64,000 nucleotides of DNA from a bacterium (GTDB lineage: Bacteria; Electryoneota; Electryoneia; Electryoneales; Electryoneaceae), in NCBI GenBank assembly GCA_020444265.1, contig JAHLLH010000002.1:1-64000 (forward strand). Reading direction: 5' to 3'. Below are positions 1 to 64,000 of the stretch, piece after piece. Numbering within the stretch: the stretch's first letter is position 1; each line of letters opens with the position of its first letter. The notes beneath the pieces are model-generated. The model was not told where the DNA came from, searched no databases, and saw nothing but the letters and a program-made list of their open reading frames with translations. The translations under genes were made by a program, and so were the position numbers.

Positions 1-63
1 GTTGAAACACAAAAACGTTGCTTAACTCCCTGTCCACCAAAACGGGGGAAGATCATATGAATA

Positions 64-90
64 GGCCCGACTTGACGAGCAAGTCGGGCC
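64..90 (-). terminator. Hairpin downstream of the S8 protease gene
   Basis: An 11-bp inverted repeat (GGCCCGACTTG / CAAGTCGGGCC) with a 5-nt loop lies 46 nt beyond the stop codon of the minus-strand S8 protease. On that strand it is followed by TATTCATATG, which is not a strong U tract. It is best read as a weak terminator or 3'-end stabilising hairpin. Nothing else is visible in 1-135. Confidence 0.5.
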
Positions 91-135
91 ACCCCATGTT
101 GGGAACAGAATCAAGAACCATCGCCAGAGCGAAGA

Positions 136-3100
136 TTATTTCAGCAGCATCACCTTCCGAACAGCATTGTGGCGACCCGCCTGGACACGGACGAAATAGA
201 GACCGGATGCGTGGCCGGAACCATCCCATGTCAGGCGATGGGTGCCGGGGGTCGCGTGACGAGAATCGACAAGCACAGCGACTTGACGTCCCAGCAGATC
301 GACCACCTCCACTCGCAATGGAGTCACATTCGGCAACGCGACCCGGATGGATGTGGAGGGGTTGAAGGGGTTTGGCCATGCGGCAGAGACCTCGAAGCTT
401 TGCGGGAGCGCATTCTCCCCTACAGCAGAGGTACCGCCCGGGCTGACATGACCCGTGGTATCCGATTCGCCGCCGGAATAAACTGCGGTCACCCAGTAGA
501 CGGACTCCATGGTGAACGGTCCCTCATCCAGCCATTCTGTCTCGGCCACCTCGACCACCTGCTGTCCATCGCGGTAGACACGATAAAGATCTTCAAAGGA
601 AGTCGTCGGCAGATCTGGCGCCTGCCAGCTCAGCTGGAAATTGCCTTCTACATCTTCACCTGTCAGGCCGGTCGGTGCGAGCAGGGCATAGAGCTCAACT
701 TCAACCGGGTCGGGATTGGGAATACTGAGGTCAACCCCCACACGCAACATCTCGTACCCCGGAGCGCTAATAGTCAGTTCGGTGATTTGCGGTAGCAGGT
801 TGGTCATCGCAAAACCACCCGCTTCGTCACAAAGCGCCTCAAAACCATCTCCTGAGATGGTAATCGTGACATCGCCATTTTCCGGAACCAAGGTTACTGT
901 TCCACTCAACGAGGCCGACTCCCGAACGAAGAGAATAGCGGTTCCATCGGTAATGGTTCCTACACTCCCGATGGTCGAACCATTGCCATCCGCATCATAA
1001 TAGAGCAACCCGAGCCCATCTTCCTCGTCTGGCGCTTCGATTCCGACCGTCGCGTTCAACAGATCGTTAACATCCTGGTACTGGAAGAGGATGAGTCCGT
1101 CCCCGGTCTGGGTCGTGTGAACCTCCGGATCGTAGAGCACGGTCTGGAACGTCTCGAAGGTGGCATCGGTCGGGTATTGACGGCTGTTGAACCACTCGAG
1201 ATAAAAGAGGCCGTTTGTCTCGTCATACCAGGTCGAGAAGTTGGTCGCCTCGGCGCGGAAATCCTCCCAGAAGGGGGCCACCATCGCGGGTGGGCCATCA
1301 AGACCGGGGATGCCGGTGTTGGAGAAATCACCCGCCGTTTCATCGTCGAGTGTCCCCTGCGCACCGAAGAAAAACATGCCGTTCTCGTTGACAGTTACCG
1401 TGTCATACGAGACGCCGTAGTAGACAAAGGTAAAGGGAAGTTCGACCTCGTAAGGGGTGTCCTCTTCCGACATCGGAAGACGTATCCCGGCACCGCCCTC
1501 ATCGGGATCAATCTCGACCCACGCATACTCGGGGGCGAGGGCATGGGCATCACCATTCTGGATGGCGAGGTAGCCATCGGCATCCGGACCAGAGGTATGG
1601 ACACTGTCCAGCGCCATCTCGATCACCAGCAAAGGCGGCACGGTTTCCGGGGTGAGGTAGAGGTCCCGGGAGCCGCTCTGTTCCCCGAGGGTTGCACGGA
1701 GACGATGCAGCTCGCCGATGGTCAAACTCAACGTAAAGAGCCCTTCCGCATCGGTGGTAACCAACGTGCTAGGATTCTCGAGGTCCACCACCTCTGCACT
1801 GATTGCCTCCCCCCCGTCGGCATCCAGCACCACACCCTGGATGGATTCAACACCGCCGGTGTTCAGTGCGAAGTTTCGCTCCACCTCGGGTCCTTCGCTG
1901 TTGGCGAGCACATAACCACGTTGCGTCGTGTAGCCCGGCATACTGCAGACCAGTTCCGCATCCCCGTCCAGCTTGTGGTAGAAGGAATACCAGCCGTTCG
2001 CATCCGAAACAACGCCATCCTCCACGCCGTTCAGACGGACACTCGCCCCCGCAATAACAGAAGCGGTTTCGGAATCGGAGACGGTCCCGTGGACAAAGAC
2101 CACGTTTTCATGCAGCGGGACGGTGGCCGCGAGGGAGAATTCCTGTGGTCCGAAGGGGATATCATAGCCATCCACCACAATCGTCCAGGTTCCCGCCGCC
2201 GGATCAGAAACAAAGATTTGCTCGACCACATCGATGCTGTTGCGTCCATTGGTCGCCGGATTGCCAGGATTGTCGCCATCAAGAACAAAAGGATAAAAAG
2301 TGCTGCTGATCGGCGAAGTCAGGGTCAGGTCGAGATCATTGACCAGAGTTACCGGCGCGAGCTGAGCCGCAGGCGGATCGGACCAGGCGAGGGAGACCTT
2401 CAAATCGGTTACACCAGGTGCAACCTCGAAAGTCATCGTCCACTGCCCCTCATCCTCCACCTCACCAGAGGCGAAGCCGTACTTGCCAACGATATCGACT
2501 GTGTCGTTCGCGTCGACCCGTCCGAAACCATACTGGTAATCCGGGCCGGAAACACCGGCATCATCTGCACCGGTCACCAACAAGGCTTTGACCTGGGCCG
2601 GGGTGGGACGGGGGAGGTCGGGGTGACGGTCCCAAGCCTGCATCAGCAAGGCCACCACTCCAGCGGTCGCCGGGCAAGACATGCTGGTGCCACTCATCGT
2701 ATCGTAGCCACCACCGGGAACGGTTGAATAAACATTGACCCCGTTGCCCGCGATTTCCGGCTTGATCCGTCCATCATCGGTCGGCCCAAACGAGGAGAAG
2801 CTGGCAATGGAACCGTTGTCAGAGAAAGCACCAACGGTGATGATGTTTTTTGCGCTGGCCGGAATGGAAACCGTACCAAAGCCGGTTCCGCACGGGCTGC
2901 CGGAAATTCGTTCATTGCCTGCCGAAAAGAGCACCACCACTTCCTCGCCGAGACCGCCGCGTACCGCGGAATCGACCAGTGCGCTAGTCAGCTCGTAGTC
3001 CCCAAGCCAGGAGCAGCTGTAGCCATTAGACACAACATTCGCGCCAATGGAGTTGGTGACCAGACGTGCACCGCCAAGCAGCACCGCTTCGGTGTAATTG

Positions 3101-4050
3101 TCCCAGATGTCCTGCGGGCTGTTGTAAAGGCAGAAAGGATCGCAGGCTTCATAAGCATACGAGATGATCGACACATTTGGCGCCATCCCGCGTACGGTCG
3201 GGTCACCATTGCCGCCGAGGGTCCCGGCGACATGAGTCGGGTGGTCCGAGATTCCACCACCTTCCCCTTGGGTCGCTCGCCCCCCGAAATCGAGGTGGCT
3301 GATATCGACCAGGCCACCATCATAAACACAGGCGGTCACCCCGCTGCCATCGAGGTTGTAGGGGGCTACCTGAACCGGGTCAACAAACATGGTCGCGCGA
3401 ACGCTTGCATTGTTCTCGGTAAGCGGCGGTGCGATGTAATCGACATAGAGCACTTCCGGCATCTGCGCGAGACGCAACGGTGTGTCCACCGACCCACGGA
3501 TATACCAGGTGTTGAAAATTTCGACGTAGTCGCCGATCTCATCAACCAACGGGCTCAGCAGCGCTTCGCCATCCGCACCGTAAACGGTGGAGACAAGACG
3601 CACCGCGTACAAACGGCTGCCGTTTCCACCTTCGGCCCACTGCGGCATCTGGTCGCTGCGGATCGCTTCACTCAGCCGATCCTGCGACGCGAGAGGTCCC
3701 GCCCAACGTGGCGACGTGCTTGCAAGAGCCTCCGAGGTGACCCCTTTTTCGACCCAGGTTACCCAAGTGCCGCTACCGATGTACATCTGAAGCACAACAC
3801 CCTTCCGGGCCAGGGTTTGTTTCGCCGGGGTGTCCGGATGCTCCTCGAACTGGAGCAGAATGGTGCTGCCATAACCTTCATCCGGACGGTTGTCAAACCA
3901 TGCAGCGTTGTCATCCTTGGGAAAGAAGGTTTGTGTAGGAAGGTCAATCCGATAGCTATCCGGACCAGCCAGGAGGGGGTTGATGGCGAGTAGAAGAGTT
4001 GCCACTGCGAGAACGAGGCGACGTCCCGCCATCCCTTTTTCAATGATCAT
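136..4050 (-). CDS. Secreted subtilisin-like (S8) protease with C-terminal sorting domain
   Basis: Predicted exported serine endoprotease of about 1304 residues. The start at 4050 is chosen because AAGGA lies 8 nt upstream and a signal peptide follows directly (AGRRLVLAVATLLL, cleavage near LLAG-PDS); the upstream in-frame ATGs add a hydrophilic leader. The S8 triad is visible: Asp in VYDGG (about residue 244), His in HPTHVAG (about 273), oxyanion Asn in SAGNE (about 379) and Ser in GTSMSCP (about 456). After the protease come two carboxypeptidase-regulatory-like beta-sandwich modules, a nidogen-like module shared with the C25 protein at 44746-48477, another regulatory-like module, an FN3-like segment and a terminal sorting domain (WPNPFNPS, VVDLLGRQ, GLYFVRV). 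Family knowledge says such tails direct export by type IX-like systems; surface attachment or release is inferred. It is transcribed divergently from the next gene. Confidence 0.93.
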   Translation of the reverse strand: MIIEKGMAGRRLVLAVATLLLAINPLLAGPDSYRIDLPTQTFFPKDDNAAWFDNRPDEGYGSTILLQFEEHPDTPAKQTLARKGVVLQMYIGSGTWVTWVEKGVTSEALASTSPRWAGPLASQDRLSEAIRSDQMPQWAEGGNGSRLYAVRLVSTVYGADGEALLSPLVDEIGDYVEIFNTWYIRGSVDTPLRLAQMPEVLYVDYIAPPLTENNASVRATMFVDPVQVAPYNLDGSGVTACVYDGGLVDISHLDFGGRATQGEGGGISDHPTHVAGTLGGNGDPTVRGMAPNVSIISYAYEACDPFCLYNSPQDIWDNYTEAVLLGGARLVTNSIGANVVSNGYSCSWLGDYELTSALVDSAVRGGLGEEVVVLFSAGNERISGSPCGTGFGTVSIPASAKNIITVGAFSDNGSIASFSSFGPTDDGRIKPEIAGNGVNVYSTVPGGGYDTMSGTSMSCPATAGVVALLMQAWDRHPDLPRPTPAQVKALLVTGADDAGVSGPDYQYGFGRVDANDTVDIVGKYGFASGEVEDEGQWTMTFEVAPGVTDLKVSLAWSDPPAAQLAPVTLVNDLDLTLTSPISSTFYPFVLDGDNPGNPATNGRNSIDVVEQIFVSDPAAGTWTIVVDGYDIPFGPQEFSLAATVPLHENVVFVHGTVSDSETASVIAGASVRLNGVEDGVVSDANGWYSFYHKLDGDAELVCSMPGYTTQRGYVLANSEGPEVERNFALNTGGVESIQGVVLDADGGEAISAEVVDLENPSTLVTTDAEGLFTLSLTIGELHRLRATLGEQSGSRDLYLTPETVPPLLVIEMALDSVHTSGPDADGYLAIQNGDAHALAPEYAWVEIDPDEGGAGIRLPMSEEDTPYEVELPFTFVYYGVSYDTVTVNENGMFFFGAQGTLDDETAGDFSNTGIPGLDGPPAMVAPFWEDFRAEATNFSTWYDETNGLFYLEWFNSRQYPTDATFETFQTVLYDPEVHTTQTGDGLILFQYQDVNDLLNATVGIEAPDEEDGLGLLYYDADGNGSTIGSVGTITDGTAILFVRESASLSGTVTLVPENGDVTITISGDGFEALCDEAGGFAMTNLLPQITELTISAPGYEMLRVGVDLSIPNPDPVEVELYALLAPTGLTGEDVEGNFQLSWQAPDLPTTSFEDLYRVYRDGQQVVEVAETEWLDEGPFTMESVYWVTAVYSGGESDTTGHVSPGGTSAVGENALPQSFEVSAAWPNPFNPSTSIRVALPNVTPLRVEVVDLLGRQVAVLVDSRHATPGTHRLTWDGSGHASGLYFVRVQAGRHNAVRKVMLLK

Positions 4051-4224
4051 CAGAGGATTCCTTTGCCACTGCATCCCGTCTCTTTCCTTCAAGATAGCCT
4101 CTCGCCTGCCGCAGGGCCAACTGATCGCCCCCCGAGATTGGGATGACCCACTCATCGTACCTCAGCCCATCCCCCCTGCGAGACGGGACTTGAAGCACAC
4201 TGTGGGGACAGGTACTTTATCAGG

Positions 4225-6954
4225 ATGAATCGCGCGGCAATGATTGCTACCCTCGCACTTGGCCTGCTCGCAGCGCCCCCCCTCTCCGCCCAGCTGGTCG
4301 AGCAGGGATCCCTGCGCGGTTTTCTGCTTGGCAGCGAACCTGCCGCCGCCTACGACAACTGGTACTCCCACACCGTCGAAGGGTTGTCGGAAGCGGGCGG
4401 GTACAACGACTACATCCCCGCATCGATTGACTCACAGAACAACAACTTCGGCGAGTACAGCCTGATCCCGGAAGAGCAGGACGAGGCTGCACGCGAGGTG
4501 TGGATTCCGGTGTTCAACGCCTTGCTCGAGGGCAACCCCACCACTGCACAGCTGCTGCTGAACCAGGCTCAGCTTCCCTTCGATGCCGTCCGTTTTGAGG
4601 ACAACGAAACCGGGCGCACGTTTTACCTCGTGCGGGAACGTCTCGACAGCACCTTTGTCGACAGCAGCGGGACACCGGACGATGTGTCGGACGATATTCA
4701 TGGTAGCTTCCGCAAGGGGTGGGGGGTGTTCATTACCTGTCCCGGTGCAACGATGCCTTCGGTCATGGCGCAGGTGCCGCATCCCAATGACGATTACATC
4801 GCTCTGCCAATCGCCCTCGAGTTGCTGCTGCGTGGGAACTTCGGCGCGCTGATTGTCAATGGCACGGGCCGTGAGGTGGAATGGTTTGACAACTACTCCA
4901 ACTCACTTTCCCTCTCTGACCCGACCCGTTACCCGCACCACCCGTTCAACTATTTCTGCGAAGCCTTTGTGAGCCGAATGCGTCAACAGGGCGAGCTGGA
5001 TATGACAATTCAGCTTCACAGCTACGACACCGCATCACATCCAAACAGCAAGCCCGTCATGATCTCCCCGGGGCCGGCAGATGAATTTCCCAATCGCCCC
5101 ATCTATGACCGTTCCCCGGAAGCACTGGACTGGATCAACTTCACACCCTCTGTTCCGGTTCCATCAAACGCCATTTATGATGGGCAGGCCGCCGTGCCAG
5201 TCATCAACTACTATGCTGTTGCATGGCAGAATGGTTTGCGTCACATGGAGTCCCTCTCCAACATCTCGCCCTATGTCGACTTGCCTGGGTATGGCGGAAA
5301 TATCCCAATGGAGATTGTCGCCGAAGGGATCTATCCTGAGGAAAGTGTGGACAGGTTTGTTCATGTGGAGTTCGATGAACTTCCCGGGGTGATTGAGGAT
5401 GCCGGGGTGCTGGAGGATTCCCTCTACGGAGCTTCAATCCCTCCCGATCTCGCTACCTGGGAGCCGATGCTGCTCTACTATGATGCTGCTATCGAAGGCT
5501 TGATTACGGCGCTGGAGGACATTTACCTCGTCCCGGACGAGCGAGCACCGACTGCTCCCGGCGACCTGCTGTTAACCTACAGTTCCGACCTTTTCGCAAA
5601 CGTGCGCTGGACGCTGTCCACTGACCCCAATTTTTATACCTACGAGATCTATTACGATACCGATTTTCCTGTCGACTTGAATTCCCCAAAGATCGATTTG
5701 CATACGATTCCGGCATTAACAAACATGCTGACAGATCGGGTCCGGCTGGAACCCTTGCTTCCTGAAACGGACTACCAGGTGGCTATTCGTGCCCTGGACC
5801 GTGCCGGTAATGTCACTCCGCTTAGTGCTCCGCTCGAGTTATTCACGCAGGATAACACCAACCCGACTCTGCGTGACGAAGTATTCTTCAATCGTTTTCC
5901 TGTGGACGCCTGGCCACCTGCATTCTCTTGTGAAGTCAGCAGCATTGAACCGTTGGCCTATGTGGTGGTGGATGTAGAGGTGAACGGACAGGATCTATAT
6001 TCCTTACCCTTGAACGCCCTCGAGGAATGGGAAGAAGGTGACTATATCGAATTTGGGCTGACAGGAGCCCCCCACCCTCGACCACACATCCAGGCGGGAG
6101 ATCACCTGCGCTATCAATACAGGACACGGGATGTTTCGTTGCACACGGAGGAGACGGTTTCGGAGTGGTTCAGCGCGGAGTTGAACGACGGGCAGCATTT
6201 TTACGAGGCCAACCTCGAGCATTCTGATGGCGGGTTGCAGCCCGGTGGTGATCCCGGCTGGGAATGGGGAATACCCGAAGGAGGCCCCGGATCGGGTGAA
6301 GATGGAGATTATGCCTGGTTCATTCTGGACCCTCCACCGGGAACAACTTCTTTGCTGACACTACCCGGTCCGTTCCTGGCCCAAGGGGTCAATCAACTCT
6401 ACCTGGTAATGGACGTCTGGTATGATACGGACGAAACGGGGTATGCTTCAGAAGCAACTGCGGGGTTCTGGCTGGAAACTCCTTACGATGAATTCTGGCG
6501 ACTTGTTGACCCCATTGACGATTACCCTTCCTTTGTGGACACCCCAGGGCCGTACCACACCGATTGCCTGGGAGGCCATTCGGACGGGTGGAAGCAGGTT
6601 ATCTTTGAACTGGACTATTACATCAATGAGGAGTTCGAATTACGACTCCATTTCACCTCATTGTCCAGCGATATCGGGTCGGTTGGTGCAGCGGTTGACA
6701 ATATTCGCCTTACCTCCCAACCGCCCCAGCTCCCCGCACCCACCAACATCACCATCAGCCGCTACTCGGATACCGGGCTACGCGTTTCGTGGAACCGGAA
6801 TGGTGCCACCCTGTACAGAATCTATCGTGGTCCAACCCCATCAGGACCGATGGAGGTGATCGGGGAGACTTCCAGCTCGAGTTATATTGACCGAGAGGTG
6901 TTAACTTCCGGTGGTGAATCGTTTTACTACCGGGTTACCGCCGTACTGCGTTAA
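4225..6954 (+). CDS. Secreted hydrolase-like protein with two FN3 domains
   Basis: Exported protein of 909 residues with a clear signal peptide (MIATLALGLLAAPPLSAQ). The N-terminal 400 residues contain an APHP-like segment VPHPNDD (His186, Asp189, Asp190), a NGTGRE motif near 212, DPTRYPHHPFN near 232 and HSYD at 265-268. The spacing of these His/Asp clusters suggests a metal-dependent hydrolase of the zinc-carboxypeptidase or N-formylglutamate amidohydrolase type, but this is inference; I cannot assign a named family. Downstream are an FN3 domain (about 440-545), a jelly-roll-like segment with many aromatic and acidic residues (about 650-820) and a second FN3 domain at the very C-terminus. 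There is no recognisable sorting domain. The ribosome-binding site is weak (TCAGG just upstream). The 174-bp gap to the divergent S8 gene should carry both promoters. Confidence 0.85.
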   Translation: MNRAAMIATLALGLLAAPPLSAQLVEQGSLRGFLLGSEPAAAYDNWYSHTVEGLSEAGGYNDYIPASIDSQNNNFGEYSLIPEEQDEAAREVWIPVFNALLEGNPTTAQLLLNQAQLPFDAVRFEDNETGRTFYLVRERLDSTFVDSSGTPDDVSDDIHGSFRKGWGVFITCPGATMPSVMAQVPHPNDDYIALPIALELLLRGNFGALIVNGTGREVEWFDNYSNSLSLSDPTRYPHHPFNYFCEAFVSRMRQQGELDMTIQLHSYDTASHPNSKPVMISPGPADEFPNRPIYDRSPEALDWINFTPSVPVPSNAIYDGQAAVPVINYYAVAWQNGLRHMESLSNISPYVDLPGYGGNIPMEIVAEGIYPEESVDRFVHVEFDELPGVIEDAGVLEDSLYGASIPPDLATWEPMLLYYDAAIEGLITALEDIYLVPDERAPTAPGDLLLTYSSDLFANVRWTLSTDPNFYTYEIYYDTDFPVDLNSPKIDLHTIPALTNMLTDRVRLEPLLPETDYQVAIRALDRAGNVTPLSAPLELFTQDNTNPTLRDEVFFNRFPVDAWPPAFSCEVSSIEPLAYVVVDVEVNGQDLYSLPLNALEEWEEGDYIEFGLTGAPHPRPHIQAGDHLRYQYRTRDVSLHTEETVSEWFSAELNDGQHFYEANLEHSDGGLQPGGDPGWEWGIPEGGPGSGEDGDYAWFILDPPPGTTSLLTLPGPFLAQGVNQLYLVMDVWYDTDETGYASEATAGFWLETPYDEFWRLVDPIDDYPSFVDTPGPYHTDCLGGHSDGWKQVIFELDYYINEEFELRLHFTSLSSDIGSVGAAVDNIRLTSQPPQLPAPTNITISRYSDTGLRVSWNRNGATLYRIYRGPTPSGPMEVIGETSSSSYIDREVLTSGGESFYYRVTAVLR

Positions 6955-6964
6955 ACGAAGGAAG

Positions 6965-7393
6965 ATGTCTGACGTGGCTGAAAAACCAAACATTACCGTC
7001 GCCGCGGGCCTGATCTGGCGTCGCGATGGCATGGTGTTGATATCGAAACGACCCCCCGGCGGACCGCATGCGGGACGTTGGGAGTTGCCCGGTGGCAAGC
7101 TGGAAACGGGCGAGGATCCACCCCAGGCGTTGATACGTGAAATTCAGGAAGAGCTGGGCATCCGTGTCGAGGTGGGCGAGGAATTTGGACGGGTGACCTA
7201 CCGTTACCCTGAGGTGGTGGTCACCCTGATCGGTCTGCACGCAAAGTTTTGTGGCGGAGAACCGCAAACCCTCGAGGTGTCGGACTGGCGCTGGGTGAAG
7301 CCCGCAGAGGTCGCGTACTACGAGTTCCCCGAAGCCAACGCGCAGCTCTTTTCGAACACATGGGATGTTCCACCGGATGGCTGGGTGGAGTGA
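6965..7393 (+). CDS. mutT: NUDIX hydrolase, MutT type
   Basis: Small NUDIX pyrophosphohydrolase of 142 residues. The Nudix box is complete: GKLETGE followed seven residues later by REIQEELG, which binds the catalytic magnesium ions. The N-terminal strand VAAGLIWRRDGMVLISKRP and the PHAGRWELPGG approach to the box match the MutT group that removes 8-oxo-dGTP or related oxidised nucleotides from the pool; exact substrate is not determinable. The start at 6965 follows a purine-rich GAAGGAAG and lies 10 nt after the preceding stop codon, so the gene may be cotranscribed with the secreted hydrolase. An in-frame upstream start at 6911 would overlap that gene and adds a segment with no homology. Downstream is a repeat-rich spacer before the convergent miaA. 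Confidence 0.88.
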   Translation: MSDVAEKPNITVAAGLIWRRDGMVLISKRPPGGPHAGRWELPGGKLETGEDPPQALIREIQEELGIRVEVGEEFGRVTYRYPEVVVTLIGLHAKFCGGEPQTLEVSDWRWVKPAEVAYYEFPEANAQLFSNTWDVPPDGWVE

Positions 7394-7410
7394 ATGCTAT
7401 GACTGTCCCA

Positions 7411-7660
7411 TGCTGTCATCCCGGACTTGATCCGGGATCCAGCTACCTGATCTTGCCACGAGCGCTTTGGTCAAATCCATGGTCGGTCACAAGGGACGAG
7501 CGCCGTCTCTTCACTCCGGTTCATACGGGCAGATTGCCGCGCTGCACACCTGCGGTGCTTCGCTCGCAATGACGTGGGGCATTACACTTTGCCAAAGCTT
7601 CCAGATTATCGCGTCGCTCGACCATTCGATGCTGGGTCCCGGGTCAGGCCCGGGAGGACA
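7411..7660. repeat. Composite of dispersed palindromic repeats between mutT and miaA
   Basis: The spacer holds three repeat-like units. Unit one, 7411-7445, has an 8-bp stem ATCCCGGA / TCCGGGAT around CTTGA. Unit two, 7531-7575, read on the minus strand contains CATTGCGAGCGAAGC and resembles the TTGCGAGCGAAGCAATC class of dispersed repeats known in many bacteria. Unit three, 7631-7660, is a degenerate inverted copy of unit one (TCCCGGGCCTGACCCGGGA on the minus strand). The outer units are therefore in opposite orientation. Unit three contributes the last codons and stop of miaA. Confidence 0.7.
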
Positions 7661-8570
7661 CCTCATCCGCCAGCTCACGGACACCTTTCCCCTCCGCATC
7701 CAGCCAGGTGATGCGCTCGTTGCGACGGAACCAGGTGAGTTGCCGTTTCGCGTAGTTGCGGCTGTTCTGCTTGATCCGCTCCACCCCTTCCTCGAGCGTA
7801 GCGATCCGTCCTTCGAGGTGATCGATGATTTCCACATAGCCAACGCTCTTCAGCGCGTTGGCATCACGGTAGCCACGGTCCAGCAGCCCCTTCACTTCGG
7901 CGACCAACCCATGATCGAGCATCAGGTCAACCCGTTGGTCAATCCTCCGGTAAAGGGTTTCTCGCTCCCAGCGCAACCCAAACCAGGTCGCCTTAAAGGG
8001 GGCCTCGTCTTGTTCCCGTTCGTGTAACGCGCTGAAAGGTTCGCCGCTGGCATGGATTACTTCGAGGGCACGTAGGATCCGTTGACGATCTCCCGGAACG
8101 ATTTTGCGTGAGTAGACGGGATCGAGACGTTTCAGCTCCTCGTAAAGCGAGTCCAGTCCTTCGCTTTCGGCTCGTGCCTCAAGTTGGTCGCGAAGCTGAT
8201 CGTCCTTGATGTCGTCCCCATCGAACAATCCATCCACCAGCGCCTGCAGGTAGAGGCCGCTGCCCCCGGCAACAATGGGGTGATGACCTCGTGCATGGAT
8301 ATCTCTGATCCAACGGCGTGCATCCTTGGCGAAGCGACCTGCGCTGTAGTAAGCATCGGGATCGACGACATCGAACCCATGATGCGGGACGGAATCCTGC
8401 TCCGTGAGGGAGGGTTTGGCGGTGCCGATGTCGAGGTAGCGGTAGATTTGACGGCTGTCGGCGGAGACCACCTCGCCTTGGAAACGTTTCGCCAGCTCCA
8501 CCGCAAGCGCAGTTTTGCCCGATGCGGTCGGGCCGACGAGGATAAGGACGGTGGGGGTTGGATTGGTCAT
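7644..8570 (-). CDS. miaA: tRNA dimethylallyltransferase
   Basis: Transfers a dimethylallyl group from dimethylallyl diphosphate to N6 of A37 in tRNAs that read UNN codons. The P-loop GPTASGKT occupies residues 13-20 and is followed by DSRQIYRYLDIGTAKP, the substrate and tRNA-binding signature of the family. VGGSGLYL-like sequence (AGGSGLYLQAL) and GDRQRILRALEV are also typical. The length of 308 residues is normal. The C-terminus ends inside a dispersed palindromic repeat: the codons for SSRA and the TGA stop belong to the repeat unit at 7631-7660. It lies downstream of mutL, separated by a 206-nt repeat-bearing spacer, as in the mutL-miaA order seen in many bacteria. Confidence 0.96.
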   Translation of the reverse strand: MTNPTPTVLILVGPTASGKTALAVELAKRFQGEVVSADSRQIYRYLDIGTAKPSLTEQDSVPHHGFDVVDPDAYYSAGRFAKDARRWIRDIHARGHHPIVAGGSGLYLQALVDGLFDGDDIKDDQLRDQLEARAESEGLDSLYEELKRLDPVYSRKIVPGDRQRILRALEVIHASGEPFSALHEREQDEAPFKATWFGLRWERETLYRRIDQRVDLMLDHGLVAEVKGLLDRGYRDANALKSVGYVEIIDHLEGRIATLEEGVERIKQNSRNYAKRQLTWFRRNERITWLDAEGKGVRELADEVSSRA

Positions 8571-8604
8571 GGTTCAATGTATGCAAGTGGACTGGTCCGA
8601 CGTG

Positions 8605-8729
8605 TCGCTGCGAGGAATCCTGCGAGCGCAGTGACGCAGGGTGACGAAGCAGTCCCAAATCGCTTTTCCTGCCTCAGTCGCACGCTACGCGCGCAGGGAA
8701 ACGAATTGAGTGATACGAGATTGCTTCAC
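8605..8729. repeat. Dispersed repeat in the mutL-miaA spacer
   Basis: The 206-nt spacer between mutL and miaA contains GCTGCGAGGAATCCTGCGAG and GTGACGAAGCAGTC, and near its right end the inverted counterpart GAGATTGCTTCAC. These match the halves of the TTGCGAGGAA...GACGAAGCAATC family also seen at 7531-7575 and 63521-63572. No open reading frame or RNA gene is evident here. Confidence 0.6.
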
Positions 8730-8776
8730 CGGCAGATGCCGAATTCGCAACGACACCAAACACCCAACAGTATCCT

Positions 8777-10819
8777 CTATTCCCGCCCGAAGAGACGATG
8801 CAGTTCGCCCAAGGTCAGGTTGACTACAACCGGGCGGCCATGCGGGCAGACAAAAGGATACTCGGTCGTGAAGAGCTCGTCGATCAAGGCGTTCATCTCC
8901 TCGCGGTTCAGCAAATCGCCCGCTTTGATCGCCGCCTTGCAGGCGAAGCTGGCAGCAAGGCTCTCTTCCGGTTCCATCCGGACCTGGTGTTCCTGACGGA
9001 AATCAGCAACAATATCACGCAGCAGCTTTTCCTCGCTGCGAATCCGTATCCCCGCAGGAACCGACCGGATCACCCAATCCCGTCCCCCAAACGATTCTAC
9101 CTCGAAGCCGACCTTGCTCAGGCTCGGAGCGATGTCCTCGAGCAGGGCGGAATCTTCCGGGTCGAGGGTCACCTGGGTCGGGAACAGAAGGTTCTGGCCG
9201 GACCAGGCACGGTTCCGCATCGCGGCGAGTGCCTTTTCGAAGAGGATGCGCTCGTGCGCGACATGCTGATCGATGATCACCAACCCGCTTTTGGTCTGCG
9301 AGAGGATGTAGGTGCGGTGCACCTGCCAGACATTGATCCGTTCCGCATTCGGGCTGGTGGTCATTCCCGCAGGTTGAGCCTCATGGGCTAAGGGCGCTTC
9401 GGTACTTTGCTCCTGTCCGTCCGTCGCGGTAGCGGCCTCGTTGAAGGTCGCGGCAAACCCACCTGCTGCCCCCGCTTCACCTTCATGTAGCTTCGCTCCA
9501 CGCTGGAATAGTTTCTCCCCGGCACGCGGTGGCGGTGGAACCGCGATGGGCTGTTGTGTCGGGGCCTCACCCGGCGTGGTGGAAGCCGAATCCGTTGGCG
9601 GCATACCACCGGGAGCGGGTTGCTGGGTGGGACGTTCCTCGGGGGGCCGTCCAAACATCAATTCCAGTTCGCTTCGACCCGATAGCGCCCGCCGTTCCTG
9701 CTCCTCGCGTTGATGACTGGATGCAAACGGTGCCTTGACCGGCGCGTCCCCACTTTTAATCGCCAACCCGAGGGCATTGCGAATCGCCACGAGGACCGCA
9801 CGGTAGGCATTGCTATCGTCTTTGAAACGGATCTCGTGCTTCGCCGGGTGGACATTCACATCAAAATCATCCGGCGAAAGCCGCATGTTCAGCACGTAGA
9901 AGGGTACCTGACCCGGTTCGATCAGGGGGCCGAACCCATTGACCACCGCATGGTGCAGCGCATGGCTCTGGAAGGGACGGCGGTTGATAAAGAGGTACTG
10001 ATCGCCGCGTGAGCGACGGAACATCGAGGTACCGCCAAGCAGGCCGGAGACAAAGATGTCGCCTGAACGGCTTTCAACCTGGTGCAGGTCGGTTGCATTG
10101 TCCTCGCCGAAGAGCTGGGCGATGCGCTGCTTCAGGTCTGCTGGTTCGAGCTGGTAGACGGTGTCCCCTTCACGCAGCAGCTCCCAGGCGATGTCCGGGT
10201 AGGCGAGGGCATATCGCTTGAAGACACGTACAACATGACCGTACTCTGTGGATGGGGTGCGCAGAAATTTGCGGCGCGCGGGCACATTGTAGAAGAGGGA
10301 ACGCACCTTGACCGTGGTGCCGCGTTCACGAGCCGCTGGCTCTGCCGGAACCTCCTGGCCGCCTTCGACACGATACCGGACCCCGGCATCCCGATCGTCC
10401 CGTTTGCTGACAATCTCGAGACGCGAGACACTGCCAATGGAGGGGAGCGCCTCGCCACGGAACCCAAGGTGCAGGATCTGCTGCAAATCTTCGGCGTCGT
10501 GGATCTTGGAGGTGGCATGCCGTCGCAATGCGGTCAGCACATCGTCCGCATCCATCCCCCAACCATCATCCGACACCAGCAGCTCATCGAAGCCGGCATT
10601 ACGCACGGCAATCGTAATCCGCGACGCTTCCGCATCAAGAGCATTCTCGATCAACTCTTTGACCACCGACGCAGGCCGTTCAACCACCTCCCCGGCAGCG
10701 ATCCGGTTGGCCACCCCCTCCGGGAGGACCAGAATCTGGCCGCGCGGCAGCAGTGATTCTCGCTTCGGAGGCTGCAGCCCGGAGGCGAGGGGTTGATCCT
10801 GGTTGGCGGACTCGGTCAA
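8777..10819 (-). CDS. mutL: DNA mismatch repair protein MutL
   Basis: Couples mismatch recognition by MutS to strand removal. The GHKL ATPase is intact: VVKELIENALDA with catalytic Glu55 and Asn59, DDGWGM, and the HLGFRGEALPSI lid. FLRTPSTE and NVHPAK follow as usual. A low-complexity Pro/Gln/Ala-rich linker covers about residues 375-490. The C-terminal domain has DQHVAHERILFE (the DQHA(X)2E(X)4E endonuclease motif with Val for Ala), ACKAAIKAGD and CPHGRP, so this is the nicking type of MutL found where MutH is absent. Length 680 residues, normal for this architecture. Its start overlaps the stop of the upstream small membrane protein gene by 4 nt, so translation is probably coupled. Confidence 0.97.
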   Translation of the reverse strand: MTESANQDQPLASGLQPPKRESLLPRGQILVLPEGVANRIAAGEVVERPASVVKELIENALDAEASRITIAVRNAGFDELLVSDDGWGMDADDVLTALRRHATSKIHDAEDLQQILHLGFRGEALPSIGSVSRLEIVSKRDDRDAGVRYRVEGGQEVPAEPAARERGTTVKVRSLFYNVPARRKFLRTPSTEYGHVVRVFKRYALAYPDIAWELLREGDTVYQLEPADLKQRIAQLFGEDNATDLHQVESRSGDIFVSGLLGGTSMFRRSRGDQYLFINRRPFQSHALHHAVVNGFGPLIEPGQVPFYVLNMRLSPDDFDVNVHPAKHEIRFKDDSNAYRAVLVAIRNALGLAIKSGDAPVKAPFASSHQREEQERRALSGRSELELMFGRPPEERPTQQPAPGGMPPTDSASTTPGEAPTQQPIAVPPPPRAGEKLFQRGAKLHEGEAGAAGGFAATFNEAATATDGQEQSTEAPLAHEAQPAGMTTSPNAERINVWQVHRTYILSQTKSGLVIIDQHVAHERILFEKALAAMRNRAWSGQNLLFPTQVTLDPEDSALLEDIAPSLSKVGFEVESFGGRDWVIRSVPAGIRIRSEEKLLRDIVADFRQEHQVRMEPEESLAASFACKAAIKAGDLLNREEMNALIDELFTTEYPFVCPHGRPVVVNLTLGELHRLFGRE

Positions 10820-11145
10820 GGCGTGGTGTCTTTCGTTGTTTCGTTGGGGGTGGCCTGCTCGACGTGCGCAGGGACATCTGACGGGGTCAATTGGATATCC
10901 GGGACCGACGTAACTTCACTGCGTCCCTGGTGAAGCGTGTAAATCAGCACCGCGACAATCACCGCCATCATCGCCATCACAAAGGGGTTCATCCCGCGAT
11001 GCACCCGTCCATGTTTTCGGCTCCACACACCCTGGTCAAACCGCATCCGTTCGGTCCGGTCTTTGTCCGTCTCCGGATCGTAGAACCGGGGGACATAGCT
11101 CCAGCCGCGCGGTTTGGGTCGTTTACCAAACAGAGCGAAAAGCAT
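10816..11145 (-). CDS. Small single-pass membrane protein of unknown function
   Basis: A 109-residue protein that I do not recognise. It has a basic N-terminus (FGKRPKPRGW), then FYDPETDKDRTERMRF, a charged stretch, one transmembrane helix (about residues 54-70, FVMAMMAVIVAVLIY) and a Thr/Pro-rich C-tail. A similar YxPRFYDP-type N-terminus occurs in small membrane proteins of Bacteroidetes, but I cannot give it a function. It overlaps dacB upstream and mutL downstream by 4 nt each, which argues that it is real and part of the same operon. The N-terminal half is likely cytoplasmic by the positive-inside rule. Confidence 0.8.
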   Translation of the reverse strand: MLFALFGKRPKPRGWSYVPRFYDPETDKDRTERMRFDQGVWSRKHGRVHRGMNPFVMAMMAVIVAVLIYTLHQGRSEVTSVPDIQLTPSDVPAHVEQATPNETTKDTTP

Positions 11146-12605
11146 CAGTTCACTCCTGTGGGTCGCTGCAGGGAAAAACGGTCCGCCAGCAGCATGACAG
11201 TCCTGTCGAGGGTGTCGGTCGGATCCCAGGGCACATTGTTCAAGATGATGGTAAATGTGGCGACCGCTTCGCCATCCCTCAGCAGGTACCCCGCGAGACT
11301 ACGAGTCCGGCTCATGCTGCCCGTCTTTGCAAGGATTCGACCCTCGTACCCCTCAAAGCGAGTCGCAAGCGAGGTTCGTGGTTCATGCGCTTTGGGAAAG
11401 ATACCCAACCACTCGTCCCCCCACCGTTCCCATCCCGCCAGAAGGAGATCGTTCAGGGTCGCAGCGGAGAGGTTGTTTTTGCGGCTCAATCCGCAGGCGT
11501 CGTTGGCGCGCAGACCACGGGATGCCACCCCCAGCGAATCGAGCACGGCGGGCCAATGGGGTTTGCCAAAGGGGTTTTCGCCCAGCGAATCCGCGACAGT
11601 CGCCTGCACCATTTCGCACCAGGCATTGCTGCTGAAGGCGAGGGTGGCACGCAGAACCTCGGGCAACGGCGGACTCTGGTGGGTCAGCAGGAAGAGGGTG
11701 TCCGTGGGGATGGTCTCAAGTTTGTCCAATACCCTGACACTATCCGGGCCATCAATCCCGCTCTCGCGAAGCACCGCTCGCAATGCATCGGCGGTCAGGG
11801 CACGAGGGTCATAGGCGGGACGCATATCCTCGTCGTTCAACTCCGGCCAGAGCGGGTGGTTGAAGGGTGGATCGAGTTGCGGGCCGGGCTGTTCGGGAGT
11901 TTGCGGCCAGACTCGAGGCCGTCCATGATCCTCACTCCAGACGAGGGGATCCGGCCAGATGTCCCAGAAGAGGCTGTCGCCGATCTCCCCTGCGAAGGTG
12001 GTGTAAAGGCCATCATTCCAGGCGAGTTGCGACACCGCCGGGGCATAGCTGTAGGCAAGGTCCGCCGCCTCCCAGCCATCGGGGATGAATAGTTCACCCA
12101 CCGCAACCAGCTCTCCATCCACCTGCTGCACGCCCGCCTTGCCCACCTGGGTCGCCCAGTTTTCAAAGGGTTCAAAGGGCCAACCTGTATAGGGCGCGGT
12201 ATTGCCCAGGGTCGGATCCCAGGTGCCGCGTAGAATCAGGTCGCCGTGCATGGTGCCGGTGAAGTCAATCTCCCCGGTCGCGAGCAGATCGGTCCGCCAG
12301 CTGAAGTCCGACCCGAGGTGGGCCATCGCATCGGCAGCAACCATTACCTTTTGCACGGATGCCGGCACTAGTAAGCGAGTCGGATCGTGGGCGTAGAGCT
12401 GGACCCCATCGATTCCGGCCACCACCACTCCGACCGATGCGCCCGAGTTTTCCAGCGGCTTTACCAGTTCTCGGTCCACAAGCTGCGCGATGGTTTCCGG
12501 GTGCGGCTTCAGGGTGGGTCCGGGTGTCCTCGACGCACAACCTGCCCCAACCAGCAGCAGCGCGAGTAAAAGGACAACAGGGCCCTGTCTGGTAAGTCTA
12601 CTCAT
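11145..12605 (-). CDS. dacB: D-alanyl-D-alanine carboxypeptidase/endopeptidase, PBP4 class (S13)
   Basis: Low-molecular-mass penicillin-binding protein that trims or cleaves peptidoglycan cross-links in the periplasm. All three active-site motifs are present: SVQK (Ser83, Lys86), SSN in AFSSNAW, and KTG in ILAKTGSMS. NDACGLSRKN also matches the S13 family. The start at 12605 gives a signal sequence ending LLVGAG-Cys23, a lipobox-like site with Gly at -3, so it is probably a lipoprotein although the match is imperfect. Length 486 residues fits PBP4. The start codon overlaps the site-2 protease stop (ATGA). An earlier in-frame start would overlap that gene by more than 120 nt and has no family support. 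Confidence 0.93.
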   Translation of the reverse strand: MSRLTRQGPVVLLLALLLVGAGCASRTPGPTLKPHPETIAQLVDRELVKPLENSGASVGVVVAGIDGVQLYAHDPTRLLVPASVQKVMVAADAMAHLGSDFSWRTDLLATGEIDFTGTMHGDLILRGTWDPTLGNTAPYTGWPFEPFENWATQVGKAGVQQVDGELVAVGELFIPDGWEAADLAYSYAPAVSQLAWNDGLYTTFAGEIGDSLFWDIWPDPLVWSEDHGRPRVWPQTPEQPGPQLDPPFNHPLWPELNDEDMRPAYDPRALTADALRAVLRESGIDGPDSVRVLDKLETIPTDTLFLLTHQSPPLPEVLRATLAFSSNAWCEMVQATVADSLGENPFGKPHWPAVLDSLGVASRGLRANDACGLSRKNNLSAATLNDLLLAGWERWGDEWLGIFPKAHEPRTSLATRFEGYEGRILAKTGSMSRTRSLAGYLLRDGEAVATFTIILNNVPWDPTDTLDRTVMLLADRFSLQRPTGVN

Positions 12606-13228
12606 GACCCGACCCCCGCAAACGTTCGCAGGAAAAAGCCGATCGCCGGGTTCATCACACGGCCAATGATTGGCGTACTGGTCACCGCGCCAAGCAACAT
12701 CAGGGCAAACAGCCCGCGTGTCGCCCACATCTCTACCTTACGCCAAGTCAGCTCGTGACGGTACGGCACGAGGGCATGCACGAGACGTGATCCATCCAGC
12801 GGAGGGATTGGCAACATGTTGAAGACGGCAAGCGCGGCATTGATCACCACCCCATAGAGCAGCATCTGGCGGCCAATGACCAGCACAACTCCCCCTTCGC
12901 TGGGCAGGAGACGGACCAGAATCCCGGCAATCGCCGCGAGAACGAGGTTGGTGGCTGGACCCGCGAGAGCGACCAGCAGCATGTCTCGTTTCGGCTTCGC
13001 GAAATATCCTGGATTCACCTGGACCGGTTTGGCCCAGCCAAAGTGGAGGACAAGGAGGAAGATGGTTCCCATCAGGTCGAGGTGACGCAACGGGTTGAGG
13101 GTGAGACGCCCCTGGTCACGTGCGGTCGGGTCGCCGAGGGCAAGAGCCACCGCACCATGCGCCAGCTCGTGCAGCACGAGACCGACTAACGCGGCGGGAA
13201 CAATCATCAGGATTTGCAACAGTTCCAC
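12602..13228 (-). CDS. Site-2 protease family (M50) intramembrane metalloprotease
   Basis: Multi-pass membrane protease of 208 residues. HELAH at residues 20-24 gives two zinc ligands and the catalytic Glu; NMLPIPPLDGS carries the second conserved motif with the Asp ligand. GWAKPVQVNP and LAGPATNL match the short, PDZ-less M50B group found in many bacteria. I chose the GTG at 13228, preceded by GAAGAGG 5-6 nt upstream, because the longer GTG-start frame (to 13330) adds a soluble leader and has no ribosome-binding site. It is the first gene of the operon continuing with dacB, the small membrane protein, mutL and miaA. Substrates are unknown. Confidence 0.9.
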   Translation of the reverse strand: MELLQILMIVPAALVGLVLHELAHGAVALALGDPTARDQGRLTLNPLRHLDLMGTIFLLVLHFGWAKPVQVNPGYFAKPKRDMLLVALAGPATNLVLAAIAGILVRLLPSEGGVVLVIGRQMLLYGVVINAALAVFNMLPIPPLDGSRLVHALVPYRHELTWRKVEMWATRGLFALMLLGAVTSTPIIGRVMNPAIGFFLRTFAGVGS

Positions 13229-13421
13229 CCAAACCTCTTCGTTATCAGGACCTTCACGGCGATGCAATATAGGCTGGCTCCGGAGGAGGGGCAATCGCCC
13301 CGCATAGGGTTCCGCTGTGAGCGGAAACACGTTGGCTATTGGTCTGATTCATTTCATTTCAGTATCTTCGAGTCTGCCCACGCAATATAGCCAGGACGTC
13401 ATCCTTACTCGAGAGTATCGT

Positions 13422-13868
13422 TTGCAGGTTGGTTACCCTTCATCGGACCCGGTTGACCCGAACGAACCGCGCCGTGCTGTCGCCCTTGTTGTTGAGGACG
13501 AGACGGAGACCCGCGAGGTGATTGCCGCCGCTGTCGAGAATTACGGTTTTCGCGTGGTGCAGGCTGGAGACGGCATTCAGGCATATCGTCAGTTTGAGCG
13601 CGAAAAGCCCTCGATTGTGATCTCTGATATTTACCTGCCCTACACAAACGGTATCGTCCTGATGAACAAGATTAAGGTGCGCGCTCCGCGTCTCCCGATC
13701 ATCCTCATCACAGGCTACTCCCATTACCGTCAATTACTGCAGGGGTCCCGTTTCCCGCCGGATGGTTTCCTCGCCAAGCCGTTCACGGTTGACGAACTGT
13801 ACACCACGATGAACCGTGTCCTCGGCGTTTCCTCGGAATCCGGGTTTAATTCGACGATTCAGCGTTGA
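13422..13868 (+). CDS. Single-domain response regulator (CheY-like receiver)
   Basis: Stand-alone receiver domain. Acidic cluster VVEDE (about residues 23-27), phospho-acceptor Asp69 in ISDIYLP, Thr in LITGYS and Lys in LAKPFT are all present, so it should be phosphorylatable. No output domain follows; the C-terminus ends about 15 residues after the last helix. No histidine kinase is encoded nearby. The start is uncertain: the open frame begins with GTG at 13317, but the first 35 residues are unlike any receiver N-terminus, whereas TTG at 13422 follows GAGAG at a 6-nt distance. The region 13229-13421 should hold promoters for this gene and the divergent site-2 protease operon. Confidence 0.88.
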   Translation: MQVGYPSSDPVDPNEPRRAVALVVEDETETREVIAAAVENYGFRVVQAGDGIQAYRQFEREKPSIVISDIYLPYTNGIVLMNKIKVRAPRLPIILITGYSHYRQLLQGSRFPPDGFLAKPFTVDELYTTMNRVLGVSSESGFNSTIQR

Positions 13869-13942
13869 GAGTGTTGGCTTCCCCCCTCTCCAAAGGCGAC
13901 ATTTAACCAACCCTGTTTGAGTTTTCTCTTCAACATAGGACG

Positions 13943-14521
13943 ATGAGCGCTATGGAACGACCGATGCAACGAGGACCGGAAGGCGTACCCAGCCTCTCGA
14001 TCCGGGATCTGGTCGCCCTCGCGACCCGTCAACTGAAGGGCACCTCCCGTCAGATGGAAGACGGGTTCTGTATTGACGTGCGCGACTACCCTGCGGATCG
14101 CTGGGTTGAAATATCCCTGCACAAGTCGCCCCAGCCAGAAGGCGGCACGAACCTGAAGATTACGGTAGCCAGCCTGAAAACCCACGACCCGGACATGAGT
14201 GTCAACCTGGTCAATGTCGGCCACCTCTATGTCACTTGGCAGACAAAGGGGATGATTTCCTTCTGTTATGCGGGAGATGGACGGTATAAACTGATCAACG
14301 TCACCTACGACAACGGTGTCGTGGTGATCGAGGATGTCGATAAACGGCGTCACCGCAGTGACGAGGACATGAGCGAGTCTGAACGGCGGGCACGTGCACA
14401 ACGGCGGACGTTCTACCACATCGGTCCTCAGTTTGACAAGGCTGAACCGCACGATTCCGGCAAGCCGATGGAGGGGTCGGTCGAAGCGGAAGAAGCAAAC
14501 CTGATGAAGCCGGGCGAGTAA
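13943..14521 (+). CDS. Conserved-looking cytoplasmic protein, unrecognised
   Basis: A 192-residue protein without signal peptide or membrane segments. The central part (residues about 40-130) alternates hydrophobic and polar residues as in a small beta-sheet domain (WVEISLHKS, LKITVASL, LYVTWQT, MISFCYAG). The C-terminal 60 residues are charged and low in complexity (KRRHRSDEDMSESERRARAQ). I recognise no family. The start at 13943 follows ATAGGACG; an internal Met at 13952 is an alternative. It lies 75 nt after the response regulator and is followed by a hairpin before prmA, so it may be cotranscribed with the regulator. Confidence 0.7.
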   Translation: MSAMERPMQRGPEGVPSLSIRDLVALATRQLKGTSRQMEDGFCIDVRDYPADRWVEISLHKSPQPEGGTNLKITVASLKTHDPDMSVNLVNVGHLYVTWQTKGMISFCYAGDGRYKLINVTYDNGVVVIEDVDKRRHRSDEDMSESERRARAQRRTFYHIGPQFDKAEPHDSGKPMEGSVEAEEANLMKPGE

Positions 14522-14552
14522 ACCGACGGCAGTCTACCAAGCACGAACGTGT

Positions 14553-14578
14553 AGCCCGGGTGTTTTGTCGCCCGGGCT
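14553..14578 (+). terminator. Hairpin between the unrecognised gene and prmA
   Basis: AGCCCGGG and CCCGGGCT form an 8-bp stem around a 10-nt loop rich in T and G, starting 32 nt after the stop codon of the preceding gene. No U tract follows. The GTAGCCCGGGT arm is shared with the hairpin at 28286-28313, so it may be a dispersed palindrome acting as a terminator. Confidence 0.5.
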
Positions 14579-14624
14579 TGCATCTGTCTGGACGAACCAT
14601 TCTACCAGAAACGAGATACGACGC

Positions 14625-15494
14625 ATGACCAGCACCTGGACTGTGATCCACCTTCCCGGCGGCGAAACCGCCTACGAACTACTAAGCGAACCCTTGATCT
14701 CCCTTGGCGCGGTTGGGTTTACCAGCGACCCCGAACAATTGCATGCCTTCTTCAAGGACATCGTCTCCCAAGAGGCCCTGCTCGAACAGGCACAGACCCT
14801 CTATCAACCCCTGCAAGAGGAGGCCATCCTGCCCGCTGGGGAGATCACAATTGAGGTCGTGGCGGAAGAGGATTGGGTGGGACAATGGCGTCGTTCGCTG
14901 GGCCCCATCCTCGCCGGAGATCGTTTCGTTGTCATCCCCCCCGGAGTGGAGGCAGAGCCGGAGCCTGGGCGGATCGCCCTGCGTCTCGAACCACGCATGG
15001 CTTTCGGGACCGGAGAACATGCCACCACACGGATGGCGCTCGCGTTGCTCGAAAAAACAGTCCATGAAGGAGACCGTGTGCTCGACCTCGGATGTGGCAA
15101 CGGCGTCCTCGCGATTGGTGCGCTGCTGTTGGGTGCTGGGTCAGCATTCGGCATTGACAATGAACAGGAAGCGGTCGATGAAACCCTTGAAAATGCTGAA
15201 TTGCATGGAGTTGGAGAGAAGCTGAGGGCCCTTTTTGGTGATGTTCTAGCCGATCCGATCGAGGGGAGCTATGATCTCCTGCTGGCGAATATCTTTGTGA
15301 CCCCCATCCTTGCCGGATTGCCAACCTGGCTGAAACAGATGACCCCGGACGCTCGGTTTATCTTTACCGGTGTTCAGGTTGGTGACGAGGAAAAACGGCT
15401 GCTGGAAGGGGTTGCTTCTATGGGGCTCGAGGTCGAGGAGACACTCCATCTGGATGGCTGGATTGCCGCTCGCTGTAGGCGTCTTCCCGCTTGA
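14625..15494 (+). CDS. prmA: Ribosomal protein L11 methyltransferase
   Basis: SAM-dependent methyltransferase that modifies ribosomal protein L11. The diagnostic substrate loop FGTGEHATTRMAL is present, followed by SAM motif I VLDLGCGNGVLAIGA, the acidic IDNEQEAV, and LLLANIFVTPIL, which corresponds to the family's N-I-hydrophobic motif IV. WVGQWRRSLGPI in the N-terminal domain also fits PrmA. Length 289 residues is normal. The start at 14625 is chosen because family N-termini begin a few residues before this point; the frame is open to 14565 but that part runs into the upstream hairpin. Confidence 0.95.
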   Translation: MTSTWTVIHLPGGETAYELLSEPLISLGAVGFTSDPEQLHAFFKDIVSQEALLEQAQTLYQPLQEEAILPAGEITIEVVAEEDWVGQWRRSLGPILAGDRFVVIPPGVEAEPEPGRIALRLEPRMAFGTGEHATTRMALALLEKTVHEGDRVLDLGCGNGVLAIGALLLGAGSAFGIDNEQEAVDETLENAELHGVGEKLRALFGDVLADPIEGSYDLLLANIFVTPILAGLPTWLKQMTPDARFIFTGVQVGDEEKRLLEGVASMGLEVEETLHLDGWIAARCRRLPA

Positions 15495-15675
15495 AGAGGC
15501 TTGATGGTGTGACTATCTTGAGGAAGATTAAGCCGCCGTCCGGTCCAGAACCGGGCGATGTTGACGCCCCGCACGGGGCACCTACTCCAGCGACGTGAGG
15601 TTCTCTCCGCTCCTTGCCTATCGAGTTGTACCGCTTCCCCGAGTCCCTTGGATGGGTATGCAAAGGAATGCTACG

Positions 15676-16929
15676 ATGAACCGACCACATCGCGCCGACG
15701 TGCGCCTTGTTCGTTGGGTGGTGCCGTTTACCGTGATCCTGCTGACCACGCTCTTTGCTGGCTGTGAGTCAGATGATCCTGTTGATCCGCCAAGCGCCCC
15801 CTCGCTCGAGGCTCCCCAGATTGACTCGGTCAATGTGCCCACGTTCTGGGTCTATGACTCCCCTGATTACCGCACCATCTCTGTTGCCATCAGCTTCCCT
15901 CCTGCTCTCGAGGCGGCGGTCAAGCAGCAGGATGTGCCCGCGCCAAATGTTTTCATCATCTTTGAATCTCAGGATGGTATCGCCCCATCAGTCCAGTTCC
16001 AGCTTCTGGATGATGGCGGCGGACCGACCATCCCGAATCCATTTGATTTCATGGACAACCACTCTGGCGACCTGGTGCCCTTGGACCTGACCTACAGCCT
16101 TCGGATCAATGCCCTGTTCGCGAGTAGTGAGGGTGAGGTGACCATGCGTGTGATGGCAGGCTGGCCACTCAGCAGCGACAGCACCACCATGACCATGCTG
16201 CCGCCGGAAATCCTGCAGGTGGAAATCAATTCGGCGCCTGTGATCGAATCGTTCGTCCACAGCGACAGCCTCTACGCTGGCTTTGAAGCTGAGGAGTGGA
16301 CCGCACGTGTGGATGATGCGGACATCCCCGCCGGAGATGCCGTCGAGCAGGTGGAAGTTCAGTTGATTCGCGATGGCGACACCGTGCGAAACCTCCTGAT
16401 GGCCAAGTCTTCGCAACGCATCTGGACCTTCGCGTTGGAACCCACCTTTGCTGCCGGGCTGCCAACAGCCGAATACACGATTAACCTCACTGCGATCGAC
16501 CGATACGACCAGCCTGCTACACCATACGAAAGTATCGTCTGGTTCGAGAACAGCGCTCCGATCCTGAGCGGACTGGTTGCGCCGGATACGGTCTATCGCC
16601 CCGAAGGGGACGAACCCAACCCCTACAATATGTTCATCAATGTTGCCGACTTGCAGGGCCAGGGTGACATTCGTCGTGTCGACTACATTCCGGTCGATCC
16701 CAATGGCCACATTCCGGACAACCTCGATCCCTTCTTCTTCAACGATCTGGGGGATATGCCAGATGAAGTTGCCAATGACGGCATCTTCTCTCACCAGTTT
16801 GCCGTCTACCCGGATGCGAGCAACTTCGGCACCTATACCTTTACCATTACCGCCCATGATCGGGCGGGGAATGACAGCGAGAGTATCGTCCATATGATCG
16901 AACTACCCAGTTCTGGGGGGAAGCGATGA
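15676..16929 (+). CDS. Surface lipoprotein with Ig-like repeats, first gene of the PorV/propeller operon
   Basis: A 417-residue exported protein. AAAGGA lies 8 nt before the chosen ATG, and the N-terminus has a basic stretch and a hydrophobic segment ending LFAG-Cys, a lipobox-like site with Phe at -3. A DDPVDPPSAPS linker follows. The rest is beta-rich with repeating Ig-like features (VYDSPDYRTISVAISFP, AEYTINLTAIDRYDQPATP, TYTFTITAHDRAGNDSES), each resembling extracellular cadherin/FN3-like modules. No catalytic motif is visible. Its stop overlaps the start of the propeller gene (ATGA), so they are translationally coupled; the partner proteins suggest a role at the outer membrane. Confidence 0.85.
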   Translation: MNRPHRADVRLVRWVVPFTVILLTTLFAGCESDDPVDPPSAPSLEAPQIDSVNVPTFWVYDSPDYRTISVAISFPPALEAAVKQQDVPAPNVFIIFESQDGIAPSVQFQLLDDGGGPTIPNPFDFMDNHSGDLVPLDLTYSLRINALFASSEGEVTMRVMAGWPLSSDSTTMTMLPPEILQVEINSAPVIESFVHSDSLYAGFEAEEWTARVDDADIPAGDAVEQVEVQLIRDGDTVRNLLMAKSSQRIWTFALEPTFAAGLPTAEYTINLTAIDRYDQPATPYESIVWFENSAPILSGLVAPDTVYRPEGDEPNPYNMFINVADLQGQGDIRRVDYIPVDPNGHIPDNLDPFFFNDLGDMPDEVANDGIFSHQFAVYPDASNFGTYTFTITAHDRAGNDSESIVHMIELPSSGGKR

Positions 16930-18455
16930 TCCGCCCTCCCCGTACCCTTCTGCCACTCGTTCTTGTGTTGGTGGGCGCCGTTGCCTTTGGCGCTTCCCCT
17001 GTGGGGCAGCCTTTTTCGAGCACCGCGCAATTGACACCCACCCCTCGAACCTTGTCTGGACAGGATAAGCTGCCCTCGAACAGCATCATCGATCTTGAAC
17101 TGTTCGGACCTTACCTCTACGGTGCAACCGGAGAAGGATTGACACGATTCCGTCCGGTCCCTGGTGGCGAACCAAGCGAAGGCGGCTGGCTGCAGCCCAC
17201 CCTTGCCGATGGGTTCGGACGAGGTGGCGTGAGTGGCCTGGCGATTGGCACCACCTCCGATGGTGATACGGTTGTCTGGGCGGCGACCGCGCTGGATACC
17301 TCTATTGCTGGTGAATCCTATGCTGCCGGGGGTGGTGTTGGATATAGCCTTGATCATGGCCAAACCTGGAGCTGGATGGGCCAGCCTGTGGATGACCGCG
17401 ACGACGAGGAGATTTCTCCGACAGTCACCAGCGTGCAGAATGTAACGTACGACATTGGTTTCCTCGAGGATCGTGCCTGGATCGCCAGCTGGGGTGGTGG
17501 GCTGCGCTATTACGATATGAATAATCCCGACCAGGGGTGGGTGAATCATCCCCCGGACACCGACTCCTATGATGTTCTCGAACATCTGAACCATCGCGCT
17601 TTCAGTGTATCGGTGATGGATACCCTGCTCTGGGTTGGCACCGCCGCCGGGGTAAATTTGTCCCGCGACAATGGCGAGACATGGCAAAACTTCGCCCATG
17701 TTCCAGGAAGTGAATCGAGCCTGTCCGGAAACTTTGTTCCCTCCCTGGGGTCGCAGATCACCTCATCCGGTAAACGGATTATCTGGGCGGGCACCTGGAG
17801 CGCGGAAAGCAGCACCGAATATTACGGGGTCAGCAAGAGTGAGGACCTCGGAGTTACCTGGACACGTGTCCTTGGTAGTACGGATGAGCCAGTCCGTGCC
17901 CACAACTTCGCTTTCCAGGATTCCGTGGTCTATGTCTGTACGGATGATGGCCTGCTGAAGAGTGTGGACTACGGAGAAACCTGGGGTCGGTTCCCTGCGA
18001 TCCGTGACCTCAACACTGGGGAACGGACGTACGAGCCGGAGATCTACAGCGCTGCGTATGGTCAGGACCGCCTCTTCGTCGGCGGCCCAGAAGGGCTTGG
18101 CGTCAGCGCGGATGGCGGCCTGACCTGGGACCTGCTTCGCTCCTTCCCCACTCCGGGCGAGAGCGGGCAACCAGATTCCTACGCCTACCCGAATCCCTTT
18201 TCCCCGAGCCGTTTTGCCGTGGTTCGGTTCCAGTACACTCTTGATTCAGCCGATAACGTCACGCTTGAAATCTATGATTTCGCGCTTGAGCTCCTGATTC
18301 GACCCGTCAAGGATGCCTTCCGTGCCGCCGGAGATCATAGCGAAGTCTGGGATGGACGCGGGCCGGGGGGACGTGAAATTGCCAATGGTGTCTACTTCTA
18401 TCGCCTGACCGGTGGTGGCAAGGAACGCTGGGGCAAAGTGCTGGTTCTGGACTAA
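16926..18455 (+). CDS. Secreted BNR/sialidase-like beta-propeller with FlgD-like sorting domain
   Basis: A 509-residue exported protein. After a signal peptide (LVLVLVGAVAFGAS) the body shows repeated BNR/Asp-box-like units: SLDHGQTWSW, SRDNGETWQN, SVDYGETWGR and SADGGLTWDL, each at the end of a propeller blade. The C-terminus is a FlgD-like domain (YAYPNPFSPSR ... VTLEIYDFALELL ... GREIANGVYFYRLT), which in FCB bacteria serves as a sorting or anchoring module. No sialidase FRIP or catalytic set is seen, so binding rather than hydrolysis is more likely. It overlaps the lipoprotein gene by 4 nt and ends at the start region of the first PorV/PorQ-like gene. Confidence 0.9.
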   Translation: MIRPPRTLLPLVLVLVGAVAFGASPVGQPFSSTAQLTPTPRTLSGQDKLPSNSIIDLELFGPYLYGATGEGLTRFRPVPGGEPSEGGWLQPTLADGFGRGGVSGLAIGTTSDGDTVVWAATALDTSIAGESYAAGGGVGYSLDHGQTWSWMGQPVDDRDDEEISPTVTSVQNVTYDIGFLEDRAWIASWGGGLRYYDMNNPDQGWVNHPPDTDSYDVLEHLNHRAFSVSVMDTLLWVGTAAGVNLSRDNGETWQNFAHVPGSESSLSGNFVPSLGSQITSSGKRIIWAGTWSAESSTEYYGVSKSEDLGVTWTRVLGSTDEPVRAHNFAFQDSVVYVCTDDGLLKSVDYGETWGRFPAIRDLNTGERTYEPEIYSAAYGQDRLFVGGPEGLGVSADGGLTWDLLRSFPTPGESGQPDSYAYPNPFSPSRFAVVRFQYTLDSADNVTLEIYDFALELLIRPVKDAFRAAGDHSEVWDGRGPGGREIANGVYFYRLTGGGKERWGKVLVLD

Positions 18456-18466
18456 TGGAGATGACG

Positions 18467-19894
18467 ATGAAACGAACCACACTATCAGCCGCGCTGCTCC
18501 TCGTCGCTTTCGCTCTTCCGGCGACTCTCCACGCTGAGGGATTTGCCGGATCAGCAGGTGCTTTTCTTAGGATGGGGTCGGGCGCGTCTGCTCTCGCCTC
18601 CGGCGATGCGGGTGTCGCTCGTGCGATGGGTGCGGAACAGGCCCACTACAATGCTGCCGGGCTTCCTTTCGCCCCGGCGAACGATGTCTATGTCGGGTAC
18701 CATTCGCTCAGCCTGGATCGCAGCCTTGCGCACATTTCCGCCCTTGTCCAGATTCCAGAGATCGCATTCTGGACAGCGCCGATGCGTCCGATCACCACAC
18801 GAGTCCCCAACAATCCCGACCAACCGGCTGAGCTGGTCTATCCTGAACAGCTCCGTCGAGCCTCGCTTGTCGAATACCGAGTTACCGACTACCTGAACGA
18901 CCTTGCAGATGCCATCTTGCATGAAGCATGGTCTCCAACTCCTTTTCCTGAAGCCGGTTCAGAAGATGGTACCTCTCCTCGAATCGTGACCATCGAGGGG
19001 ATCGAATACGTTGCCGGTGTTTTGAACCCGATCATTGAGGAGGCTCTTCCCGAGGTTATCAGCGGGGATCTGCGCAGTCAGGAGCAGGTGATTGCCTTGC
19101 TTGCATCGAAATACCAGACGGTCCAGAAGAAACCGGCCGCAATTGCGGTTTCCTGGACCCATGCCGGAACCGACAATATTCAGTCCCGTGATACCGACGG
19201 CCGAATTATCGGCGATCTCGGGTATTACGAGAACCGCTTCGCGTTGTCGTTTGGCCTGAAGCTACATCGTACGGTATCAGCCGGGGTTACAGTTGGTGTA
19301 CTCTACGCCTTGATTCCCGACTTGCTCGAGGATGGAAGCAAGCCATTAACCTCAACCACCTTCGGTGGCGATATCGGTCTGCAGTTCCGTCCATGGTATC
19401 AGCGTGAGGCACCGTTCCGTCTCGAAACCCTCGCCTTTGGTGCTGCGGCGTATGATATCGGCGGGAAGAACAGTTGGAACACGACAGGCTATTGGAGCCT
19501 TGGGACGACCAAGACGGACAAGTATCCTAATCGTTACCGTGCCGGCTTCTCCTATGAGCCCCTCGCCGGAGTCAGCACCTATCTCGATCTCGAAACCGAT
19601 GGTGCCGAGTTGCTGCGACCCAAAGGTGGGGTCGAGTTCCGTTTGTGGGGTCTTTCGAGGACAACCCGTCCTGGCCCCTGGGACCATCCATCTGTCATGA
19701 TGGAGGGTTCAGGTGGCGTGACCAGCCTAACCCTGCGTGCCGGGGTGGATCGTGATCGTCCCACCTTTGGTTTTGGCTTGATGCTTCCTGTCGCTGGACT
19801 TGGTGCCACACGTCTTGACTATGCCTATGTTCTGGAGCCTGTTTCCCCAGAAGCGACCCAGGTTTTGTCCTGGCGTTTTCGCTTCACACTTTGA
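18467..19894 (+). CDS. PorV/PorQ-like outer-membrane beta-barrel protein (long form)
   Basis: A 475-residue protein with a signal peptide ending LHAEG. The mature N-terminus GSAGAFLRMGSGASALASGDAGVARA ... YNAAGLPF is the PorV/PorQ signature, in which this glycine/alanine-rich segment begins a FadL-type barrel. Alternating strands continue to the C-terminal aromatic-rich strands (TRLDYAYVLEP, LSWRFRFTL, ending Leu). An insertion of about 150 residues between strands 3 and 5 (residues about 105-230) lengthens it relative to typical PorV. The start at 18467 has GGAG at 6 nt; two further in-frame ATGs lie at 18455 and 18461. In T9SS, PorV shuttles cargo to the attachment complex; a like role with the adjacent propeller is inferred. 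Confidence 0.87.
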   Translation: MKRTTLSAALLLVAFALPATLHAEGFAGSAGAFLRMGSGASALASGDAGVARAMGAEQAHYNAAGLPFAPANDVYVGYHSLSLDRSLAHISALVQIPEIAFWTAPMRPITTRVPNNPDQPAELVYPEQLRRASLVEYRVTDYLNDLADAILHEAWSPTPFPEAGSEDGTSPRIVTIEGIEYVAGVLNPIIEEALPEVISGDLRSQEQVIALLASKYQTVQKKPAAIAVSWTHAGTDNIQSRDTDGRIIGDLGYYENRFALSFGLKLHRTVSAGVTVGVLYALIPDLLEDGSKPLTSTTFGGDIGLQFRPWYQREAPFRLETLAFGAAAYDIGGKNSWNTTGYWSLGTTKTDKYPNRYRAGFSYEPLAGVSTYLDLETDGAELLRPKGGVEFRLWGLSRTTRPGPWDHPSVMMEGSGGVTSLTLRAGVDRDRPTFGFGLMLPVAGLGATRLDYAYVLEPVSPEATQVLSWRFRFTL

Positions 19895-19909
19895 TGCTGT
19901 GAGAGAACG

Positions 19910-20803
19910 ATGAAGAAGAACCTGTTGAGCTTTCTACTGTTGTTGATCGCATTGCCCGCCTACGCTTTGCCTGGGTCCTCCTGGTTGGAGCTTGGTCCGG
20001 GTGGACGTGCAGCTGCGCTGGGTGAAGCGGTTACCGCATCGGTCGAAGGTGCCACATCGACCTACTGGAACCCCGCCGCGATGAACAGCGACGCTCGGAC
20101 TATCGAAATCATGCAGAACAATTGGTGGGTCGAAGGCGGATCCTCCCAGTTCATTGCCGGTAGCATCCCGGTCAGCAACAGGCTGGTCCTCGGGGCCAGT
20201 GCGCTGCATGTCGGGATTGGAAATATTGATTTACGAGACCGTCCCTCCGCCAGCCCGATCGGCACTTTTGATGCGCGCAACTTCGCGCTAGGTGGTTCGT
20301 TCGCCTACCGCCTGGTTGGCCAGCTTCGTGCAGGTGCGACGGTACGTTACCTATCCGAATCGATCTATGTTGATCATGCCAATGGCTGGTCGCTGGACCT
20401 CGGTTTGCTGCATCAGGGGTTGCTCGAGGGGTCTCTTGACCTTGGCGCAACAATCCGCCATCTTGGCCGTATCGAGGCGCTTCGGCAGACGGAATACAGC
20501 CTGCCAACCACGGTTTCGGCGGGCGGTGTATACCGCTTGGGGTCCTTCGGGATTGCCAAGCCGAGCTTGATGGTGGAAGCGGGTAAGGTGGTGGATCACG
20601 ATCCTACTGCCCGCGCTGGACTTGAAGTTGGTTTGTTCGAGTACCTGTCCGTACGTGGCGGCTACCAGTCCGGAATTGAAGGACGATCCTTCACCGCTGG
20701 GTTCGGGCTTCGCTACGAACAATGGCGTTTCGACTACGGCTACACTCCATTTCGAGACGACCTCGGCGCTGCACAGCGATTCAGCGCCGGGGTTGTGTGG
20801 TAA
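19910..20803 (+). CDS. PorV/PorQ-like outer-membrane beta-barrel protein (short form)
   Basis: A 297-residue paralogue of the preceding gene. Signal peptide KKNLLSFLLLLIALPAYA, then WLELGPGGRAAALGEAVTAS ... TYWNPAAM, the conserved PorV/PorQ opening. Later strands such as LRAGATVRYLSES, DLGATIRHLG and LSVRGGYQSG are amphipathic as expected of a barrel, and the protein ends in an aromatic residue (SAGVVW), a usual signal for outer-membrane insertion. Length is typical of PorQ. It starts 15 nt after the long form, so the two are in one operon. Which secretion or surface complex they serve cannot be told from this window. Confidence 0.9.
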   Translation: MKKNLLSFLLLLIALPAYALPGSSWLELGPGGRAAALGEAVTASVEGATSTYWNPAAMNSDARTIEIMQNNWWVEGGSSQFIAGSIPVSNRLVLGASALHVGIGNIDLRDRPSASPIGTFDARNFALGGSFAYRLVGQLRAGATVRYLSESIYVDHANGWSLDLGLLHQGLLEGSLDLGATIRHLGRIEALRQTEYSLPTTVSAGGVYRLGSFGIAKPSLMVEAGKVVDHDPTARAGLEVGLFEYLSVRGGYQSGIEGRSFTAGFGLRYEQWRFDYGYTPFRDDLGAAQRFSAGVVW

Positions 20804-20893
20804 TTGGAACCCGAGTAGGACGGTTCATAAACCGTTCCTGTAAACAGTGATAGACGTTTTCGTTCATGCTACTTCTTAAGGAGCTATTGCGAG

Positions 20894-22015
20894 ATGGCCA
20901 AGCATCGGATCGCCTGGTTGCCCGGTGACGGGGTGGGCAACGACGTAATGGAGTGTACCCGTCTGGTGCTCGACGCGTTGAAGCTGGATGCGGAGTACAC
21001 CCACGGTGACATCGGTTGGGAGTTCTGGAAGTCGGAAGGTAATGCACTGCCGGAGCGTACGGTAGACATGCTGAAGGAAACCGATTGTGCCCTGTTCGGT
21101 GCGATCACCTCCAAGCCGCGTGATGAGGCCGCTGAGGAACTGGATCCTTCACTGCGTGACAAGGGCTATGTCTACTTCAGCCCCATTGTTAAACTCCGTC
21201 AGCTGCTGAACCTGCACACCAACCTGCGCCCCTGCAAGGCGTACGATGGTAACCCGCTGAACTTCAAGGAAAACATTGACCTGGTCATTTTCCGTGAGAA
21301 TACGGAAGGGCTCTATGTCGGTGTCGAATTCCATCCGATCCCGCATGACCTGATCGACAAGATGACCGAGTATCAGCCGAAGGCGGCACGTTTCAAATCC
21401 GTCGACGAGAATGACATGGCCATGTCCTGCCGTGTGATGACTCGTAATGGCTGTCGGAATATTGTTACCCAGGCCTTTGAATTCGCGAAGAAGTACAATC
21501 GCAAATCAGTGACCGTGGTCGACAAGCCCAATGTCCTTCGTGAAACCGGCGGCTTGATGGTGCGCACGGCACGCGAAGTGGCAAAGAACTACCCTGGCAT
21601 CGACCTTTGGGAAACGAACATTGACGCGCAGACCATGTGGTTGCTGAAAAATCCGTTCGATTACGATGTCCTGGTCGCGGAAAACATGTTCGGTGACATT
21701 ATTTCTGACCTGGCAGCGCAACTTGTTGGTGGCCTTGGCTTTGCCGCGTCCGGTAACATTGGTGACAACTATGCCGTCTTCGAGCCGACTCACGGCAGCG
21801 CACCGAAGTATGCTGGCCAGTACAAGGTCAATCCGATGGCGATGTTCCTGACCGCCAAGATGATGCTCGACTGGCTTGGTGAGGGCCAACTGGCGGACAA
21901 ACTTGAAGGCGCCATCGCGAAGACGATTGCGGAAGGCAAGGTTCGCACCTATGATATGAGTGGTAGCAACACGAGCCTTGAGGTGGCTGAAGAAGTCGTC
22001 CGCAACCTCGCTTGA
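20894..22015 (+). CDS. Isocitrate/3-isopropylmalate-type beta-decarboxylating dehydrogenase
   Basis: NAD(P)-dependent oxidative decarboxylase of 373 residues. [10 protein letters not shown] is the N-terminal signature; [18 protein letters not shown] carries the substrate Ser and Arg residues; [11 protein letters not shown] resembles isocitrate and homoisocitrate enzymes more than LeuB (which usually has RELTGG). [19 protein letters not shown] is the metal-binding family signature and FEPTHGSAP the cofactor loop. I favour isocitrate dehydrogenase of the TCA cycle but cannot exclude homoisocitrate or a broad-specificity enzyme. AAGGAG lies 10 nt before the start. A strong terminator follows at 22083, so it is probably monocistronic. 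Confidence 0.93.
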
Positions 22016-22082
22016 TGGATCGATTGGAGTGGCGATGAGAGGTAAAGCATTTTCTGACACAAACGCCGCATCCCATCCTATA

Positions 22083-22121
22083 AAACGGGGATACCGTATG
22101 GTGTCCCCGTTTGTCGTTTTT
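22083..22121 (+). terminator. Strong intrinsic terminator after the dehydrogenase gene
   Basis: AAACGGGGATACC and GGTGTCCCCGTTT pair in a 13-bp stem (one G-U pair) around a GTAT tetraloop, followed by GTCGTTTTT. It starts 67 nt after the dehydrogenase stop. The start codon assigned to the next lipoprotein gene (22098) lies in the loop and its only candidate Shine-Dalgarno (GGGGA) lies in the 5' arm, so the hairpin could also affect translation of that gene. Confidence 0.85.
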
Positions 22122-22712
22122 CAATCGGAGCTTCGTGCTACCTTGGGCCGGGTGGGTCCTCTTGCCCTGGTTGTACTGTTTATCCTGTCTGGCTGTGGCT
22201 TCTTCTCCACCCGAGACCCGGATCCTCCTACCGGCAGTCAAGGCGGTGGGAATCTTGCATTGTCCGACGGCGAGGTGCTCGAGCTGATAGCCTCCTCGTT
22301 CACCCTTCGTGACCCCGATCTCTACATGGGGGTCATCTCCGAGGACTTCACGTACGCTCCTCTTCCCTCTGCTTACCCCGATGACCCTACTTTTTTCACT
22401 ACATGGGGGGCCGCTCGTGAGGATGTCTTCATTCGGACCCTCCTCTCAGTCTCCCTGTTGCCTCCTGACTCGCTTGCCCAGTGTACCTTCGAGTCGATCA
22501 GTGAACAACAGTGGGCTGATTCCTCTATTTTCCAAGAGCGCTATACACTGGATGTACACACCCTCGAGTCGGAGTTGCCTCGTAGCTATTCGGGGTTGAT
22601 GCGGTTGACGATTGTGCGTGAAGAGGACGGTGGGTGGCGTATCAGCCGCTGGGAGGACGAGGCGGTTAGTGGAGAAACATTTACAATCAGTCAGTTGCGT
22701 GCAGCGCTGTAG
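22098..22712 (+). CDS. NTF2-like lipoprotein (first of two paralogues)
   Basis: A 204-residue predicted lipoprotein: hydrophobic segment LALVVLFILSG-Cys with a canonical lipobox (Leu-Ser-Gly-Cys) followed by a Pro/Gly-rich linker. The mature domain has EVLELIASSFTLRDPDLYMGVISEDFTYAP and ends GGWRISRWEDEA, a pattern of helix, curved sheet and terminal strand like the NTF2/SnoaL fold; this family call is tentative. The start is doubtful: 22098 lies in a terminator loop, while an ATG at 22035 has a better ribosome-binding site (GGAG, 5 nt) but would give an unusually long pre-signal segment. It is followed after an AT-rich gap by a paralogue at 22905. Confidence 0.75.
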   Translation: MVSPFVVFQSELRATLGRVGPLALVVLFILSGCGFFSTRDPDPPTGSQGGGNLALSDGEVLELIASSFTLRDPDLYMGVISEDFTYAPLPSAYPDDPTFFTTWGAAREDVFIRTLLSVSLLPPDSLAQCTFESISEQQWADSSIFQERYTLDVHTLESELPRSYSGLMRLTIVREEDGGWRISRWEDEAVSGETFTISQLRAAL

Positions 22713-22904
22713 TTTTGTTAGCCAGCAACAAGAAACGAAGTGCTCGCATATTCCTATACGCACATAAGGTTTTAAAACAACGCTATCTTCTCGTTGCTTT
22801 AATTCTGTTTTAGCCGAATTCCTGTACGTGTGATGGGGTGTAGTGTTTCAAGACATAAGGCCCATTATTAGTTAGAAGTTCGGGGGACCGTTCGAGGTCA
22901 AGCG
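22713..22904. promoter_or_regulatory. AT-rich intergenic region, likely promoter of the 22.9-28.3 kb gene group
   Basis: This 192-bp gap is clearly richer in A and T than the surrounding coding DNA (for example the stretch around TAAGGTTTTAAAACAACG and TTGCTTTAATTCTG). The palindrome-like GGTTTTAAAAC sits near 22767. I cannot pick out one convincing -35/-10 pair. GAGG lies 7 nt before the next start at 22905. The location suggests the promoter for the second NTF2-like lipoprotein and following genes. Confidence 0.35.
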
Positions 22905-23438
22905 ATGCATGCTGTACGAAAGACAACATGGGTACAGAGGGGTATCAGGCGTCTCAGCCTGTTGCTCATCGGAGTACTCATTTTCGTTAACGGCTGCCTT
23001 AATCCGTTTGCGCCGGAAGAGGGAGGGCTTTCTTCCGGTCTATGGAATTCGCAGGAGACCATTGGTGGTCTCTTGCAGAATTTCCGCACCGCCTATGCGC
23101 TTCGCGACAGCCTGCGTTATGCTGATTTGATCTCAGATGATTTCATTTTCCAGTATTACAATGCCGATTTGCTTCGCTACGACCAATGGTACCGTGATAC
23201 GGAGTTACGTGCTACCGGCGGCCTGATGCGTTCCTATGACCGTCTTGATGTTCGTTGGGGGCCGCTCTACCCGGAAGAGCTGGATAGCTTTTCCCAAGTG
23301 GACACGACGGTTGAGTTCACAATTAATTTTTCGCTTAGTGTTGGCGACGATATTTCGATTGATGGTTTCGCCCGATTTCGCGCTCGAGCTGACGAGGACG
23401 GCAGGTTCCGTATCATTTCCTGGCGGGATGACTATTGA
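22905..23438 (+). CDS. NTF2-like lipoprotein (second paralogue)
   Basis: A 177-residue predicted lipoprotein with a basic N-terminus, hydrophobic segment LLLIGVLIFVNG-Cys (canonical lipobox Val-Asn-Gly-Cys) and NPFAPEEG linker. The mature part aligns by eye with the gene at 22098: LLQNFRTAYALRDSLRYADLISDDFIFQYY corresponds to LIASSFTLRDPDLYMGVISEDFTYAP, and GRFRIISWRDD to GGWRISRWED. GAGG lies 7 nt upstream of the start. No catalytic residues are evident. The stop codon overlaps the TTG start of the deacetylase gene, so the two are translationally coupled. Confidence 0.8.
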   Translation: MHAVRKTTWVQRGIRRLSLLLIGVLIFVNGCLNPFAPEEGGLSSGLWNSQETIGGLLQNFRTAYALRDSLRYADLISDDFIFQYYNADLLRYDQWYRDTELRATGGLMRSYDRLDVRWGPLYPEELDSFSQVDTTVEFTINFSLSVGDDISIDGFARFRARADEDGRFRIISWRDDY

Positions 23439-24367
23439 ACAAGATCGTACGACATAGCGCCCCTGATCCGGTTCCGCGTAGCGCTGTCCTGCTGAGTGCG
23501 GTAGCTCTGCTGCTCTATCTTGTGCTCTTCCTTGTGATCCTGGTGCAGCATCTTGACTGGACCAGCAGAGACAGCAATGAGCTGGACAGTCTTGCAGCAG
23601 TTTCTTCCTATCACCTTGAGACCCAGGTGCCAGATCGCCTCTCTGTCCCTGAGCTGGTTGTTTCCACACCCGATCTAGACCCAAAGGTGACTGTACCGGC
23701 CCTGGTGGTCGTGTTGGACGATTTTGGTAACCAGTGGAACTCGGAGGTGGTCCAGGGGGTGCTAGCTCTAGATGTACCGTTGACACTTGCGGTTATTCCC
23801 CATCTGTGGGCCTCGGAACGTGTCGCCCGCGCGGCCATCAAGAACGGCAAAGAGGTGATTGTTCACCTGCCGATGCAGCCGGTCGGAGAAAACGCGTCCC
23901 TCGAAAAGCACTATCTGCACGCATCGATGGACAATAGAACCGTTGATGATTTTTTAGAGGATGCTATTCGTGCCGTGCCAGGTGCGATCGGGCTGAATAA
24001 CCACATGGGGTCTGCTGCCACCCAGGACAGCTCGCTGATGGCGCGTGTTGCCGGGTGGTGCGGGAGGCACAATTGGTTGATTCTGGATAGCATCACCCAC
24101 CCCTCGACCGTACTTTACCGTGAGGCGGATCGAGCCCGTGTACCAGCCGTACGACGTGACATTTTCCTCGACCATCGTCAGGACGAGGCCAGTATCCGTC
24201 GTCAACTGGAACGTGCGGTAGACTTGGCGAAACGTCGTAATGGCCCGGTAGTTGTTATCGGTCACCCCCACCGCGAAACCTGGAATGTTCTGCATCAGGA
24301 GCTTCCCGGGATCGTTGCGGAAGGGATCAGCTTGTTACATTTATCTGACGTTGTATACCAACCCTGA
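23435..24367 (+). CDS. Divergent polysaccharide deacetylase family protein (YibQ-like)
   Basis: A 310-residue protein with one N-terminal transmembrane anchor (about 19-40) and a periplasmic domain. VVVLDDFGNQ, LAVIPHLWASE, EVIVHLPMQP, IGLNNHMGSAAT and LDSITHPSTV form the set of motifs of the divergent polysaccharide deacetylase group (Pfam divergent polysacc deacetylase), and the Asp-Asp and His positions expected to bind metal are kept. VVVIGHPHRETWNVL near the end is also typical. In many bacteria this gene sits near cell-division or envelope genes; the substrate is not established. Translation appears to start at TTG 23435, overlapping the preceding lipoprotein stop; the anchor supports this start. 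Confidence 0.88.
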   Translation: MNKIVRHSAPDPVPRSAVLLSAVALLLYLVLFLVILVQHLDWTSRDSNELDSLAAVSSYHLETQVPDRLSVPELVVSTPDLDPKVTVPALVVVLDDFGNQWNSEVVQGVLALDVPLTLAVIPHLWASERVARAAIKNGKEVIVHLPMQPVGENASLEKHYLHASMDNRTVDDFLEDAIRAVPGAIGLNNHMGSAATQDSSLMARVAGWCGRHNWLILDSITHPSTVLYREADRARVPAVRRDIFLDHRQDEASIRRQLERAVDLAKRRNGPVVVIGHPHRETWNVLHQELPGIVAEGISLLHLSDVVYQP

Positions 24368-24384
24368 TTGTAGGAGCGGAAGGC

Positions 24385-25104
24385 ATGATGAGACTGTCGG
24401 TTCACCTTACTCCCCTGGCACGTTTTCGTGCGTTGGGCAACCACGCCGAACCAGACCTGTTTACTAGCGCCCTTGCGGTGGATCTGGCTGGAGCGGACGG
24501 GATTGTCTGCCGGTTGGAAGAAGATGGTCCGATCGACATCAAGGCTCTCGCCGTCCTCAAGAAGATTGTCCGCAGTCACCTGACCATCGAGGTAGAACCA
24601 AATGATGGCTTACTTCGTACCGCGATGGAGCTGAAACCCGACCAGGTTACCCTCGCTCCGCACTCGAAAGCGGCGTCCCAGGGGTTGGATGTCATTGCCA
24701 ATGCTACGCCACTGCGTAAGCAGATACGCTCGTTGCACGCCGCTGGCATTGACGTCAGCCTCCAGGTCATGCCTGAAATTGAGCAGGTGAAAGAGGCGCG
24801 TAAGCTGGAGGCGGATGCGATTACCCTTTCAGTAGCACGATATACGAAAGCCGATTCCGCAGACGATGCGGTCATTTACCTCGAGGAAATTGAGGCGAGT
24901 GCGCTCGGCGCCAATCGTCTCGGCCTCTCCACCCTTGTCTCCTTTGCCGTTGACCACCGGAATGTTGCGCCCCTGGCCGCATTGGGGACCATTGATGAGG
25001 TTGTCCTCGGACACCGCCTCTTCGCGCGCTCCATGTATGTTGGCCTCGACCGTGCTCTTGGTGAAGTACGGGATGCCGTGCGCTGGCATCAGCCACGGGG
25101 ATAG
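24385..25104 (+). CDS. PdxJ-family protein with altered active site
   Basis: A TIM-barrel protein of 239 residues with overall PdxJ (pyridoxine 5'-phosphate synthase) pattern and length: RLSVHLTPLARFR at the N-terminus, AGADGIVCRLEEDG, LTIEVEPND, KPDQVTLAPHSK, AAGIDVSLQV, LEADAITLSVARYT and VLGHRLFARSMYVGLDRAL at the end. However, residues normally conserved in PdxJ are replaced: the NIDHVA motif is HLTPLA, LREDRRH is LEEDGPI, VPE is APH, and the AGHGLNY segment is LVSFAVD. It is therefore unlikely to be an ordinary PNP synthase and may be a pseudoenzyme or a neofunctionalised relative. GGAG lies 8 nt before the start. It sits between the deacetylase and the lipoprotein trio. Confidence 0.82.
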   Translation: MMRLSVHLTPLARFRALGNHAEPDLFTSALAVDLAGADGIVCRLEEDGPIDIKALAVLKKIVRSHLTIEVEPNDGLLRTAMELKPDQVTLAPHSKAASQGLDVIANATPLRKQIRSLHAAGIDVSLQVMPEIEQVKEARKLEADAITLSVARYTKADSADDAVIYLEEIEASALGANRLGLSTLVSFAVDHRNVAPLAALGTIDEVVLGHRLFARSMYVGLDRALGEVRDAVRWHQPRG

Positions 25105-25105
25105 C

Positions 25106-26146
25106 ATGGCGTATCATTCACCACGACCGATGAATTTTCCAACCTTCTGGCTGATCCTGATCGCCACCAGTCTGCTCTTCGCGGTCGGCTGTGATGGCCT
25201 TCAGGGGCCTCCCGGTCCGGATGCGGAGGGGTACGACCATCGCCCGCCTGAAGTGACTTTGCTGAATCCGTCCGCATCAACAGAGTTGATTGGGGACACC
25301 TTGACGTTGTTCGCAGAGGCGAACGACAGCTTGGGCGAGGTCGCCGAAGTGGAGTTCCTGGTCAATGGATCCAGCAGGAACGGGTCCAATTCGGCTGTGG
25401 TGACCGACGCGCCCTATCGATTTGTCTGGGATTTTTCTGCCGACAGTGCCCCGTATGGACTCGTCAGTTTTCAAGCAATTGCCTGGGATACGGCTGGCAA
25501 TCGTCAAGCAACACCTCTGATGGTGCTGAATCGTCTCGAGTACACCGGTTTGGATACCGTTGAATACTGGATTCCCGGTTCCAGTGAATCCCTCTGGGCC
25601 ATCCCTGCCGCGCACGAGGTGTTCGATGAGGATGGATTCGTCACGGACACCACCTACATGGACCGTTTCGGCAGCCGTTTTACAGCCCGTGGCGATGGTG
25701 ACCTGCTTTCGGCCGGATTTTTCTTCGAGTTCAGCTCGGATTATACCACTCCAAGCCAGCTTTGGGTCATGGTATATCGTCTGGACTCCCAGTTCCAGCC
25801 TATCCCACTCGATTCGATCCTGGTACCTTTCGGGACAGAAGATCTGAATGACTGGTGGAATGTTGATCTTTCAGACTTGAATGGTGGCCAGCCCTACTCT
25901 TTTGAGGCGGGTGAATCGTTCCTGGTGGCAGTTCGTCTGGACGAGAGCGACGTGACAGAAGAGAGCGGGGTATTGCTGCCTGCGAGTGTGTTAAGTGCCA
26001 TACCACCGGATCGTCAACTGGACCGTGGCTGGATGCGGACCGAGTTGTTGGGCTGGGAGACGTTGGGTAAGCATTACCGTGCGTATGGCGAGTTTCGTCC
26101 GAAGATGCGTGCGGAACTGGATTACGGATCAGGGTCAAGTCGCTAG
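25106..26146 (+). CDS. Lipoprotein with collagen-like tether and Ig-like domain (first of three)
   Basis: A 346-residue predicted lipoprotein. The signal segment FWLILIATSLLFAVG-Cys is followed directly by DGLQGPPGPDAEG, a short Gly-X-Y collagen-like tether, then PPEVTLLNPSASTELIGDTLTLFAEAND, an Ig-like domain closing with AWDTAGNRQATP. A second beta-rich domain of about 200 residues follows (MDRFGSRFTARGDGDLLSAGFFFE ... SFLVAVRLDE), resembling a jelly roll. GGGGA precedes the ATG at 25106, one base after the pdxJ-like stop. The two following genes encode the same architecture. No enzymatic motif is visible; a surface-binding or structural role is inferred. Confidence 0.85.
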   Translation: MAYHSPRPMNFPTFWLILIATSLLFAVGCDGLQGPPGPDAEGYDHRPPEVTLLNPSASTELIGDTLTLFAEANDSLGEVAEVEFLVNGSSRNGSNSAVVTDAPYRFVWDFSADSAPYGLVSFQAIAWDTAGNRQATPLMVLNRLEYTGLDTVEYWIPGSSESLWAIPAAHEVFDEDGFVTDTTYMDRFGSRFTARGDGDLLSAGFFFEFSSDYTTPSQLWVMVYRLDSQFQPIPLDSILVPFGTEDLNDWWNVDLSDLNGGQPYSFEAGESFLVAVRLDESDVTEESGVLLPASVLSAIPPDRQLDRGWMRTELLGWETLGKHYRAYGEFRPKMRAELDYGSGSSR

Positions 26147-26175
26147 GCGGCTTATATACGTATAGGTTTATGCAT

Positions 26176-27252
26176 ATGCGTTCTAACATTTATCTGCCAG
26201 CATGGTTAGCCTTTGCCCTCTTGCTGGGAACGGCCCCCCTCAGTTTTATCGGCTGTGAAGGACCACAAGGCCCGCCAGGAGAAGGGGTGACTGATTTTGA
26301 TGCCCAGCCACCTTCCATCTCCTGGGTCTCGCCGACCAGGTCGGATACCATTTTTGTGTCCACGTTCGATGTCCGTGCCGCTGCTTCGGATAATGATGAG
26401 GTCGCCTTTGTTGAGTTCTACCTGGATGGTGTCAGCGAAACAGAAGACACCGCGGCAGTCGATTCAAGCTACCCCTATACCTACACCTGGGATTTATCTC
26501 GTCTCGATCGCGGCTATGGTATCTACCCGATTATCGCTCGCGCCTGGGATCCGAGCCGCAATTTTGCAGATACGCCGCCCTTGCTGGTGACCTATTCGCC
26601 GCCGCCCCCGGATCAGATTCTCTCCTACTTCGGGTCGGGTGACCTCGATGCCATGCATCTGCCGGATCGGTACGGCGACAAGTACTTCAATGTCCGTTTC
26701 ACCCCAATCGATTCCTGCACCGTGGAAGAGGTTCATTTCTACTTTGGCACTCCTGAGGACTGGATTGGATATGGTGACAATGATCAGCCCTTCGTTGGAG
26801 GGTATGACTTCAACCTCTTCCTCTGGCGGTCCAATTCCAATGGCCTCCCGACTGTCTCCAGCGGCGACAGCCTTCTGGTTGCGGAAACCGCCATTCAATA
26901 CGACGATTGGACCATCGTTGATGTTAGCGGGATGGACAGCACTGGCTACAACGGTGATTTTCATGCTGGCTTTTCACCCCCGGCAGGTCAGTATGCCAGC
27001 CATTTTAATGCTCACCGTGCCTTGCCACTCTACATCCAGATTGACCCCCTCCCGTTGTCCGACCCAACCGAGCATCGGTCGACTGAATTTGAGGACGGGT
27101 CCAATGCGCGTGGTTGGGGGACGGTTCAGTCCCACTGGAATGGCGAGAAACGTGACTTCCTGATCCGTGTCAAAGTCTCCTACATCAATGGCACCACGGC
27201 CATGTTGACACCCGGAATAGAGACGGGCGAGCAAGACGAGGTTTTACGATGA
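26176..27252 (+). CDS. Lipoprotein with collagen-like tether and Ig-like domain (second of three)
   Basis: A 358-residue paralogue of the previous gene: hydrophobic segment ending LSFIG-Cys, tether EGPQGPPGEGV, Ig-like domain (VSPTRSDTIFVSTFDVRAAASD ... VEFYLDG ... YTYTWDLS ... ARAWDPSRNFADTPP), then a jelly-roll-like domain (YGDKYFNVRFTPIDSCTVEEVHFYFG ... FHAGFSPPAGQYASHF) ending EKRDFLIRVKVSY. The C-terminal RDFLIRVKV strand recurs in the third copy as KEFLIRAIV. ATGs at 26170 and 26176 are both possible; the second has AGG 7 nt upstream. The stop overlaps the third gene's start by 4 nt. Confidence 0.85.
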   Translation: MRSNIYLPAWLAFALLLGTAPLSFIGCEGPQGPPGEGVTDFDAQPPSISWVSPTRSDTIFVSTFDVRAAASDNDEVAFVEFYLDGVSETEDTAAVDSSYPYTYTWDLSRLDRGYGIYPIIARAWDPSRNFADTPPLLVTYSPPPPDQILSYFGSGDLDAMHLPDRYGDKYFNVRFTPIDSCTVEEVHFYFGTPEDWIGYGDNDQPFVGGYDFNLFLWRSNSNGLPTVSSGDSLLVAETAIQYDDWTIVDVSGMDSTGYNGDFHAGFSPPAGQYASHFNAHRALPLYIQIDPLPLSDPTEHRSTEFEDGSNARGWGTVQSHWNGEKRDFLIRVKVSYINGTTAMLTPGIETGEQDEVLR

Positions 27253-28250
27253 CAGCTTCCCATCGCACACTCTTGCCCCTGGCTGCCCTGCTGCTGATTC
27301 TTGCCGCGATCGGCCTGTTGGTTGGCTGCAGCGGAGATGATGGTCCTGCCGGACCGGCCGGGTCAATCCCGGACAATGTGCCGCCAACCATTGTGCTGGT
27401 CGAACCGACGGCTGGGGACACCCTCAGCGACACCCTGCGTGTCACCGCCAATGCGGTTGACAATGTCGGTCTTCGTCGAGTGGTATTCTACCTGGACGGT
27501 TCAGATGTGGACAATGACACCGGGTATGTCCATCTGACCGAGGAGCCCTATCGTTTCACATTTGACTTGGTTGGACGCGGGATGGAAGATGGTCCTCACA
27601 CCTTGATGGGCCGTGCCTACGATCTTGCAGGAAATGTGACCGATACGCCCCCGATGATTATTTACACGAAACGAATTATCACGGCCGGCGAAGCGGTTTT
27701 GAGTCATTACTCCGACTCTGATTCGATGATGGTGTATTCCTTCCCAAAGCGTCACGAATCCGATGGCAGCTTTGAGGTTGACAGCCTTTGGACCAGGTTT
27801 ACGATGGAGCGCAGTGGCACTGTTACGTCGGTCGAAGTCTACCTCGATTCGCTCGAAACAGAAACGATGAACTACGACACCCTGCTGACGGTGGCGATTT
27901 ACCAGTCGAACGGGGTTTACCCGACGAGCGAAGTCGCGTCCGGCCAAATCAACACCGAAGGGCTGGAGTTTACCGGGTTCCATACCCTGCCGGTCCCCTT
28001 TACCGATCCACCCGCTTTTGCTGCTGGAGATAAGTTCCACGTGTTGATGACGGTGGACGGACCGACGGACACGACCCGTTTCGGAGTGCGGACCGCCGTG
28101 ATTGATCGCTATCCCTTCGCCACCGACAGCCGTTCCGGTGTCTGGTTTGACAACCTGTTGCAGCCTCCCCATTGGGAGACGATGCAGGAGCAGCAGGGGG
28201 GCGTGTACACCAAGGAATTCCTGATCCGCGCCATTGTGGACTACGAGTAG
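27249..28250 (+). CDS. Lipoprotein with collagen-like tether and Ig-like domain (third of three)
   Basis: A 333-residue paralogue: signal segment with canonical lipobox LLVG-Cys, tether SGDDGPAGPAGSIPDN, Ig-like domain (VEPTAGDTLSDTLRVTANAVDNVGLRRVVFYLDG ... GRAYDLAGNVTDTPP) and jelly-roll-like domain (LWTRFTMERSGTVTSVEVYLDS ... DKFHVLMTVDG ... KEFLIRAIVDYE). GAGG lies 7 nt before the start, which overlaps the second gene's stop. The three proteins share the order lipid anchor, Gly-Pro-rich tether, Ig-like domain, C-terminal beta domain, but have diverged well in sequence. A palindrome that may end the operon follows at 28286. Confidence 0.86.
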   Translation: MTASHRTLLPLAALLLILAAIGLLVGCSGDDGPAGPAGSIPDNVPPTIVLVEPTAGDTLSDTLRVTANAVDNVGLRRVVFYLDGSDVDNDTGYVHLTEEPYRFTFDLVGRGMEDGPHTLMGRAYDLAGNVTDTPPMIIYTKRIITAGEAVLSHYSDSDSMMVYSFPKRHESDGSFEVDSLWTRFTMERSGTVTSVEVYLDSLETETMNYDTLLTVAIYQSNGVYPTSEVASGQINTEGLEFTGFHTLPVPFTDPPAFAAGDKFHVLMTVDGPTDTTRFGVRTAVIDRYPFATDSRSGVWFDNLLQPPHWETMQEQQGGVYTKEFLIRAIVDYE

Positions 28251-28285
28251 CGGTCGGATTGCAGTAGAACGTTTGAGACGTTTGG

Positions 28286-28313
28286 GTAGCCCGGGTCTGA
28301 AGACCCGGGCTAC
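28286..28313 (+). terminator. Perfect 13-bp hairpin after the lipoprotein trio
   Basis: GTAGCCCGGGTCT and AGACCCGGGCTAC are perfectly complementary with only GA between them; in RNA the central pairs would open into a small loop. It starts 35 nt after the stop codon and is followed by TATATTCCGTT, a poor U tract. The arm shares GTAGCCCGGGT with the hairpin at 14551, suggesting a dispersed palindrome recruited as terminator. The remaining gap to hutU (28314-28493) shows nothing else I can name. Confidence 0.6.
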
Positions 28314-28493
28314 TATATTCCGTTCGGCTGTGGTCCCTATGCGGCTCGCATGTCTTGAAGGAAGAACGCTTCTCCTCTATCTTTGCTGTGACTCTTGGAA
28401 CAAAGTGTTCGGGATGGGATGCAGGGGAGCGATGGTCGATCCTCTTTCCCCCTCCCCTTCTCCAACCAACCATTGGCCAAAGGATCGTTGATC

Positions 28494-30164
28494 ATGCGCT
28501 ACCAGCACCCCGTACGCGCCCCCCGCGGCACCGACCGCACCTGCAAAGGATGGATTCAGGAAGCAGCCAAACGCATGCTGCTACACAACCTCGAACCGGA
28601 CAACGCCGAGCTGCCGGAGCAGTTGATTGTCTATGGTGGACGCGGTAAAGCGGCTCGTACCTGGGATGATGTCAACTACATCATCCGAGAGCTGGAACGT
28701 CTCGAAAACGACCAGACCCTGCTTGTCCAGTCGGGCCGTCCAGTGGGTGTTTTCACCACGCACGAGGATGCGCCGCGTGTCCTGATTGCCAACAGCAACC
28801 TGGTAGGACGCTGGGCGAACTGGGAACACTTTGACGAGCTCGAGAAGAAGGGCCTGATGATGTACGGTCAGATGACCGCAGGCTCGTGGATCTACATCGG
28901 TACCCAGGGTATTCTACAGGGGACCTACGAGACCTTCGCCGCGCTGGCCAAGAAACATTTCAATGCATCCAGCCTGAAGGGGAAGATTGTTCTGACCGGC
29001 GGTCTTGGCGGGATGGGCGGCGCCCAGCCCTTGTCGGTCACCTTCAATGAAGGTGTCGCGATTTGTGTTGAAGTGGACAAGCATCGTATCGACCGTCGCC
29101 TTGAAACACGTTACCTCGACACCTGGACCGACAGTTTGGACGATGCGATCAAGATGGCGAAGGAAGCTGCCGAGGCAGGAAAACCGCTGTCGATCGGTCT
29201 GTTGGGCAACTGTGCTGATGTGCTGCCGGAGATGATGAAACGTGGCTTCCTGCCCGATGTGGTCACCGACCAGACCAGCGCGCATGACGAGCTCTACGGT
29301 TACGTTCCCCATGGCATCAGCTACGAGGACGCTCTGAAACTGCGCGAATCCGACTCGGTCGAGTACAAAAAGCGTGCGATGGACAGCATGGTCGTTCATT
29401 GTCGTGCGATGGTCGAGATGCAAAAGCAGGGTGTTGTGACATTCGATTACGGCAACAACTTGCGTGGCCAGGCGGAACGGATGGGCTACGAAGATGCGTT
29501 CGCCTTTCCCGGTTTTGTCCCGGCCTATATCCGTGACCTCTTCTGCGAAGGCAAAGGCCCTTTCCGCTGGTGTGCGATCAGCGGCGACCCGAAAGACATC
29601 CACACCACAGATGCGGCGATCAAAGAGCTCTTCCCGCATGACGAGGCGCTGCATCGCTGGATCGACATGGCACAGGAGAAGGTTGCCTTCCAGGGATTGC
29701 CCTGCAGGATCTGCTGGCTGGGACAGGGGGACCGTGCCAAGGCCGGCTTGCTATTCAATGAACTGGTTCGGACCGGCAAAGTCTCCGCGCCGATTGTGAT
29801 CGGGCGCGACCATCTCGACACCGGGTCGGTTGCCAGCCCGAACCGTGAGACGGAATCGATGAAGGACGGTACCGATGCAGTCGCCGATTGGCCGATCCTG
29901 AATGCCTTGTTGAATACTGCGTCCGGCGCGAGCTGGGTCAGCTTCCATCATGGTGGCGGGGTTGGCATGGGCTATGCGCTGCATGCAGGCCAGGTGATTG
30001 TCGCCGATGGCAGCCCGAAAGCGGCAGCGCGATTGCTGCGCGTGCTGACAAACGATCCGGGTACTGGGGTGATCCGTCATGCGGACGCCGGGTATGACAT
30101 CGCGTTCGAGACCGCCAAGCGTGAAGGTTTGCGCATTCCACGTAACGAAGCTCTCGAGGAATAG
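28494..30164 (+). CDS. hutU: Urocanate hydratase
   Basis: Converts urocanate to imidazolonepropionate, the second step of histidine breakdown, using tightly bound NAD+. The 556-residue length and many blocks match: [45 protein letters not shown], the NAD-binding [20 protein letters not shown], and the C-terminal [15 protein letters not shown]. The start at 28494 ([13 protein letters not shown]) matches family N-termini; AAAGGA is about 10 nt upstream. None of hutH, hutI or hutG lies in this window, so the rest of the pathway must be elsewhere. The next gene starts 3 nt after the stop. Confidence 0.97.
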
Positions 30165-30167
30165 TCG

Positions 30168-30686
30168 ATGAACCGTTCCCCCGAACCTCCCCCACCTCCC
30201 CCTCCCGGCGGGGGTGGGACACCCCCGATGCCGGGACGTATTCCGCAGCATCAGAGCGGTGGCGGATTGAAGTTGGTCAGCATGACGCTACCGGTGGGGA
30301 CAGAAGGCGGGGGCCAGATGGTGGACATTACTCCCGATCTCTCTCGATTGCTGAAAAGCAGCGGTCTCCATGATGGAAATGTGACCATCTTTGTGCCCGG
30401 ATCGACCGCATCGGTGACCACCATCGAGTTCGAACCGGGCTTAAAAGTTGATTTCCCGGCGCTGATGGAGCGGATTGCGCCAGTGGACGCGGAGTACAAG
30501 CACGATCAGACCTGGCATGACGGCAATGGTCACAGCCATGTGCGCGCATCGCTTGTCGGTCCCTCTCTGGTGGTCCCCTTCGGCGGAGGCCGTCTACTGA
30601 CCGGCACGTGGCAGCAGGTAGTGTTGGTGGATTGGGACAATCGTGCACGCAGGCGTGAATTGATTTTGCAGTTTATCGGGGAATAG
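30168..30686 (+). CDS. YjbQ (UPF0047) family protein with proline/glycine-rich N-terminus
   Basis: Residues about 33-172 form the complete UPF0047/YjbQ domain: GNVTIFVPGSTASVTTIE, PALMERIAPVD, WHDGNGHSHVRASLVGPSLVVPF with the clustered His residues, and GTWQQVVLVDWDNR. YjbQ proteins have been linked to a secondary thiamine-phosphate synthase activity; the true role is unsettled. The first 32 residues are an unusual extension (PEPPPPPPPGGGGTPPMPG) that is likely disordered. The gene begins 3 nt after hutU, so it is cotranscribed with it, although no functional link is known. A hairpin follows at 30743. Confidence 0.9.
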   Translation: MNRSPEPPPPPPPGGGGTPPMPGRIPQHQSGGGLKLVSMTLPVGTEGGGQMVDITPDLSRLLKSSGLHDGNVTIFVPGSTASVTTIEFEPGLKVDFPALMERIAPVDAEYKHDQTWHDGNGHSHVRASLVGPSLVVPFGGGRLLTGTWQQVVLVDWDNRARRRELILQFIGE

Positions 30687-30742
30687 CAAGTAGTTAGCAT
30701 TTTGCTACTCCTTGTTTTGTAAACAAAAGTTACACGCGTGTT

Positions 30743-30779
30743 AACCCCCACCCCATCGCTGACGAGGGGGGCGGGGGTT
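30743..30779 (+). terminator. GC-rich hairpin after the YjbQ-family gene
   Basis: AACCCCCACCCC can pair with GGGGGCGGGGGTT (one bulged position) across an 11-nt loop, 57 nt after the stop. The following GTCCATTTC has only a modest U content. It separates the hutU-yjbQ pair from mfd and is the likely transcript end. The sequence between here and the mfd start (30780-30834) is AT-rich and should hold the mfd promoter, but I see no convincing consensus. Confidence 0.6.
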
Positions 30780-30834
30780 GTCCATTTCAAAAAGCACTGT
30801 TATTCGCATATAGCGATACTGTAAAGAGGATGCC

Positions 30835-33800
30835 TTGGCTATCGATACGCATCTGCCCTCACGATCCGATTTCCTCGACCTCTTCAAAGAGGCCTTCTAC
30901 AGCACCAGGCCTGTGTTGGAGCTGGTGGACGCAGCACGACGAGGGGAGCCGGTTACCGAATTTGTCCGCGCTTCCGGGTCACTGCCTGCTCTGGTTGCCG
31001 CCGCCCTTGCCGAGGAGCTGAAGCGTCCTCTGCTCTATGTGGCACCTGACATCCGGACCGCCGAACGAGTTCGTGATGATCTCCGCGCCCTGTTGGGCCA
31101 CGACAATGCCTTGCTGCTGCCGCCCAAGTTCGCGATTCCGTATGATCCACTGCATCAGAACCAGCGTTTCGATGAACGTGCAGCCGTGTTTGAGCGGTTG
31201 CTTTCGAAATCTTTTGATGCCCTGATCGTTGTTCCGCCTGCCCTTTCCGAGCGCTACGAATCCCTTGACAGCCATTCAAAACGGATGATTCGCTTCAGCC
31301 TGGGTGACGAAATCGACCGCGAGGCGCTCGCCCTGATTTGCAGCGAAGCGGGCATGACGCGCGAGGTTCGGGCAGAGGAGCCTGGACAATTCGCGATTCG
31401 AGGATCGGTCGTTGATGTTTACCCAGCATCCAATGAACTCCCGATCCGCCTTGAGCTATGGGGCGATGAAATCGCAGAAATGCGTCGCTTTGATCCGCAG
31501 TCCCAGCGCAGTGAAGAAACCCTCGAAGAAATCCACTTCTTCGCCGGGGAACGTGGCGAATCCAGCGGCCAGGCAGGACTTTGGGAGATCCTGCCACGCA
31601 ACACGACCATCTTTATCGACGACAAGGACGCCCTGGAGCATGGTCTGGAGCGTCACTGGGAAGAGATCGAGTACCAGTATGAAAAGCGGCGTGACCTTGA
31701 GAAAGACCGTCTGACGGAAAAGCCGGATGAGCTCTTTCATCGTCCGGACGATATCCTCGCTGGCCTTTTAAAGCGCACCACAGTTATCCATCGCGGCGCA
31801 GCTGCTCCAACTGAAGGCGCGGTCAATTTCAATACGCGCAACCAGGACAGTTTCCTCGGCGACCTCACCTCGCTCGCCTCACAACTGAAAGCAAATCGTG
31901 ATGGCTCGGTCGCCAATTTCCTCTTCTGCGATCGTCCCAGCCAGGTCGACCGTATGGGTGATCTGCTGGAAGAGCATGGAGGCGCGGAAGAGGCCGTCCG
32001 TCTCGGCGTTGCCCCGCTGCACGCCGGGTTCAGCTGGCCGCAGGCGGGTCTGGCGGTGTACACCGACCACGAGATCTTTGGACGTCACAAACGAACTTCG
32101 CCCTTCCGTCGACGACGTAAAGCGGCTGATTCACGTGCCTTTGACGAACTTAAACGCGGTGATTTTGTTGTCCACGCCGACTTCGGGGTAGGTCGCTACC
32201 TCGGCCCGAAGACGATCAAGGTCGGCGGGATGGACCGTGAATGTCTCCAGGTCGAGTTCCGGGAAGGTGTTAAGGTCTATGTCCGTCTCGAGCAATTTGC
32301 CAAGCTTCAGAAGTACCAGGGCACCGAGGGCGGTGACCCGAAGCTGTCGAAGATTGGCGGATCGGACTGGGATCGAGCCCGCCGCAAAACCAAGGAAGGT
32401 GTCGAACGGCTCGCGAAAGAGATCCTCGAGATCTATGCCCGCAGAAAACTGAGTGGTGGTTTTGCCTTCCGCGAGGATACCCCCTGGCAGCGTGAGATGG
32501 AGGCGGCATTTGAGTTCGAGGACACCCCGGATCAGGCGACCGCTGCCGAAGAGGTCAAGCGCGACATGGAGCAGCAGCTGGCAATGGACCGCCTGTTGGT
32601 CGGGGATGTTGGCTTCGGTAAAACCGAAGTCGCGGTCCGTGGCGCATTCAAGGCCTTGCAAGACTCCAAGCAGGTGGCGGTTCTGGTTCCAACCACCATC
32701 CTTGCACAACAGCATTACCAGACCTTTGTCGAGCGGTTGCGCCGTTACCCGATCAAGATCGCTGTCCTGAGCCGTTTCCGCAGCCGCCGCGAACAGCTGC
32801 AAACTGTCTCTGACCTCAAGGACGGTTCCATCGACCTGGTGATCGGTACTCATCGACTGTTGTCGAAAGATGTCGAGTTCAAGGATCTGGGGTTGTTGGT
32901 TGTGGACGAGGAGCATCGCTTCGGCGTCAAACACAAAGAGGCGTTGAAACGGTTCCGTGCATCGGTCGATGTGTTGTCCATGTCGGCCACTCCAATCCCG
33001 CGAACCCTGCACATGGCGCTGTCCGGCGCACGCGACATGTCGATGATCTCGACCCCACCGCATGACCGTCTGCCAATCGAGACCGAAATTGTCCCCTTCG
33101 ACGATCGCATCATTCGTGAAGCGATTCTGCGTGAGGTCGCACGCGGTGGCCAGGTGTACTTCGTACACAACCGAGTCCAGACCATTCACGCCACCGCGAA
33201 AATGATCGAAAAGCTGCTGCCGGACATCAAGGTGGGCGTGGCACACGGCCAGATGCGGGAGGGGGAACTCGAGACGGTGATGGACGAGTTCCTCAAGGAG
33301 CAATACCAGGTTCTTGTCTGCACGATGATTATCGAATCGGGACTCGACCTTCCCAACGTCAACACATTGGTCGTCAACCGCGCGGACCGTTTCGGCCTCG
33401 CCCAGCTCTACCAGCTTCGTGGACGAATCGGACGCAGCCACCGTCAGGCGTACGCCTACCTGATGACCCCACCGCGCATGTTGTTACAAACCGATGCGAA
33501 ACGTCGCCTCGAAACCATCGCGGAAAACACCCGGCTTGGCAGTGGTTTTCAAATCGCGATGCGTGACCTCGAAATTCGCGGCGCGGGCAATTTGCTTGGC
33601 CCTGAGCAGAGCGGCTACATCAACAGTGTAGGGTTCGAGCTCTATACGGAAATGCTGAGCGAGGCGGTGGCGAAGCTGAGCGAGCAGGAGACGGTTGATC
33701 TGCCTGAAACCCCGGTCATCAGGCGTGATTCACGCGACGTGAAGATCGATGCTCCTGTTGATGCGGTGCTTCCTACGGAGTACATCCCGGATGCGCCGGA

Positions 33801-34194
33801 ACGAGTGGACGTCTACAGGCGTTTAAGCAGAGCGCAGAAGCCGGACGAGGTCAACAATTTGCGCAAGGAAATGATGGACCGTTTCGGCACCTTGCCCACT
33901 CCCGCCGAAGCCTTGCTGCAAATTGTGGAAGCGCAGGCTCGTTCCGCGCGAGCCGGGGTGGCGAAGATCGACCTGCACGAAGATGTCGCCTTCCTTACCT
34001 TTGACGAGGAATGGGGCGGCGAAGCCTTCGACATCAAGATCGCCGAAGTCGTGGCTGGACTGCACGAAATGCCCTATGAGCTGCGCGGAACCGGACCGCT
34101 CGGCCTGCGTCTTGACCTTGCAGACTGTCCGGGTTGGACAGAACGTTGGCAGCGCTTGCAAATGATGCTCGCCGCCCTGCCGGAGGATGTCTGA
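30835..34194 (+). CDS. mfd: Transcription-repair coupling factor
   Basis: DNA translocase that removes RNA polymerase stalled at lesions and recruits UvrA. Domain order over 1119 residues: UvrB-like N-terminal part (YVAPDIRTAERVRDDL, PYDPLHQNQ, FAIRGSVVDVYP), RNA polymerase interaction domain (GDFVVHADFGVGRYLG), RecG-like helicase with Walker A GDVGFGKTE (near residue 590), DEEHRFGVKHKE (near 690), SATPIPRTL, QLRGRIGRS, and the C-terminal TRCF domain. Translation starts at TTG with AGAGG 5 nt upstream; this gives the expected N-terminus (MAIDTHLPSRSDFLDLF). Nothing unusual in length or motifs. The BPL_N-like lipoprotein gene begins 2 nt after the stop. Confidence 0.97.
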   Translation: MAIDTHLPSRSDFLDLFKEAFYSTRPVLELVDAARRGEPVTEFVRASGSLPALVAAALAEELKRPLLYVAPDIRTAERVRDDLRALLGHDNALLLPPKFAIPYDPLHQNQRFDERAAVFERLLSKSFDALIVVPPALSERYESLDSHSKRMIRFSLGDEIDREALALICSEAGMTREVRAEEPGQFAIRGSVVDVYPASNELPIRLELWGDEIAEMRRFDPQSQRSEETLEEIHFFAGERGESSGQAGLWEILPRNTTIFIDDKDALEHGLERHWEEIEYQYEKRRDLEKDRLTEKPDELFHRPDDILAGLLKRTTVIHRGAAAPTEGAVNFNTRNQDSFLGDLTSLASQLKANRDGSVANFLFCDRPSQVDRMGDLLEEHGGAEEAVRLGVAPLHAGFSWPQAGLAVYTDHEIFGRHKRTSPFRRRRKAADSRAFDELKRGDFVVHADFGVGRYLGPKTIKVGGMDRECLQVEFREGVKVYVRLEQFAKLQKYQGTEGGDPKLSKIGGSDWDRARRKTKEGVERLAKEILEIYARRKLSGGFAFREDTPWQREMEAAFEFEDTPDQATAAEEVKRDMEQQLAMDRLLVGDVGFGKTEVAVRGAFKALQDSKQVAVLVPTTILAQQHYQTFVERLRRYPIKIAVLSRFRSRREQLQTVSDLKDGSIDLVIGTHRLLSKDVEFKDLGLLVVDEEHRFGVKHKEALKRFRASVDVLSMSATPIPRTLHMALSGARDMSMISTPPHDRLPIETEIVPFDDRIIREAILREVARGGQVYFVHNRVQTIHATAKMIEKLLPDIKVGVAHGQMREGELETVMDEFLKEQYQVLVCTMIIESGLDLPNVNTLVVNRADRFGLAQLYQLRGRIGRSHRQAYAYLMTPPRMLLQTDAKRRLETIAENTRLGSGFQIAMRDLEIRGAGNLLGPEQSGYINSVGFELYTEMLSEAVAKLSEQETVDLPETPVIRRDSRDVKIDAPVDAVLPTEYIPDAPERVDVYRRLSRAQKPDEVNNLRKEMMDRFGTLPTPAEALLQIVEAQARSARAGVAKIDLHEDVAFLTFDEEWGGEAFDIKIAEVVAGLHEMPYELRGTGPLGLRLDLADCPGWTERWQRLQMMLAALPEDV

Positions 34195-34196
34195 TC

Positions 34197-35015
34197 ATGG
34201 AGAAACGGGTGTCTGGAGCGATGATCCGAACTTCGATCCTGCCTTTGCTGTTTGGCCTGCTGCTGATGGCCGGTTGCGATGAGACTCCAACCGATCCGAG
34301 CGGCCCAACTCGTCGCATAGCCGTCTACAATGGCAGCGGTGCAAACAGTGAATTCGCCACGGCCGTTAAGAACGCCCTTGAAGCGGATGGACGAGTGGTA
34401 GACCTTGTCAATGAAGGCCAGATCCAGAGTTCGCTCTCGGATTACGGGCTGGTAATTATATCCGCGGGTAACCCGATTGACATTTCGGATGCCCTCGGGT
34501 TTACCGGACGGGAACGTATCCACGGTCTTGTGAATGCGGGCGGGGGGTTCATCGGCATGGGTGGTGGTGCTTACCTGGTTGGAGACAGCATTTCTTACCG
34601 TGGGTCCGGGTCCATCACTCCGGGAATTGAGTTTTATCATGGCCTGAGCAAGGGCCCAATTGCCTCGCTGGCCAGTTCCGGCCATGTGCTTGCAGGAGTC
34701 TCCATTACCGATGTTGAGTTCGACCCGGCAAGCGGGACGTCCTTCCAGACGATGTACTTCGAGGGGCCCGAATTCCTGGTGGACGAATCCCTTCCTGTGA
34801 TCACAATCGCACGGTACAATGCCAACAACCTGATTGCAGCAATGGGGTTTGAGTCCGGTCCGGGGCGAGTCGCGGTCTGCTCCTTTAACCCGGAGATTGA
34901 GGAGAATGACGACCGGGACGGAACATCGTTCGGCAGCGACCTGGTGGACCCGGAGTCGGAATGGTTTTTCCTGCAGACGCTTGTTGCCTATTGTTTCCGT
35001 GAATCATTGATTTGA
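34197..35015 (+). CDS. BPL_N-like (glutamine amidotransferase-fold) lipoprotein lacking the nucleophile Cys
   Basis: A 272-residue predicted lipoprotein: hydrophobic segment ILPLLFGLLLMAG-Cys, linker DETPTDPSGP, then a domain beginning RRIAVYNGSGANSEF and containing GLVNAGGGFIGMGGGAYLVGDSI. That order matches the N-terminal domain of eukaryotic-type biotin protein ligase (BPL_N), a class I glutamine amidotransferase-like fold whose elbow normally reads GxCAGAY. Here Gly replaces Cys, so amidase chemistry is unlikely. GVSITDVEFDPASGTSFQTMYFEGPEF and GRVAVCSFNPEIE fit the rest of that fold. Function unknown. It begins 2 nt after mfd; ATGs at 34197 and 34221 are both possible. Confidence 0.78.
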   Translation: MEKRVSGAMIRTSILPLLFGLLLMAGCDETPTDPSGPTRRIAVYNGSGANSEFATAVKNALEADGRVVDLVNEGQIQSSLSDYGLVIISAGNPIDISDALGFTGRERIHGLVNAGGGFIGMGGGAYLVGDSISYRGSGSITPGIEFYHGLSKGPIASLASSGHVLAGVSITDVEFDPASGTSFQTMYFEGPEFLVDESLPVITIARYNANNLIAAMGFESGPGRVAVCSFNPEIEENDDRDGTSFGSDLVDPESEWFFLQTLVAYCFRESLI

Positions 35016-35048
35016 TTTTGGTTGTTCGCGAAGACAGATGGAGTTGAT

Positions 35049-35867
35049 GTGATCCGCACCTCTTCCCCCCTTCCCCCAACCACCCGGGCTATGCAGGCTT
35101 GGGACGAGAAAACGGAAGCCTACTTGTATCGCTGGCCCATGTTGAACCGCGTGCTGGAACGGCGCGGTTTCGAGCTCATGCCGAATCTCCCCGTGGAGGC
35201 AGTTATCCATATTGCCGGTGTTGGCGGTGGACAGGAAATCCTTCCGTTGGTTCGTCTCTACCCGGCCAACACCATTTTCGCCAGCGACTTGTCGGGACAG
35301 ATGGTGCGCGCAAGCCGCGAAAAAATAGCGGGTAATCCGCGTGAGTTCCCTGTGCTGCATCTTCAGGCGGACCTGCATGCACCTCCCGTCCAAGGGGTTC
35401 ATGCCGCCATCTCGCTCTTTACCCTCCACTTGGTTCGAGACCCGGTCCTGGCGTTGAGTTCGCAGTGGGAGTCCCTTGCATCCGGCGGCTTACTGGCGGC
35501 GCTGTATTTCCCGCCGGAACCGGTCGGAGACGAGGGGCCTCTGGTGTCGCTGTACGATGCCATGCGAAAAATTCAGCCGAAACCACCCTCACCCTGGGAA
35601 GAGAACGCTCTTCGGTTCCTGGGCAAGGCGGGTGCCCTGGAGCTGGAACGGCGCGAGGTTCGTTCCTTCTGGCGCTACGACTCGCTTGATGACGTCCGTC
35701 CCACCTTCGAAGCGCTGCCCCACATTGCTGCTATTCGGCACCGTCTCGGGGACGAGATGTACGAGGAGTTCTGGCGACATTTCCACGACAATCCGGGGGT
35801 CGTTCAGGAGAAAGATTCCTATGTTGGTCGGGTTGGTGCGATACTATTGACCGCACGCAAGCCTTGA
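35049..35867 (+). CDS. SAM-dependent methyltransferase (class I)
   Basis: A 272-residue Rossmann-type methyltransferase. VIHIAGVGGGQEILPL is motif I (loop GVGGG), IFASDLSGQMVRASREK carries the acidic residue that binds the ribose, and ISLFTLHLVRDPVLAL is motif IV. The C-terminal half (SFWRYDSLDDVRPTFEALPHIAAI) resembles ubiquinone/menaquinone-type and small-molecule methyltransferases, but the substrate cannot be told. The GTG at 35049 is preferred because GGAG is 5 nt upstream; TTG at 35022 has none. The gene lies between two envelope-protein genes and is closely spaced with both. Confidence 0.88.
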   Translation: MIRTSSPLPPTTRAMQAWDEKTEAYLYRWPMLNRVLERRGFELMPNLPVEAVIHIAGVGGGQEILPLVRLYPANTIFASDLSGQMVRASREKIAGNPREFPVLHLQADLHAPPVQGVHAAISLFTLHLVRDPVLALSSQWESLASGGLLAALYFPPEPVGDEGPLVSLYDAMRKIQPKPPSPWEENALRFLGKAGALELERREVRSFWRYDSLDDVRPTFEALPHIAAIRHRLGDEMYEEFWRHFHDNPGVVQEKDSYVGRVGAILLTARKP

Positions 35868-35889
35868 CCGGACTTACGGGAGAATCGTC

Positions 35890-37737
35890 ATGCGTAGTGC
35901 AGCACGTTTTGTCCTGCTGACCCTCCTTTCCCTCGCCCTCGGTGCCCAGGCACTGCAGGCGATGAAGGTCGGTGAGGCAGAAAAAGAAGCGTTAATGGAT
36001 CACATTCGGTACCTGGCGGACGATGCTCGTGAAGGACGCGGCATCGGCACCCCGGGGCTCGATTCGTCGGCCGCCTATCTCGCCGATCGTTTCCGTCACT
36101 ATGGTTTGCAACCCCTGTTTGATGGCGATTATTACCAACGGTTCGACATGGCCTGGGGTGCGGAAGCGCAGGAGGGCTGCTACCTGGCGATGAGCGAAGA
36201 CACCCTGATGCTTGGCGCGGATGTGTTGCCTTCCGGCTTCTCCGGTATTGGCGAGGTTCAGGCCCCGATCCTCTTCGCTGGGTATGGTATTGCCGCACCG
36301 GAATATGAGTACGATGACTATGGCGAGGTGGACGCGACCGGATCGATTGTCCTGGTCCTAGAAGGCGAACCGGCGGAAGAGGTCGAGGGTAGCCTGTTTG
36401 CTGGTACCATGACCACCGACCACTCGATGCTGCGTACCAAGGCGATCACCGCCAAGAACCAGGGCGCGGTCGGGGTGGTGGTTGTGACCCGTGACAACAC
36501 CCTCCCCACCCTCTCCACGGATGAGCCCTACCGGGATGTCGGCATTCCCGTGCTGTTGGCGACGCCCTCTTCTTTGAAAGCCCTCTTTCCCCGCCTCGAC
36601 TTCGCGAAGTTGCGTCGCTCGATTGACGCCAACGAGTCCCCACGCAGCATGGAAGCTGGTGACGAACCGGTGACCATGTCGGTGCAAATGACACGCAACC
36701 AGGTGCCCGTTTCCAATGTCGGCGCGAAGATCGAGGGGAGCGATGAGGTGGTGATCATCGGTGCGCATTATGACCACCTCGGCTACGGCCAGATGGGCAG
36801 CACCGAGTACGGGATCCACGCGATCCACAATGGCGCGGATGATAACGCCTCGGGGACAGCAGTCCTGCTCGAGCTGGCACACTATTTCGCCGAGCATCCG
36901 GTCGGACCAACGCTCTGGTTTGTCGGCTTTACAGGTGAAGAGGTGGGGTTGGTCGGGTCGAACTGGTTTGTCAACCACCCCGCCGCCTCTCTGGACAACG
37001 CTACCTTCATGCTCAACATCGACATGGTTGGTCGCACGGTCGATCACAAACTGACCGTCTACGGGGTCCACAGCGCGAAAGGGTTGAAGGAGATGGCGCA
37101 AGCTGCCGGGGAAGGATCGCCGATGACCCTGACCTATACAGGCGGTGGGTACGGAGCTTCCGATCAGACATCATTCTATGTGAAAGGGATTCCTGTCCTG
37201 CATTTGCTGGGTGCGTTGCACGAGGACTACCACACCAGCCGTGACGATTTCGACAAGATCAACTTCGATGGACTGGTAGAGGTGCTCGATTATGGCGTCC
37301 GTCTGATCAACGAAGCCGCCAAGCCTGAAACAAAACTGGAATACCAGGAGAAGGCACCCCCTTCAGGTGGCGGGGGACGTTCCAACATCACCGTTTCGAT
37401 GGGTACCATCCCCGACTTCAGCCAGCCGGACAGCCTGCGCGGTCTGCGTATTCAAGGTGTGCGCAGTGGGGCCCCTGCCGACGAAGCGGGCATGACCGGG
37501 ATGGATGTGATTGTCAAGATGGACGACATCATCATTGACAATATTTACGATTTCACGTACGCGCTGAAACAGTACAAACCGGGCGATGTGGTCAAGGTGA
37601 CGTACTTGCGTGAGGGTACCGAGCAGATCACCGATCTGACTCTCGCGGCTTCGACGCGAGGACGGCGTGGCGGTGGAGGCGGCGGGCATCCGGGTAGCGA
37701 CAAAAAAGAAGGTGGACATCCTGGGGGCGGTAAATAG
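35890..37737 (+). CDS. Secreted M28-family metallopeptidase with PA and PDZ domains
   Basis: Exported zinc aminopeptidase-like enzyme of 615 residues. Signal peptide FVLLTLLSLALGAQALQA; a protease-associated (PA) domain is inserted at about 115-275; the M28 core has the usual ligands in GAHYDHLG, NGADDNASG (bridging Asp), GFTGEEVGL (catalytic Glu), NIDMVG and LHEDYHTSRDD. A PDZ domain follows (LRGLRIQGVRSGAPADEAGM ... YALKQYKPGDVVKV), and the tail is Gly/His/Lys-rich (GGGGGHPGSDKKEGGHPGGG). Domain order matches a group of bacterial M28 peptidases found across FCB phyla. It starts 22 nt after the methyltransferase gene and ends before a strong terminator. Confidence 0.94.
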   Translation: MRSAARFVLLTLLSLALGAQALQAMKVGEAEKEALMDHIRYLADDAREGRGIGTPGLDSSAAYLADRFRHYGLQPLFDGDYYQRFDMAWGAEAQEGCYLAMSEDTLMLGADVLPSGFSGIGEVQAPILFAGYGIAAPEYEYDDYGEVDATGSIVLVLEGEPAEEVEGSLFAGTMTTDHSMLRTKAITAKNQGAVGVVVVTRDNTLPTLSTDEPYRDVGIPVLLATPSSLKALFPRLDFAKLRRSIDANESPRSMEAGDEPVTMSVQMTRNQVPVSNVGAKIEGSDEVVIIGAHYDHLGYGQMGSTEYGIHAIHNGADDNASGTAVLLELAHYFAEHPVGPTLWFVGFTGEEVGLVGSNWFVNHPAASLDNATFMLNIDMVGRTVDHKLTVYGVHSAKGLKEMAQAAGEGSPMTLTYTGGGYGASDQTSFYVKGIPVLHLLGALHEDYHTSRDDFDKINFDGLVEVLDYGVRLINEAAKPETKLEYQEKAPPSGGGGRSNITVSMGTIPDFSQPDSLRGLRIQGVRSGAPADEAGMTGMDVIVKMDDIIIDNIYDFTYALKQYKPGDVVKVTYLREGTEQITDLTLAASTRGRRGGGGGGHPGSDKKEGGHPGGGK

Positions 37738-37760
37738 CACCCCTTTTGTGTAGACAACAA

Positions 37761-37795
37761 CAGCCCGTGTCGATGGACACGGGCTGTTTTCTTTT
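37761..37795. terminator. Intrinsic terminator after the M28 peptidase gene
   Basis: CAGCCCGTGTC and GACACGGGCTG form an 11-bp stem around GATG, followed on the plus strand by TTTTCTTTT, a good U tract. The minus-strand lipoprotein gene ends at 37833, so the same hairpin also lies downstream of that gene; on the minus strand it is followed by TTGTTGTC. It is probably a bidirectional terminator between convergent genes. Confidence 0.9.
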
Positions 37796-37832
37796 ACAGC
37801 GCTTGGGCTGGACACGTTACGCCGGCTAAAGA

Positions 37833-39842
37833 CTACAGCCGCGCGAAGGTCTCTACCAGCGTCACCACTTCGCCTTCTTTCTCGAGATAGGTGGTCATTT
37901 CGAGAACGTCGTCGGTGATGTTGGTCTCTGCGGCCTGCGAGAGACGGTACCCATCCGCCATAAAACTGGAGACGGCATACAACGACCCGGGTGCCCAGGA
38001 CCAGGTAAATTCCGTTTCACCCGAGGTGTCGGTATAGGATGCTGTGCCGTCGTCATTGAAGACCAGCGTCACATTGTCATAGTCAGGATAGTCCGTACCA
38101 TCGCGGGTTTCGTCGGTCTTTTCCCATGTGCCATAGGCAGCGGGATTCAGTTCGCCTGAATCCTTCGCAAAGAAGACCTGCATCGGCTCAAGCGACCCGG
38201 AGCTTTCGTCATACATCAGCTCCTGACGATCAATTGTCATCTGGTCGCCCGTGATCGTGTAATCGATCACTTCACAGAGGAGGGATCCTTCAGTCGTGAG
38301 CAGCACCTTGTTGTCGCGTGCCACCCAGGTCATGGAGTCGAGTTGGACCTCAGAGGTTTCGTCCTCTTCTTCGAGCATAACAACCGCTGCCGTGCCATCC
38401 CCGTGCAAGCGCAGCTCCATCACGAGAGTTTCCTCGATCTCGCCGCTGATGGTCAGTTTGTAGGGTGCCCAAGTCCCGATTGCTTCTTCGGGTTGGGTGC
38501 CTTCATTCAAGAGGAAGGTGCGCATACCCATCGACGGGTGGTCCATCACAGCTACATCGCCATTCACCGCAAACTGGTAGGCCATACCCAATCCACTAAG
38601 CGGGTCCATGATGAGAACACGATCTCCGGATGCACTCCAGTTTGCCGTCCATGATTCCGTTTCCTCTGCCCAGATGTCGCCCGTTTCGATGTAGCGTGAC
38701 GCAATCTGAATGCTACCGTCCGCATCGACAACAAAGGTAACTTCCATTTCGTAATAGCCATCCCCGACATAAGGTTCGGACTGCACCCAGGTGCCGAGCA
38801 TCTCGTCCGGGGTTTCGCCTGTCTGCTTCCAGAAGGTGTCCTCGATATCGTACGTGGTGCCGTCCCACTCCATCTCGTAGCTCAACTCTCCCTTGTTGCC
38901 GTTGACGGTATAGCTGATGACAGATTCCCAATCTCCTTCATCTTCTGTCATCGTCAACACCGCAGAGACAGCAGTCCAGGTGAAGCTGAAGCTGACCGCC
39001 TCGTTCGATTCCGGGTCTTCTTCGAGGCCACTACCGGTCCCATCGGCATTAAAGGTGATGACGGCGTCGATATCCCGGTAGGTGTCGCCGAAATAGATGG
39101 ATTCACGTACCCAGGTGCCGATAAGGTCCGGGTCAATATCGTCCTGAACCTCGAAGGGGCTGAAGGTCATCACAAAGGTACCTTCTTCGCGTATCTCGGT
39201 AAGGGCGAGGGATTCACCGACGACATCGTACGCCATGACGAATCCTACGTGATCCTGCTGCAGGACAACGAGATAACCTTCAACCGCGCACCAGGAGAAG
39301 GTTGAGGTTTCTTCCGGGTCTGTGTAGCTGCCGGTCCCATCGGCATTGATGGTGACACGAACGTCGTCCGGCTCGATCTCTGAGCCATCCTGAGTTTGGG
39401 CGGACATCATCCAGTCGCCAACGACATCCTGGTCGAACAGGTCTGTCATTCGGAACATTTCTTCAACCCAACTGCCACCATCGGCCTCGTGCTCGAAAAT
39501 CGCGCGGTTGTCCGAGGGGAACTCGACCATGACGGTATGGTCGCCGTCACGTTCAAGCTCCAATTGCAAGGTGTCCCCCTGGAGGGTCCAGGTGTAGTTC
39601 TGGGACACGTACGTTCCATCATCATCGTACCAGGCTGTCCCGGAACCATTCGTTCGGAACACATTCACTGCTGGAGAAATGACGGGCGAGTCTTCCACGG
39701 TAAAGGAGTAACGCACCCAAGTGCCAACAAGCTCCTGGGAGGTGCTGTCCGGACCGGCCGGATCTTCTGTCTCTTCGCAGGCAGGAAACAACAGGCAGAG
39801 CGTCAGTAGCCCGAAAAGTGCGAGTACCATGATACGTTTCAT
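37833..39842 (-). CDS. Lipoprotein with six tandem lipocalin-like repeats
   Basis: A 669-residue predicted lipoprotein: signal segment VLALFGLLTLCLLFPA-Cys, then EETEDPAGPDSTSQ linker. Six repeats of about 100-110 residues follow, each opening with a GTW-type motif: LVGTWV, VVGDWM, LIGTWV, MLGTWV, AIGTWA and AYGTWE. Within each repeat come a strand with NxDGTGS-like sequence and a WT/WS strand, as in the bacterial lipocalin-like domain. The repeats are strongly acidic overall. No catalytic residue is visible; ligand binding is plausible. The start at 39842 follows GGGGGGAAGAG. It is convergent with the M28 gene across a shared terminator. Confidence 0.85.
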   Translation of the reverse strand: MKRIMVLALFGLLTLCLLFPACEETEDPAGPDSTSQELVGTWVRYSFTVEDSPVISPAVNVFRTNGSGTAWYDDDGTYVSQNYTWTLQGDTLQLELERDGDHTVMVEFPSDNRAIFEHEADGGSWVEEMFRMTDLFDQDVVGDWMMSAQTQDGSEIEPDDVRVTINADGTGSYTDPEETSTFSWCAVEGYLVVLQQDHVGFVMAYDVVGESLALTEIREEGTFVMTFSPFEVQDDIDPDLIGTWVRESIYFGDTYRDIDAVITFNADGTGSGLEEDPESNEAVSFSFTWTAVSAVLTMTEDEGDWESVISYTVNGNKGELSYEMEWDGTTYDIEDTFWKQTGETPDEMLGTWVQSEPYVGDGYYEMEVTFVVDADGSIQIASRYIETGDIWAEETESWTANWSASGDRVLIMDPLSGLGMAYQFAVNGDVAVMDHPSMGMRTFLLNEGTQPEEAIGTWAPYKLTISGEIEETLVMELRLHGDGTAAVVMLEEEDETSEVQLDSMTWVARDNKVLLTTEGSLLCEVIDYTITGDQMTIDRQELMYDESSGSLEPMQVFFAKDSGELNPAAYGTWEKTDETRDGTDYPDYDNVTLVFNDDGTASYTDTSGETEFTWSWAPGSLYAVSSFMADGYRLSQAAETNITDDVLEMTTYLEKEGEVVTLVETFARL

Positions 39843-40008
39843 CTCTTCCCCCCATGTGCGCAGTCTTAATGCGCAACATTTCACAAACCTGATGTGGTCA
39901 AGACGTCAAACTCGACAATACGTTGGTTGTTTAGGCTAATGTAGCAAGGAAAAGGAATTAAGGGGAGTGACGGGGATCAAACTGTTAGAATCTTGTCAGG
40001 ACGCTCCG

Positions 40009-41025
40009 TTACTCGAGGAAGAGCAGTTCTGCCTGAGCTGTTTTCGGGGCGGGCTGAATCAAGGCGGATGCTTCTACCGGGCTGTCACCGACGACGGGAA
40101 CGGTGCCCTGGGTGAAGGGAAGGTTGCGGATGCGCTTCGCATCCCGCTCAAGCTGATCGGCGGGGCGGTGAAGACCACGGTCCCGCAAGAGACGCGCATA
40201 GCTGAGCAGCACACTGGCGAGGCTTGGGCTCTCTTCGCCGAGGGTGCGTTCGTAGACCTCGATGCTTTGCAAATAGAAGTCTTCCGCTTCATCAAAAGCC
40301 TTCCGGTCACGCAATAGATTGGCGAGACGGAAGGCTAACTCGGCAACAAAGGGCGCTTCCGGCCCCTCGAGGAACGAGGCCTGCTTTAAACTGCGACGCA
40401 ACAATGCTTCAGCTTCTTCGGACCGTCCCTTCGACACCAACTCCGCTGCATGACCAATGATGCGACGTTCCAGCTGGTAGGCACGTTCCTGCCCGGTAAC
40501 CTCCTCAACTGGCACTCGACGCAGATCCCAATCGGGGGCCGTCGGCTTCATGGGTAAGGCGGTCTCGTTTCGCTCGGCCGTCTGACGAGTTTCCAGGAAA
40601 TCTTCTGCGGTGTTGGTCGACGCCATATCATGCAGGTAGCGCGTAATAGTCGCCGCCCAGTCTTCCCGTGTCAGCGAAAGCGCCCCGAACAAAAGCCCTG
40701 TAACAGCGACCACCTGAAGGACGAGCAGACCCAGCAATTTGCCGTGAAGGAAAACCGGGGCCGATCCGGCACCGAGTGCGGCCTGGGCATTCGATCCGAA
40801 AAGCGAATAGAAGCCAAGCAACTGCTCCCGTCCATCGACAGGCGTCATATAAGGCGGAAAGAGAAAGAGGGCGAGCAACAACAACCCGGAGACCGTCAGC
40901 AGCATCTGCTGGGCACGGTTCGGACGGAGAGCCGGACGCAACAGTAGGAGACGATCCACCTGCGCCTCGGTTAAGTTCAACCCCGGCAATTCCAGTTGTT
41001 TGGGCTGCTGCATCAGGCTATCCAT
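40009..41025 (-). CDS. TPR-containing membrane protein
   Basis: A 338-residue protein with two transmembrane helices (about residues 40-60 and 98-118) and a cytoplasmic-looking C-terminal half containing tetratricopeptide-like helices: IGHAAELVSKGRSEEAEALLRRSLKQA, LAFRLANLLRDRKAFDEAEDFYLQSIEVYERTLG and LLSYARLLRDRGLHRPADQLERDA. These suggest protein-protein interaction. No enzyme motif is seen. There is no strong ribosome-binding site at 41025; an ATG at 41013 is an alternative. It is divergent from the large CPBP protease gene, with a 228-bp region between them. Confidence 0.83.
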   Translation of the reverse strand: MDSLMQQPKQLELPGLNLTEAQVDRLLLLRPALRPNRAQQMLLTVSGLLLLALFLFPPYMTPVDGREQLLGFYSLFGSNAQAALGAGSAPVFLHGKLLGLLVLQVVAVTGLLFGALSLTREDWAATITRYLHDMASTNTAEDFLETRQTAERNETALPMKPTAPDWDLRRVPVEEVTGQERAYQLERRIIGHAAELVSKGRSEEAEALLRRSLKQASFLEGPEAPFVAELAFRLANLLRDRKAFDEAEDFYLQSIEVYERTLGEESPSLASVLLSYARLLRDRGLHRPADQLERDAKRIRNLPFTQGTVPVVGDSPVEASALIQPAPKTAQAELLFLE

Positions 41026-41093
41026 TCATCAAAAAGAATACCACACACTTGGAGCATCTCTTTTTCTCGACGCTCGAAGTGGTCACACTAACA

Positions 41094-41116
41094 TACAATT
41101 ATGAAACGAGTTTCAT
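41094..41116 (+). promoter_or_regulatory. Candidate -10 box and 16-bp palindrome between divergent genes
   Basis: TACAAT at 41094-41099 matches five of six bases of the sigma-70 -10 box, but I see no good -35 at 16-18 bp. Directly after it, 41101-41116 is a perfect inverted repeat ATGAAAC-GA-GTTTCAT, the size and symmetry of a repressor half-site pair. It could be an operator for the CPBP gene, the divergent TPR gene, or both. A 24-codon open frame (MKRVSSTIPKKKKK...) starts at the same ATG but lacks a ribosome-binding site. Confidence 0.35.
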
Positions 41117-41253
41117 CAACAATTCCCAAAAAGAAGAAAAAGGTTGTACTCAAGGAGGACCCTGGCGGCGATTGAAGAAGCGAGACCCTTGCTGTTGCAC
41201 GCCCCCCCGTTGCCCGCTACGTTTGCACCAACTATCTCCCACAGGGGGTCTGA

Positions 41254-44200
41254 ATGGAATCCGTCCGCTTCAACCGTAAAGATGGCGTCACCATTGCTGT
41301 CTGCATCGCATTGTTCTCCGTAAGTCTTTGGATTGGTGTCAACTGGTTTGACGATGCTTTCCCGGAAGCATCCATCGACTTTAAAACAACACGCGCCTCA
41401 TCCGAACCCCTCGCCCTGGAAGCCCTCGCCCTGATCGACCAGGTTCCCCCACAGGAGTATCGCCATGCTTCCCGGTTCAGTTATTCCGGGTTGGCGAAGA
41501 CCTACCTCGAAAAAGAGCTGGGATTGGCGGACGCCCAGAAGTATTTCGGTAACCCGGTCGAACTCTGGTCATGGAGCCATCGTTGGTTTAAACCTTCGAC
41601 CAAGGAAGAGTTCAAGGCGGACATTTCTCCGGAAGGACGGATTGTCAGCATTGAGCACAAGATCGCCGAGGAGGCGGAGGGCGCATCATTAACGCGAGAC
41701 AGTGCCTACACGATCGCGTCTGAGTTCTTATTCGAAACAATCGGCCTTGATAGCAGCACGGTGACCCTGCTGGAGGGATCACAAACAGGGCGGCCTCACC
41801 GGACAGATTGGGAGTTTACCTGGAAGTTGAACGACTTCGAGCCCGTTGAGGGGTCGGACAATCGCTACCAGGTTACCCTGTTGGGCGATCAAATTGGCAC
41901 CTTCGACCAGTTCCTGCATGTACCGGAAGCGTGGACCGCGGATTATCGCCGCCTGCGCAGCCTGAACCAGCTCGCAGGCAATGTCGATTCGGTCTTCATG
42001 CTGCTGACCGTTGTCGCGATTGTCGCCGTTTTCTTTGTCCGGATCAAACGGCTGGAGATCCACTGGCGAACGGCAATCTGGTTTGGCGGAATCGCCGCGC
42101 TATTGATGTACATGAACAACCTGAACCAGATGCCGCAGACGCTCTACTGGTATGACACGACTACTTCATGGTCAGGATTTCTGCTGAACGAGCTATTGCT
42201 GGGGCTGTTGGCATCGATTGGCGGCGGTGTGCTGATTGCGATTCTGACTGCTTCAGCGGAAGCGATCTTCCGTAACCACTACCCGAAGCTGATGGCCCTG
42301 CCGAGGATGTTCACGGTACGTGGGCTGCGCACCAAATCAGCCTTCATCAACATCGTGGTCGGGATCACAATGACCGCCTTTTTCTTCGCCTACCAGGTCA
42401 TTTTCTACATCATCACGCACAAGATGGGCGGCTGGAGCCCGGCAGACGTGCCCTACACCAACCTGCTGAACACCGCCTTTCCCTGGATCGCGGTGCTGAT
42501 GATCGGGTTCATGCCTGCTGTCTCTGAAGAGTTCATGAGCAGGATGTTTTCAATCCCCTTCCTGCAAAAAGCCTTCAGAAACCGTTTCACCTGGCTGGCA
42601 GTACTGATCCCCGCCTTCATCTGGGGTTTTGGTCATGCCACCTATCCTAACCAGCCCTTCTGGGTGCGTGGTGTTGAGGTCGGAATCGCGGGGGTGATCA
42701 TCGGTTTTGTGATGCTGCGTTTTGGCATCCTTGCCCCGCTGGTCTGGCACTACACCGTAGATGCGCTTTACACCGCCTTCCTGCTCTTCCGTAGCGACAA
42801 CCCCTATTTCATCATCACAGCAGCCATTGCTTCCGGCCTGATGGTGGTGCCGCTTTTACTGGCGCTGGTCGCTTACTGGCGGAAGGGAGGCTTCCTGCCG
42901 GACAAGGGGGTGTTGAACGAGGATATTCAACTTGGGGTTGGCGAGCAGACCGACACAACCGAGGCGGTCTCTGATGCAGTTGATCAAACTGCCCCCCTGT
43001 CAGCAGAACAAACACCCGAAATCCGCACTCCCTTCGGGGCGCGAGGACGTATCCTCGCAGTCGTTCTACTGGTGGCGGGCGTCTTGATTGCCCGACCGGA
43101 ACGCCCCGGGGACTATGTCACATCGGATGACCGATCTGACCTCGCGATCGCCGTGGTGGCCGACAACATGCGTGCCTCCGGTCTTGCTGATCCAGATACC
43201 CTGAACTTCCAGGTTTTCCCCACCCGACCCTACCGATCGAACACCTATTCCGGGGCCTACCTGCTGAAAGAGCTGGGTTCGGTGAAAGCGTTCAACGATT
43301 TAATGGAGAGCCAGCGGAAAAACCGGATCGCCGTTTCGGTCTGGCGTCCAGAAAACCGGCTTCGATTCATCGGCGTCGTTGATCCTGACGCGGCTGAGGT
43401 CGACAGGATCCTGATATTGATGCCGGAAGAATATCCCGGTGATTCACTCTCGATCGACAGTGCGCGCACCCTCGCACGTGCCGCCTTGAGCGATGCGGGT
43501 GTTGACCTTTCCACGTTAATCGAGAAGAGTGCGGAAGAAACAGCTCGTCCTCATCGCCGAGACTACAACTTCATTTACGAGGCCCCGGAAGGCGACCCGC
43601 GTCATGTCGGCGAGGCTAAATTCCGCTACAGTGCGTGGGTCCGTGGCAGCTATGTCACCGCTTCCGGCAGCCCTTATTACGATCTGCCTGAAGCCTGGGA
43701 ACGCGAGCGCAAAGCGGACACTGCGTTGCGCACGATCCGTCTTATCCTGATCGTCGGAGCATTTGCCTTCCTGATCGGCTACGCGATCACGTTGTTGGTT
43801 CTGCGTACCAAGAAAGGCGAGGTGCCGTGGAAACGTGCCTTCCTGCTGGCGATTCTGCCAACCATCCTGATCCTGCCCGGCCTCCCGTCGGCACTGCGTC
43901 TCCTGGAATCCGAGTATTTTTATCGTGTGGAGCTGGCGCAGAGTGTCTTCATGACCAGCGGCTGGATCAGCCTGCTGCTTGGAACGGCGGTCAATTACAT
44001 CATCTTCGCCTTAACTTTTGCCCTGCTGGGGACCCTCTACCCTGAGCGAGAAGCCCTGTTGCGCGGCGACCAGAGGCGTCGCGAATTCGTGAACAGTCTG
44101 TTGACGGCCGCGGGTGCGATTGGTGCGATGATGCTTGTGGGTCGTCTTTCTGGCTGGGTGGGTGTCTGGCAGCCAACCTGGATTCCTTTCCAGGACATTT

Positions 44201-44655
44201 CGGCTCCCGAGTGGCTGCGTGCGCCGTGGATGGCTGGAGCAATGCTGCGTGAATCGGTAACAAGCTTTGCTACAACAGCCGGAGCCCTCGCGTTGATATC
44301 CTGGCTCTGGGCCGGACCTCTGCGTAAACCGATCGGACGACTTGCACTGATCCTCTCCGTCTTGTTGATCCTCCAGGCCAATTCCGGTGTCGATCCCAAC
44401 GAGTGGCTCTACACGTTGATCCAGGGCCTGCTTGTGGTTGGATTCGGCTGGCTCGGACTGCGTTTCTTTGTCAATGGCAATCCGGTCCGTTTCTTTGCGG
44501 CAACCTGGGCGCTGGCTGCCTTTGGCAGTGGCACGGATGCGTTCGGACTCGGGAACGGGACCGCCGCGCTGCAAGGCTGGATCTTCTTCGGAGTTGCCAC
44601 CCTGGGTCTGCTGGTCTGGCTGATGGGTGCTGGCGGGAAAAGACAACAGACATGA
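41254..44655 (+). CDS. Large CPBP-family intramembrane metalloprotease with internal duplication
   Basis: A 1133-residue multi-pass membrane protein. The CPBP (CAAX protease and bacteriocin-processing) core has VSEEFMSRMF (Glu-Glu and Arg, near 424), FIWGFGHATY (His, near 460) and WHYTVDALYTA (His). Ahead of it is a periplasmic-looking domain of about 200 residues including SDAQKYFG..., RPHRTDWEFTW and LHVPEAWT, resembling PepSY-like propeptide modules. After the protease core the pattern repeats: another soluble domain with RPHRRDYNFIY and DLPEAWERE, then about eight more membrane helices lacking the catalytic residues. It appears to be a fused two-copy protein with one active half. Prenyl-protein or peptide substrates are unknown. 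It is divergent from the TPR gene. Confidence 0.87.
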   Translation: MESVRFNRKDGVTIAVCIALFSVSLWIGVNWFDDAFPEASIDFKTTRASSEPLALEALALIDQVPPQEYRHASRFSYSGLAKTYLEKELGLADAQKYFGNPVELWSWSHRWFKPSTKEEFKADISPEGRIVSIEHKIAEEAEGASLTRDSAYTIASEFLFETIGLDSSTVTLLEGSQTGRPHRTDWEFTWKLNDFEPVEGSDNRYQVTLLGDQIGTFDQFLHVPEAWTADYRRLRSLNQLAGNVDSVFMLLTVVAIVAVFFVRIKRLEIHWRTAIWFGGIAALLMYMNNLNQMPQTLYWYDTTTSWSGFLLNELLLGLLASIGGGVLIAILTASAEAIFRNHYPKLMALPRMFTVRGLRTKSAFINIVVGITMTAFFFAYQVIFYIITHKMGGWSPADVPYTNLLNTAFPWIAVLMIGFMPAVSEEFMSRMFSIPFLQKAFRNRFTWLAVLIPAFIWGFGHATYPNQPFWVRGVEVGIAGVIIGFVMLRFGILAPLVWHYTVDALYTAFLLFRSDNPYFIITAAIASGLMVVPLLLALVAYWRKGGFLPDKGVLNEDIQLGVGEQTDTTEAVSDAVDQTAPLSAEQTPEIRTPFGARGRILAVVLLVAGVLIARPERPGDYVTSDDRSDLAIAVVADNMRASGLADPDTLNFQVFPTRPYRSNTYSGAYLLKELGSVKAFNDLMESQRKNRIAVSVWRPENRLRFIGVVDPDAAEVDRILILMPEEYPGDSLSIDSARTLARAALSDAGVDLSTLIEKSAEETARPHRRDYNFIYEAPEGDPRHVGEAKFRYSAWVRGSYVTASGSPYYDLPEAWERERKADTALRTIRLILIVGAFAFLIGYAITLLVLRTKKGEVPWKRAFLLAILPTILILPGLPSALRLLESEYFYRVELAQSVFMTSGWISLLLGTAVNYIIFALTFALLGTLYPEREALLRGDQRRREFVNSLLTAAGAIGAMMLVGRLSGWVGVWQPTWIPFQDISAPEWLRAPWMAGAMLRESVTSFATTAGALALISWLWAGPLRKPIGRLALILSVLLILQANSGVDPNEWLYTLIQGLLVVGFGWLGLRFFVNGNPVRFFAATWALAAFGSGTDAFGLGNGTAALQGWIFFGVATLGLLVWLMGAGGKRQQT

Positions 44656-44695
44656 TTGCAGGCGATTAACTGGAAGCCACGTTGAGGCCACAGAA

Positions 44696-44721
44696 AACGC
44701 CCGGCCATCTGGCCGGGCGTT
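44696..44721 (-). terminator. Intrinsic terminator of the C25-family gene
   Basis: AACGCCCGGCC and GGCCGGGCGTT form an 11-bp stem with an ATCT loop. On the minus strand it is followed by TTCTGTGG after the stem's closing TT, giving a TTTTCT run, and it lies 25 nt beyond the C25 gene's stop. On the plus strand it is 40 nt after the CPBP gene, so it may serve both convergent genes. Confidence 0.85.
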
Positions 44722-44745
44722 GGAATGTCAAAGCGAATCCCTGGA

Positions 44746-47700
44746 TTACTTCACATACATCATCTTGCTCCAAAGGATCTTGTTGCCGGCATCGAGACGC
44801 ACCAGCAGGAGGCCGGACGACAAGCTCTTGTCGTTGACCTGCCATGTCACCTGCTTGTGGCCTGCGGACATCGGGCGGTCGATCAGCACCGCGATTTCCT
44901 GGCCGAGCAGGTTGTAAACCGACAAGCGGACGTCCCCGGACTCGGGCAAATCGAACGCAATTTCGGTTGCTGAGTTGAACGGGTTCGGGTAGCTCTGGTA
45001 GAGCACGAAATCGTTTGGTGATGTGGGATCGTCGGCCCGTTCACCAACATCGTTCAGGTTGTCCGGAGCGTTCGTGGTCATGCGCAACACACGTTCATTC
45101 TCGAGCGCTGCGGCAGATGCCGGGTAGAGATTGGCATAGGTGTATTCGAGACCAACGTTCCGAAGTCGGTTCATCAAGCCAACCGTCGCATAGTTGTTGC
45201 TCTCGTCCACATTCACCACGTTGTCGTAGTAAATCTCAATTACGCCGTCCCCGGATTGAGTCTGCATCACGGAGGGGTCGTAGAGAACCACCGTGAACTG
45301 CGCCGGGTTGGAAACATTCTGGTCGTAGAGGAAACGGTTCAGCGCATCATGCCACTCGATGATGAAACGGCCTTCCCCCTGGTCATAGCGGGTGTAAACC
45401 GACATCGTGGTCGAGCCAAACGGCGGCTTGAGGTCGTCCCAGAAGGCCGCGATCATGCCTGTCGGGCCGAGGCTGGAAGGAATTCCCCAGTTCCTGAAGA
45501 AGTTGACCGTGTAATCACTTTCTTCCTTGAAGGATATCCAGCCGTTGGAGCTGACCGTCAGTGGTGATCCCTCGTCATATGCACGTCCGTAGAACATGAA
45601 GTCGAAGGGGAGTTCCACGCTGACATTGTCATCATCATGCAGCTCGTAGAGGGTTGAGTTATCGTCCTCTGCGATATTGAACGCTGTATAGGTCGGCGCC
45701 TCATCCCACTGTGTATCGGTGTCATCGTAGATAAAGTAGCCGTGCGAATCCGGGCCGAATGGATCGGTTGTGGTTGCACCCTCCAGCGGGACACTGAAGT
45801 TGAGACGGTCCACCTCGGTGCCGTCCTTTGTAAAGACCATGCTGAACCGGACCACTCGTCCGTGATAGGTGGACGAGTTGACATTCACCGTGAAGTTCCC
45901 AACCGCACCTGTCGCACCGCTGGCAATGTTAACTCCTGTCACCTCGCCGTCGGTAACCGTCACCGCTTCATCCCAGGAGAGCAAGGTCGCCGTCAGGTTA
46001 TCAGCCGAAACCGAACCGATGTTCTCGAACGAAAACTCCATCGAGGGGCTGCTGCCCGGCTCGAAGCTACCGCTGGTTGAGGTAGCGCTGACAAAGTTCA
46101 TGTTCGAGGTGCCGACTGGAATCCAGACCTTGCCAGTCCACTCGCGGTCCGCATTATCGGTGATGGTCACATCCAGCTCGATCATCGCACCGTCCGGCGC
46201 GGAACCGTTGAGCGTAAAGGTAAACGCCGAGGTTGCGTTGTCTGCGCTCGCGCCGGAACCGAGATCACCGTAGCTCGCGCTGCTGGAGGTAATCTCCACC
46301 AGGTCGCTGTTCTGGGTTGAGATGGTCGCATTGATCCCGTTGACCGCTTCCGTGCCGGAGTTGGTCAGGGTGACCACCACTTCCACCGACTCGTCCGGGT
46401 TGACAAGACCATCTGCCCCGGCATCCACATCCCAGCTGGCGACACCGATGAAACGTGGTGCCTGGGTGACGGAAAGAGTTTCGATGACCGGGAGGTAATC
46501 CTGGTGAGTCAGCGTTACCTGGACATCACTTTCGAGATCGAGATCTTCCATCGGGATGTAGGCAATACCAGAGGCATCCGTATACCCGCCGGAGGAGAGG
46601 GTTTCACCCTGGATCAGCTGGACGTACGTGTTTGGCAGTGCGCCGTTCATTCCCTGGACCGACACTTCGAGGAAATCCTGGCCGAAGGTGATTTCTTCGG
46701 GCAGGGTGACCTCCATCAGACGCGGCGGGCGACGCCACATCGAGAGTTCCGGGTCACCGAGAACATGGTAGACATGCCAGTAGAACTCAACCTTGTCGCC
46801 ATCTGCGCGGTTGAGCGGGAAGTTGTTGTAAAGTTCGATCTTCGCACGTAGTAGCGCTTGGGAAATGTTCCCCATGTATTCGGCGTAAACGCCCGTGTAG
46901 TACCCGGCGATCAGGCTGTTGTTGTAAGCGGTTTGGGTATGAAGATCAGATGGCGCAACCACCGCGACAGCTCCGGTCGGGTTGGTCGGCGTGCCCCCCA
47001 CCAGCCACTTCTCGCCGAAAGATTCGGGATTGGAAGCGTTACCGAAGTCACCCGTGTTACAGACAAACGAGGTCAGGACCGGGAGACGGAACACATTGGT
47101 CAGGTCAGAAATGTCGCTGATGGTAAAGAGTGGTACTTCCCACCCCTGTGCATTTCCCCAGCCACGGTAGGTGACAAACAATCCGCCAAACTGGTTGATG
47201 CCAGACTTGATATCCTCACCGTTCGGCCCCTGGCCGCTCTGGTAGACGAAGTATTCGAGAACGTTGGGAATTTGCCACGTATGACGCATCCTTTCGCCGA
47301 GCCATTCCGATGTTGCGACGGGAGTCAACGGCTGAGCGCCACCTTCAGAGTAGTTTGCCGCAACCAGGTGGACCGTCTCGAAATAGGGGTCGTCTAACGG
47401 AATGTTGACGCTGTTTTTTTCGTAGGCCAACGTACGCTGGACGATTCGGAAGACATCCGTCGGGCTACCCGCAGTCATGCGTCCAATAAAGACTTCCGGG
47501 AAGTAGTCGCCACCCTCAATGTTGGCGTATTCCCAGTCGGTCACATCCCACTCTTCGCTGTAGCGCTCATCCGGGTTCTGAATCAGGCTGCTGGGAATCG
47601 CGGCATCAGCGCCACGGTTGACATCACCAACCAGCAGGACAAATTCGAGCGCCGGGTCGCTGTTTTCATAGCGATCAGCGACCAGGTTCTGGAGTTGGGC

Positions 47701-48477
47701 GAAACTGATGCTGCTTGTCGTCTCGTGCAGTTCGACCGTATACCCCTTCTGTTCCTTCCACTGGATGAAGGGCTGCAGGTTATTGACATAGGTCGTATGG
47801 GCAATGATCAGGTAGGTGCCTTTGGTGGTGGCGAGACGGGTCCCAAGATCATCGAGATCGTCCGTGATCATCTCCTGGTAGATCGGCCAGAAGGCACGCG
47901 AAACGGGGCGTGTCGGCTCCTGGTTGGAAACATCCTCGAGACGGTCATTGGTTTCGACGACGAGCTGAAGACTGGCCGCCACCCAGGCGGAACCATCCTC
48001 GTCGAATTTAACTGGGGTCATGTGCAGGGGTGCGAGAGTAACATCACGCATCACACCCGCGTCGCCCATGGAAACCCAGTCCACGGGGTTGATCGGCGAT
48101 TCGTCCAGACCAACAGTCCCCAGCAGGGCACCATCGGCAGAAACGTGCGACACAACACCCCCGACCACCTGGAGGTTCCCGCTACGTCCCCAGGGAAGAC
48201 GTACCAGACGCGTAAACTCGGGCGCACCTTCAACATGCCGGTCCGCCTTAACCCCGGCGATATTGGCCTGCATCAGCCCCTCGTCCCCCTCGGCCAATTC
48301 CAGGCTGCCGGCACTCCAGTTCAGCACGGTCTGGGTTGGGGTTGATTCGAGGACATCAAACTGTGCCGTCTGGCTTTCCGCCTCAGGAAGTGCGAGCCAC
48401 GCCGCTTGAGCGGATCCCGCAAAGCAGATCAGGGTGAGCAAGACAAGGGTAGCGCACGCAACGGCATAGCGCTTCAT
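44746..48477 (-). CDS. Gingipain-family (C25) secreted protein with sorting domain; catalytic His replaced by Trp
   Basis: Exported protein of 1243 residues. The start at 48477 has GGAGG 5 nt upstream and a signal peptide ending AGSAQAA. A propeptide-like region covers about 30-190, then the C25 domain (about 215-640): GTYLIIAHTTY, EFVLLVGDVN (Asp285), FVTYRGWGNAQGW, SFVCNTGDFGN with Cys473. In gingipains the catalytic His precedes the Cys by 33 residues; the residue at that position here is Trp440. Two Ig-like CARDB-type domains, a nidogen-like domain (about 920-1130, shared with the S8 protein at 136-4050) and a sorting domain (YPNPFNSATEI, VYNLLGQEI, GLLLVRLD) follow. Secretion by a type IX-like route is inferred. 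Confidence 0.92.
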   Translation of the reverse strand: MKRYAVACATLVLLTLICFAGSAQAAWLALPEAESQTAQFDVLESTPTQTVLNWSAGSLELAEGDEGLMQANIAGVKADRHVEGAPEFTRLVRLPWGRSGNLQVVGGVVSHVSADGALLGTVGLDESPINPVDWVSMGDAGVMRDVTLAPLHMTPVKFDEDGSAWVAASLQLVVETNDRLEDVSNQEPTRPVSRAFWPIYQEMITDDLDDLGTRLATTKGTYLIIAHTTYVNNLQPFIQWKEQKGYTVELHETTSSISFAQLQNLVADRYENSDPALEFVLLVGDVNRGADAAIPSSLIQNPDERYSEEWDVTDWEYANIEGGDYFPEVFIGRMTAGSPTDVFRIVQRTLAYEKNSVNIPLDDPYFETVHLVAANYSEGGAQPLTPVATSEWLGERMRHTWQIPNVLEYFVYQSGQGPNGEDIKSGINQFGGLFVTYRGWGNAQGWEVPLFTISDISDLTNVFRLPVLTSFVCNTGDFGNASNPESFGEKWLVGGTPTNPTGAVAVVAPSDLHTQTAYNNSLIAGYYTGVYAEYMGNISQALLRAKIELYNNFPLNRADGDKVEFYWHVYHVLGDPELSMWRRPPRLMEVTLPEEITFGQDFLEVSVQGMNGALPNTYVQLIQGETLSSGGYTDASGIAYIPMEDLDLESDVQVTLTHQDYLPVIETLSVTQAPRFIGVASWDVDAGADGLVNPDESVEVVVTLTNSGTEAVNGINATISTQNSDLVEITSSSASYGDLGSGASADNATSAFTFTLNGSAPDGAMIELDVTITDNADREWTGKVWIPVGTSNMNFVSATSTSGSFEPGSSPSMEFSFENIGSVSADNLTATLLSWDEAVTVTDGEVTGVNIASGATGAVGNFTVNVNSSTYHGRVVRFSMVFTKDGTEVDRLNFSVPLEGATTTDPFGPDSHGYFIYDDTDTQWDEAPTYTAFNIAEDDNSTLYELHDDDNVSVELPFDFMFYGRAYDEGSPLTVSSNGWISFKEESDYTVNFFRNWGIPSSLGPTGMIAAFWDDLKPPFGSTTMSVYTRYDQGEGRFIIEWHDALNRFLYDQNVSNPAQFTVVLYDPSVMQTQSGDGVIEIYYDNVVNVDESNNYATVGLMNRLRNVGLEYTYANLYPASAAALENERVLRMTTNAPDNLNDVGERADDPTSPNDFVLYQSYPNPFNSATEIAFDLPESGDVRLSVYNLLGQEIAVLIDRPMSAGHKQVTWQVNDKSLSSGLLLVRLDAGNKILWSKMMYVK

Positions 48478-48884
48478 TCGAACCTCCATCCATCTAGGAA
48501 ACATCCACACTCTCGGTAGGCCCCGGACATACCTGGTTGATGGTAGGGCAGAGCGCCCTTCCCTCAGGCAAAGCACGAGGCAACTTGTAAAATTGGGCCT
48601 CCAGACCCCAACGCGCAACTCGCGCGCGCGAACAATCGACCCCCTTCTCCGTCTCCATCCCGTTTCAATAGTGTCCGTCTCACCCGGCTACTCCCTGCGA
48701 TGTACTACAGATCACGCAGCTCGAAATGGTTCTCTATATCACACCTCGTGCTCTCTCTCTCCGGGGGCCTCTCCGTCTCCGGTCTTTATGATCCAAAGCC
48801 GTTTTCCCTGCCCTCCGCAGTTTGTTCGTTCCGGTTCAGGTGTGTATGTTATTCACAGCTTCGGTGAGGAGAGGAGAGACGTTG
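48478..48884. promoter_or_regulatory. 407-bp divergent intergenic region
   Basis: No credible gene lies here. On the plus strand TTGTTC (48822-48827) and TATGTT (48845-48850) are 17 bp apart, a weak sigma-70-like pair just upstream of the lipoprotein start at 48885, with GAGGAGAGGAG as a strong ribosome-binding region. A run of alternating CG (about 48620-48629) and a CT-rich tract (about 48750-48762) are the only other features I see. The promoter of the minus-strand C25 gene must lie in the left half but I cannot locate it. Confidence 0.35.
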
Positions 48885-49724
48885 ATGAAGCCACTTCGAA
48901 CAGCTCGCTCGGGACGCTATACGGTCGTCCCTCTCTTCTTCTTCGCAGTCGTCCTCTTGACCACAGCAAGCTGTGACGCTCCGCGCGACAATACCCTCGA
49001 CCCAAAGTCTCCCGAATACAACCCTGTTGGCACAGGTGAAGTGAATGATATTACTGATTTTGAAATTGTAGAGATCAGATCCATTCATGACGAATCGGAT
49101 GGTAGCCAGGGACCTGTGGACAGGCTGGACATCAGTGTAGGACTCAAAGAACCGGATGGAATTGAGTTTGTTCAGCTGGAAGTTGCGGATACGCTTCGCT
49201 ATAAAATGAACAAGGTAAACTTTGGAAATTATACCTTTACGCTTCACCCAAGCCGTGTGAATCATTCCATTTTCGATCTAAGTAACTCGCCTTTTCGCTT
49301 TATTGTTTACGACAGCAAAGGGTATGTGACTCAAAGTGAACCGTACTACATCGTCCGGATATTGAGTCATCCACCAAAGATTGTTCAGCCCGTCCTCGAT
49401 GAGGAGGGCGAGCCCCAGGTGCTGAGTTCATTTCCCACTATCATCTGGGAAGATGACTTGAGCTCCTTTTTTGTCGAGTACCAGATAAAATTCTTCGTCT
49501 CAAATCGACATGGTGAAAACAAAGTGACGTTGAGCGACTGGACAACCATTCCGCGTATCCTCACGCCCGATCCTCCTGATACCGTGGATAATGGACTCGA
49601 TAGTTTTCGGGTAGCATCCTTTATCCCGCCCGACGAAAGCAAGCTGTATCACGTGCTTCTGGCAGTTAAAGACAGGCATGGAAACAGGGCAATCTCAGCA
49701 AACCATCTGTTTAAGATCTATTGA
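48885..49724 (+). CDS. Lipoprotein with DNTLDPKSPEY motif, first gene of the kinase/activator operon
   Basis: A 279-residue predicted lipoprotein. The hydrophobic segment VVPLFFFAVVLLTTAS-Cys is followed by DAPRDNTLDPKSPEYNP, a motif found near the N-terminus of many FCB lipoproteins. The mature part has two beta-rich portions (FEIVEIRSIHDESDG ... LDISVGLKEPDGIEFVQLEV and FPTIIWEDDLSSFFVEYQIKFFV ... YHVLLAVKDRHGNRAISANHLFKIY), the second resembling an FN3 domain. The start at 48885 has AGGAGAGGAG just upstream. The gene is somewhat richer in A and T than its neighbours. It is 37 nt from the sigma-54 activator, so they are probably cotranscribed. Confidence 0.83.
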   Translation: MKPLRTARSGRYTVVPLFFFAVVLLTTASCDAPRDNTLDPKSPEYNPVGTGEVNDITDFEIVEIRSIHDESDGSQGPVDRLDISVGLKEPDGIEFVQLEVADTLRYKMNKVNFGNYTFTLHPSRVNHSIFDLSNSPFRFIVYDSKGYVTQSEPYYIVRILSHPPKIVQPVLDEEGEPQVLSSFPTIIWEDDLSSFFVEYQIKFFVSNRHGENKVTLSDWTTIPRILTPDPPDTVDNGLDSFRVASFIPPDESKLYHVLLAVKDRHGNRAISANHLFKIY

Positions 49725-49761
49725 TTCGCTCGCCCACAACGAAGCAACGGACCTGCATATC

Positions 49762-51252
49762 ATGAGTAACCAACCAGACCCACAGGAAGCCCTGCTGACC
49801 GGTCTGCTCCGAATTGGGGTGGCCATTCGAGACAGCAAAGCGCCGGGCGATGTGCTTGACGCGATCCTCGACAGCGCGATTGACACATTTCATGCAGAGC
49901 GTGGCTTCCTTGCCTTCGTCGGCGGCAATGGCGAGCTGGAGCTGCAAAAGACCAAGGGACTTGATCTTACCGGCGAGAACCAGCTTGGTGAAATCAGCAG
50001 CGGTGCGATGCAAAAGGCGATGGAAACGGGTGAAGCGGTCCTCGCTGAAGATGCCCGTCAGGACCCACGTTTTGCAGACTCCCAATCTGTCATCATCCAT
50101 GATATCCGTTCAATTTGTGTTGTCCCGCTTCGTCTGGGTGATGATACCATCGGGGTGATGTACCTCGACAGCCGCCTGGGTGAGAATGATTTCAGCGAAG
50201 GGTCCACTGCCGCGCTTTCCCTTTTCGGCGCACTCGCCGCCCAGGCGATCGACCGCGCTATGACCTTCGATGCTCTCCACCAGGAAAACCTGCGTTTGCG
50301 CCGCCAGGCAGGCCGTTTCGCTTTTGATGAGATTATCGGCCAGTCCAAAACGATGGAGCAGGTGTTCGCACTGATGGAACGTGTCGCGCCGACCAACCTG
50401 CCGGTGCTGATCCGTGGCGAGTCGGGAACGGGAAAAGAGTTAATTGCTCGTGCCTTGCATAACTCCGGCGCGCGGCGTGAGCACCCTTTCCTCGCCCTGT
50501 TTGCGGGCAACCTCGGGGAAGAACTGCTGGAAAGCGAACTCTTTGGACATAAAAGGGGGTCGTTTACCGGGGCGCATGCCGACAAGCCTGGCCTGTTGAG
50601 CCTGGCCGATGGTGGCACCCTGCTACTGGATGAAATAGCGGACATTCCGGCACGCATCCAGGCCAAACTTCTGCGTGTCCTGCAGGACGGTACCTTTAAG
50701 CCTGTCGGCGACACCAAGACCTTGCAGGTGGATGTCCGCATTCTCTCCGCCACACACCATGATCTGACCAAACGGGTGAAGGAAGGAAACTTCCGTGAGG
50801 ACCTCTACTACCGGATCAACGGCATCGAAATTGAAATTCCACCACTTCGCAAACGACGTGAAGACATTCCGTTGATCGCGGAACATGTCCTGCGCAGGTA
50901 TGCCGAGAGCACGGATCGTGGCAACGTCCGTTTCAGCCGACAAGCACTCGATATGCTGGTGCAGGCTCGTTGGCCCGGCAACGTCCGTGAGCTCGAGCGA
51001 ACGGTCCAGCGTGCCGTGGTACTCTGTCCCGGTCATGTGATCGAGCCGGAACACCTGGTCTTTACACGCAGCATCGAGGGCGAAGAGGGGCCGGAAGACT
51101 TGTCTCTGAAAGCCGCCGAGAAACGGCACATCCTTCGTGTGCTGGAAGAGGTGGACAGCAACCGTAGCGAAGCCGCCCGGATCCTCGGGATCAGCCGTCG
51201 CTATCTGCAGAATCTGATTAAAGAATGGCGCGAGGAGGGGCTGGAGGTGTAG
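49762..51252 (+). CDS. GAF-domain sigma-54-dependent transcriptional activator
   Basis: Bacterial enhancer-binding protein of 496 residues. An N-terminal GAF domain (about 15-165: TFHAERGFLAFVGGNGELEL, ICVVPLRLGDDTIGVMYLDSRLG) replaces the usual receiver. The AAA+ domain has Walker A GESGTGKE (near 219), ESELFGHKRGSFTGA with GSFTGA as the sigma-54 contact loop, Walker B GGTLLLDEI and the RWPGNVREL sensor II region. A Fis-type helix-turn-helix ends the protein (NRSEAARILGISRRYLQNLIKEW). The arrangement resembles NorR/FhlA-type activators that sense small molecules through GAF. The Ser/Thr kinase gene starts 25 nt later, raising the possibility that phosphorylation controls this activator. Confidence 0.95.
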   Translation: MSNQPDPQEALLTGLLRIGVAIRDSKAPGDVLDAILDSAIDTFHAERGFLAFVGGNGELELQKTKGLDLTGENQLGEISSGAMQKAMETGEAVLAEDARQDPRFADSQSVIIHDIRSICVVPLRLGDDTIGVMYLDSRLGENDFSEGSTAALSLFGALAAQAIDRAMTFDALHQENLRLRRQAGRFAFDEIIGQSKTMEQVFALMERVAPTNLPVLIRGESGTGKELIARALHNSGARREHPFLALFAGNLGEELLESELFGHKRGSFTGAHADKPGLLSLADGGTLLLDEIADIPARIQAKLLRVLQDGTFKPVGDTKTLQVDVRILSATHHDLTKRVKEGNFREDLYYRINGIEIEIPPLRKRREDIPLIAEHVLRRYAESTDRGNVRFSRQALDMLVQARWPGNVRELERTVQRAVVLCPGHVIEPEHLVFTRSIEGEEGPEDLSLKAAEKRHILRVLEEVDSNRSEAARILGISRRYLQNLIKEWREEGLEV

Positions 51253-51277
51253 CCTGCCTTCTGCCTGTTGAGTGGTT

Positions 51278-52978
51278 ATGAATCGACGGATCGGGGAACA
51301 TTACGAAGTCGTCCGGGAGCTGCAACGCGGTGCCTGGGTGACGGTTTATGAGGCTCGCCACGATATTCTCGGACGGCGAACCCTGATCAAATGGCTCAAT
51401 CCTGCCTTTCAGGAGGACGAGGAGCTGGTTGGACGGCTCCGTCGTGAAGCACGTCTCGGTGCATCGGTCGACCATCCAAATATCGCACGTATCTACGAAG
51501 TCGGGGATGCTGAAGATCGTCCCTATGTCGCCATCGAGTGGATCGAGGGGGAAGACCTCGACGATGTCATGGCGCAAGAAGGCCCCTTTTCCGCCAAACG
51601 AACGCTCCGCCTGGCCAAAGACCTGCTCGCAGGACTGTCTGCGATCCACACGGTTGGAGTGGTCCATCGTGATTTAAGCCCGATGAATGTGCGGATCACC
51701 CCTGACGGCGTCGCCCGGATTACCGACTTCGGTCTCGCTACCGGGCCGTTCGACACCCACTACACCTTGCCAGGATCGGTTGTCGGTACGCCCGGCTATC
51801 TCAGCCCTGAACAGGCCTCCGGTAAATCGGCCGATGAACGTTCCGACCTCTTTTCCTGTGGTACCCTGATCCACGAGGCGCTGAGCGGGCAGGCGCTCTT
51901 CAAGGACGAGGACCTGATCGCGACCTTGAAACAAGTGCGAGCCAAACAGGCACCACCCCTGGAGCAGGAGATTGAGGATCTTCCAGCGGGATTCGATGAA
52001 TGGCTGGCGAAACTCCTTGCGAAAAAGGCGGACGACCGTTACGCCTCCGCGAAAGACGCCCTCAAAGCCCTGCTCAATTTGACTGGCGAGACACTGAAGG
52101 AAGCCAAAGAGCAGCGTCCCGCTCCAAAGCAAGTCGTTCGTCGCGCAACCGGTTGGGGTGCGGTGGCGATGGCTGTGATCCTCGTTCTTGCTGGTCTGCT
52201 GACTCTTCCAAGCTACCTGAGTAAACAGAGTGAACTGGAGGAACAACTCCCCGATATCGATTCTCTTCGTCAGCTAGCCCAAAGCGAAGACACCATGAAT
52301 GTCGAGGGAGACGAGAGTCGCGAGGGTGTCGAAGAGGACCCCGATTTGACCCCACCCCCTCCTGCGCAGAGTGAACGGGAAGGCGCTCCCCTGCGCACGG
52401 GGAGCACAGGGGTTGATCCCGGTTCGCCTGTGCAACGAGCGGACGAACGGGGTCAGACTCCCGAGCCAGAACCGGAAGAAGCCGATGTTGATCCAGATAC
52501 CCTCTCCCCACCCCCCAATGGGTGGCTTGTCATTCACTCGCACCCTTGGGCCGATGTTTACATCGAGGCACAACGAGTCGGCGCTACCCCCGGCCTGATG
52601 CCCTTTGCCCACGAAGAAGGGTTGGTCCATTTAACGTTCGATAATCCCGGCTTTCCGCCAATTCCTATAGAAACAAGAGTTACCGCCGCCGAGACAACCA
52701 GGGTGTTGATCGAGCTGTCTGACTATGTCGCCTCGTTGACCCTCGCTGCTTCCCCTTGGGCAAAGGTCTACATCGATGACACACCGGTTGGTGAAACTCC
52801 GATTCCACGGACGCTTTATCTCTCCCCGGGCAGTCATTTGATTCGATTTATCCATCCCGATTTCGGTACGGTCGATCGCGAGGTGGACGTTGAGCCTGGT
52901 GACAGCCTCGCGATAAACGTTGAGATGAAGCTGGAAGGCACAGGCTTTGCTCCTGAAGAAAGCGAGGAGCCCCGATGA
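51278..52978 (+). CDS. Membrane Ser/Thr protein kinase with extracytoplasmic PEGA domains
   Basis: A 566-residue Hanks-type kinase. Catalytic residues are intact: RRTLIKWLN (ATP Lys), VVHRDLSPMNVRI near 129, ITDFGLATG and LSPEQASGKSADERSDLFSCG. The Gly-rich loop is degenerate (LQRGAWVTVYEA). A transmembrane helix (about 292-315) follows the kinase and a short juxtamembrane stretch. The periplasmic part starts with an acidic, Pro-rich linker and ends with two PEGA domains (WLVIHSHPWADVYIEAQRVGATPG and LTLAASPWAKVYIDDTPVGETPI), which are often found on surface-binding proteins. It overlaps the Kelch gene (stop TGA inside its ATGATG start region). A role in sensing envelope ligands and signalling to the activator is inferred. 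Confidence 0.94.
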   Translation: MNRRIGEHYEVVRELQRGAWVTVYEARHDILGRRTLIKWLNPAFQEDEELVGRLRREARLGASVDHPNIARIYEVGDAEDRPYVAIEWIEGEDLDDVMAQEGPFSAKRTLRLAKDLLAGLSAIHTVGVVHRDLSPMNVRITPDGVARITDFGLATGPFDTHYTLPGSVVGTPGYLSPEQASGKSADERSDLFSCGTLIHEALSGQALFKDEDLIATLKQVRAKQAPPLEQEIEDLPAGFDEWLAKLLAKKADDRYASAKDALKALLNLTGETLKEAKEQRPAPKQVVRRATGWGAVAMAVILVLAGLLTLPSYLSKQSELEEQLPDIDSLRQLAQSEDTMNVEGDESREGVEEDPDLTPPPPAQSEREGAPLRTGSTGVDPGSPVQRADERGQTPEPEPEEADVDPDTLSPPPNGWLVIHSHPWADVYIEAQRVGATPGLMPFAHEEGLVHLTFDNPGFPPIPIETRVTAAETTRVLIELSDYVASLTLAASPWAKVYIDDTPVGETPIPRTLYLSPGSHLIRFIHPDFGTVDREVDVEPGDSLAINVEMKLEGTGFAPEESEEPR

Positions 52979-54300
52979 TGCTCCAATCCCCAGGAAGAGT
53001 GATGAAATATCTGATACAAAGTGTGGTACTGCTGCTTCTGTTCTTCTTTCCCCGGTTCGCAGCGGGAGACTGGACTGAAGTAGGCGAGCTGCCGACCCCG
53101 CGTTCCGGGATGGCTTCGGCCGTTCTTGGGGATACTCTCTACCTGATCGGCGGGAGTGTTCCCGGGACCAGTATTCCTGTCGCCTCTTCGGACGTGGTGC
53201 GTTTTTCCCTGGAAGAGGAACTTTTGCTGGGTAATGCCCCTTCGCTGAACACCCCTCGAGTCGGCGCGAGTGCTGTGACCTACGATGGCGCCATCATCGT
53301 GTTTGGTGGACGACGTAATGACATTGATTATGTCGCCCAGATCGAGGCGTGGCGTCCCGGTGATGCGGAGTGGACTGTGCTTGGCGAACTGACCCCCGCG
53401 CGCGCATGGGCTAGTGCTCTTGTTAAAGAAAATGTAATCTATGTTGCTGGCGGCACGTCCGGTTCCGGGGAGCGTCACCGCCGTATCGACTTAGTTGTCC
53501 CCTACCTGGATGCTGAACCGCCCTATGCTGCGGTGTCCGCTCTGAATGATTCGCTCCCTTCATCCCGTTCGCACCATGCTATGATTGAGTTTAATGGCTC
53601 CATCTACCTTTTCGGCGGCTACTCTGTTTGGCCGCTGAGTGATTGCTACCGTTGGGATGATGAGGGGTGGATTGAAGTCAGTTCGATGGCCCAGGGGGTC
53701 AGCGGGATGGCCGTTTCACCGTTCCGTCATTCCCAGACAGACCTGCTCGTTGCTTCTGGCGGACGCTCTCTGACGGGTGAGGTCGCGACCCATCAGCTCA
53801 TGGGATTTAACGAAAACTGGGGTTTCGCAAACGACCTCGTTCTGGATCTTCCTTTGGCACGAAGCGGGCATGTGATAGCCCCGCTGAGTTCTTCAAATAA
53901 CCGTGTTTTGTACGTGTTTGGTGGCTCCTATATCAACACATCCGGTCAGCAGGTTATCTTGGACGATATCCTCACCTTCACTTCGAACAATACGTCCACG
54001 GTGAACGAAAACCGGATTGTTCAACCCGGGAGCCTTCACCTTGCTGCCCACCCCAATCCGTCCAACGGAGCGGTAACCATTTCAATTGTGCCCAGCAGCG
54101 GTTCAGGTGACCTGAATGTCCGTATATTTGATCTTCTCGGGCGGGAAGTGAAAGCCTGGCACCTTCCTGCGTCACGTTCTGCTACCACCCTGAGTTGGGA
54201 TGGCTCGGAACATGGACGTGAAGTGACGGGTGGGATTTATTTCCTTGTCGCTCGTAGTGGTGATCAACAGCAGGTATTAAAATTATTCCGCTTGCCATGA
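52975..54300 (+). CDS. Secreted Kelch-repeat protein with C-terminal sorting domain
   Basis: A 441-residue exported protein. The signal peptide (YLIQSVVLLLLFFFPRFAAG) precedes a Kelch beta-propeller: repeats with GDTLYLIGGS, DGAIIVFGGRR, ENVIYVAGGTS, NGSIYLFGGYS and NRVLYVFGGSY, each with the conserved double Gly. The C-terminus is a sorting domain (LAAHPNPSNGAVTI, VRIFDLLGREV, GGIYFLVARS). Two starts are possible: ATG 52975, preceded by GAGGAG, and ATG 53002, preceded by GGAAGAG; both give a signal peptide. Position directly behind the kinase and overlapping it suggests a surface partner of the signalling operon. Its stop overlaps the next gene by 4 nt. Confidence 0.9.
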   Translation: MMLQSPGRVMKYLIQSVVLLLLFFFPRFAAGDWTEVGELPTPRSGMASAVLGDTLYLIGGSVPGTSIPVASSDVVRFSLEEELLLGNAPSLNTPRVGASAVTYDGAIIVFGGRRNDIDYVAQIEAWRPGDAEWTVLGELTPARAWASALVKENVIYVAGGTSGSGERHRRIDLVVPYLDAEPPYAAVSALNDSLPSSRSHHAMIEFNGSIYLFGGYSVWPLSDCYRWDDEGWIEVSSMAQGVSGMAVSPFRHSQTDLLVASGGRSLTGEVATHQLMGFNENWGFANDLVLDLPLARSGHVIAPLSSSNNRVLYVFGGSYINTSGQQVILDDILTFTSNNTSTVNENRIVQPGSLHLAAHPNPSNGAVTISIVPSSGSGDLNVRIFDLLGREVKAWHLPASRSATTLSWDGSEHGREVTGGIYFLVARSGDQQQVLKLFRLP

Positions 54301-55106
54301 TCCGGCATTTTCAACGATTTGTTTTATTTTTTGTCTTCCTGCTTTGCGCTGGGAGTACGACACTGCTCGCCCAAATGGGAAATGTTCGGCCCGGCGATCT
54401 CGACGCACATCTTGACAGCCTCTTTACCAGCGGCCGCTTTGGCCGCCTCGAAGTCGAAGCCCTTCGTCTCCTGCATTCCAGCCGGGATGTCAGCCATGAA
54501 CGGCAGGTTGCGGCACATCTTTACCTTGGTTTTTCCTGGGTGCTGACCGACCGGGACGAAGAGGCGAACGGCGCCTTTTTGCAGGCACTTCAGCTTGAAC
54601 CCTCGCTGGATCTGGACGAGGTCTATGTTCCCCCTCGTCTCTATGAAGCCTTTCAGCAGGCACGTCTCGAATTTCTCTCCAACCGGGACCTTTTCCGTTC
54701 ACCAATTGCTGGCACACCCCATCTCCCTCATTACAAACTGGGAACCGGACTGAATCTTGTTTTGCCTGGCGCAGGATTCATCGCATCGGGCCGACACCTG
54801 CGAGGTACCATCTGGACCACCGCCTTCCTGGGCTGTTCCGGTACCTTTGTTTATACTCTTCTGGAACGCTCGGATGCGCATACCGACTACCTGCGGCAGG
54901 CCAATCCTGCCCTCATCGAGGACCGCTACCAGGAGTTTAACCGGCTGAACAAACAAGCCTGGTTCCTTGGGCTGGGGACTGCCCTCCTCTATGTCGGCGC
55001 CCAATTTGATTACCAGATAGCCGATGGTACCATCTCGGCAGAACCCACACTGCTGGAAAGCTCGCTCGGTTCGACACCTGCACTTTCCCTGACGTTCCGT
55101 CGCTGA
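54297..55106 (+). CDS. Exported TPR-like protein with C-terminal membrane segments
   Basis: A 269-residue protein with a signal peptide (VLFFVFLLCAGSTTLLAQ). Residues about 40-125 form helical, TPR-like pairs (LDSLFTSGRFGRLEVEALRLLHSS, AHLYLGFSWVLTDRDEEANGAFLQALQLEP). The C-terminal half has a glycine-rich GTGLNLVLPGAGFIASG motif and two hydrophobic segments (IWTTAFLGCSGTFVYTLL, AWFLGLGTALLYVGAQF), resembling the DUF5683-type membrane domain found in Bacteroidetes; this likeness is by eye only. It overlaps the Kelch gene by 4 nt and is the last gene of the five-gene operon. Function unknown. Confidence 0.8.
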   Translation: MIRHFQRFVLFFVFLLCAGSTTLLAQMGNVRPGDLDAHLDSLFTSGRFGRLEVEALRLLHSSRDVSHERQVAAHLYLGFSWVLTDRDEEANGAFLQALQLEPSLDLDEVYVPPRLYEAFQQARLEFLSNRDLFRSPIAGTPHLPHYKLGTGLNLVLPGAGFIASGRHLRGTIWTTAFLGCSGTFVYTLLERSDAHTDYLRQANPALIEDRYQEFNRLNKQAWFLGLGTALLYVGAQFDYQIADGTISAEPTLLESSLGSTPALSLTFRR

Positions 55107-55190
55107 CCGGCGTCTTCCTCCACTCTCTCGCGCTCTCCGGTCCACTGCCGGAATCTTGCAGGGTTTCGGGAGCTCCTCTACCTTAGCTGC

Positions 55191-56252
55191 ATGTTTGAGA
55201 CACCCGTAAAAGAACCGTTGCTCCCCCTGAGCAGGGATGAGATGGAAACGTTGATGGTGGGGTTGAAACGTAAACCCTTCCATGGCCGTCAGCTTCACGC
55301 CTGGATCCATCGTCACGGTGCGACATCATTCGACGAGATGACCGACCTTGCCAAGGATCTTCGGGTCGAATTGGCCGACCGCTGGACCATTGGCCTGCCA
55401 AAGATTGTGGAACAGGTGACCGGCGAGGGCCAGGATTCAGCCACCAAGTTTCTCTTTGAACTGGCCGATGGCGAACGTGTGGAAGCGGTGTACATCCCCG
55501 CTGATGACCGCGTCACCGTCTGCCTCTCCAGCCAGGTGGGCTGCGCTTTCGGTTGTACTTTTTGCGCCACTGGCCTGCTCGGATTAAAACGCAACATGAC
55601 ATCGGCTGAGATTGTCGGCACCTTCCTCGCGATCCGTGCGTGGGCACCGAAACGGATCAGCAATGTCGTCTTCATGGGCATGGGCGAGCCACTGGCCAAC
55701 CTGAAAGAGGTGATGGCTTCTTTCGATGTGCTGACCGATCCGGATGGCATCGGCTTAAGCCACCGCAAGGTGACCCTTTCCACGGTTGGCCTGCCCGCGA
55801 AAATCCGTGAACTGGCGGACTATCCCTATCCCCCGAAGCTGGTCTTTTCGATTGCCTCGCCACGTGACGAGCAGCGGAAACGTGTGCTGCCGGTAGCGGG
55901 ACGGTTTTCGCTTTCGGAGATGCACGATGCACTTTCCGATTACGCAGAGAAAACCAAACACTGGATCACCATCGCTTTGCTGGTTGCCGATGGGCTGAAC
56001 GACAGCCTTGAGGATGCTCGCATGCTGCACAAGTGGATAGGCAACCTCCCCGCGAAGGTCAACTTGCTGCGTTACAATGAAGCGGCTGGCAATTTCCGGC
56101 GCGCGGACGAGGAAGCGATGGAACGGTTTGCAGCGGAGTTGGCGCGACTGGGACGGACTGTGGTCCTGCGACGCAGCCGTGGACGGGACATCTCCGCCGC
56201 CTGTGGCCAGCTTGCTGCACGGTCGCTGAATATCGAGGGTGTGAAGAAATAG
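55191..56252 (+). CDS. rlmN: Dual-specificity 23S rRNA/tRNA adenine C2 methyltransferase
   Basis: Radical-SAM methyltransferase that makes 2-methyladenosine at A2503 of 23S rRNA and position 37 of some tRNAs. CAFGCTFCATG provides the CxxxCxxC cluster ligands, GMGEPLAN the SAM region, and AACGQLA near the end the second conserved Cys, which resolves the methyl-RNA intermediate. N-terminal HGRQLHAWIHRHG and MTDLAKDLR match RlmN. Length 353 residues is normal. No good ribosome-binding site is visible at the chosen start. It follows the signalling operon by 84 nt and is convergent with the second S8 protease gene. Confidence 0.96.
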   Translation: MFETPVKEPLLPLSRDEMETLMVGLKRKPFHGRQLHAWIHRHGATSFDEMTDLAKDLRVELADRWTIGLPKIVEQVTGEGQDSATKFLFELADGERVEAVYIPADDRVTVCLSSQVGCAFGCTFCATGLLGLKRNMTSAEIVGTFLAIRAWAPKRISNVVFMGMGEPLANLKEVMASFDVLTDPDGIGLSHRKVTLSTVGLPAKIRELADYPYPPKLVFSIASPRDEQRKRVLPVAGRFSLSEMHDALSDYAEKTKHWITIALLVADGLNDSLEDARMLHKWIGNLPAKVNLLRYNEAAGNFRRADEEAMERFAAELARLGRTVVLRRSRGRDISAACGQLAARSLNIEGVKK

Positions 56253-56274
56253 CTACTTCATTTGCTTGACGAAA

Positions 56275-56308
56275 GATGGGCCCCGACATCGCGATGTCGG
56301 GGCCCATC
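56275..56308. terminator. 34-bp perfect palindrome between convergent rlmN and S8 protease genes
   Basis: GATGGGCCCCGACATCG is followed immediately by its exact reverse complement. In RNA this gives a stem of about 15 bp with a small central loop. It lies 22 nt after rlmN and 25 nt beyond the stop of the minus-strand protease. On the minus strand TTTCGTC follows; on the plus strand TATTATC. A bidirectional terminator is the simplest reading. Confidence 0.85.
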
Positions 56309-56333
56309 TATTATCAGGAGCGAGATGCCTTGA

Positions 56334-57986
56334 TCACTTTAACAGAGTCACACGCCTTGTCTGGCTGGTGCCCTCTGACTTCACCTCGAGCAGGTAGGTA
56401 CCGGAAGGCAACCCATGCAATGGAACCGCGAGCTGCTGTTTGCCAGCGCTGAGTGTATGAGATTTGATCGCGACTTGCCGTCCAAGCAGATCGTAGAGCG
56501 CGAGCTGGACCGAACCGCTGTTGTTCAAGCTCAGGTTCAGCACGGCAGCGGCATTGGTCGGGTTCGGGAAGACACCACCAAGCTGGAAAGCTGCGGGGAC
56601 GTCACGTTCTTCCGGGTTGACCGCCAGGTCAGCCAGCACGGCATTCATCGCAGCGACACCATCCACAATCCCCCACCCGATCTCGTTATCCGGGTTATCC
56701 GCTTGGGACGCCGTGTTTTTCAGGTAGGTAATCATCTCGAACGGGGTCAGTTCCGGGTTGGCCTGCAGGAGGAGGCACGCCACACCAGCTACTGCCGGGC
56801 AGGAGTAAGACGTACCGGATCCGAGGGAGTATTCATCAGTCGATTCGTGATCCACCAAATATACCATCGACCCCATTGCAGAAACATCTGGCTTGATACG
56901 ACCGTCCACCGTTGGTCCGTGACTGGTGAAACCGACCGGACTTGCATCCCCGGAGACCGCACCAATGCTGAGAACTGAATCACCATCTGCCGGGGCACCT
57001 ACCCAGTAATTCTGCGAGGCGCCTGCGTTGCCCGCCGAGTTGATGACCAGCAGGCCGCGAGCTGCTGCCATGTCCGCAGCAATTGTAGTCACTCCCGTAT
57101 TCCCATCCAGATCCTCAAACTCGTACCAATCTTTGTAACTGAGGCTCGAGGAAACCAGGTCGGCACCATTGGCCTCAACCCATTCGAGGCCAGCAACCCA
57201 GTAATCCTCTTCCGCCGGATACTCTGCTGTGCTGTCCTCTGTCCGCGCCAACACCACTTCCACGTCCGGCGCAACACCAATGAAGTTGTTCCGGTCGTGA
57301 GCAGCCACCACCGAGAGGGTTTTGGACCCGTGTGACCCGGTTGCCACATTCGACGTTGAATCGTGGGTGTTGTAGGTCGCGATCAGGTTGAGGCTATTAA
57401 AGGCGACATGGGTATCAAGGCCGATCCAGCCGGAATCGAGGAAACCGAGGCGCACCCCTTCACCGCTATAACCCATGTCATGGAGTTCCGGCGCGCGGAT
57501 GATGTTGCCTTGTTCCCACGCAACGCCATATGCGGATGTGTCAATATCGTCAACGGCGCGATCAAGACGAGTCTCCTCTGGAACCTCCGGGTCGGACATC
57601 CCGCGTGACCGTGCGACCGCTCGAACCTCACGGACCCCGTCCAGCGAGCGAAGCACCTGTTCCTGTGCCGGAGTCGCATCCACCGAGACCGCATTCAGCC
57701 AGCGGCTCTGGGTGCGAAGGTGAACCCCTGTTGCCCGCACACGATCAAGCAACGCTTGCGGCGGGTCGAGATCCAGCTGGCTGACTGCATTGCCCTCCAC
57801 ACGGGACCGCCTTGCTTCCGCCTTTACGTCCGCGCGTTTAAAAGCGTCAACAAAAGCCTTTTCAGAGGTGTCACGCTGATCAAAAAAGACCCAGACAGGA
57901 TAGGTGGCGGGACCCCCTGCAAATGCGCACGGGATCAGGCTGGTCATCAAAGCAACAATCAAGGCAAACCGTAACATCTTCTTCAT
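56334..57986 (-). CDS. Secreted subtilisin-like (S8) protease with C-terminal sorting domain (short form)
   Basis: Exported serine protease of 550 residues. Signal peptide MLRFALIVALMTSLIPCAFAG; a propeptide follows to about 150. Catalytic residues: Asp184 in GFLDSGWIG, His219 in GSHGSKT, oxyanion Asn320 in NSAGNAG and Ser393 in GTSYSCP. The sorting domain (VFPNPTNAAAVL, LYDLLGRQV, SGTYLLEVK) is at the very C-terminus with no extra modules, unlike the large S8 protein at 136-4050. The region just before Ser393 (DEYSLGSGTSYSCPAVAG) is normal. The start has AAGGA 5 nt upstream. It is monocistronic by position, flanked by the palindrome at 56275 and the gap at 57987-58099. Confidence 0.94.
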   Translation of the reverse strand: MKKMLRFALIVALMTSLIPCAFAGGPATYPVWVFFDQRDTSEKAFVDAFKRADVKAEARRSRVEGNAVSQLDLDPPQALLDRVRATGVHLRTQSRWLNAVSVDATPAQEQVLRSLDGVREVRAVARSRGMSDPEVPEETRLDRAVDDIDTSAYGVAWEQGNIIRAPELHDMGYSGEGVRLGFLDSGWIGLDTHVAFNSLNLIATYNTHDSTSNVATGSHGSKTLSVVAAHDRNNFIGVAPDVEVVLARTEDSTAEYPAEEDYWVAGLEWVEANGADLVSSSLSYKDWYEFEDLDGNTGVTTIAADMAAARGLLVINSAGNAGASQNYWVGAPADGDSVLSIGAVSGDASPVGFTSHGPTVDGRIKPDVSAMGSMVYLVDHESTDEYSLGSGTSYSCPAVAGVACLLLQANPELTPFEMITYLKNTASQADNPDNEIGWGIVDGVAAMNAVLADLAVNPEERDVPAAFQLGGVFPNPTNAAAVLNLSLNNSGSVQLALYDLLGRQVAIKSHTLSAGKQQLAVPLHGLPSGTYLLEVKSEGTSQTRRVTLLK

Positions 57987-58099
57987 CGTTTTCCTTCATG
58001 GTCAATTCAAAACGGGGTCTCACCTAAAATAGCGCGCCACGCAGGCCCGACACCAGCCGGGAGTGATTGACACGCCAAGTATCGAGAAGAAACGCATTG

Positions 58100-59677
58100 C
58101 TACAGCCCCGGCATTTCAAACACCATCAAGAGGGCCAATGCGAGGAAGAGGAGGGTCAGGAGGAGGCGGGTCAAACCATAATGCTGCTTCGACCAGGATG
58201 CGAAGGTCCCCGAGGAGACTCCCGCATAGGTGAGGAAAAAGACAATCACCAAGGGAAGGATGAACAGCAGGTTGTAGAGCAGCAGGTAGCCGATTGCATT
58301 GCCTTGTAAAACAGGGTCTTTCAACATCAGGACAATCGTCGGCAGGTAGACTTGACCCGTACAAGCGGCCTCAAAAAGGGTAATCAGGATACCGATCCCG
58401 ATGGCCCCGAGCAGCAGGTTGTTGGTTTTTAAGCCACGTTTCATCACGCCGTGGATGCGTCGTTTTGTCCCCCTCGAAAGCTGCAACACCTGGTCGCGTG
58501 TCTCCCCTGTACGCCAATACTGAATCAGATCGCGCAACGAGAGAAAAAATAGTATCCCGAGCAGCACCAGGGTGAGGATGTAGATGACACGTGCCACGAC
58601 TCCGTACACCGCAAGAGCCTCCAGTGCACGGAACGCCCCCACGCCAAGCAGCAGGTATACCACAAAAACGGACGCCGTAAACCCGGTTCCGACAATCACA
58701 ATCTGCCGCCTGGTCGACCCCGCATAGCTGAGCAGCCCAACAAAAAAGACAAGGGTCGCGAAAGCACAGGGGTTGAGGCCATCCAGCAAACCGGCGCCGA
58801 CTACCGCCCAGAAACTGAAGGAACGGAATACATGGCGAGCCTGCGCTTTGCCTGCACCTTGATCCATAACCTCAGGCTGCCAGGTGTCTACCCCCTCGTC
58901 AAGCGCTTTTTGGATGGCCCGGTCGAGACGATCTGCCAACTCCTCTTCGCCCCCGAAAGCCTTGCTCCCAACCGCGAAAAGGAAGGGACTGCGTGTCTCC
59001 TTGATCCCATAGTGTGCGCGTACCGCGAGCAGTTGACCGAACCCGGAAGGATCGTCGATATCTATACTGCGGATAACAATCCGTTCCCCCCAGGTATCTT
59101 CGAGGTGGGGAAGGGTGTAATCCTTGACATTGCGGCAGGACTGGCAGCCAGGCGAGTGAAAGAAGAGGACGACGAGAGCATCGGACGCTTCTGATCTCGC
59201 TGTCTCGCGTTCAGTCGAGTCGTTCTCCCTATCAACCCTCTCCCCGGAAGGTTGCTGCCCTCCAGGCGCGACTTCGATTACAAGAGTCAAGCGGATCAGC
59301 AGCGCATCAGGGTGGTCGGTGAAGAGATAGACTGTCTTTTCGACACGCCCATCCGGTTCCTCTGGCTCCACCTCAAAGTCAACCACAAGGTCGAGGCCGT
59401 CAATCGAGGTAGTGACACAATCGCAGGTCGTTTCGCTCTCGACTGGCTGGAGCGGTTCTCCGCCCGGGAGGAAGAAGCGAAGGGTCTTCTGGAAGTGATC
59501 GCCTCGCGACCACTCGCCGAGATCAACCGTTGCAAACCCCTCGTTCACCTCGACCTGTTGGCGTGCAAATAGACTGGGCCCCCACACCACCAGCACCAGG
59601 AGGAGCAGAGCAAGACGAACAGACCGGGTAAAACCCGGCCTGTTCGCAACACCTCTTTTTCGCAGCTGGCGACTCAC
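58100..59677 (-). CDS. DsbD-like fusion: DUF1573-like, thioredoxin-like and CcdA-type membrane domains
   Basis: A 525-residue protein likely to move reducing equivalents across the membrane. After a signal-like N-terminus (LALLLLVLVVWGPSLFA), residues about 45-140 have WSRGDHFQKTLRFF and TTCDCVTTS, resembling a DUF1573 Ig-like domain. Residues about 165-270 are a thioredoxin-like domain with FFHSPGCQSCRNV. The rest has about six to eight membrane helices of the CcdA/DsbD type with GLNPCAFATLVFF and FEAACTGQVYLPT carrying the conserved Cys pair. In DsbD the order is different (N-terminal Ig-like, membrane, C-terminal Trx). Translation starts at GTG overlapping the cyclophilin stop by 4 nt. Targets such as cytochrome c or periplasmic proteins are not determinable. 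Confidence 0.88.
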   Translation of the reverse strand: MSRQLRKRGVANRPGFTRSVRLALLLLVLVVWGPSLFARQQVEVNEGFATVDLGEWSRGDHFQKTLRFFLPGGEPLQPVESETTCDCVTTSIDGLDLVVDFEVEPEEPDGRVEKTVYLFTDHPDALLIRLTLVIEVAPGGQQPSGERVDRENDSTERETARSEASDALVVLFFHSPGCQSCRNVKDYTLPHLEDTWGERIVIRSIDIDDPSGFGQLLAVRAHYGIKETRSPFLFAVGSKAFGGEEELADRLDRAIQKALDEGVDTWQPEVMDQGAGKAQARHVFRSFSFWAVVGAGLLDGLNPCAFATLVFFVGLLSYAGSTRRQIVIVGTGFTASVFVVYLLLGVGAFRALEALAVYGVVARVIYILTLVLLGILFFLSLRDLIQYWRTGETRDQVLQLSRGTKRRIHGVMKRGLKTNNLLLGAIGIGILITLFEAACTGQVYLPTIVLMLKDPVLQGNAIGYLLLYNLLFILPLVIVFFLTYAGVSSGTFASWSKQHYGLTRLLLTLLFLALALLMVFEMPGL

Positions 59678-60267
59678 TTCAGGCCAGCTTCCTTGCGAGG
59701 TACAACCTGGACCGAGTTGACTCGGACCGGCTCAACCGGAATCCCGCGAACCTGATCGGTCTGAACCGCAGCGATTGAATCCACCACGTCCATTCCCTCG
59801 AGCACTTCACCGAAAACAGTGTAGCCGCTGTCAAGGTGGGGCTGGGTTTCGAGGGTGATGTACCACTGGCTGTCGGCAGAGTTCGGGTCCTGGCTGCGCG
59901 CCATACCGATGGCGCCACGTACATGCTTGTGCGAGTTCAACTCGAGTGCGAGCGGAGCATCCCGTTCGGTGCCGCCGGTACCGTACTCCATCTTCGGCGT
60001 GTTCGGGTCCGCCGTCTTCGGATCACCGGTCTGGATGACAAAACCGGGAATCACGCGGTGAAACAAAACGCCGTTGTAAACCCCTTCACGCGCCAGGGTT
60101 TTGAAATTGTCCACATGGTTCGGGGCTTCGTCCGGGAAGAACCCGATGATGATTTTCCCCATACTCGTGTCGAGTACCGCTACTTCGTCCTTCACAGACC
60201 CTCCGCATCCGATGGCAATCACCAGACTCACCACGAGCACCAGGGCCATCGTAAGTTTTTGTTTCAT
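59674..60267 (-). CDS. Peptidyl-prolyl cis-trans isomerase, cyclophilin type (lipoprotein)
   Basis: A 197-residue cyclophilin. VAVLDTSMGKIIIGFFPDEAPNHVDNF, FHRVIPGFVIQTGD (active-site Arg), GAIGMARSQDPNSADSQWYI and YTVFGEVLEGMDVVD are the expected blocks. The N-terminus from 60267 is a lipoprotein signal ending IAIG-Cys21, so the enzyme is probably anchored in the envelope and helps fold exported proteins. An ATG at 60276 is an alternative start; both have short spacings from GAGG/GGAG. The open frame continues to 60477 but that part overlaps the walJ-like gene and is not used. It overlaps the DsbD-like gene by 4 nt, consistent with shared work on exported proteins. Confidence 0.93.
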   Translation of the reverse strand: MKQKLTMALVLVVSLVIAIGCGGSVKDEVAVLDTSMGKIIIGFFPDEAPNHVDNFKTLAREGVYNGVLFHRVIPGFVIQTGDPKTADPNTPKMEYGTGGTERDAPLALELNSHKHVRGAIGMARSQDPNSADSQWYITLETQPHLDSGYTVFGEVLEGMDVVDSIAAVQTDQVRGIPVEPVRVNSVQVVPRKEAGLK

Positions 60268-60325
60268 CGCTCCCATTCCCTCGTTGACTATTTCCAATCC
60301 TCTACGCACCCGGAGTGCGATTTGT

Positions 60326-61141
60326 TCACGATCCTGTTGTATCCAAAGCGGGACGAGTGACCAGCCAGGGACCTGGACGTTCCTGATTAGCAACCTCAAG
60401 GTCCACATGCTGGCCTTCTTCTTCCATCGCCGCCAGGAAGACTTCCAGCGCAAGGCTTGGCGCGTTGTTTGTTTCACTCAAGTGGCCCAGCAGAACACTG
60501 GTTGCCCCACGTTTCACCGCTTCCACGGCAAACCCGGCACCCTGATCGTTGCTGAGGTGGCCTCGCGGGGAGGCAACCCTCTGCTTCAGGTAGTAAGGGT
60601 AGGGTCCGCGTGCAAGCATCGCGGGGTCATGGTTCGCTTCGCAGACCAGTAGATTCGCCCCGGCAAGGGCCTCTACCATCTGCGTGCTCCATTCGCCCGA
60701 GTCGGTAAGAACCGCTGCTGATGAACCGTTCAGCCCGAAGCGATAGGCTACCGGGTCGGCGGCATCATGGCTAACCGGGACCGCATGCACCTCGAACGCT
60801 CCAGCCTGTTCAACGTTCCCGTTCATCATCCGCACTTTGGCGCCGTCCGGCAGTTTGCCGCGCAGCGCCTTTAAGGTGCCGCGTGTCGCCCAGACAACAG
60901 GCCGATGCTTAGCCAGCAGCCTGGTCAGGCCCTTGATGTGATCGCCGTGCTCATGGGTGATGAAGAGATGATCGATAGCATCAATATCCCGTTCGATCTC
61001 CTCTGCCCGCCGTGTCAACTGACGCAGTGAAACACCGGCATCAACCAGGATGGTGGTCCCGCCCCCCTCGATCCAGTAAGCATTTCCCTTGCTTCCCGAT
61101 GCGATGGAACAGAGGGAGATGACGGCATCACGCCTTGGCAT
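60326..61141 (-). CDS. Metallo-beta-lactamase-fold hydrolase, WalJ/YycJ type
   Basis: A 271-residue MBL-fold protein. LCSIASGSKGNAYWI is the N-terminal signature of the YycJ/WalJ group, THEHGDHIKG (His63, His65, Asp67, His68) is the main metal motif, and SHDAADPVAY, TDSGEW and GHLSETNN supply further ligands. Members of this group are linked to nuclease activity (the Bacillus homologue to mismatch repair), but the substrate here is unknown. The ATG at 61141 overlaps the end of pyrE by 14 nt and has GGAG 5 nt upstream, so translation is probably coupled. It sits in the pyrF-to-dsbD-like minus-strand cluster. Confidence 0.93.
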   Translation of the reverse strand: MPRRDAVISLCSIASGSKGNAYWIEGGGTTILVDAGVSLRQLTRRAEEIERDIDAIDHLFITHEHGDHIKGLTRLLAKHRPVVWATRGTLKALRGKLPDGAKVRMMNGNVEQAGAFEVHAVPVSHDAADPVAYRFGLNGSSAAVLTDSGEWSTQMVEALAGANLLVCEANHDPAMLARGPYPYYLKQRVASPRGHLSNDQGAGFAVEAVKRGATSVLLGHLSETNNAPSLALEVFLAAMEEEGQHVDLEVANQERPGPWLVTRPALDTTGS

Positions 61142-61706
61142 GCTTGCTCCCCGGTTCCACCAAGGGGATGGCGGCCAGTTCCGGCGGGAGCTTGTCCGGC
61201 TCCCAGGTTTCGATCTGGAGGGTGACCAGCGCTTCGACTGGTTCGGATGGCTGAAATCGCCCGCTGGAACGATCGACCAGGATGGCGAATGCCGCAACCT
61301 CGCCGCCCGCCTGCTTGACCGCATCCGCTGCCTTCAGAATGCTGCCGCCGGTGGTGATCACATCTTCGATCAGCAGCACACGTTTCCCGCGCACGTCAAA
61401 CCCGCGACGCAGCTCCATGCCGCCGTCCGCCGTTTTCTCTGTGAAATAGGCAAGGGAGCCAAGGCAGCGTGCCATTTCGAAGGAGAGAATCACCCCGCCG
61501 GTAACCGGGCCAACGACCACGTCGGGCTTGTACTGGCGAATACGACCCGCGAGTTCCTCGACCATTTTCCCGGTAGTCACAGGGTCCTCGAGCAGGCGGA
61601 ATTTTTCGACGTAGCGGTTCGAGTGCAACCCACTGGCGAGTTTGAAGTGCCCTTCCATCAGAGCGCCTCGCTGCTTCAGCAGGTCGAGGATTTCCTGTTG
61701 GGTCAT
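61128..61706 (-). CDS. pyrE: Orotate phosphoribosyltransferase
   Basis: Joins orotate and PRPP to give OMP, the fifth step of pyrimidine synthesis. LLIEDVITTGGSI is the PRPP-binding motif; FKLASGLHSNRYVEKF, VVVGPVTGGVILSFEMA and YFTEKTADGGMELRRGF match the orotate site of the family. The ATG at 61706 (AAGGA 9 nt upstream) gives 192 residues, a normal size; the frame runs 28 codons further but that leader has no homology. It lies between PilZ and walJ-like genes, with pyrF, the next enzyme of the pathway, two genes upstream. Confidence 0.95.
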   Translation of the reverse strand: MTQQEILDLLKQRGALMEGHFKLASGLHSNRYVEKFRLLEDPVTTGKMVEELAGRIRQYKPDVVVGPVTGGVILSFEMARCLGSLAYFTEKTADGGMELRRGFDVRGKRVLLIEDVITTGGSILKAADAVKQAGGEVAAFAILVDRSSGRFQPSEPVEALVTLQIETWEPDKLPPELAAIPLVEPGSKHAKA

Positions 61707-61813
61707 GCGGGGAGTTCCTTGTTGGAGGTGTTCTGTATGGCAATTATCAATGCTTGCTTCATCGTCCGGCACAGGCTGGATTCCCGCCAAAGGCGGGCAA
61801 GCCTCGCAAGGAC

Positions 61814-62467
61814 TTACAATCCGCGAGCTGCTTTGCGTGAAATCAACTCCATCCGTTCCGCTGCACGTGGGCTGATCTTTGTGAATTCCACTTGCACACG
61901 GACAAAGCCGGGGCGTTCCTCGTCCTTGGTTACGCGCCGGATAAACCCGACGATGCCGACAAACTCATGGTTGCCCGGCAGGACAAAATCCATCGCGATC
62001 GAAGTCCCTACGGCAGGCAGTCCGCTGTTAAACATGCCTGCCTGCTGGGTGCTGAACTGGACACCTCCGGCAGAAATGTCCTTGACAAATCCACGCGCCT
62101 GGTTGGTCAGCTGGCCGTTGGGCATGAACCGAACCGTTCCGCCCAATTCCGCGCGGGTGTGCGTGCGACGCTGGTAACGTGTAATCCGGCTGGGGAACCC
62201 GATGCGGACGACCGGACCAACCCGTTCCTCAAACCCCAAGACCTTGGTCAGGAACTGATAGGCGGAATCCTGACGATAGTAGCGCACCAGCACTTCCTGC
62301 CCTGACTCCAGCTTGGGGCCGCCGAGGTCGGGTATACCAGTCAAGATCCCTTTGGTATCAATATCCTGAATGCGCACGTCGAACGTGAACACTTTACTGC
62401 CGACTTTTGCCCGGCAGCTCAGTTTTTCGCGCAGATACAGTTTCTTGGGATCATCGTACAGCGCCAC
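61814..62467 (-). CDS. PilZ-domain protein (YcgR-like architecture)
   Basis: A 217-residue cytoplasmic protein, probably a cyclic-di-GMP effector. The N-terminal part (about 1-90: EKLSCRAKVGSKVFTFDVRIQDIDTKGILTG) resembles the YcgR N-terminal domain. The PilZ domain has the RRTHTR motif (near 100-105) and DISAGGVQFS, the D-x-S-x-x-G motif, both needed for c-di-GMP binding. It ends in a predicted charged helix. No motility or exopolysaccharide gene is nearby, so the target is unknown. It starts 21 nt after pyrF. Confidence 0.9.
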   Translation of the reverse strand: MALYDDPKKLYLREKLSCRAKVGSKVFTFDVRIQDIDTKGILTGIPDLGGPKLESGQEVLVRYYRQDSAYQFLTKVLGFEERVGPVVRIGFPSRITRYQRRTHTRAELGGTVRFMPNGQLTNQARGFVKDISAGGVQFSTQQAGMFNSGLPAVGTSIAMDFVLPGNHEFVGIVGFIRRVTKDEERPGFVRVQVEFTKISPRAAERMELISRKAARGL

Positions 62468-62488
62468 TTCGTCTCCTTGAAACGAGGT

Positions 62489-63313
62489 TCAGCTCTCTTG
62501 AATGTTGCCGACGGAGGTCTGGATCGCCTCGGCTAACTTTTTTGCTTCCCGTGCCGACGCTTCCTGAAAATCCTCGCCGGACGAGGCATAGAGAATGCCA
62601 CGTGAGGAGTTGATCATGCTGGGCAAAACGGACCCGGTCATGCCATGACGGACCGACGCGTCCAAATCACCACCTTGTGCTCCGACACCAGGAATCAGCC
62701 AGGGCAGGTCGGGTGCAGTCTTGCGGATCGTATCCATCGTTTCGACACGTGTCGCCCCGACCACCAGCCCGATATTGTTGTGCTCGTTCCACTCCTCCTG
62801 CGCCAGTTTCGCAATGCGCAGGTAGAGGGGGTCATCTCCACTCTCCTGCACCTGTGCGGAGCTGGGGTTCGAGGTGGCGGCGAGCAGGTAAACCCCATGT
62901 TCAGGGCGCTGGGAAAAAGGAAGCACCCCATCGGAACCGAACCACGGGTTGACGGTTGCGGCATCGAATCCATAGCGGTCAAACAAGGCGGACGCATACC
63001 GTTCGGCGGTACTACCGATGTCGCCACGTTTCCCGTCCCCGATCAGCAAGGCGTGGGGCGCGTGCACACGGACCGCATCAACAGCACGTTCCAGTGCCGC
63101 TTCGCCGTCTTTCCCCAGCGCTTCATAGAAAGCAAGATTGGGTTTGTAGGAGGCGGCATAGGGTGCGGTCGCAAGGATAATCGCCTCGACAAAACGCGCA
63201 ACACCGTTCCGTGTTTTGCGAAGAGGTTCCGGCAGACGTTCCGGCACCGGGTCCAGCCCGATACAGAGGTAGCCGTTTTCACTCGCCTTGCTGAGGCGTT
63301 CCTGGAAGGTCAT
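62489..63313 (-). CDS. pyrF: Orotidine 5'-phosphate decarboxylase, type 2
   Basis: Decarboxylates OMP to UMP, the last step of de novo pyrimidine synthesis. The length of 274 residues and blocks CIGLDPVPERLP, ASYKPNLAFYEALG, GDGKRGDIGSTAERYA (the catalytic D-x-K-x-x-D region, about residues 92-105), VNPWFGSDGVLPF and LIPGVGAQGGD identify the longer type 2 (Mycobacterium-like) form. AAGGAG is 5 nt before the ATG at 63313, which makes the upstream in-frame extension to 63403 unnecessary. It is the first gene of the minus-strand cluster and is followed by a repeat-rich gap on its 5' side. Confidence 0.96.
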   Translation of the reverse strand: MTFQERLSKASENGYLCIGLDPVPERLPEPLRKTRNGVARFVEAIILATAPYAASYKPNLAFYEALGKDGEAALERAVDAVRVHAPHALLIGDGKRGDIGSTAERYASALFDRYGFDAATVNPWFGSDGVLPFSQRPEHGVYLLAATSNPSSAQVQESGDDPLYLRIAKLAQEEWNEHNNIGLVVGATRVETMDTIRKTAPDLPWLIPGVGAQGGDLDASVRHGMTGSVLPSMINSSRGILYASSGEDFQEASAREAKKLAEAIQTSVGNIQES

Positions 63314-63890
63314 TCCCGCTCCTTTGTGCATCGAGGGAAAGTAGGCACAATGCCGGAAACGCGCAAGAGCGGACAGGTGTTGAGAAAGGGTGGCGTGTTC
63401 CACTCGGTTGAGGAGGGTTGGGCTACCCTTTTGTTCTGTCAGGTCCTAAGCGAAGCGGAGACCTGACAGAGGATCGCGCCGAGGGCGCGAATCAGGTGTC
63501 AGATCTGAGGATCTGACACAACTGGCGGCCGCCATTGCGAGGACCGTAGCGCAGCGGAGGGACGTGGCGGACACCTGCTGCATGAACTCACCTGTCATGC
63601 CCAGTCCCCATGTTCGGCGATAGCCGGACACGGTGTTTGTGTTGGGGACGTCGGGCATCCCCGTTGATTGAGGTCCGAAGCTTCGTTCATCGCCCCGGGG
63701 GATCCCCGACGCTCGCGGGTACCCTTCGGTCACGTGCCCGCTGACGCAGGCATGCGAGCTGGGGATGACAATTCATCCCCCGCCGAGACGACACGCCACG
63801 GATCGCTTGTCCCTTTGGTGAACCCGGTCTATATTCGTGCCTCAAGGCCGGGTGGACGACCCGCCGGGTGGACATGAAGGAACAAGAACG
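63314..63890. repeat. 577-bp intergenic region dense in palindromic repeats
   Basis: Three hairpins stand in a row: 63435-63470 (TCTGTCAGGTC / GACCTGACAGA, 14-nt loop containing AAGCGAAGCGGA), 63474-63490 (TCGCGCC / GGCGCGA) and 63496-63519 (GTGTCAGATC / GATCTGACAC, loop TGAG). A fourth unit at 63521-63572 (CCATTGCGAGG ... GGACGTGG) belongs to the TTGCGAGG dispersed family. A compound hairpin follows at 63594-63658: outer arms ATGCCC and GTCCCCA with TGGGGAC and GGGCAT, inner stem TGTTCGGC / GCCGGACA. The promoters of pyrF and glyQS must also lie here. Confidence 0.7.
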
Positions 63891-64000
63891 ATGGCCAAAG
63901 AGAAGAGCTTGATGGATGTGATTGTGGCGCTGGCCAAGCGCCGCGGGTTTGTCATGCCAACCAGCGAAATTTATGGCGGGATTGGATCGAGCTACGATTA
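63891..64000 (+). CDS. glyQS: Glycyl-tRNA synthetase, 5' end only (cut by the window edge)
   Basis: Only the first 36 codons are present. The encoded AKEKSLMDVIVALAKRRGFVMPTSEIYGGI and following GSSYD match the N-terminus of the single-chain, dimeric glycyl-tRNA synthetase, where this segment begins the class II catalytic core. AAGGA lies 9 nt before the ATG. The gene is divergent from pyrF. Completeness cannot be judged. Confidence 0.88.
   Translation, partial: MAKEKSLMDVIVALAKRRGFVMPTSEIYGGIGSSYD

What the first reader, a model, noticed from the sequence alone, without database searches (positions are those of the whole stretch)
48885..55106. Five-gene operon linking a Ser/Thr kinase, a GAF sigma-54 activator and surface proteins
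A lipoprotein, GAF/AAA+ activator, transmembrane Ser/Thr kinase with periplasmic PEGA domains, secreted Kelch protein with sorting domain, and a TPR-like membrane protein are all on one strand with gaps under 40 nt or 4-nt overlaps. Kinase and sigma-54 activator side by side suggests a route in which an envelope signal bound by PEGA domains is passed by phosphorylation to transcription. Sigma-54 activators normally answer to histidine kinases or small ligands, so a Hanks-kinase-coupled form with a dedicated surface protein set is unusual.
Basis: partly seen in the sequence, partly recalled or inferred. Interest (0 to 1): 0.65.

Follow-up and report, generated by a model that had tools for sequence, protein, structure and literature searches.

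The report
Conserved kinase–sigma-54 activator surface operon
These five genes form an ancient operon, kept in the same order in at least three bacterial phyla, that pairs a membrane Ser/Thr kinase with a sigma-54 gene activator and three envelope proteins; it looks like an undescribed route from cell-surface signals to gene expression.

Summary
The five genes are real, correctly placed and tightly packed. The window belongs to candidate phylum Electryoneota. The same genome carries a second copy of the core, lipoprotein–GAF activator–PEGA kinase, elsewhere. Relatives occur in 37 of 39 Electryoneota species, 35 of 40 genomes of a Calditrichales bacterium's phylum, and 25 of 247 sampled genomes of the phylum holding Ignavibacteriae and probably Melioribacter and Rhodothermus. 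Of 95 activators mapped, 80 have the kinase within 600 bp on the same strand; 30 loci keep the order activator–kinase–Kelch–TPR. Kinase-paired activators form one clade (support 0.89), and activator and kinase trees mirror each other (r = 0.84). Other bacteria fuse a kinase and GAF activator in one protein. Best reading: the kinase's periplasmic PEGA part senses the envelope, with lipoprotein, Kelch and TPR proteins as co-sensors or outputs, and phosphorylates or otherwise gates the GAF activator. Phosphorylation, signal and target genes are not shown. Precedent: Myxococcus FHA-domain activators. Verdict: a new, broadly conserved variant of kinase-controlled sigma-54 activation.

The parts
48885..49724 (+). 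Lipoprotein (LIPO): signal peptide, Cys followed by APR-DN-x-LDP motif, two Ig/FN3-like beta-sandwich domains; predicted envelope co-sensor
   Evidence: ORF; family alignment with invariant C30,P33,N36,D39,P40,W188,D263,N267,S271,F276; AF2 pLDDT 74, Foldseek Ig/FN3; gene directly upstream of the activator in 80 of 95 activator loci
49762..51252 (+). GAF-AAA+-Fis sigma-54 enhancer-binding protein (bEBP)
   Evidence: Pfam; Walker A GESGTGKE, GSFTGA loop (A1 alignment; motif counts)
49846..50253 (+). GAF domain of the activator, with S79, S109 and S137 as candidate kinase-contact or phospho-acceptor sites
   Evidence: Pfam; conservation
50332..50835 (+). Sigma-54 interaction AAA+ domain
   Evidence: Pfam PF00158 6.5e-66
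51106..51222 (+). Fis-type helix-turn-helix
   Evidence: Pfam PF02954
51272..52978 (+). Hanks-type Ser/Thr kinase, one transmembrane helix, two C-terminal PEGA domains
   Evidence: Pfam; catalytic motifs; TM residues 294-312
51302..52063 (+). Kinase catalytic domain (cytoplasmic; HRD, DFG, GTPGYLSPE present)
   Evidence: Pfam PF00069 8e-39
52151..52207 (+). Transmembrane helix of the kinase
   Evidence: hydropathy
52520..52930 (+). Two PEGA domains (PWA-x-V-Y motifs), predicted periplasmic
   Evidence: Pfam; alignment A2 (P425 W426 A427 and P495 W496 invariant)
52975..54300 (+). Secreted Kelch beta-propeller
   Evidence: Pfam; orthologues in Calditrichota and Ignavibacteriae/Bacteroidota cassettes
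54052..54282 (+). T9SS-type C-terminal sorting domain of the Kelch protein
   Evidence: PF18962 7.8e-7, TIGR04183 5.6e-8; SprA in genome
54297..55106 (+). TPR + DUF5683-like membrane protein
   Evidence: family alignment with invariant P157 G158 G160; Pfam on relatives; AF2 helical repeats then a hairpin of long helices, pLDDT 61

Best explanation
A conserved five-gene envelope-to-transcription signalling module. A membrane Hanks kinase with periplasmic PEGA domains reads the state of the envelope, helped by a two-domain Ig/FN3-like lipoprotein, a T9SS-exported Kelch beta-propeller and a TPR/DUF5683 membrane protein. Its cytoplasmic kinase domain then acts on the co-encoded GAF-AAA+-Fis activator, most likely by phosphorylating the GAF domain and so relieving or imposing GAF control of the AAA+ ring. 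This switches sigma-54 promoters of (unknown) target genes, plausibly for surface or secreted proteins. Shown here: gene content, domains, catalytic and sigma-54-contact motifs, operon conservation, co-inheritance, presence of rpoN and the T9SS gene sprA. Inferred: phosphorylation, signal sensing by PEGA, direction of control, target genes.
For: Paralogous lipoprotein-activator-kinase cassette in the same genome; only two close kinase relatives there, each beside one of the two closest activators among 27 or more. Activator relatives in 37/39 Electryoneota, all 39 with the kinase. Complete order in Calditrichota and Ignavibacteriae/Bacteroidota. 80 of 95 activators have the kinase <600 bp downstream, 48 with overlapping reading frames (starts as called mechanically). 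Mirror-tree r=0.84 on 76 pairs versus at most 0.28 in 1000 within-phylum permutations. Paired activators form a clade apart from 13 GAF activators of other bacteria. Three genomes with the operon split keep both halves, whose kinases group with the matching type. Kinase-AAA16-TPR-GAF-sigma-54-HTH single-chain fusions in Gemmatimonadota and WOR-3. A beta-propeller-kinase followed directly by a GAF activator (L237). Catalytic Lys, HRD, Asn and Asp kept in all 76 kinases. GxFTGA kept in all 76 activators. S79 and S109 invariant in paired activators; S137 Ser/Thr in 87% versus 0/13 unpaired.
Against: No biochemical evidence of phosphorylation. Mirrored trees follow from linkage alone. S79 and S109 are also Ser in about half of unpaired GAF activators, so may be structural. 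No enrichment of sigma-54 promoters upstream of the cassettes, so no autoregulatory loop was found. Some Electryoneota have activator and kinase apart (3 genomes) or separated by inserted genes. In one Electryoneota family the kinase has DFS instead of DFG. Kelch is missing from about half of cassettes, so it is not essential to the core.
Confidence: 0.62

Rival explanations
1. The activator is a one-component regulator controlled by a GAF ligand, and the kinase is merely co-regulated with it: it phosphorylates other (envelope or cell-division) targets while the activator turns on the same stress programme.
For: GAF domains in bEBPs such as NorR sense small molecules (PMC2941729, listing); S79/S109 are shared with some unpaired GAF activators; no phospho-reader domain (FHA) in the activator.
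Against: Adjacency kept across three phyla and in two paralogous lineages, with mirrored trees; independent kinase-GAF-activator fusions; both partners retained when split.
Confidence: 0.2
2. The kinase inhibits the activator, or holds it at the membrane, by binding rather than by phosphorylation, as an anti-activator (PspA-like logic) released by envelope signals.
For: DFS instead of DFG in ten kinases suggests altered catalysis in part of the family; co-conservation fits a physical complex equally well.
Against: Catalytic Lys, HRD, Asn and DFG Asp are kept in all 76 kinases.
Confidence: 0.13
3. Ordinary co-location: a two-gene kinase-activator pair that happens to sit in a cluster of envelope genes, with lipoprotein, Kelch and TPR genes functionally unrelated.
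For: Kelch is absent from variant-B cassettes, and flanking genes differ (ComF, PrmC, ABC transporters).
Against: The lipoprotein precedes the activator in 80 of 95 loci, with a gap of 50 nt or less in 76 of those; full order kept in three phyla; the TPR gene follows in variants A and B in Calditrichota.
Confidence: 0.05

Closest known systems
[quoted passage not shown] coupling to kinases recalled from own knowledge)
   Same: A sigma-54 activator thought to be governed by Hanks-type Ser/Thr kinases rather than histidine kinases.
   Different: There an FHA domain reads phosphothreonine; here a GAF domain. Here the kinase is encoded next door in a conserved operon with dedicated envelope proteins and a PEGA sensor.
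NtrC/ZraR-type two-component bEBPs
   Same: Membrane sensor kinase plus AAA+ sigma-54 activator in one operon.
   Different: No histidine kinase, no receiver domain; Hanks kinase and GAF instead.
GAF-bEBPs NifA, NorR, FhlA
   Same: GAF-AAA+-Fis architecture (best NCBIfam match NifA, below its cut-off).
   Different: Those answer to small molecules or P-II partners and are not paired with a Ser/Thr kinase (own knowledge).
PASTA-type membrane Ser/Thr kinases (PknB/Stk1)
   Same: N-terminal cytoplasmic kinase, one TM, extracytoplasmic C-terminal repeat domains.
   Different: PEGA instead of PASTA; Stk1 model score 232 against a cut-off of 450.
Pkinase-AAA16-TPR-GAF-Sigma54_activat-HTH single-chain proteins (found here in Gemmatimonadota, WOR-3 and LQ108M_Bin_12)
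   Same: Hanks kinase and GAF activator physically joined.
   Different: Single long chain with AAA16 and TPR domains; no PEGA and no envelope partner genes.

Membership tests
Sigma-54 enhancer-binding protein (bEBP) | AAA+ sigma-54 interaction domain with Walker motifs and GAFTGA loop | tested here: met
   PF00158 6.5e-66; GSFTGA in the window protein, GAFTGA/GSFTGA/GTFTGA in 76/76 relatives
Sigma-54 enhancer-binding protein (bEBP) | DNA-binding Fis HTH and rpoN in the genome | tested here: met
   PF02954; Sigma54_DBD hit 3.1e-51 at G000:C9
Sigma-54 enhancer-binding protein (bEBP) | Activates transcription from -24/-12 promoters | not testable with these tools
   22 strict sites in the genome against 9 for the reversed control pattern; none linked to this activator
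Hanks-type Ser/Thr kinase | Catalytic Lys, HRD...N, DFG, activation segment | tested here: met
   PF00069 8e-39; motifs
Hanks-type Ser/Thr kinase | Kinase activity on the partner activator | not testable with these tools
   needs an in vitro assay
PEGA-domain membrane kinase | Single TM and extracytoplasmic PEGA repeats | tested here: met
   PF08308 two stretches; one TM after the kinase domain in 72/76
FHA-type kinase-coupled bEBP (Myxococcus) | FHA domain in the activator | tested here: not met
   no FHA hit; GAF instead
Two-component sigma-54 system (NtrB/C) | Histidine kinase and receiver domain | tested here: not met
   neither domain in the cassette
T9SS cargo (Kelch protein) | Signal peptide, C-terminal sorting domain and T9SS translocon in genome | tested here: met
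   TIGR04183 above cut-off; SprA_N 2.4e-38; N-terminal hydrophobic segment
Conserved five-gene operon | Same gene order in other phyla | tested here: met
   30 loci in three phyla with activator-kinase-Kelch-TPR, 27 of them with the lipoprotein detected upstream

The most novel reading that the evidence does not exclude
A Ser/Thr-phosphorylation counterpart of two-component systems that is ancestral in part of the FCB group: a dedicated membrane Hanks kinase phosphorylates conserved Ser residues (S79, S109, S137) of the GAF domain of its co-encoded sigma-54 activator in response to a PEGA/lipoprotein/Kelch envelope sensor, and so controls surface-protein genes.
Probability: 0.4. Interest if true: 0.8.

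Novelty: new variant of a known kind. Interest (0 to 1): 0.62.

Why it matters
It would extend sigma-54 control from histidine kinases and small ligands to a dedicated Hanks kinase wired to the cell envelope, in phyla where signal transduction is almost unstudied. It also gives a function lead for the lipoprotein and DUF5683/TPR families.

Tried and rejected
Sigma-54 promoters upstream of the cassettes: mean score 10.6 versus 10.3 for shuffles, so autoregulation not supported. A reported 817-aa activator (L326) as a lipoprotein-activator fusion: rejected, it is an upstream extension in another frame without lipoprotein sequence. Kelch as universal part: rejected, variant B lacks it. ComF, PrmC, ABC transporters (Gld-like) and DUF4340-like neighbours as part of the module: rejected, lineage-specific. 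Pseudokinase: rejected for nearly all; ten kinases have DFS but keep the Asp. Literature: no description of this operon or of GAF-bEBP-Hanks kinase coupling found in the open-access library; subscription papers are missing. The AF2 model of the TPR protein is low-confidence and was not used further.

Full report
OBSERVATION. Domains were confirmed by Pfam and NCBIfam: a lipoprotein without family; a GAF–Sigma54_activat–AAA lid–Fis HTH activator; a Pkinase with two PEGA domains; a Kelch propeller with a T9SS sorting domain; a TPR-like protein whose relatives match DUF5683. The kinase has one transmembrane helix (residues 294-312) between kinase and PEGA domains, so PEGA is predicted periplasmic. 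RlmN follows 84 nt after the last gene but is not conserved in the other cassettes.

ORIGIN. The closest named relative is Candidatus Electryonea clarkiae (67% identity of the activator), which places the genome in Candidatus Electryoneota. That phylum lies in the FCB group near Calditrichota and Zixibacteria (PMC10439189). rpoN is present, as is SprA of the T9SS.

PARALOGUE IN THE SAME GENOME. The best of 28 other activator matches (43% over the full length) is followed after 3 nt by the only other close kinase relative (35%, kinase plus PEGA) and preceded by a lipoprotein with the same kind of start (CGDEPLRDNPADP); a secreted protein with a sorting tail follows.

PHYLUM. 37 of 39 Electryoneota species hold 1-3 full-length activator relatives, 39 of 39 the kinase. 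Of 58 activators, 43 have the kinase within 400 bp downstream on the same strand, 5 more within 4.3 kb, and 10 none, several of those at contig ends. Gene maps show two lineages: A, as in the window (lipoprotein–activator–kinase–Kelch–TPR), in families f1, f2 and f7, and B, without Kelch. In G003 (E. clarkiae), G005 and G010, cassette A is split: lipoprotein–activator at one place and kinase–Kelch–TPR at another, and both halves are retained.

OTHER PHYLA. Of 80 best genome-contig hits, the outside loci with a directly adjacent kinase are an Ignavibacteriae and a Calditrichales MAG. In the Calditrichales bacterium's phylum 35 of 40 genomes carry the activator, with the full order in eleven of the enlarged loci. 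In the phylum of the Ignavibacteriae MAG 25 of 247 sampled genomes carry it, with the kinase next door wherever the flanks could be read by the gene picker. One contig there is 3,300,414 bp, exactly the Melioribacter roseus chromosome (PMC3534657). Another, 3,261,604 bp, equals the Rhodothermus marinus genome of 3,386,737 bp less its 125-kbp plasmid (PMC3035238). These identifications rest on size only. A 4,978,541-bp contig in the Calditrichales phylum is near the 5 Mb of Caldithrix abyssi (PMC5317091). Overall, of 95 activators in the mapped loci, 80 have the kinase <600 bp downstream and 6 more within 4.2 kb; 30 loci show activator–kinase–Kelch–TPR, 27 of them with the lipoprotein upstream. 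Reading frames of activator and kinase overlap in 48 of 80 (starts chosen mechanically, so overlaps may be overcounted).

CO-INHERITANCE. FastTree distances of 76 activator–kinase pairs correlate at r = 0.84; permuting kinases within phyla gives at most 0.28 in 1000 trials. This is expected of linked genes and does not by itself prove interaction, but it shows the two paralogous systems have not swapped partners. Kinase-paired activators form one clade (support 0.89) against 13 GAF activators of planctomycetes, Myxococcota and others. Kinases from the split genomes group with type-A kinases.

FUSIONS. In Gemmatimonadota, WOR-3 and one further bacterium, single proteins of 1634-1714 aa read Pkinase–AAA16–TPR–GAF–Sigma54_activat–HTH_8. 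In the Ignavibacteriae MAG a further kinase carries an FG-GAP/BNR beta-propeller N-terminal to its kinase domain and is followed directly by a GAF activator (L237). Such fusions argue that Hanks kinases, GAF activators and propellers belong to one pathway.

FUNCTIONAL RESIDUES. All 76 kinases keep the catalytic Lys, HRD, Asn and Asp; ten Electryoneota kinases (mostly type A) have DFS for DFG. All 76 activators keep GxFTGA. In the GAF domain S79 and S109 are invariant, and S137 is Ser/Thr in 87% of paired activators but in 0 of 13 unpaired. They are candidate contact or phospho-acceptor sites, no more.

ENVELOPE PARTNERS. The lipoprotein family has a hallmark start just after the lipidated Cys, C...P-[RH]-x-N-P-x-D-P; six of 14 sampled members have a CarboxypepD_reg insert, and the window protein is modelled as two beta-sandwiches (pLDDT 74) resembling Ig/FN3 modules. 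The TPR protein has helical repeats and a hairpin of long hydrophobic helices (low confidence).

TARGETS. No enrichment of sigma-54 promoter-like sites upstream of the cassettes. Twenty-two strict sites in the genome against 9 control; some precede dnaK-like, FlgD-like and MacB-type permease genes, but none can be assigned to this activator.

MECHANISM. Most likely the PEGA kinase reads the envelope and gates the GAF activator. The kinase–activator link is well supported; phosphorylation, signal and regulon are inferred. Precedent: FHA-type activators of Myxococcus (Jelsbak 2005, cited in PMC4320627). Sigma-54 has been argued to control the bacterial exterior generally (PMC3162934), which fits. 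No paper describing this operon was found in the library searched.

Noticed in passing
L226:2205-7109, L227:2697-7634, L228:3905-9049: Single-chain Pkinase-AAA16-TPR-GAF-sigma-54 activator-HTH proteins of 1634-1714 aa in Gemmatimonadota, WOR-3 and bacterium LQ108M_Bin_12.
   Followed up: partly
L237:2344-7622: Kinase with an N-terminal FG-GAP/BNR beta-propeller and C-terminal kinase domain, followed at once by a GAF sigma-54 activator.
   Followed up: partly
Electryoneota family f2 kinases (e.g. L139:2376-3902, L143:4534-6075) and L176, L178, L193, L195: DFS instead of DFG in the kinase of these cassettes; the catalytic Asp is kept.
   Followed up: partly
Electryoneota family f6 loci (L177, L179, L174, L173): Variant-B cassettes followed by an ABC ATPase, an ABC permease, a GldG-like protein and a DUF4340-like protein in constant order (names from reading the sequences, not from a family search).
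   Followed up: no
window 44746-48618 (-), 56334-57986 (-), 136-4155 (-): Large secreted peptidases with T9SS sorting tails (C25 gingipain-like, two subtilases) around the operon.
   Followed up: no
L344 (G000:C9:489233), L345 (G000:C9:619506), L339/L349: Strict sigma-54 -24/-12 sites ahead of dnaK-like, FlgD-like and MacB-type permease genes in the window's genome.
   Followed up: partly
L144:9919-10272 and L146:6426-6779: Two copies of a small ~117-aa lipoprotein lie next to the two halves of the split cassette in G010, perhaps a trace of the break.
   Followed up: no
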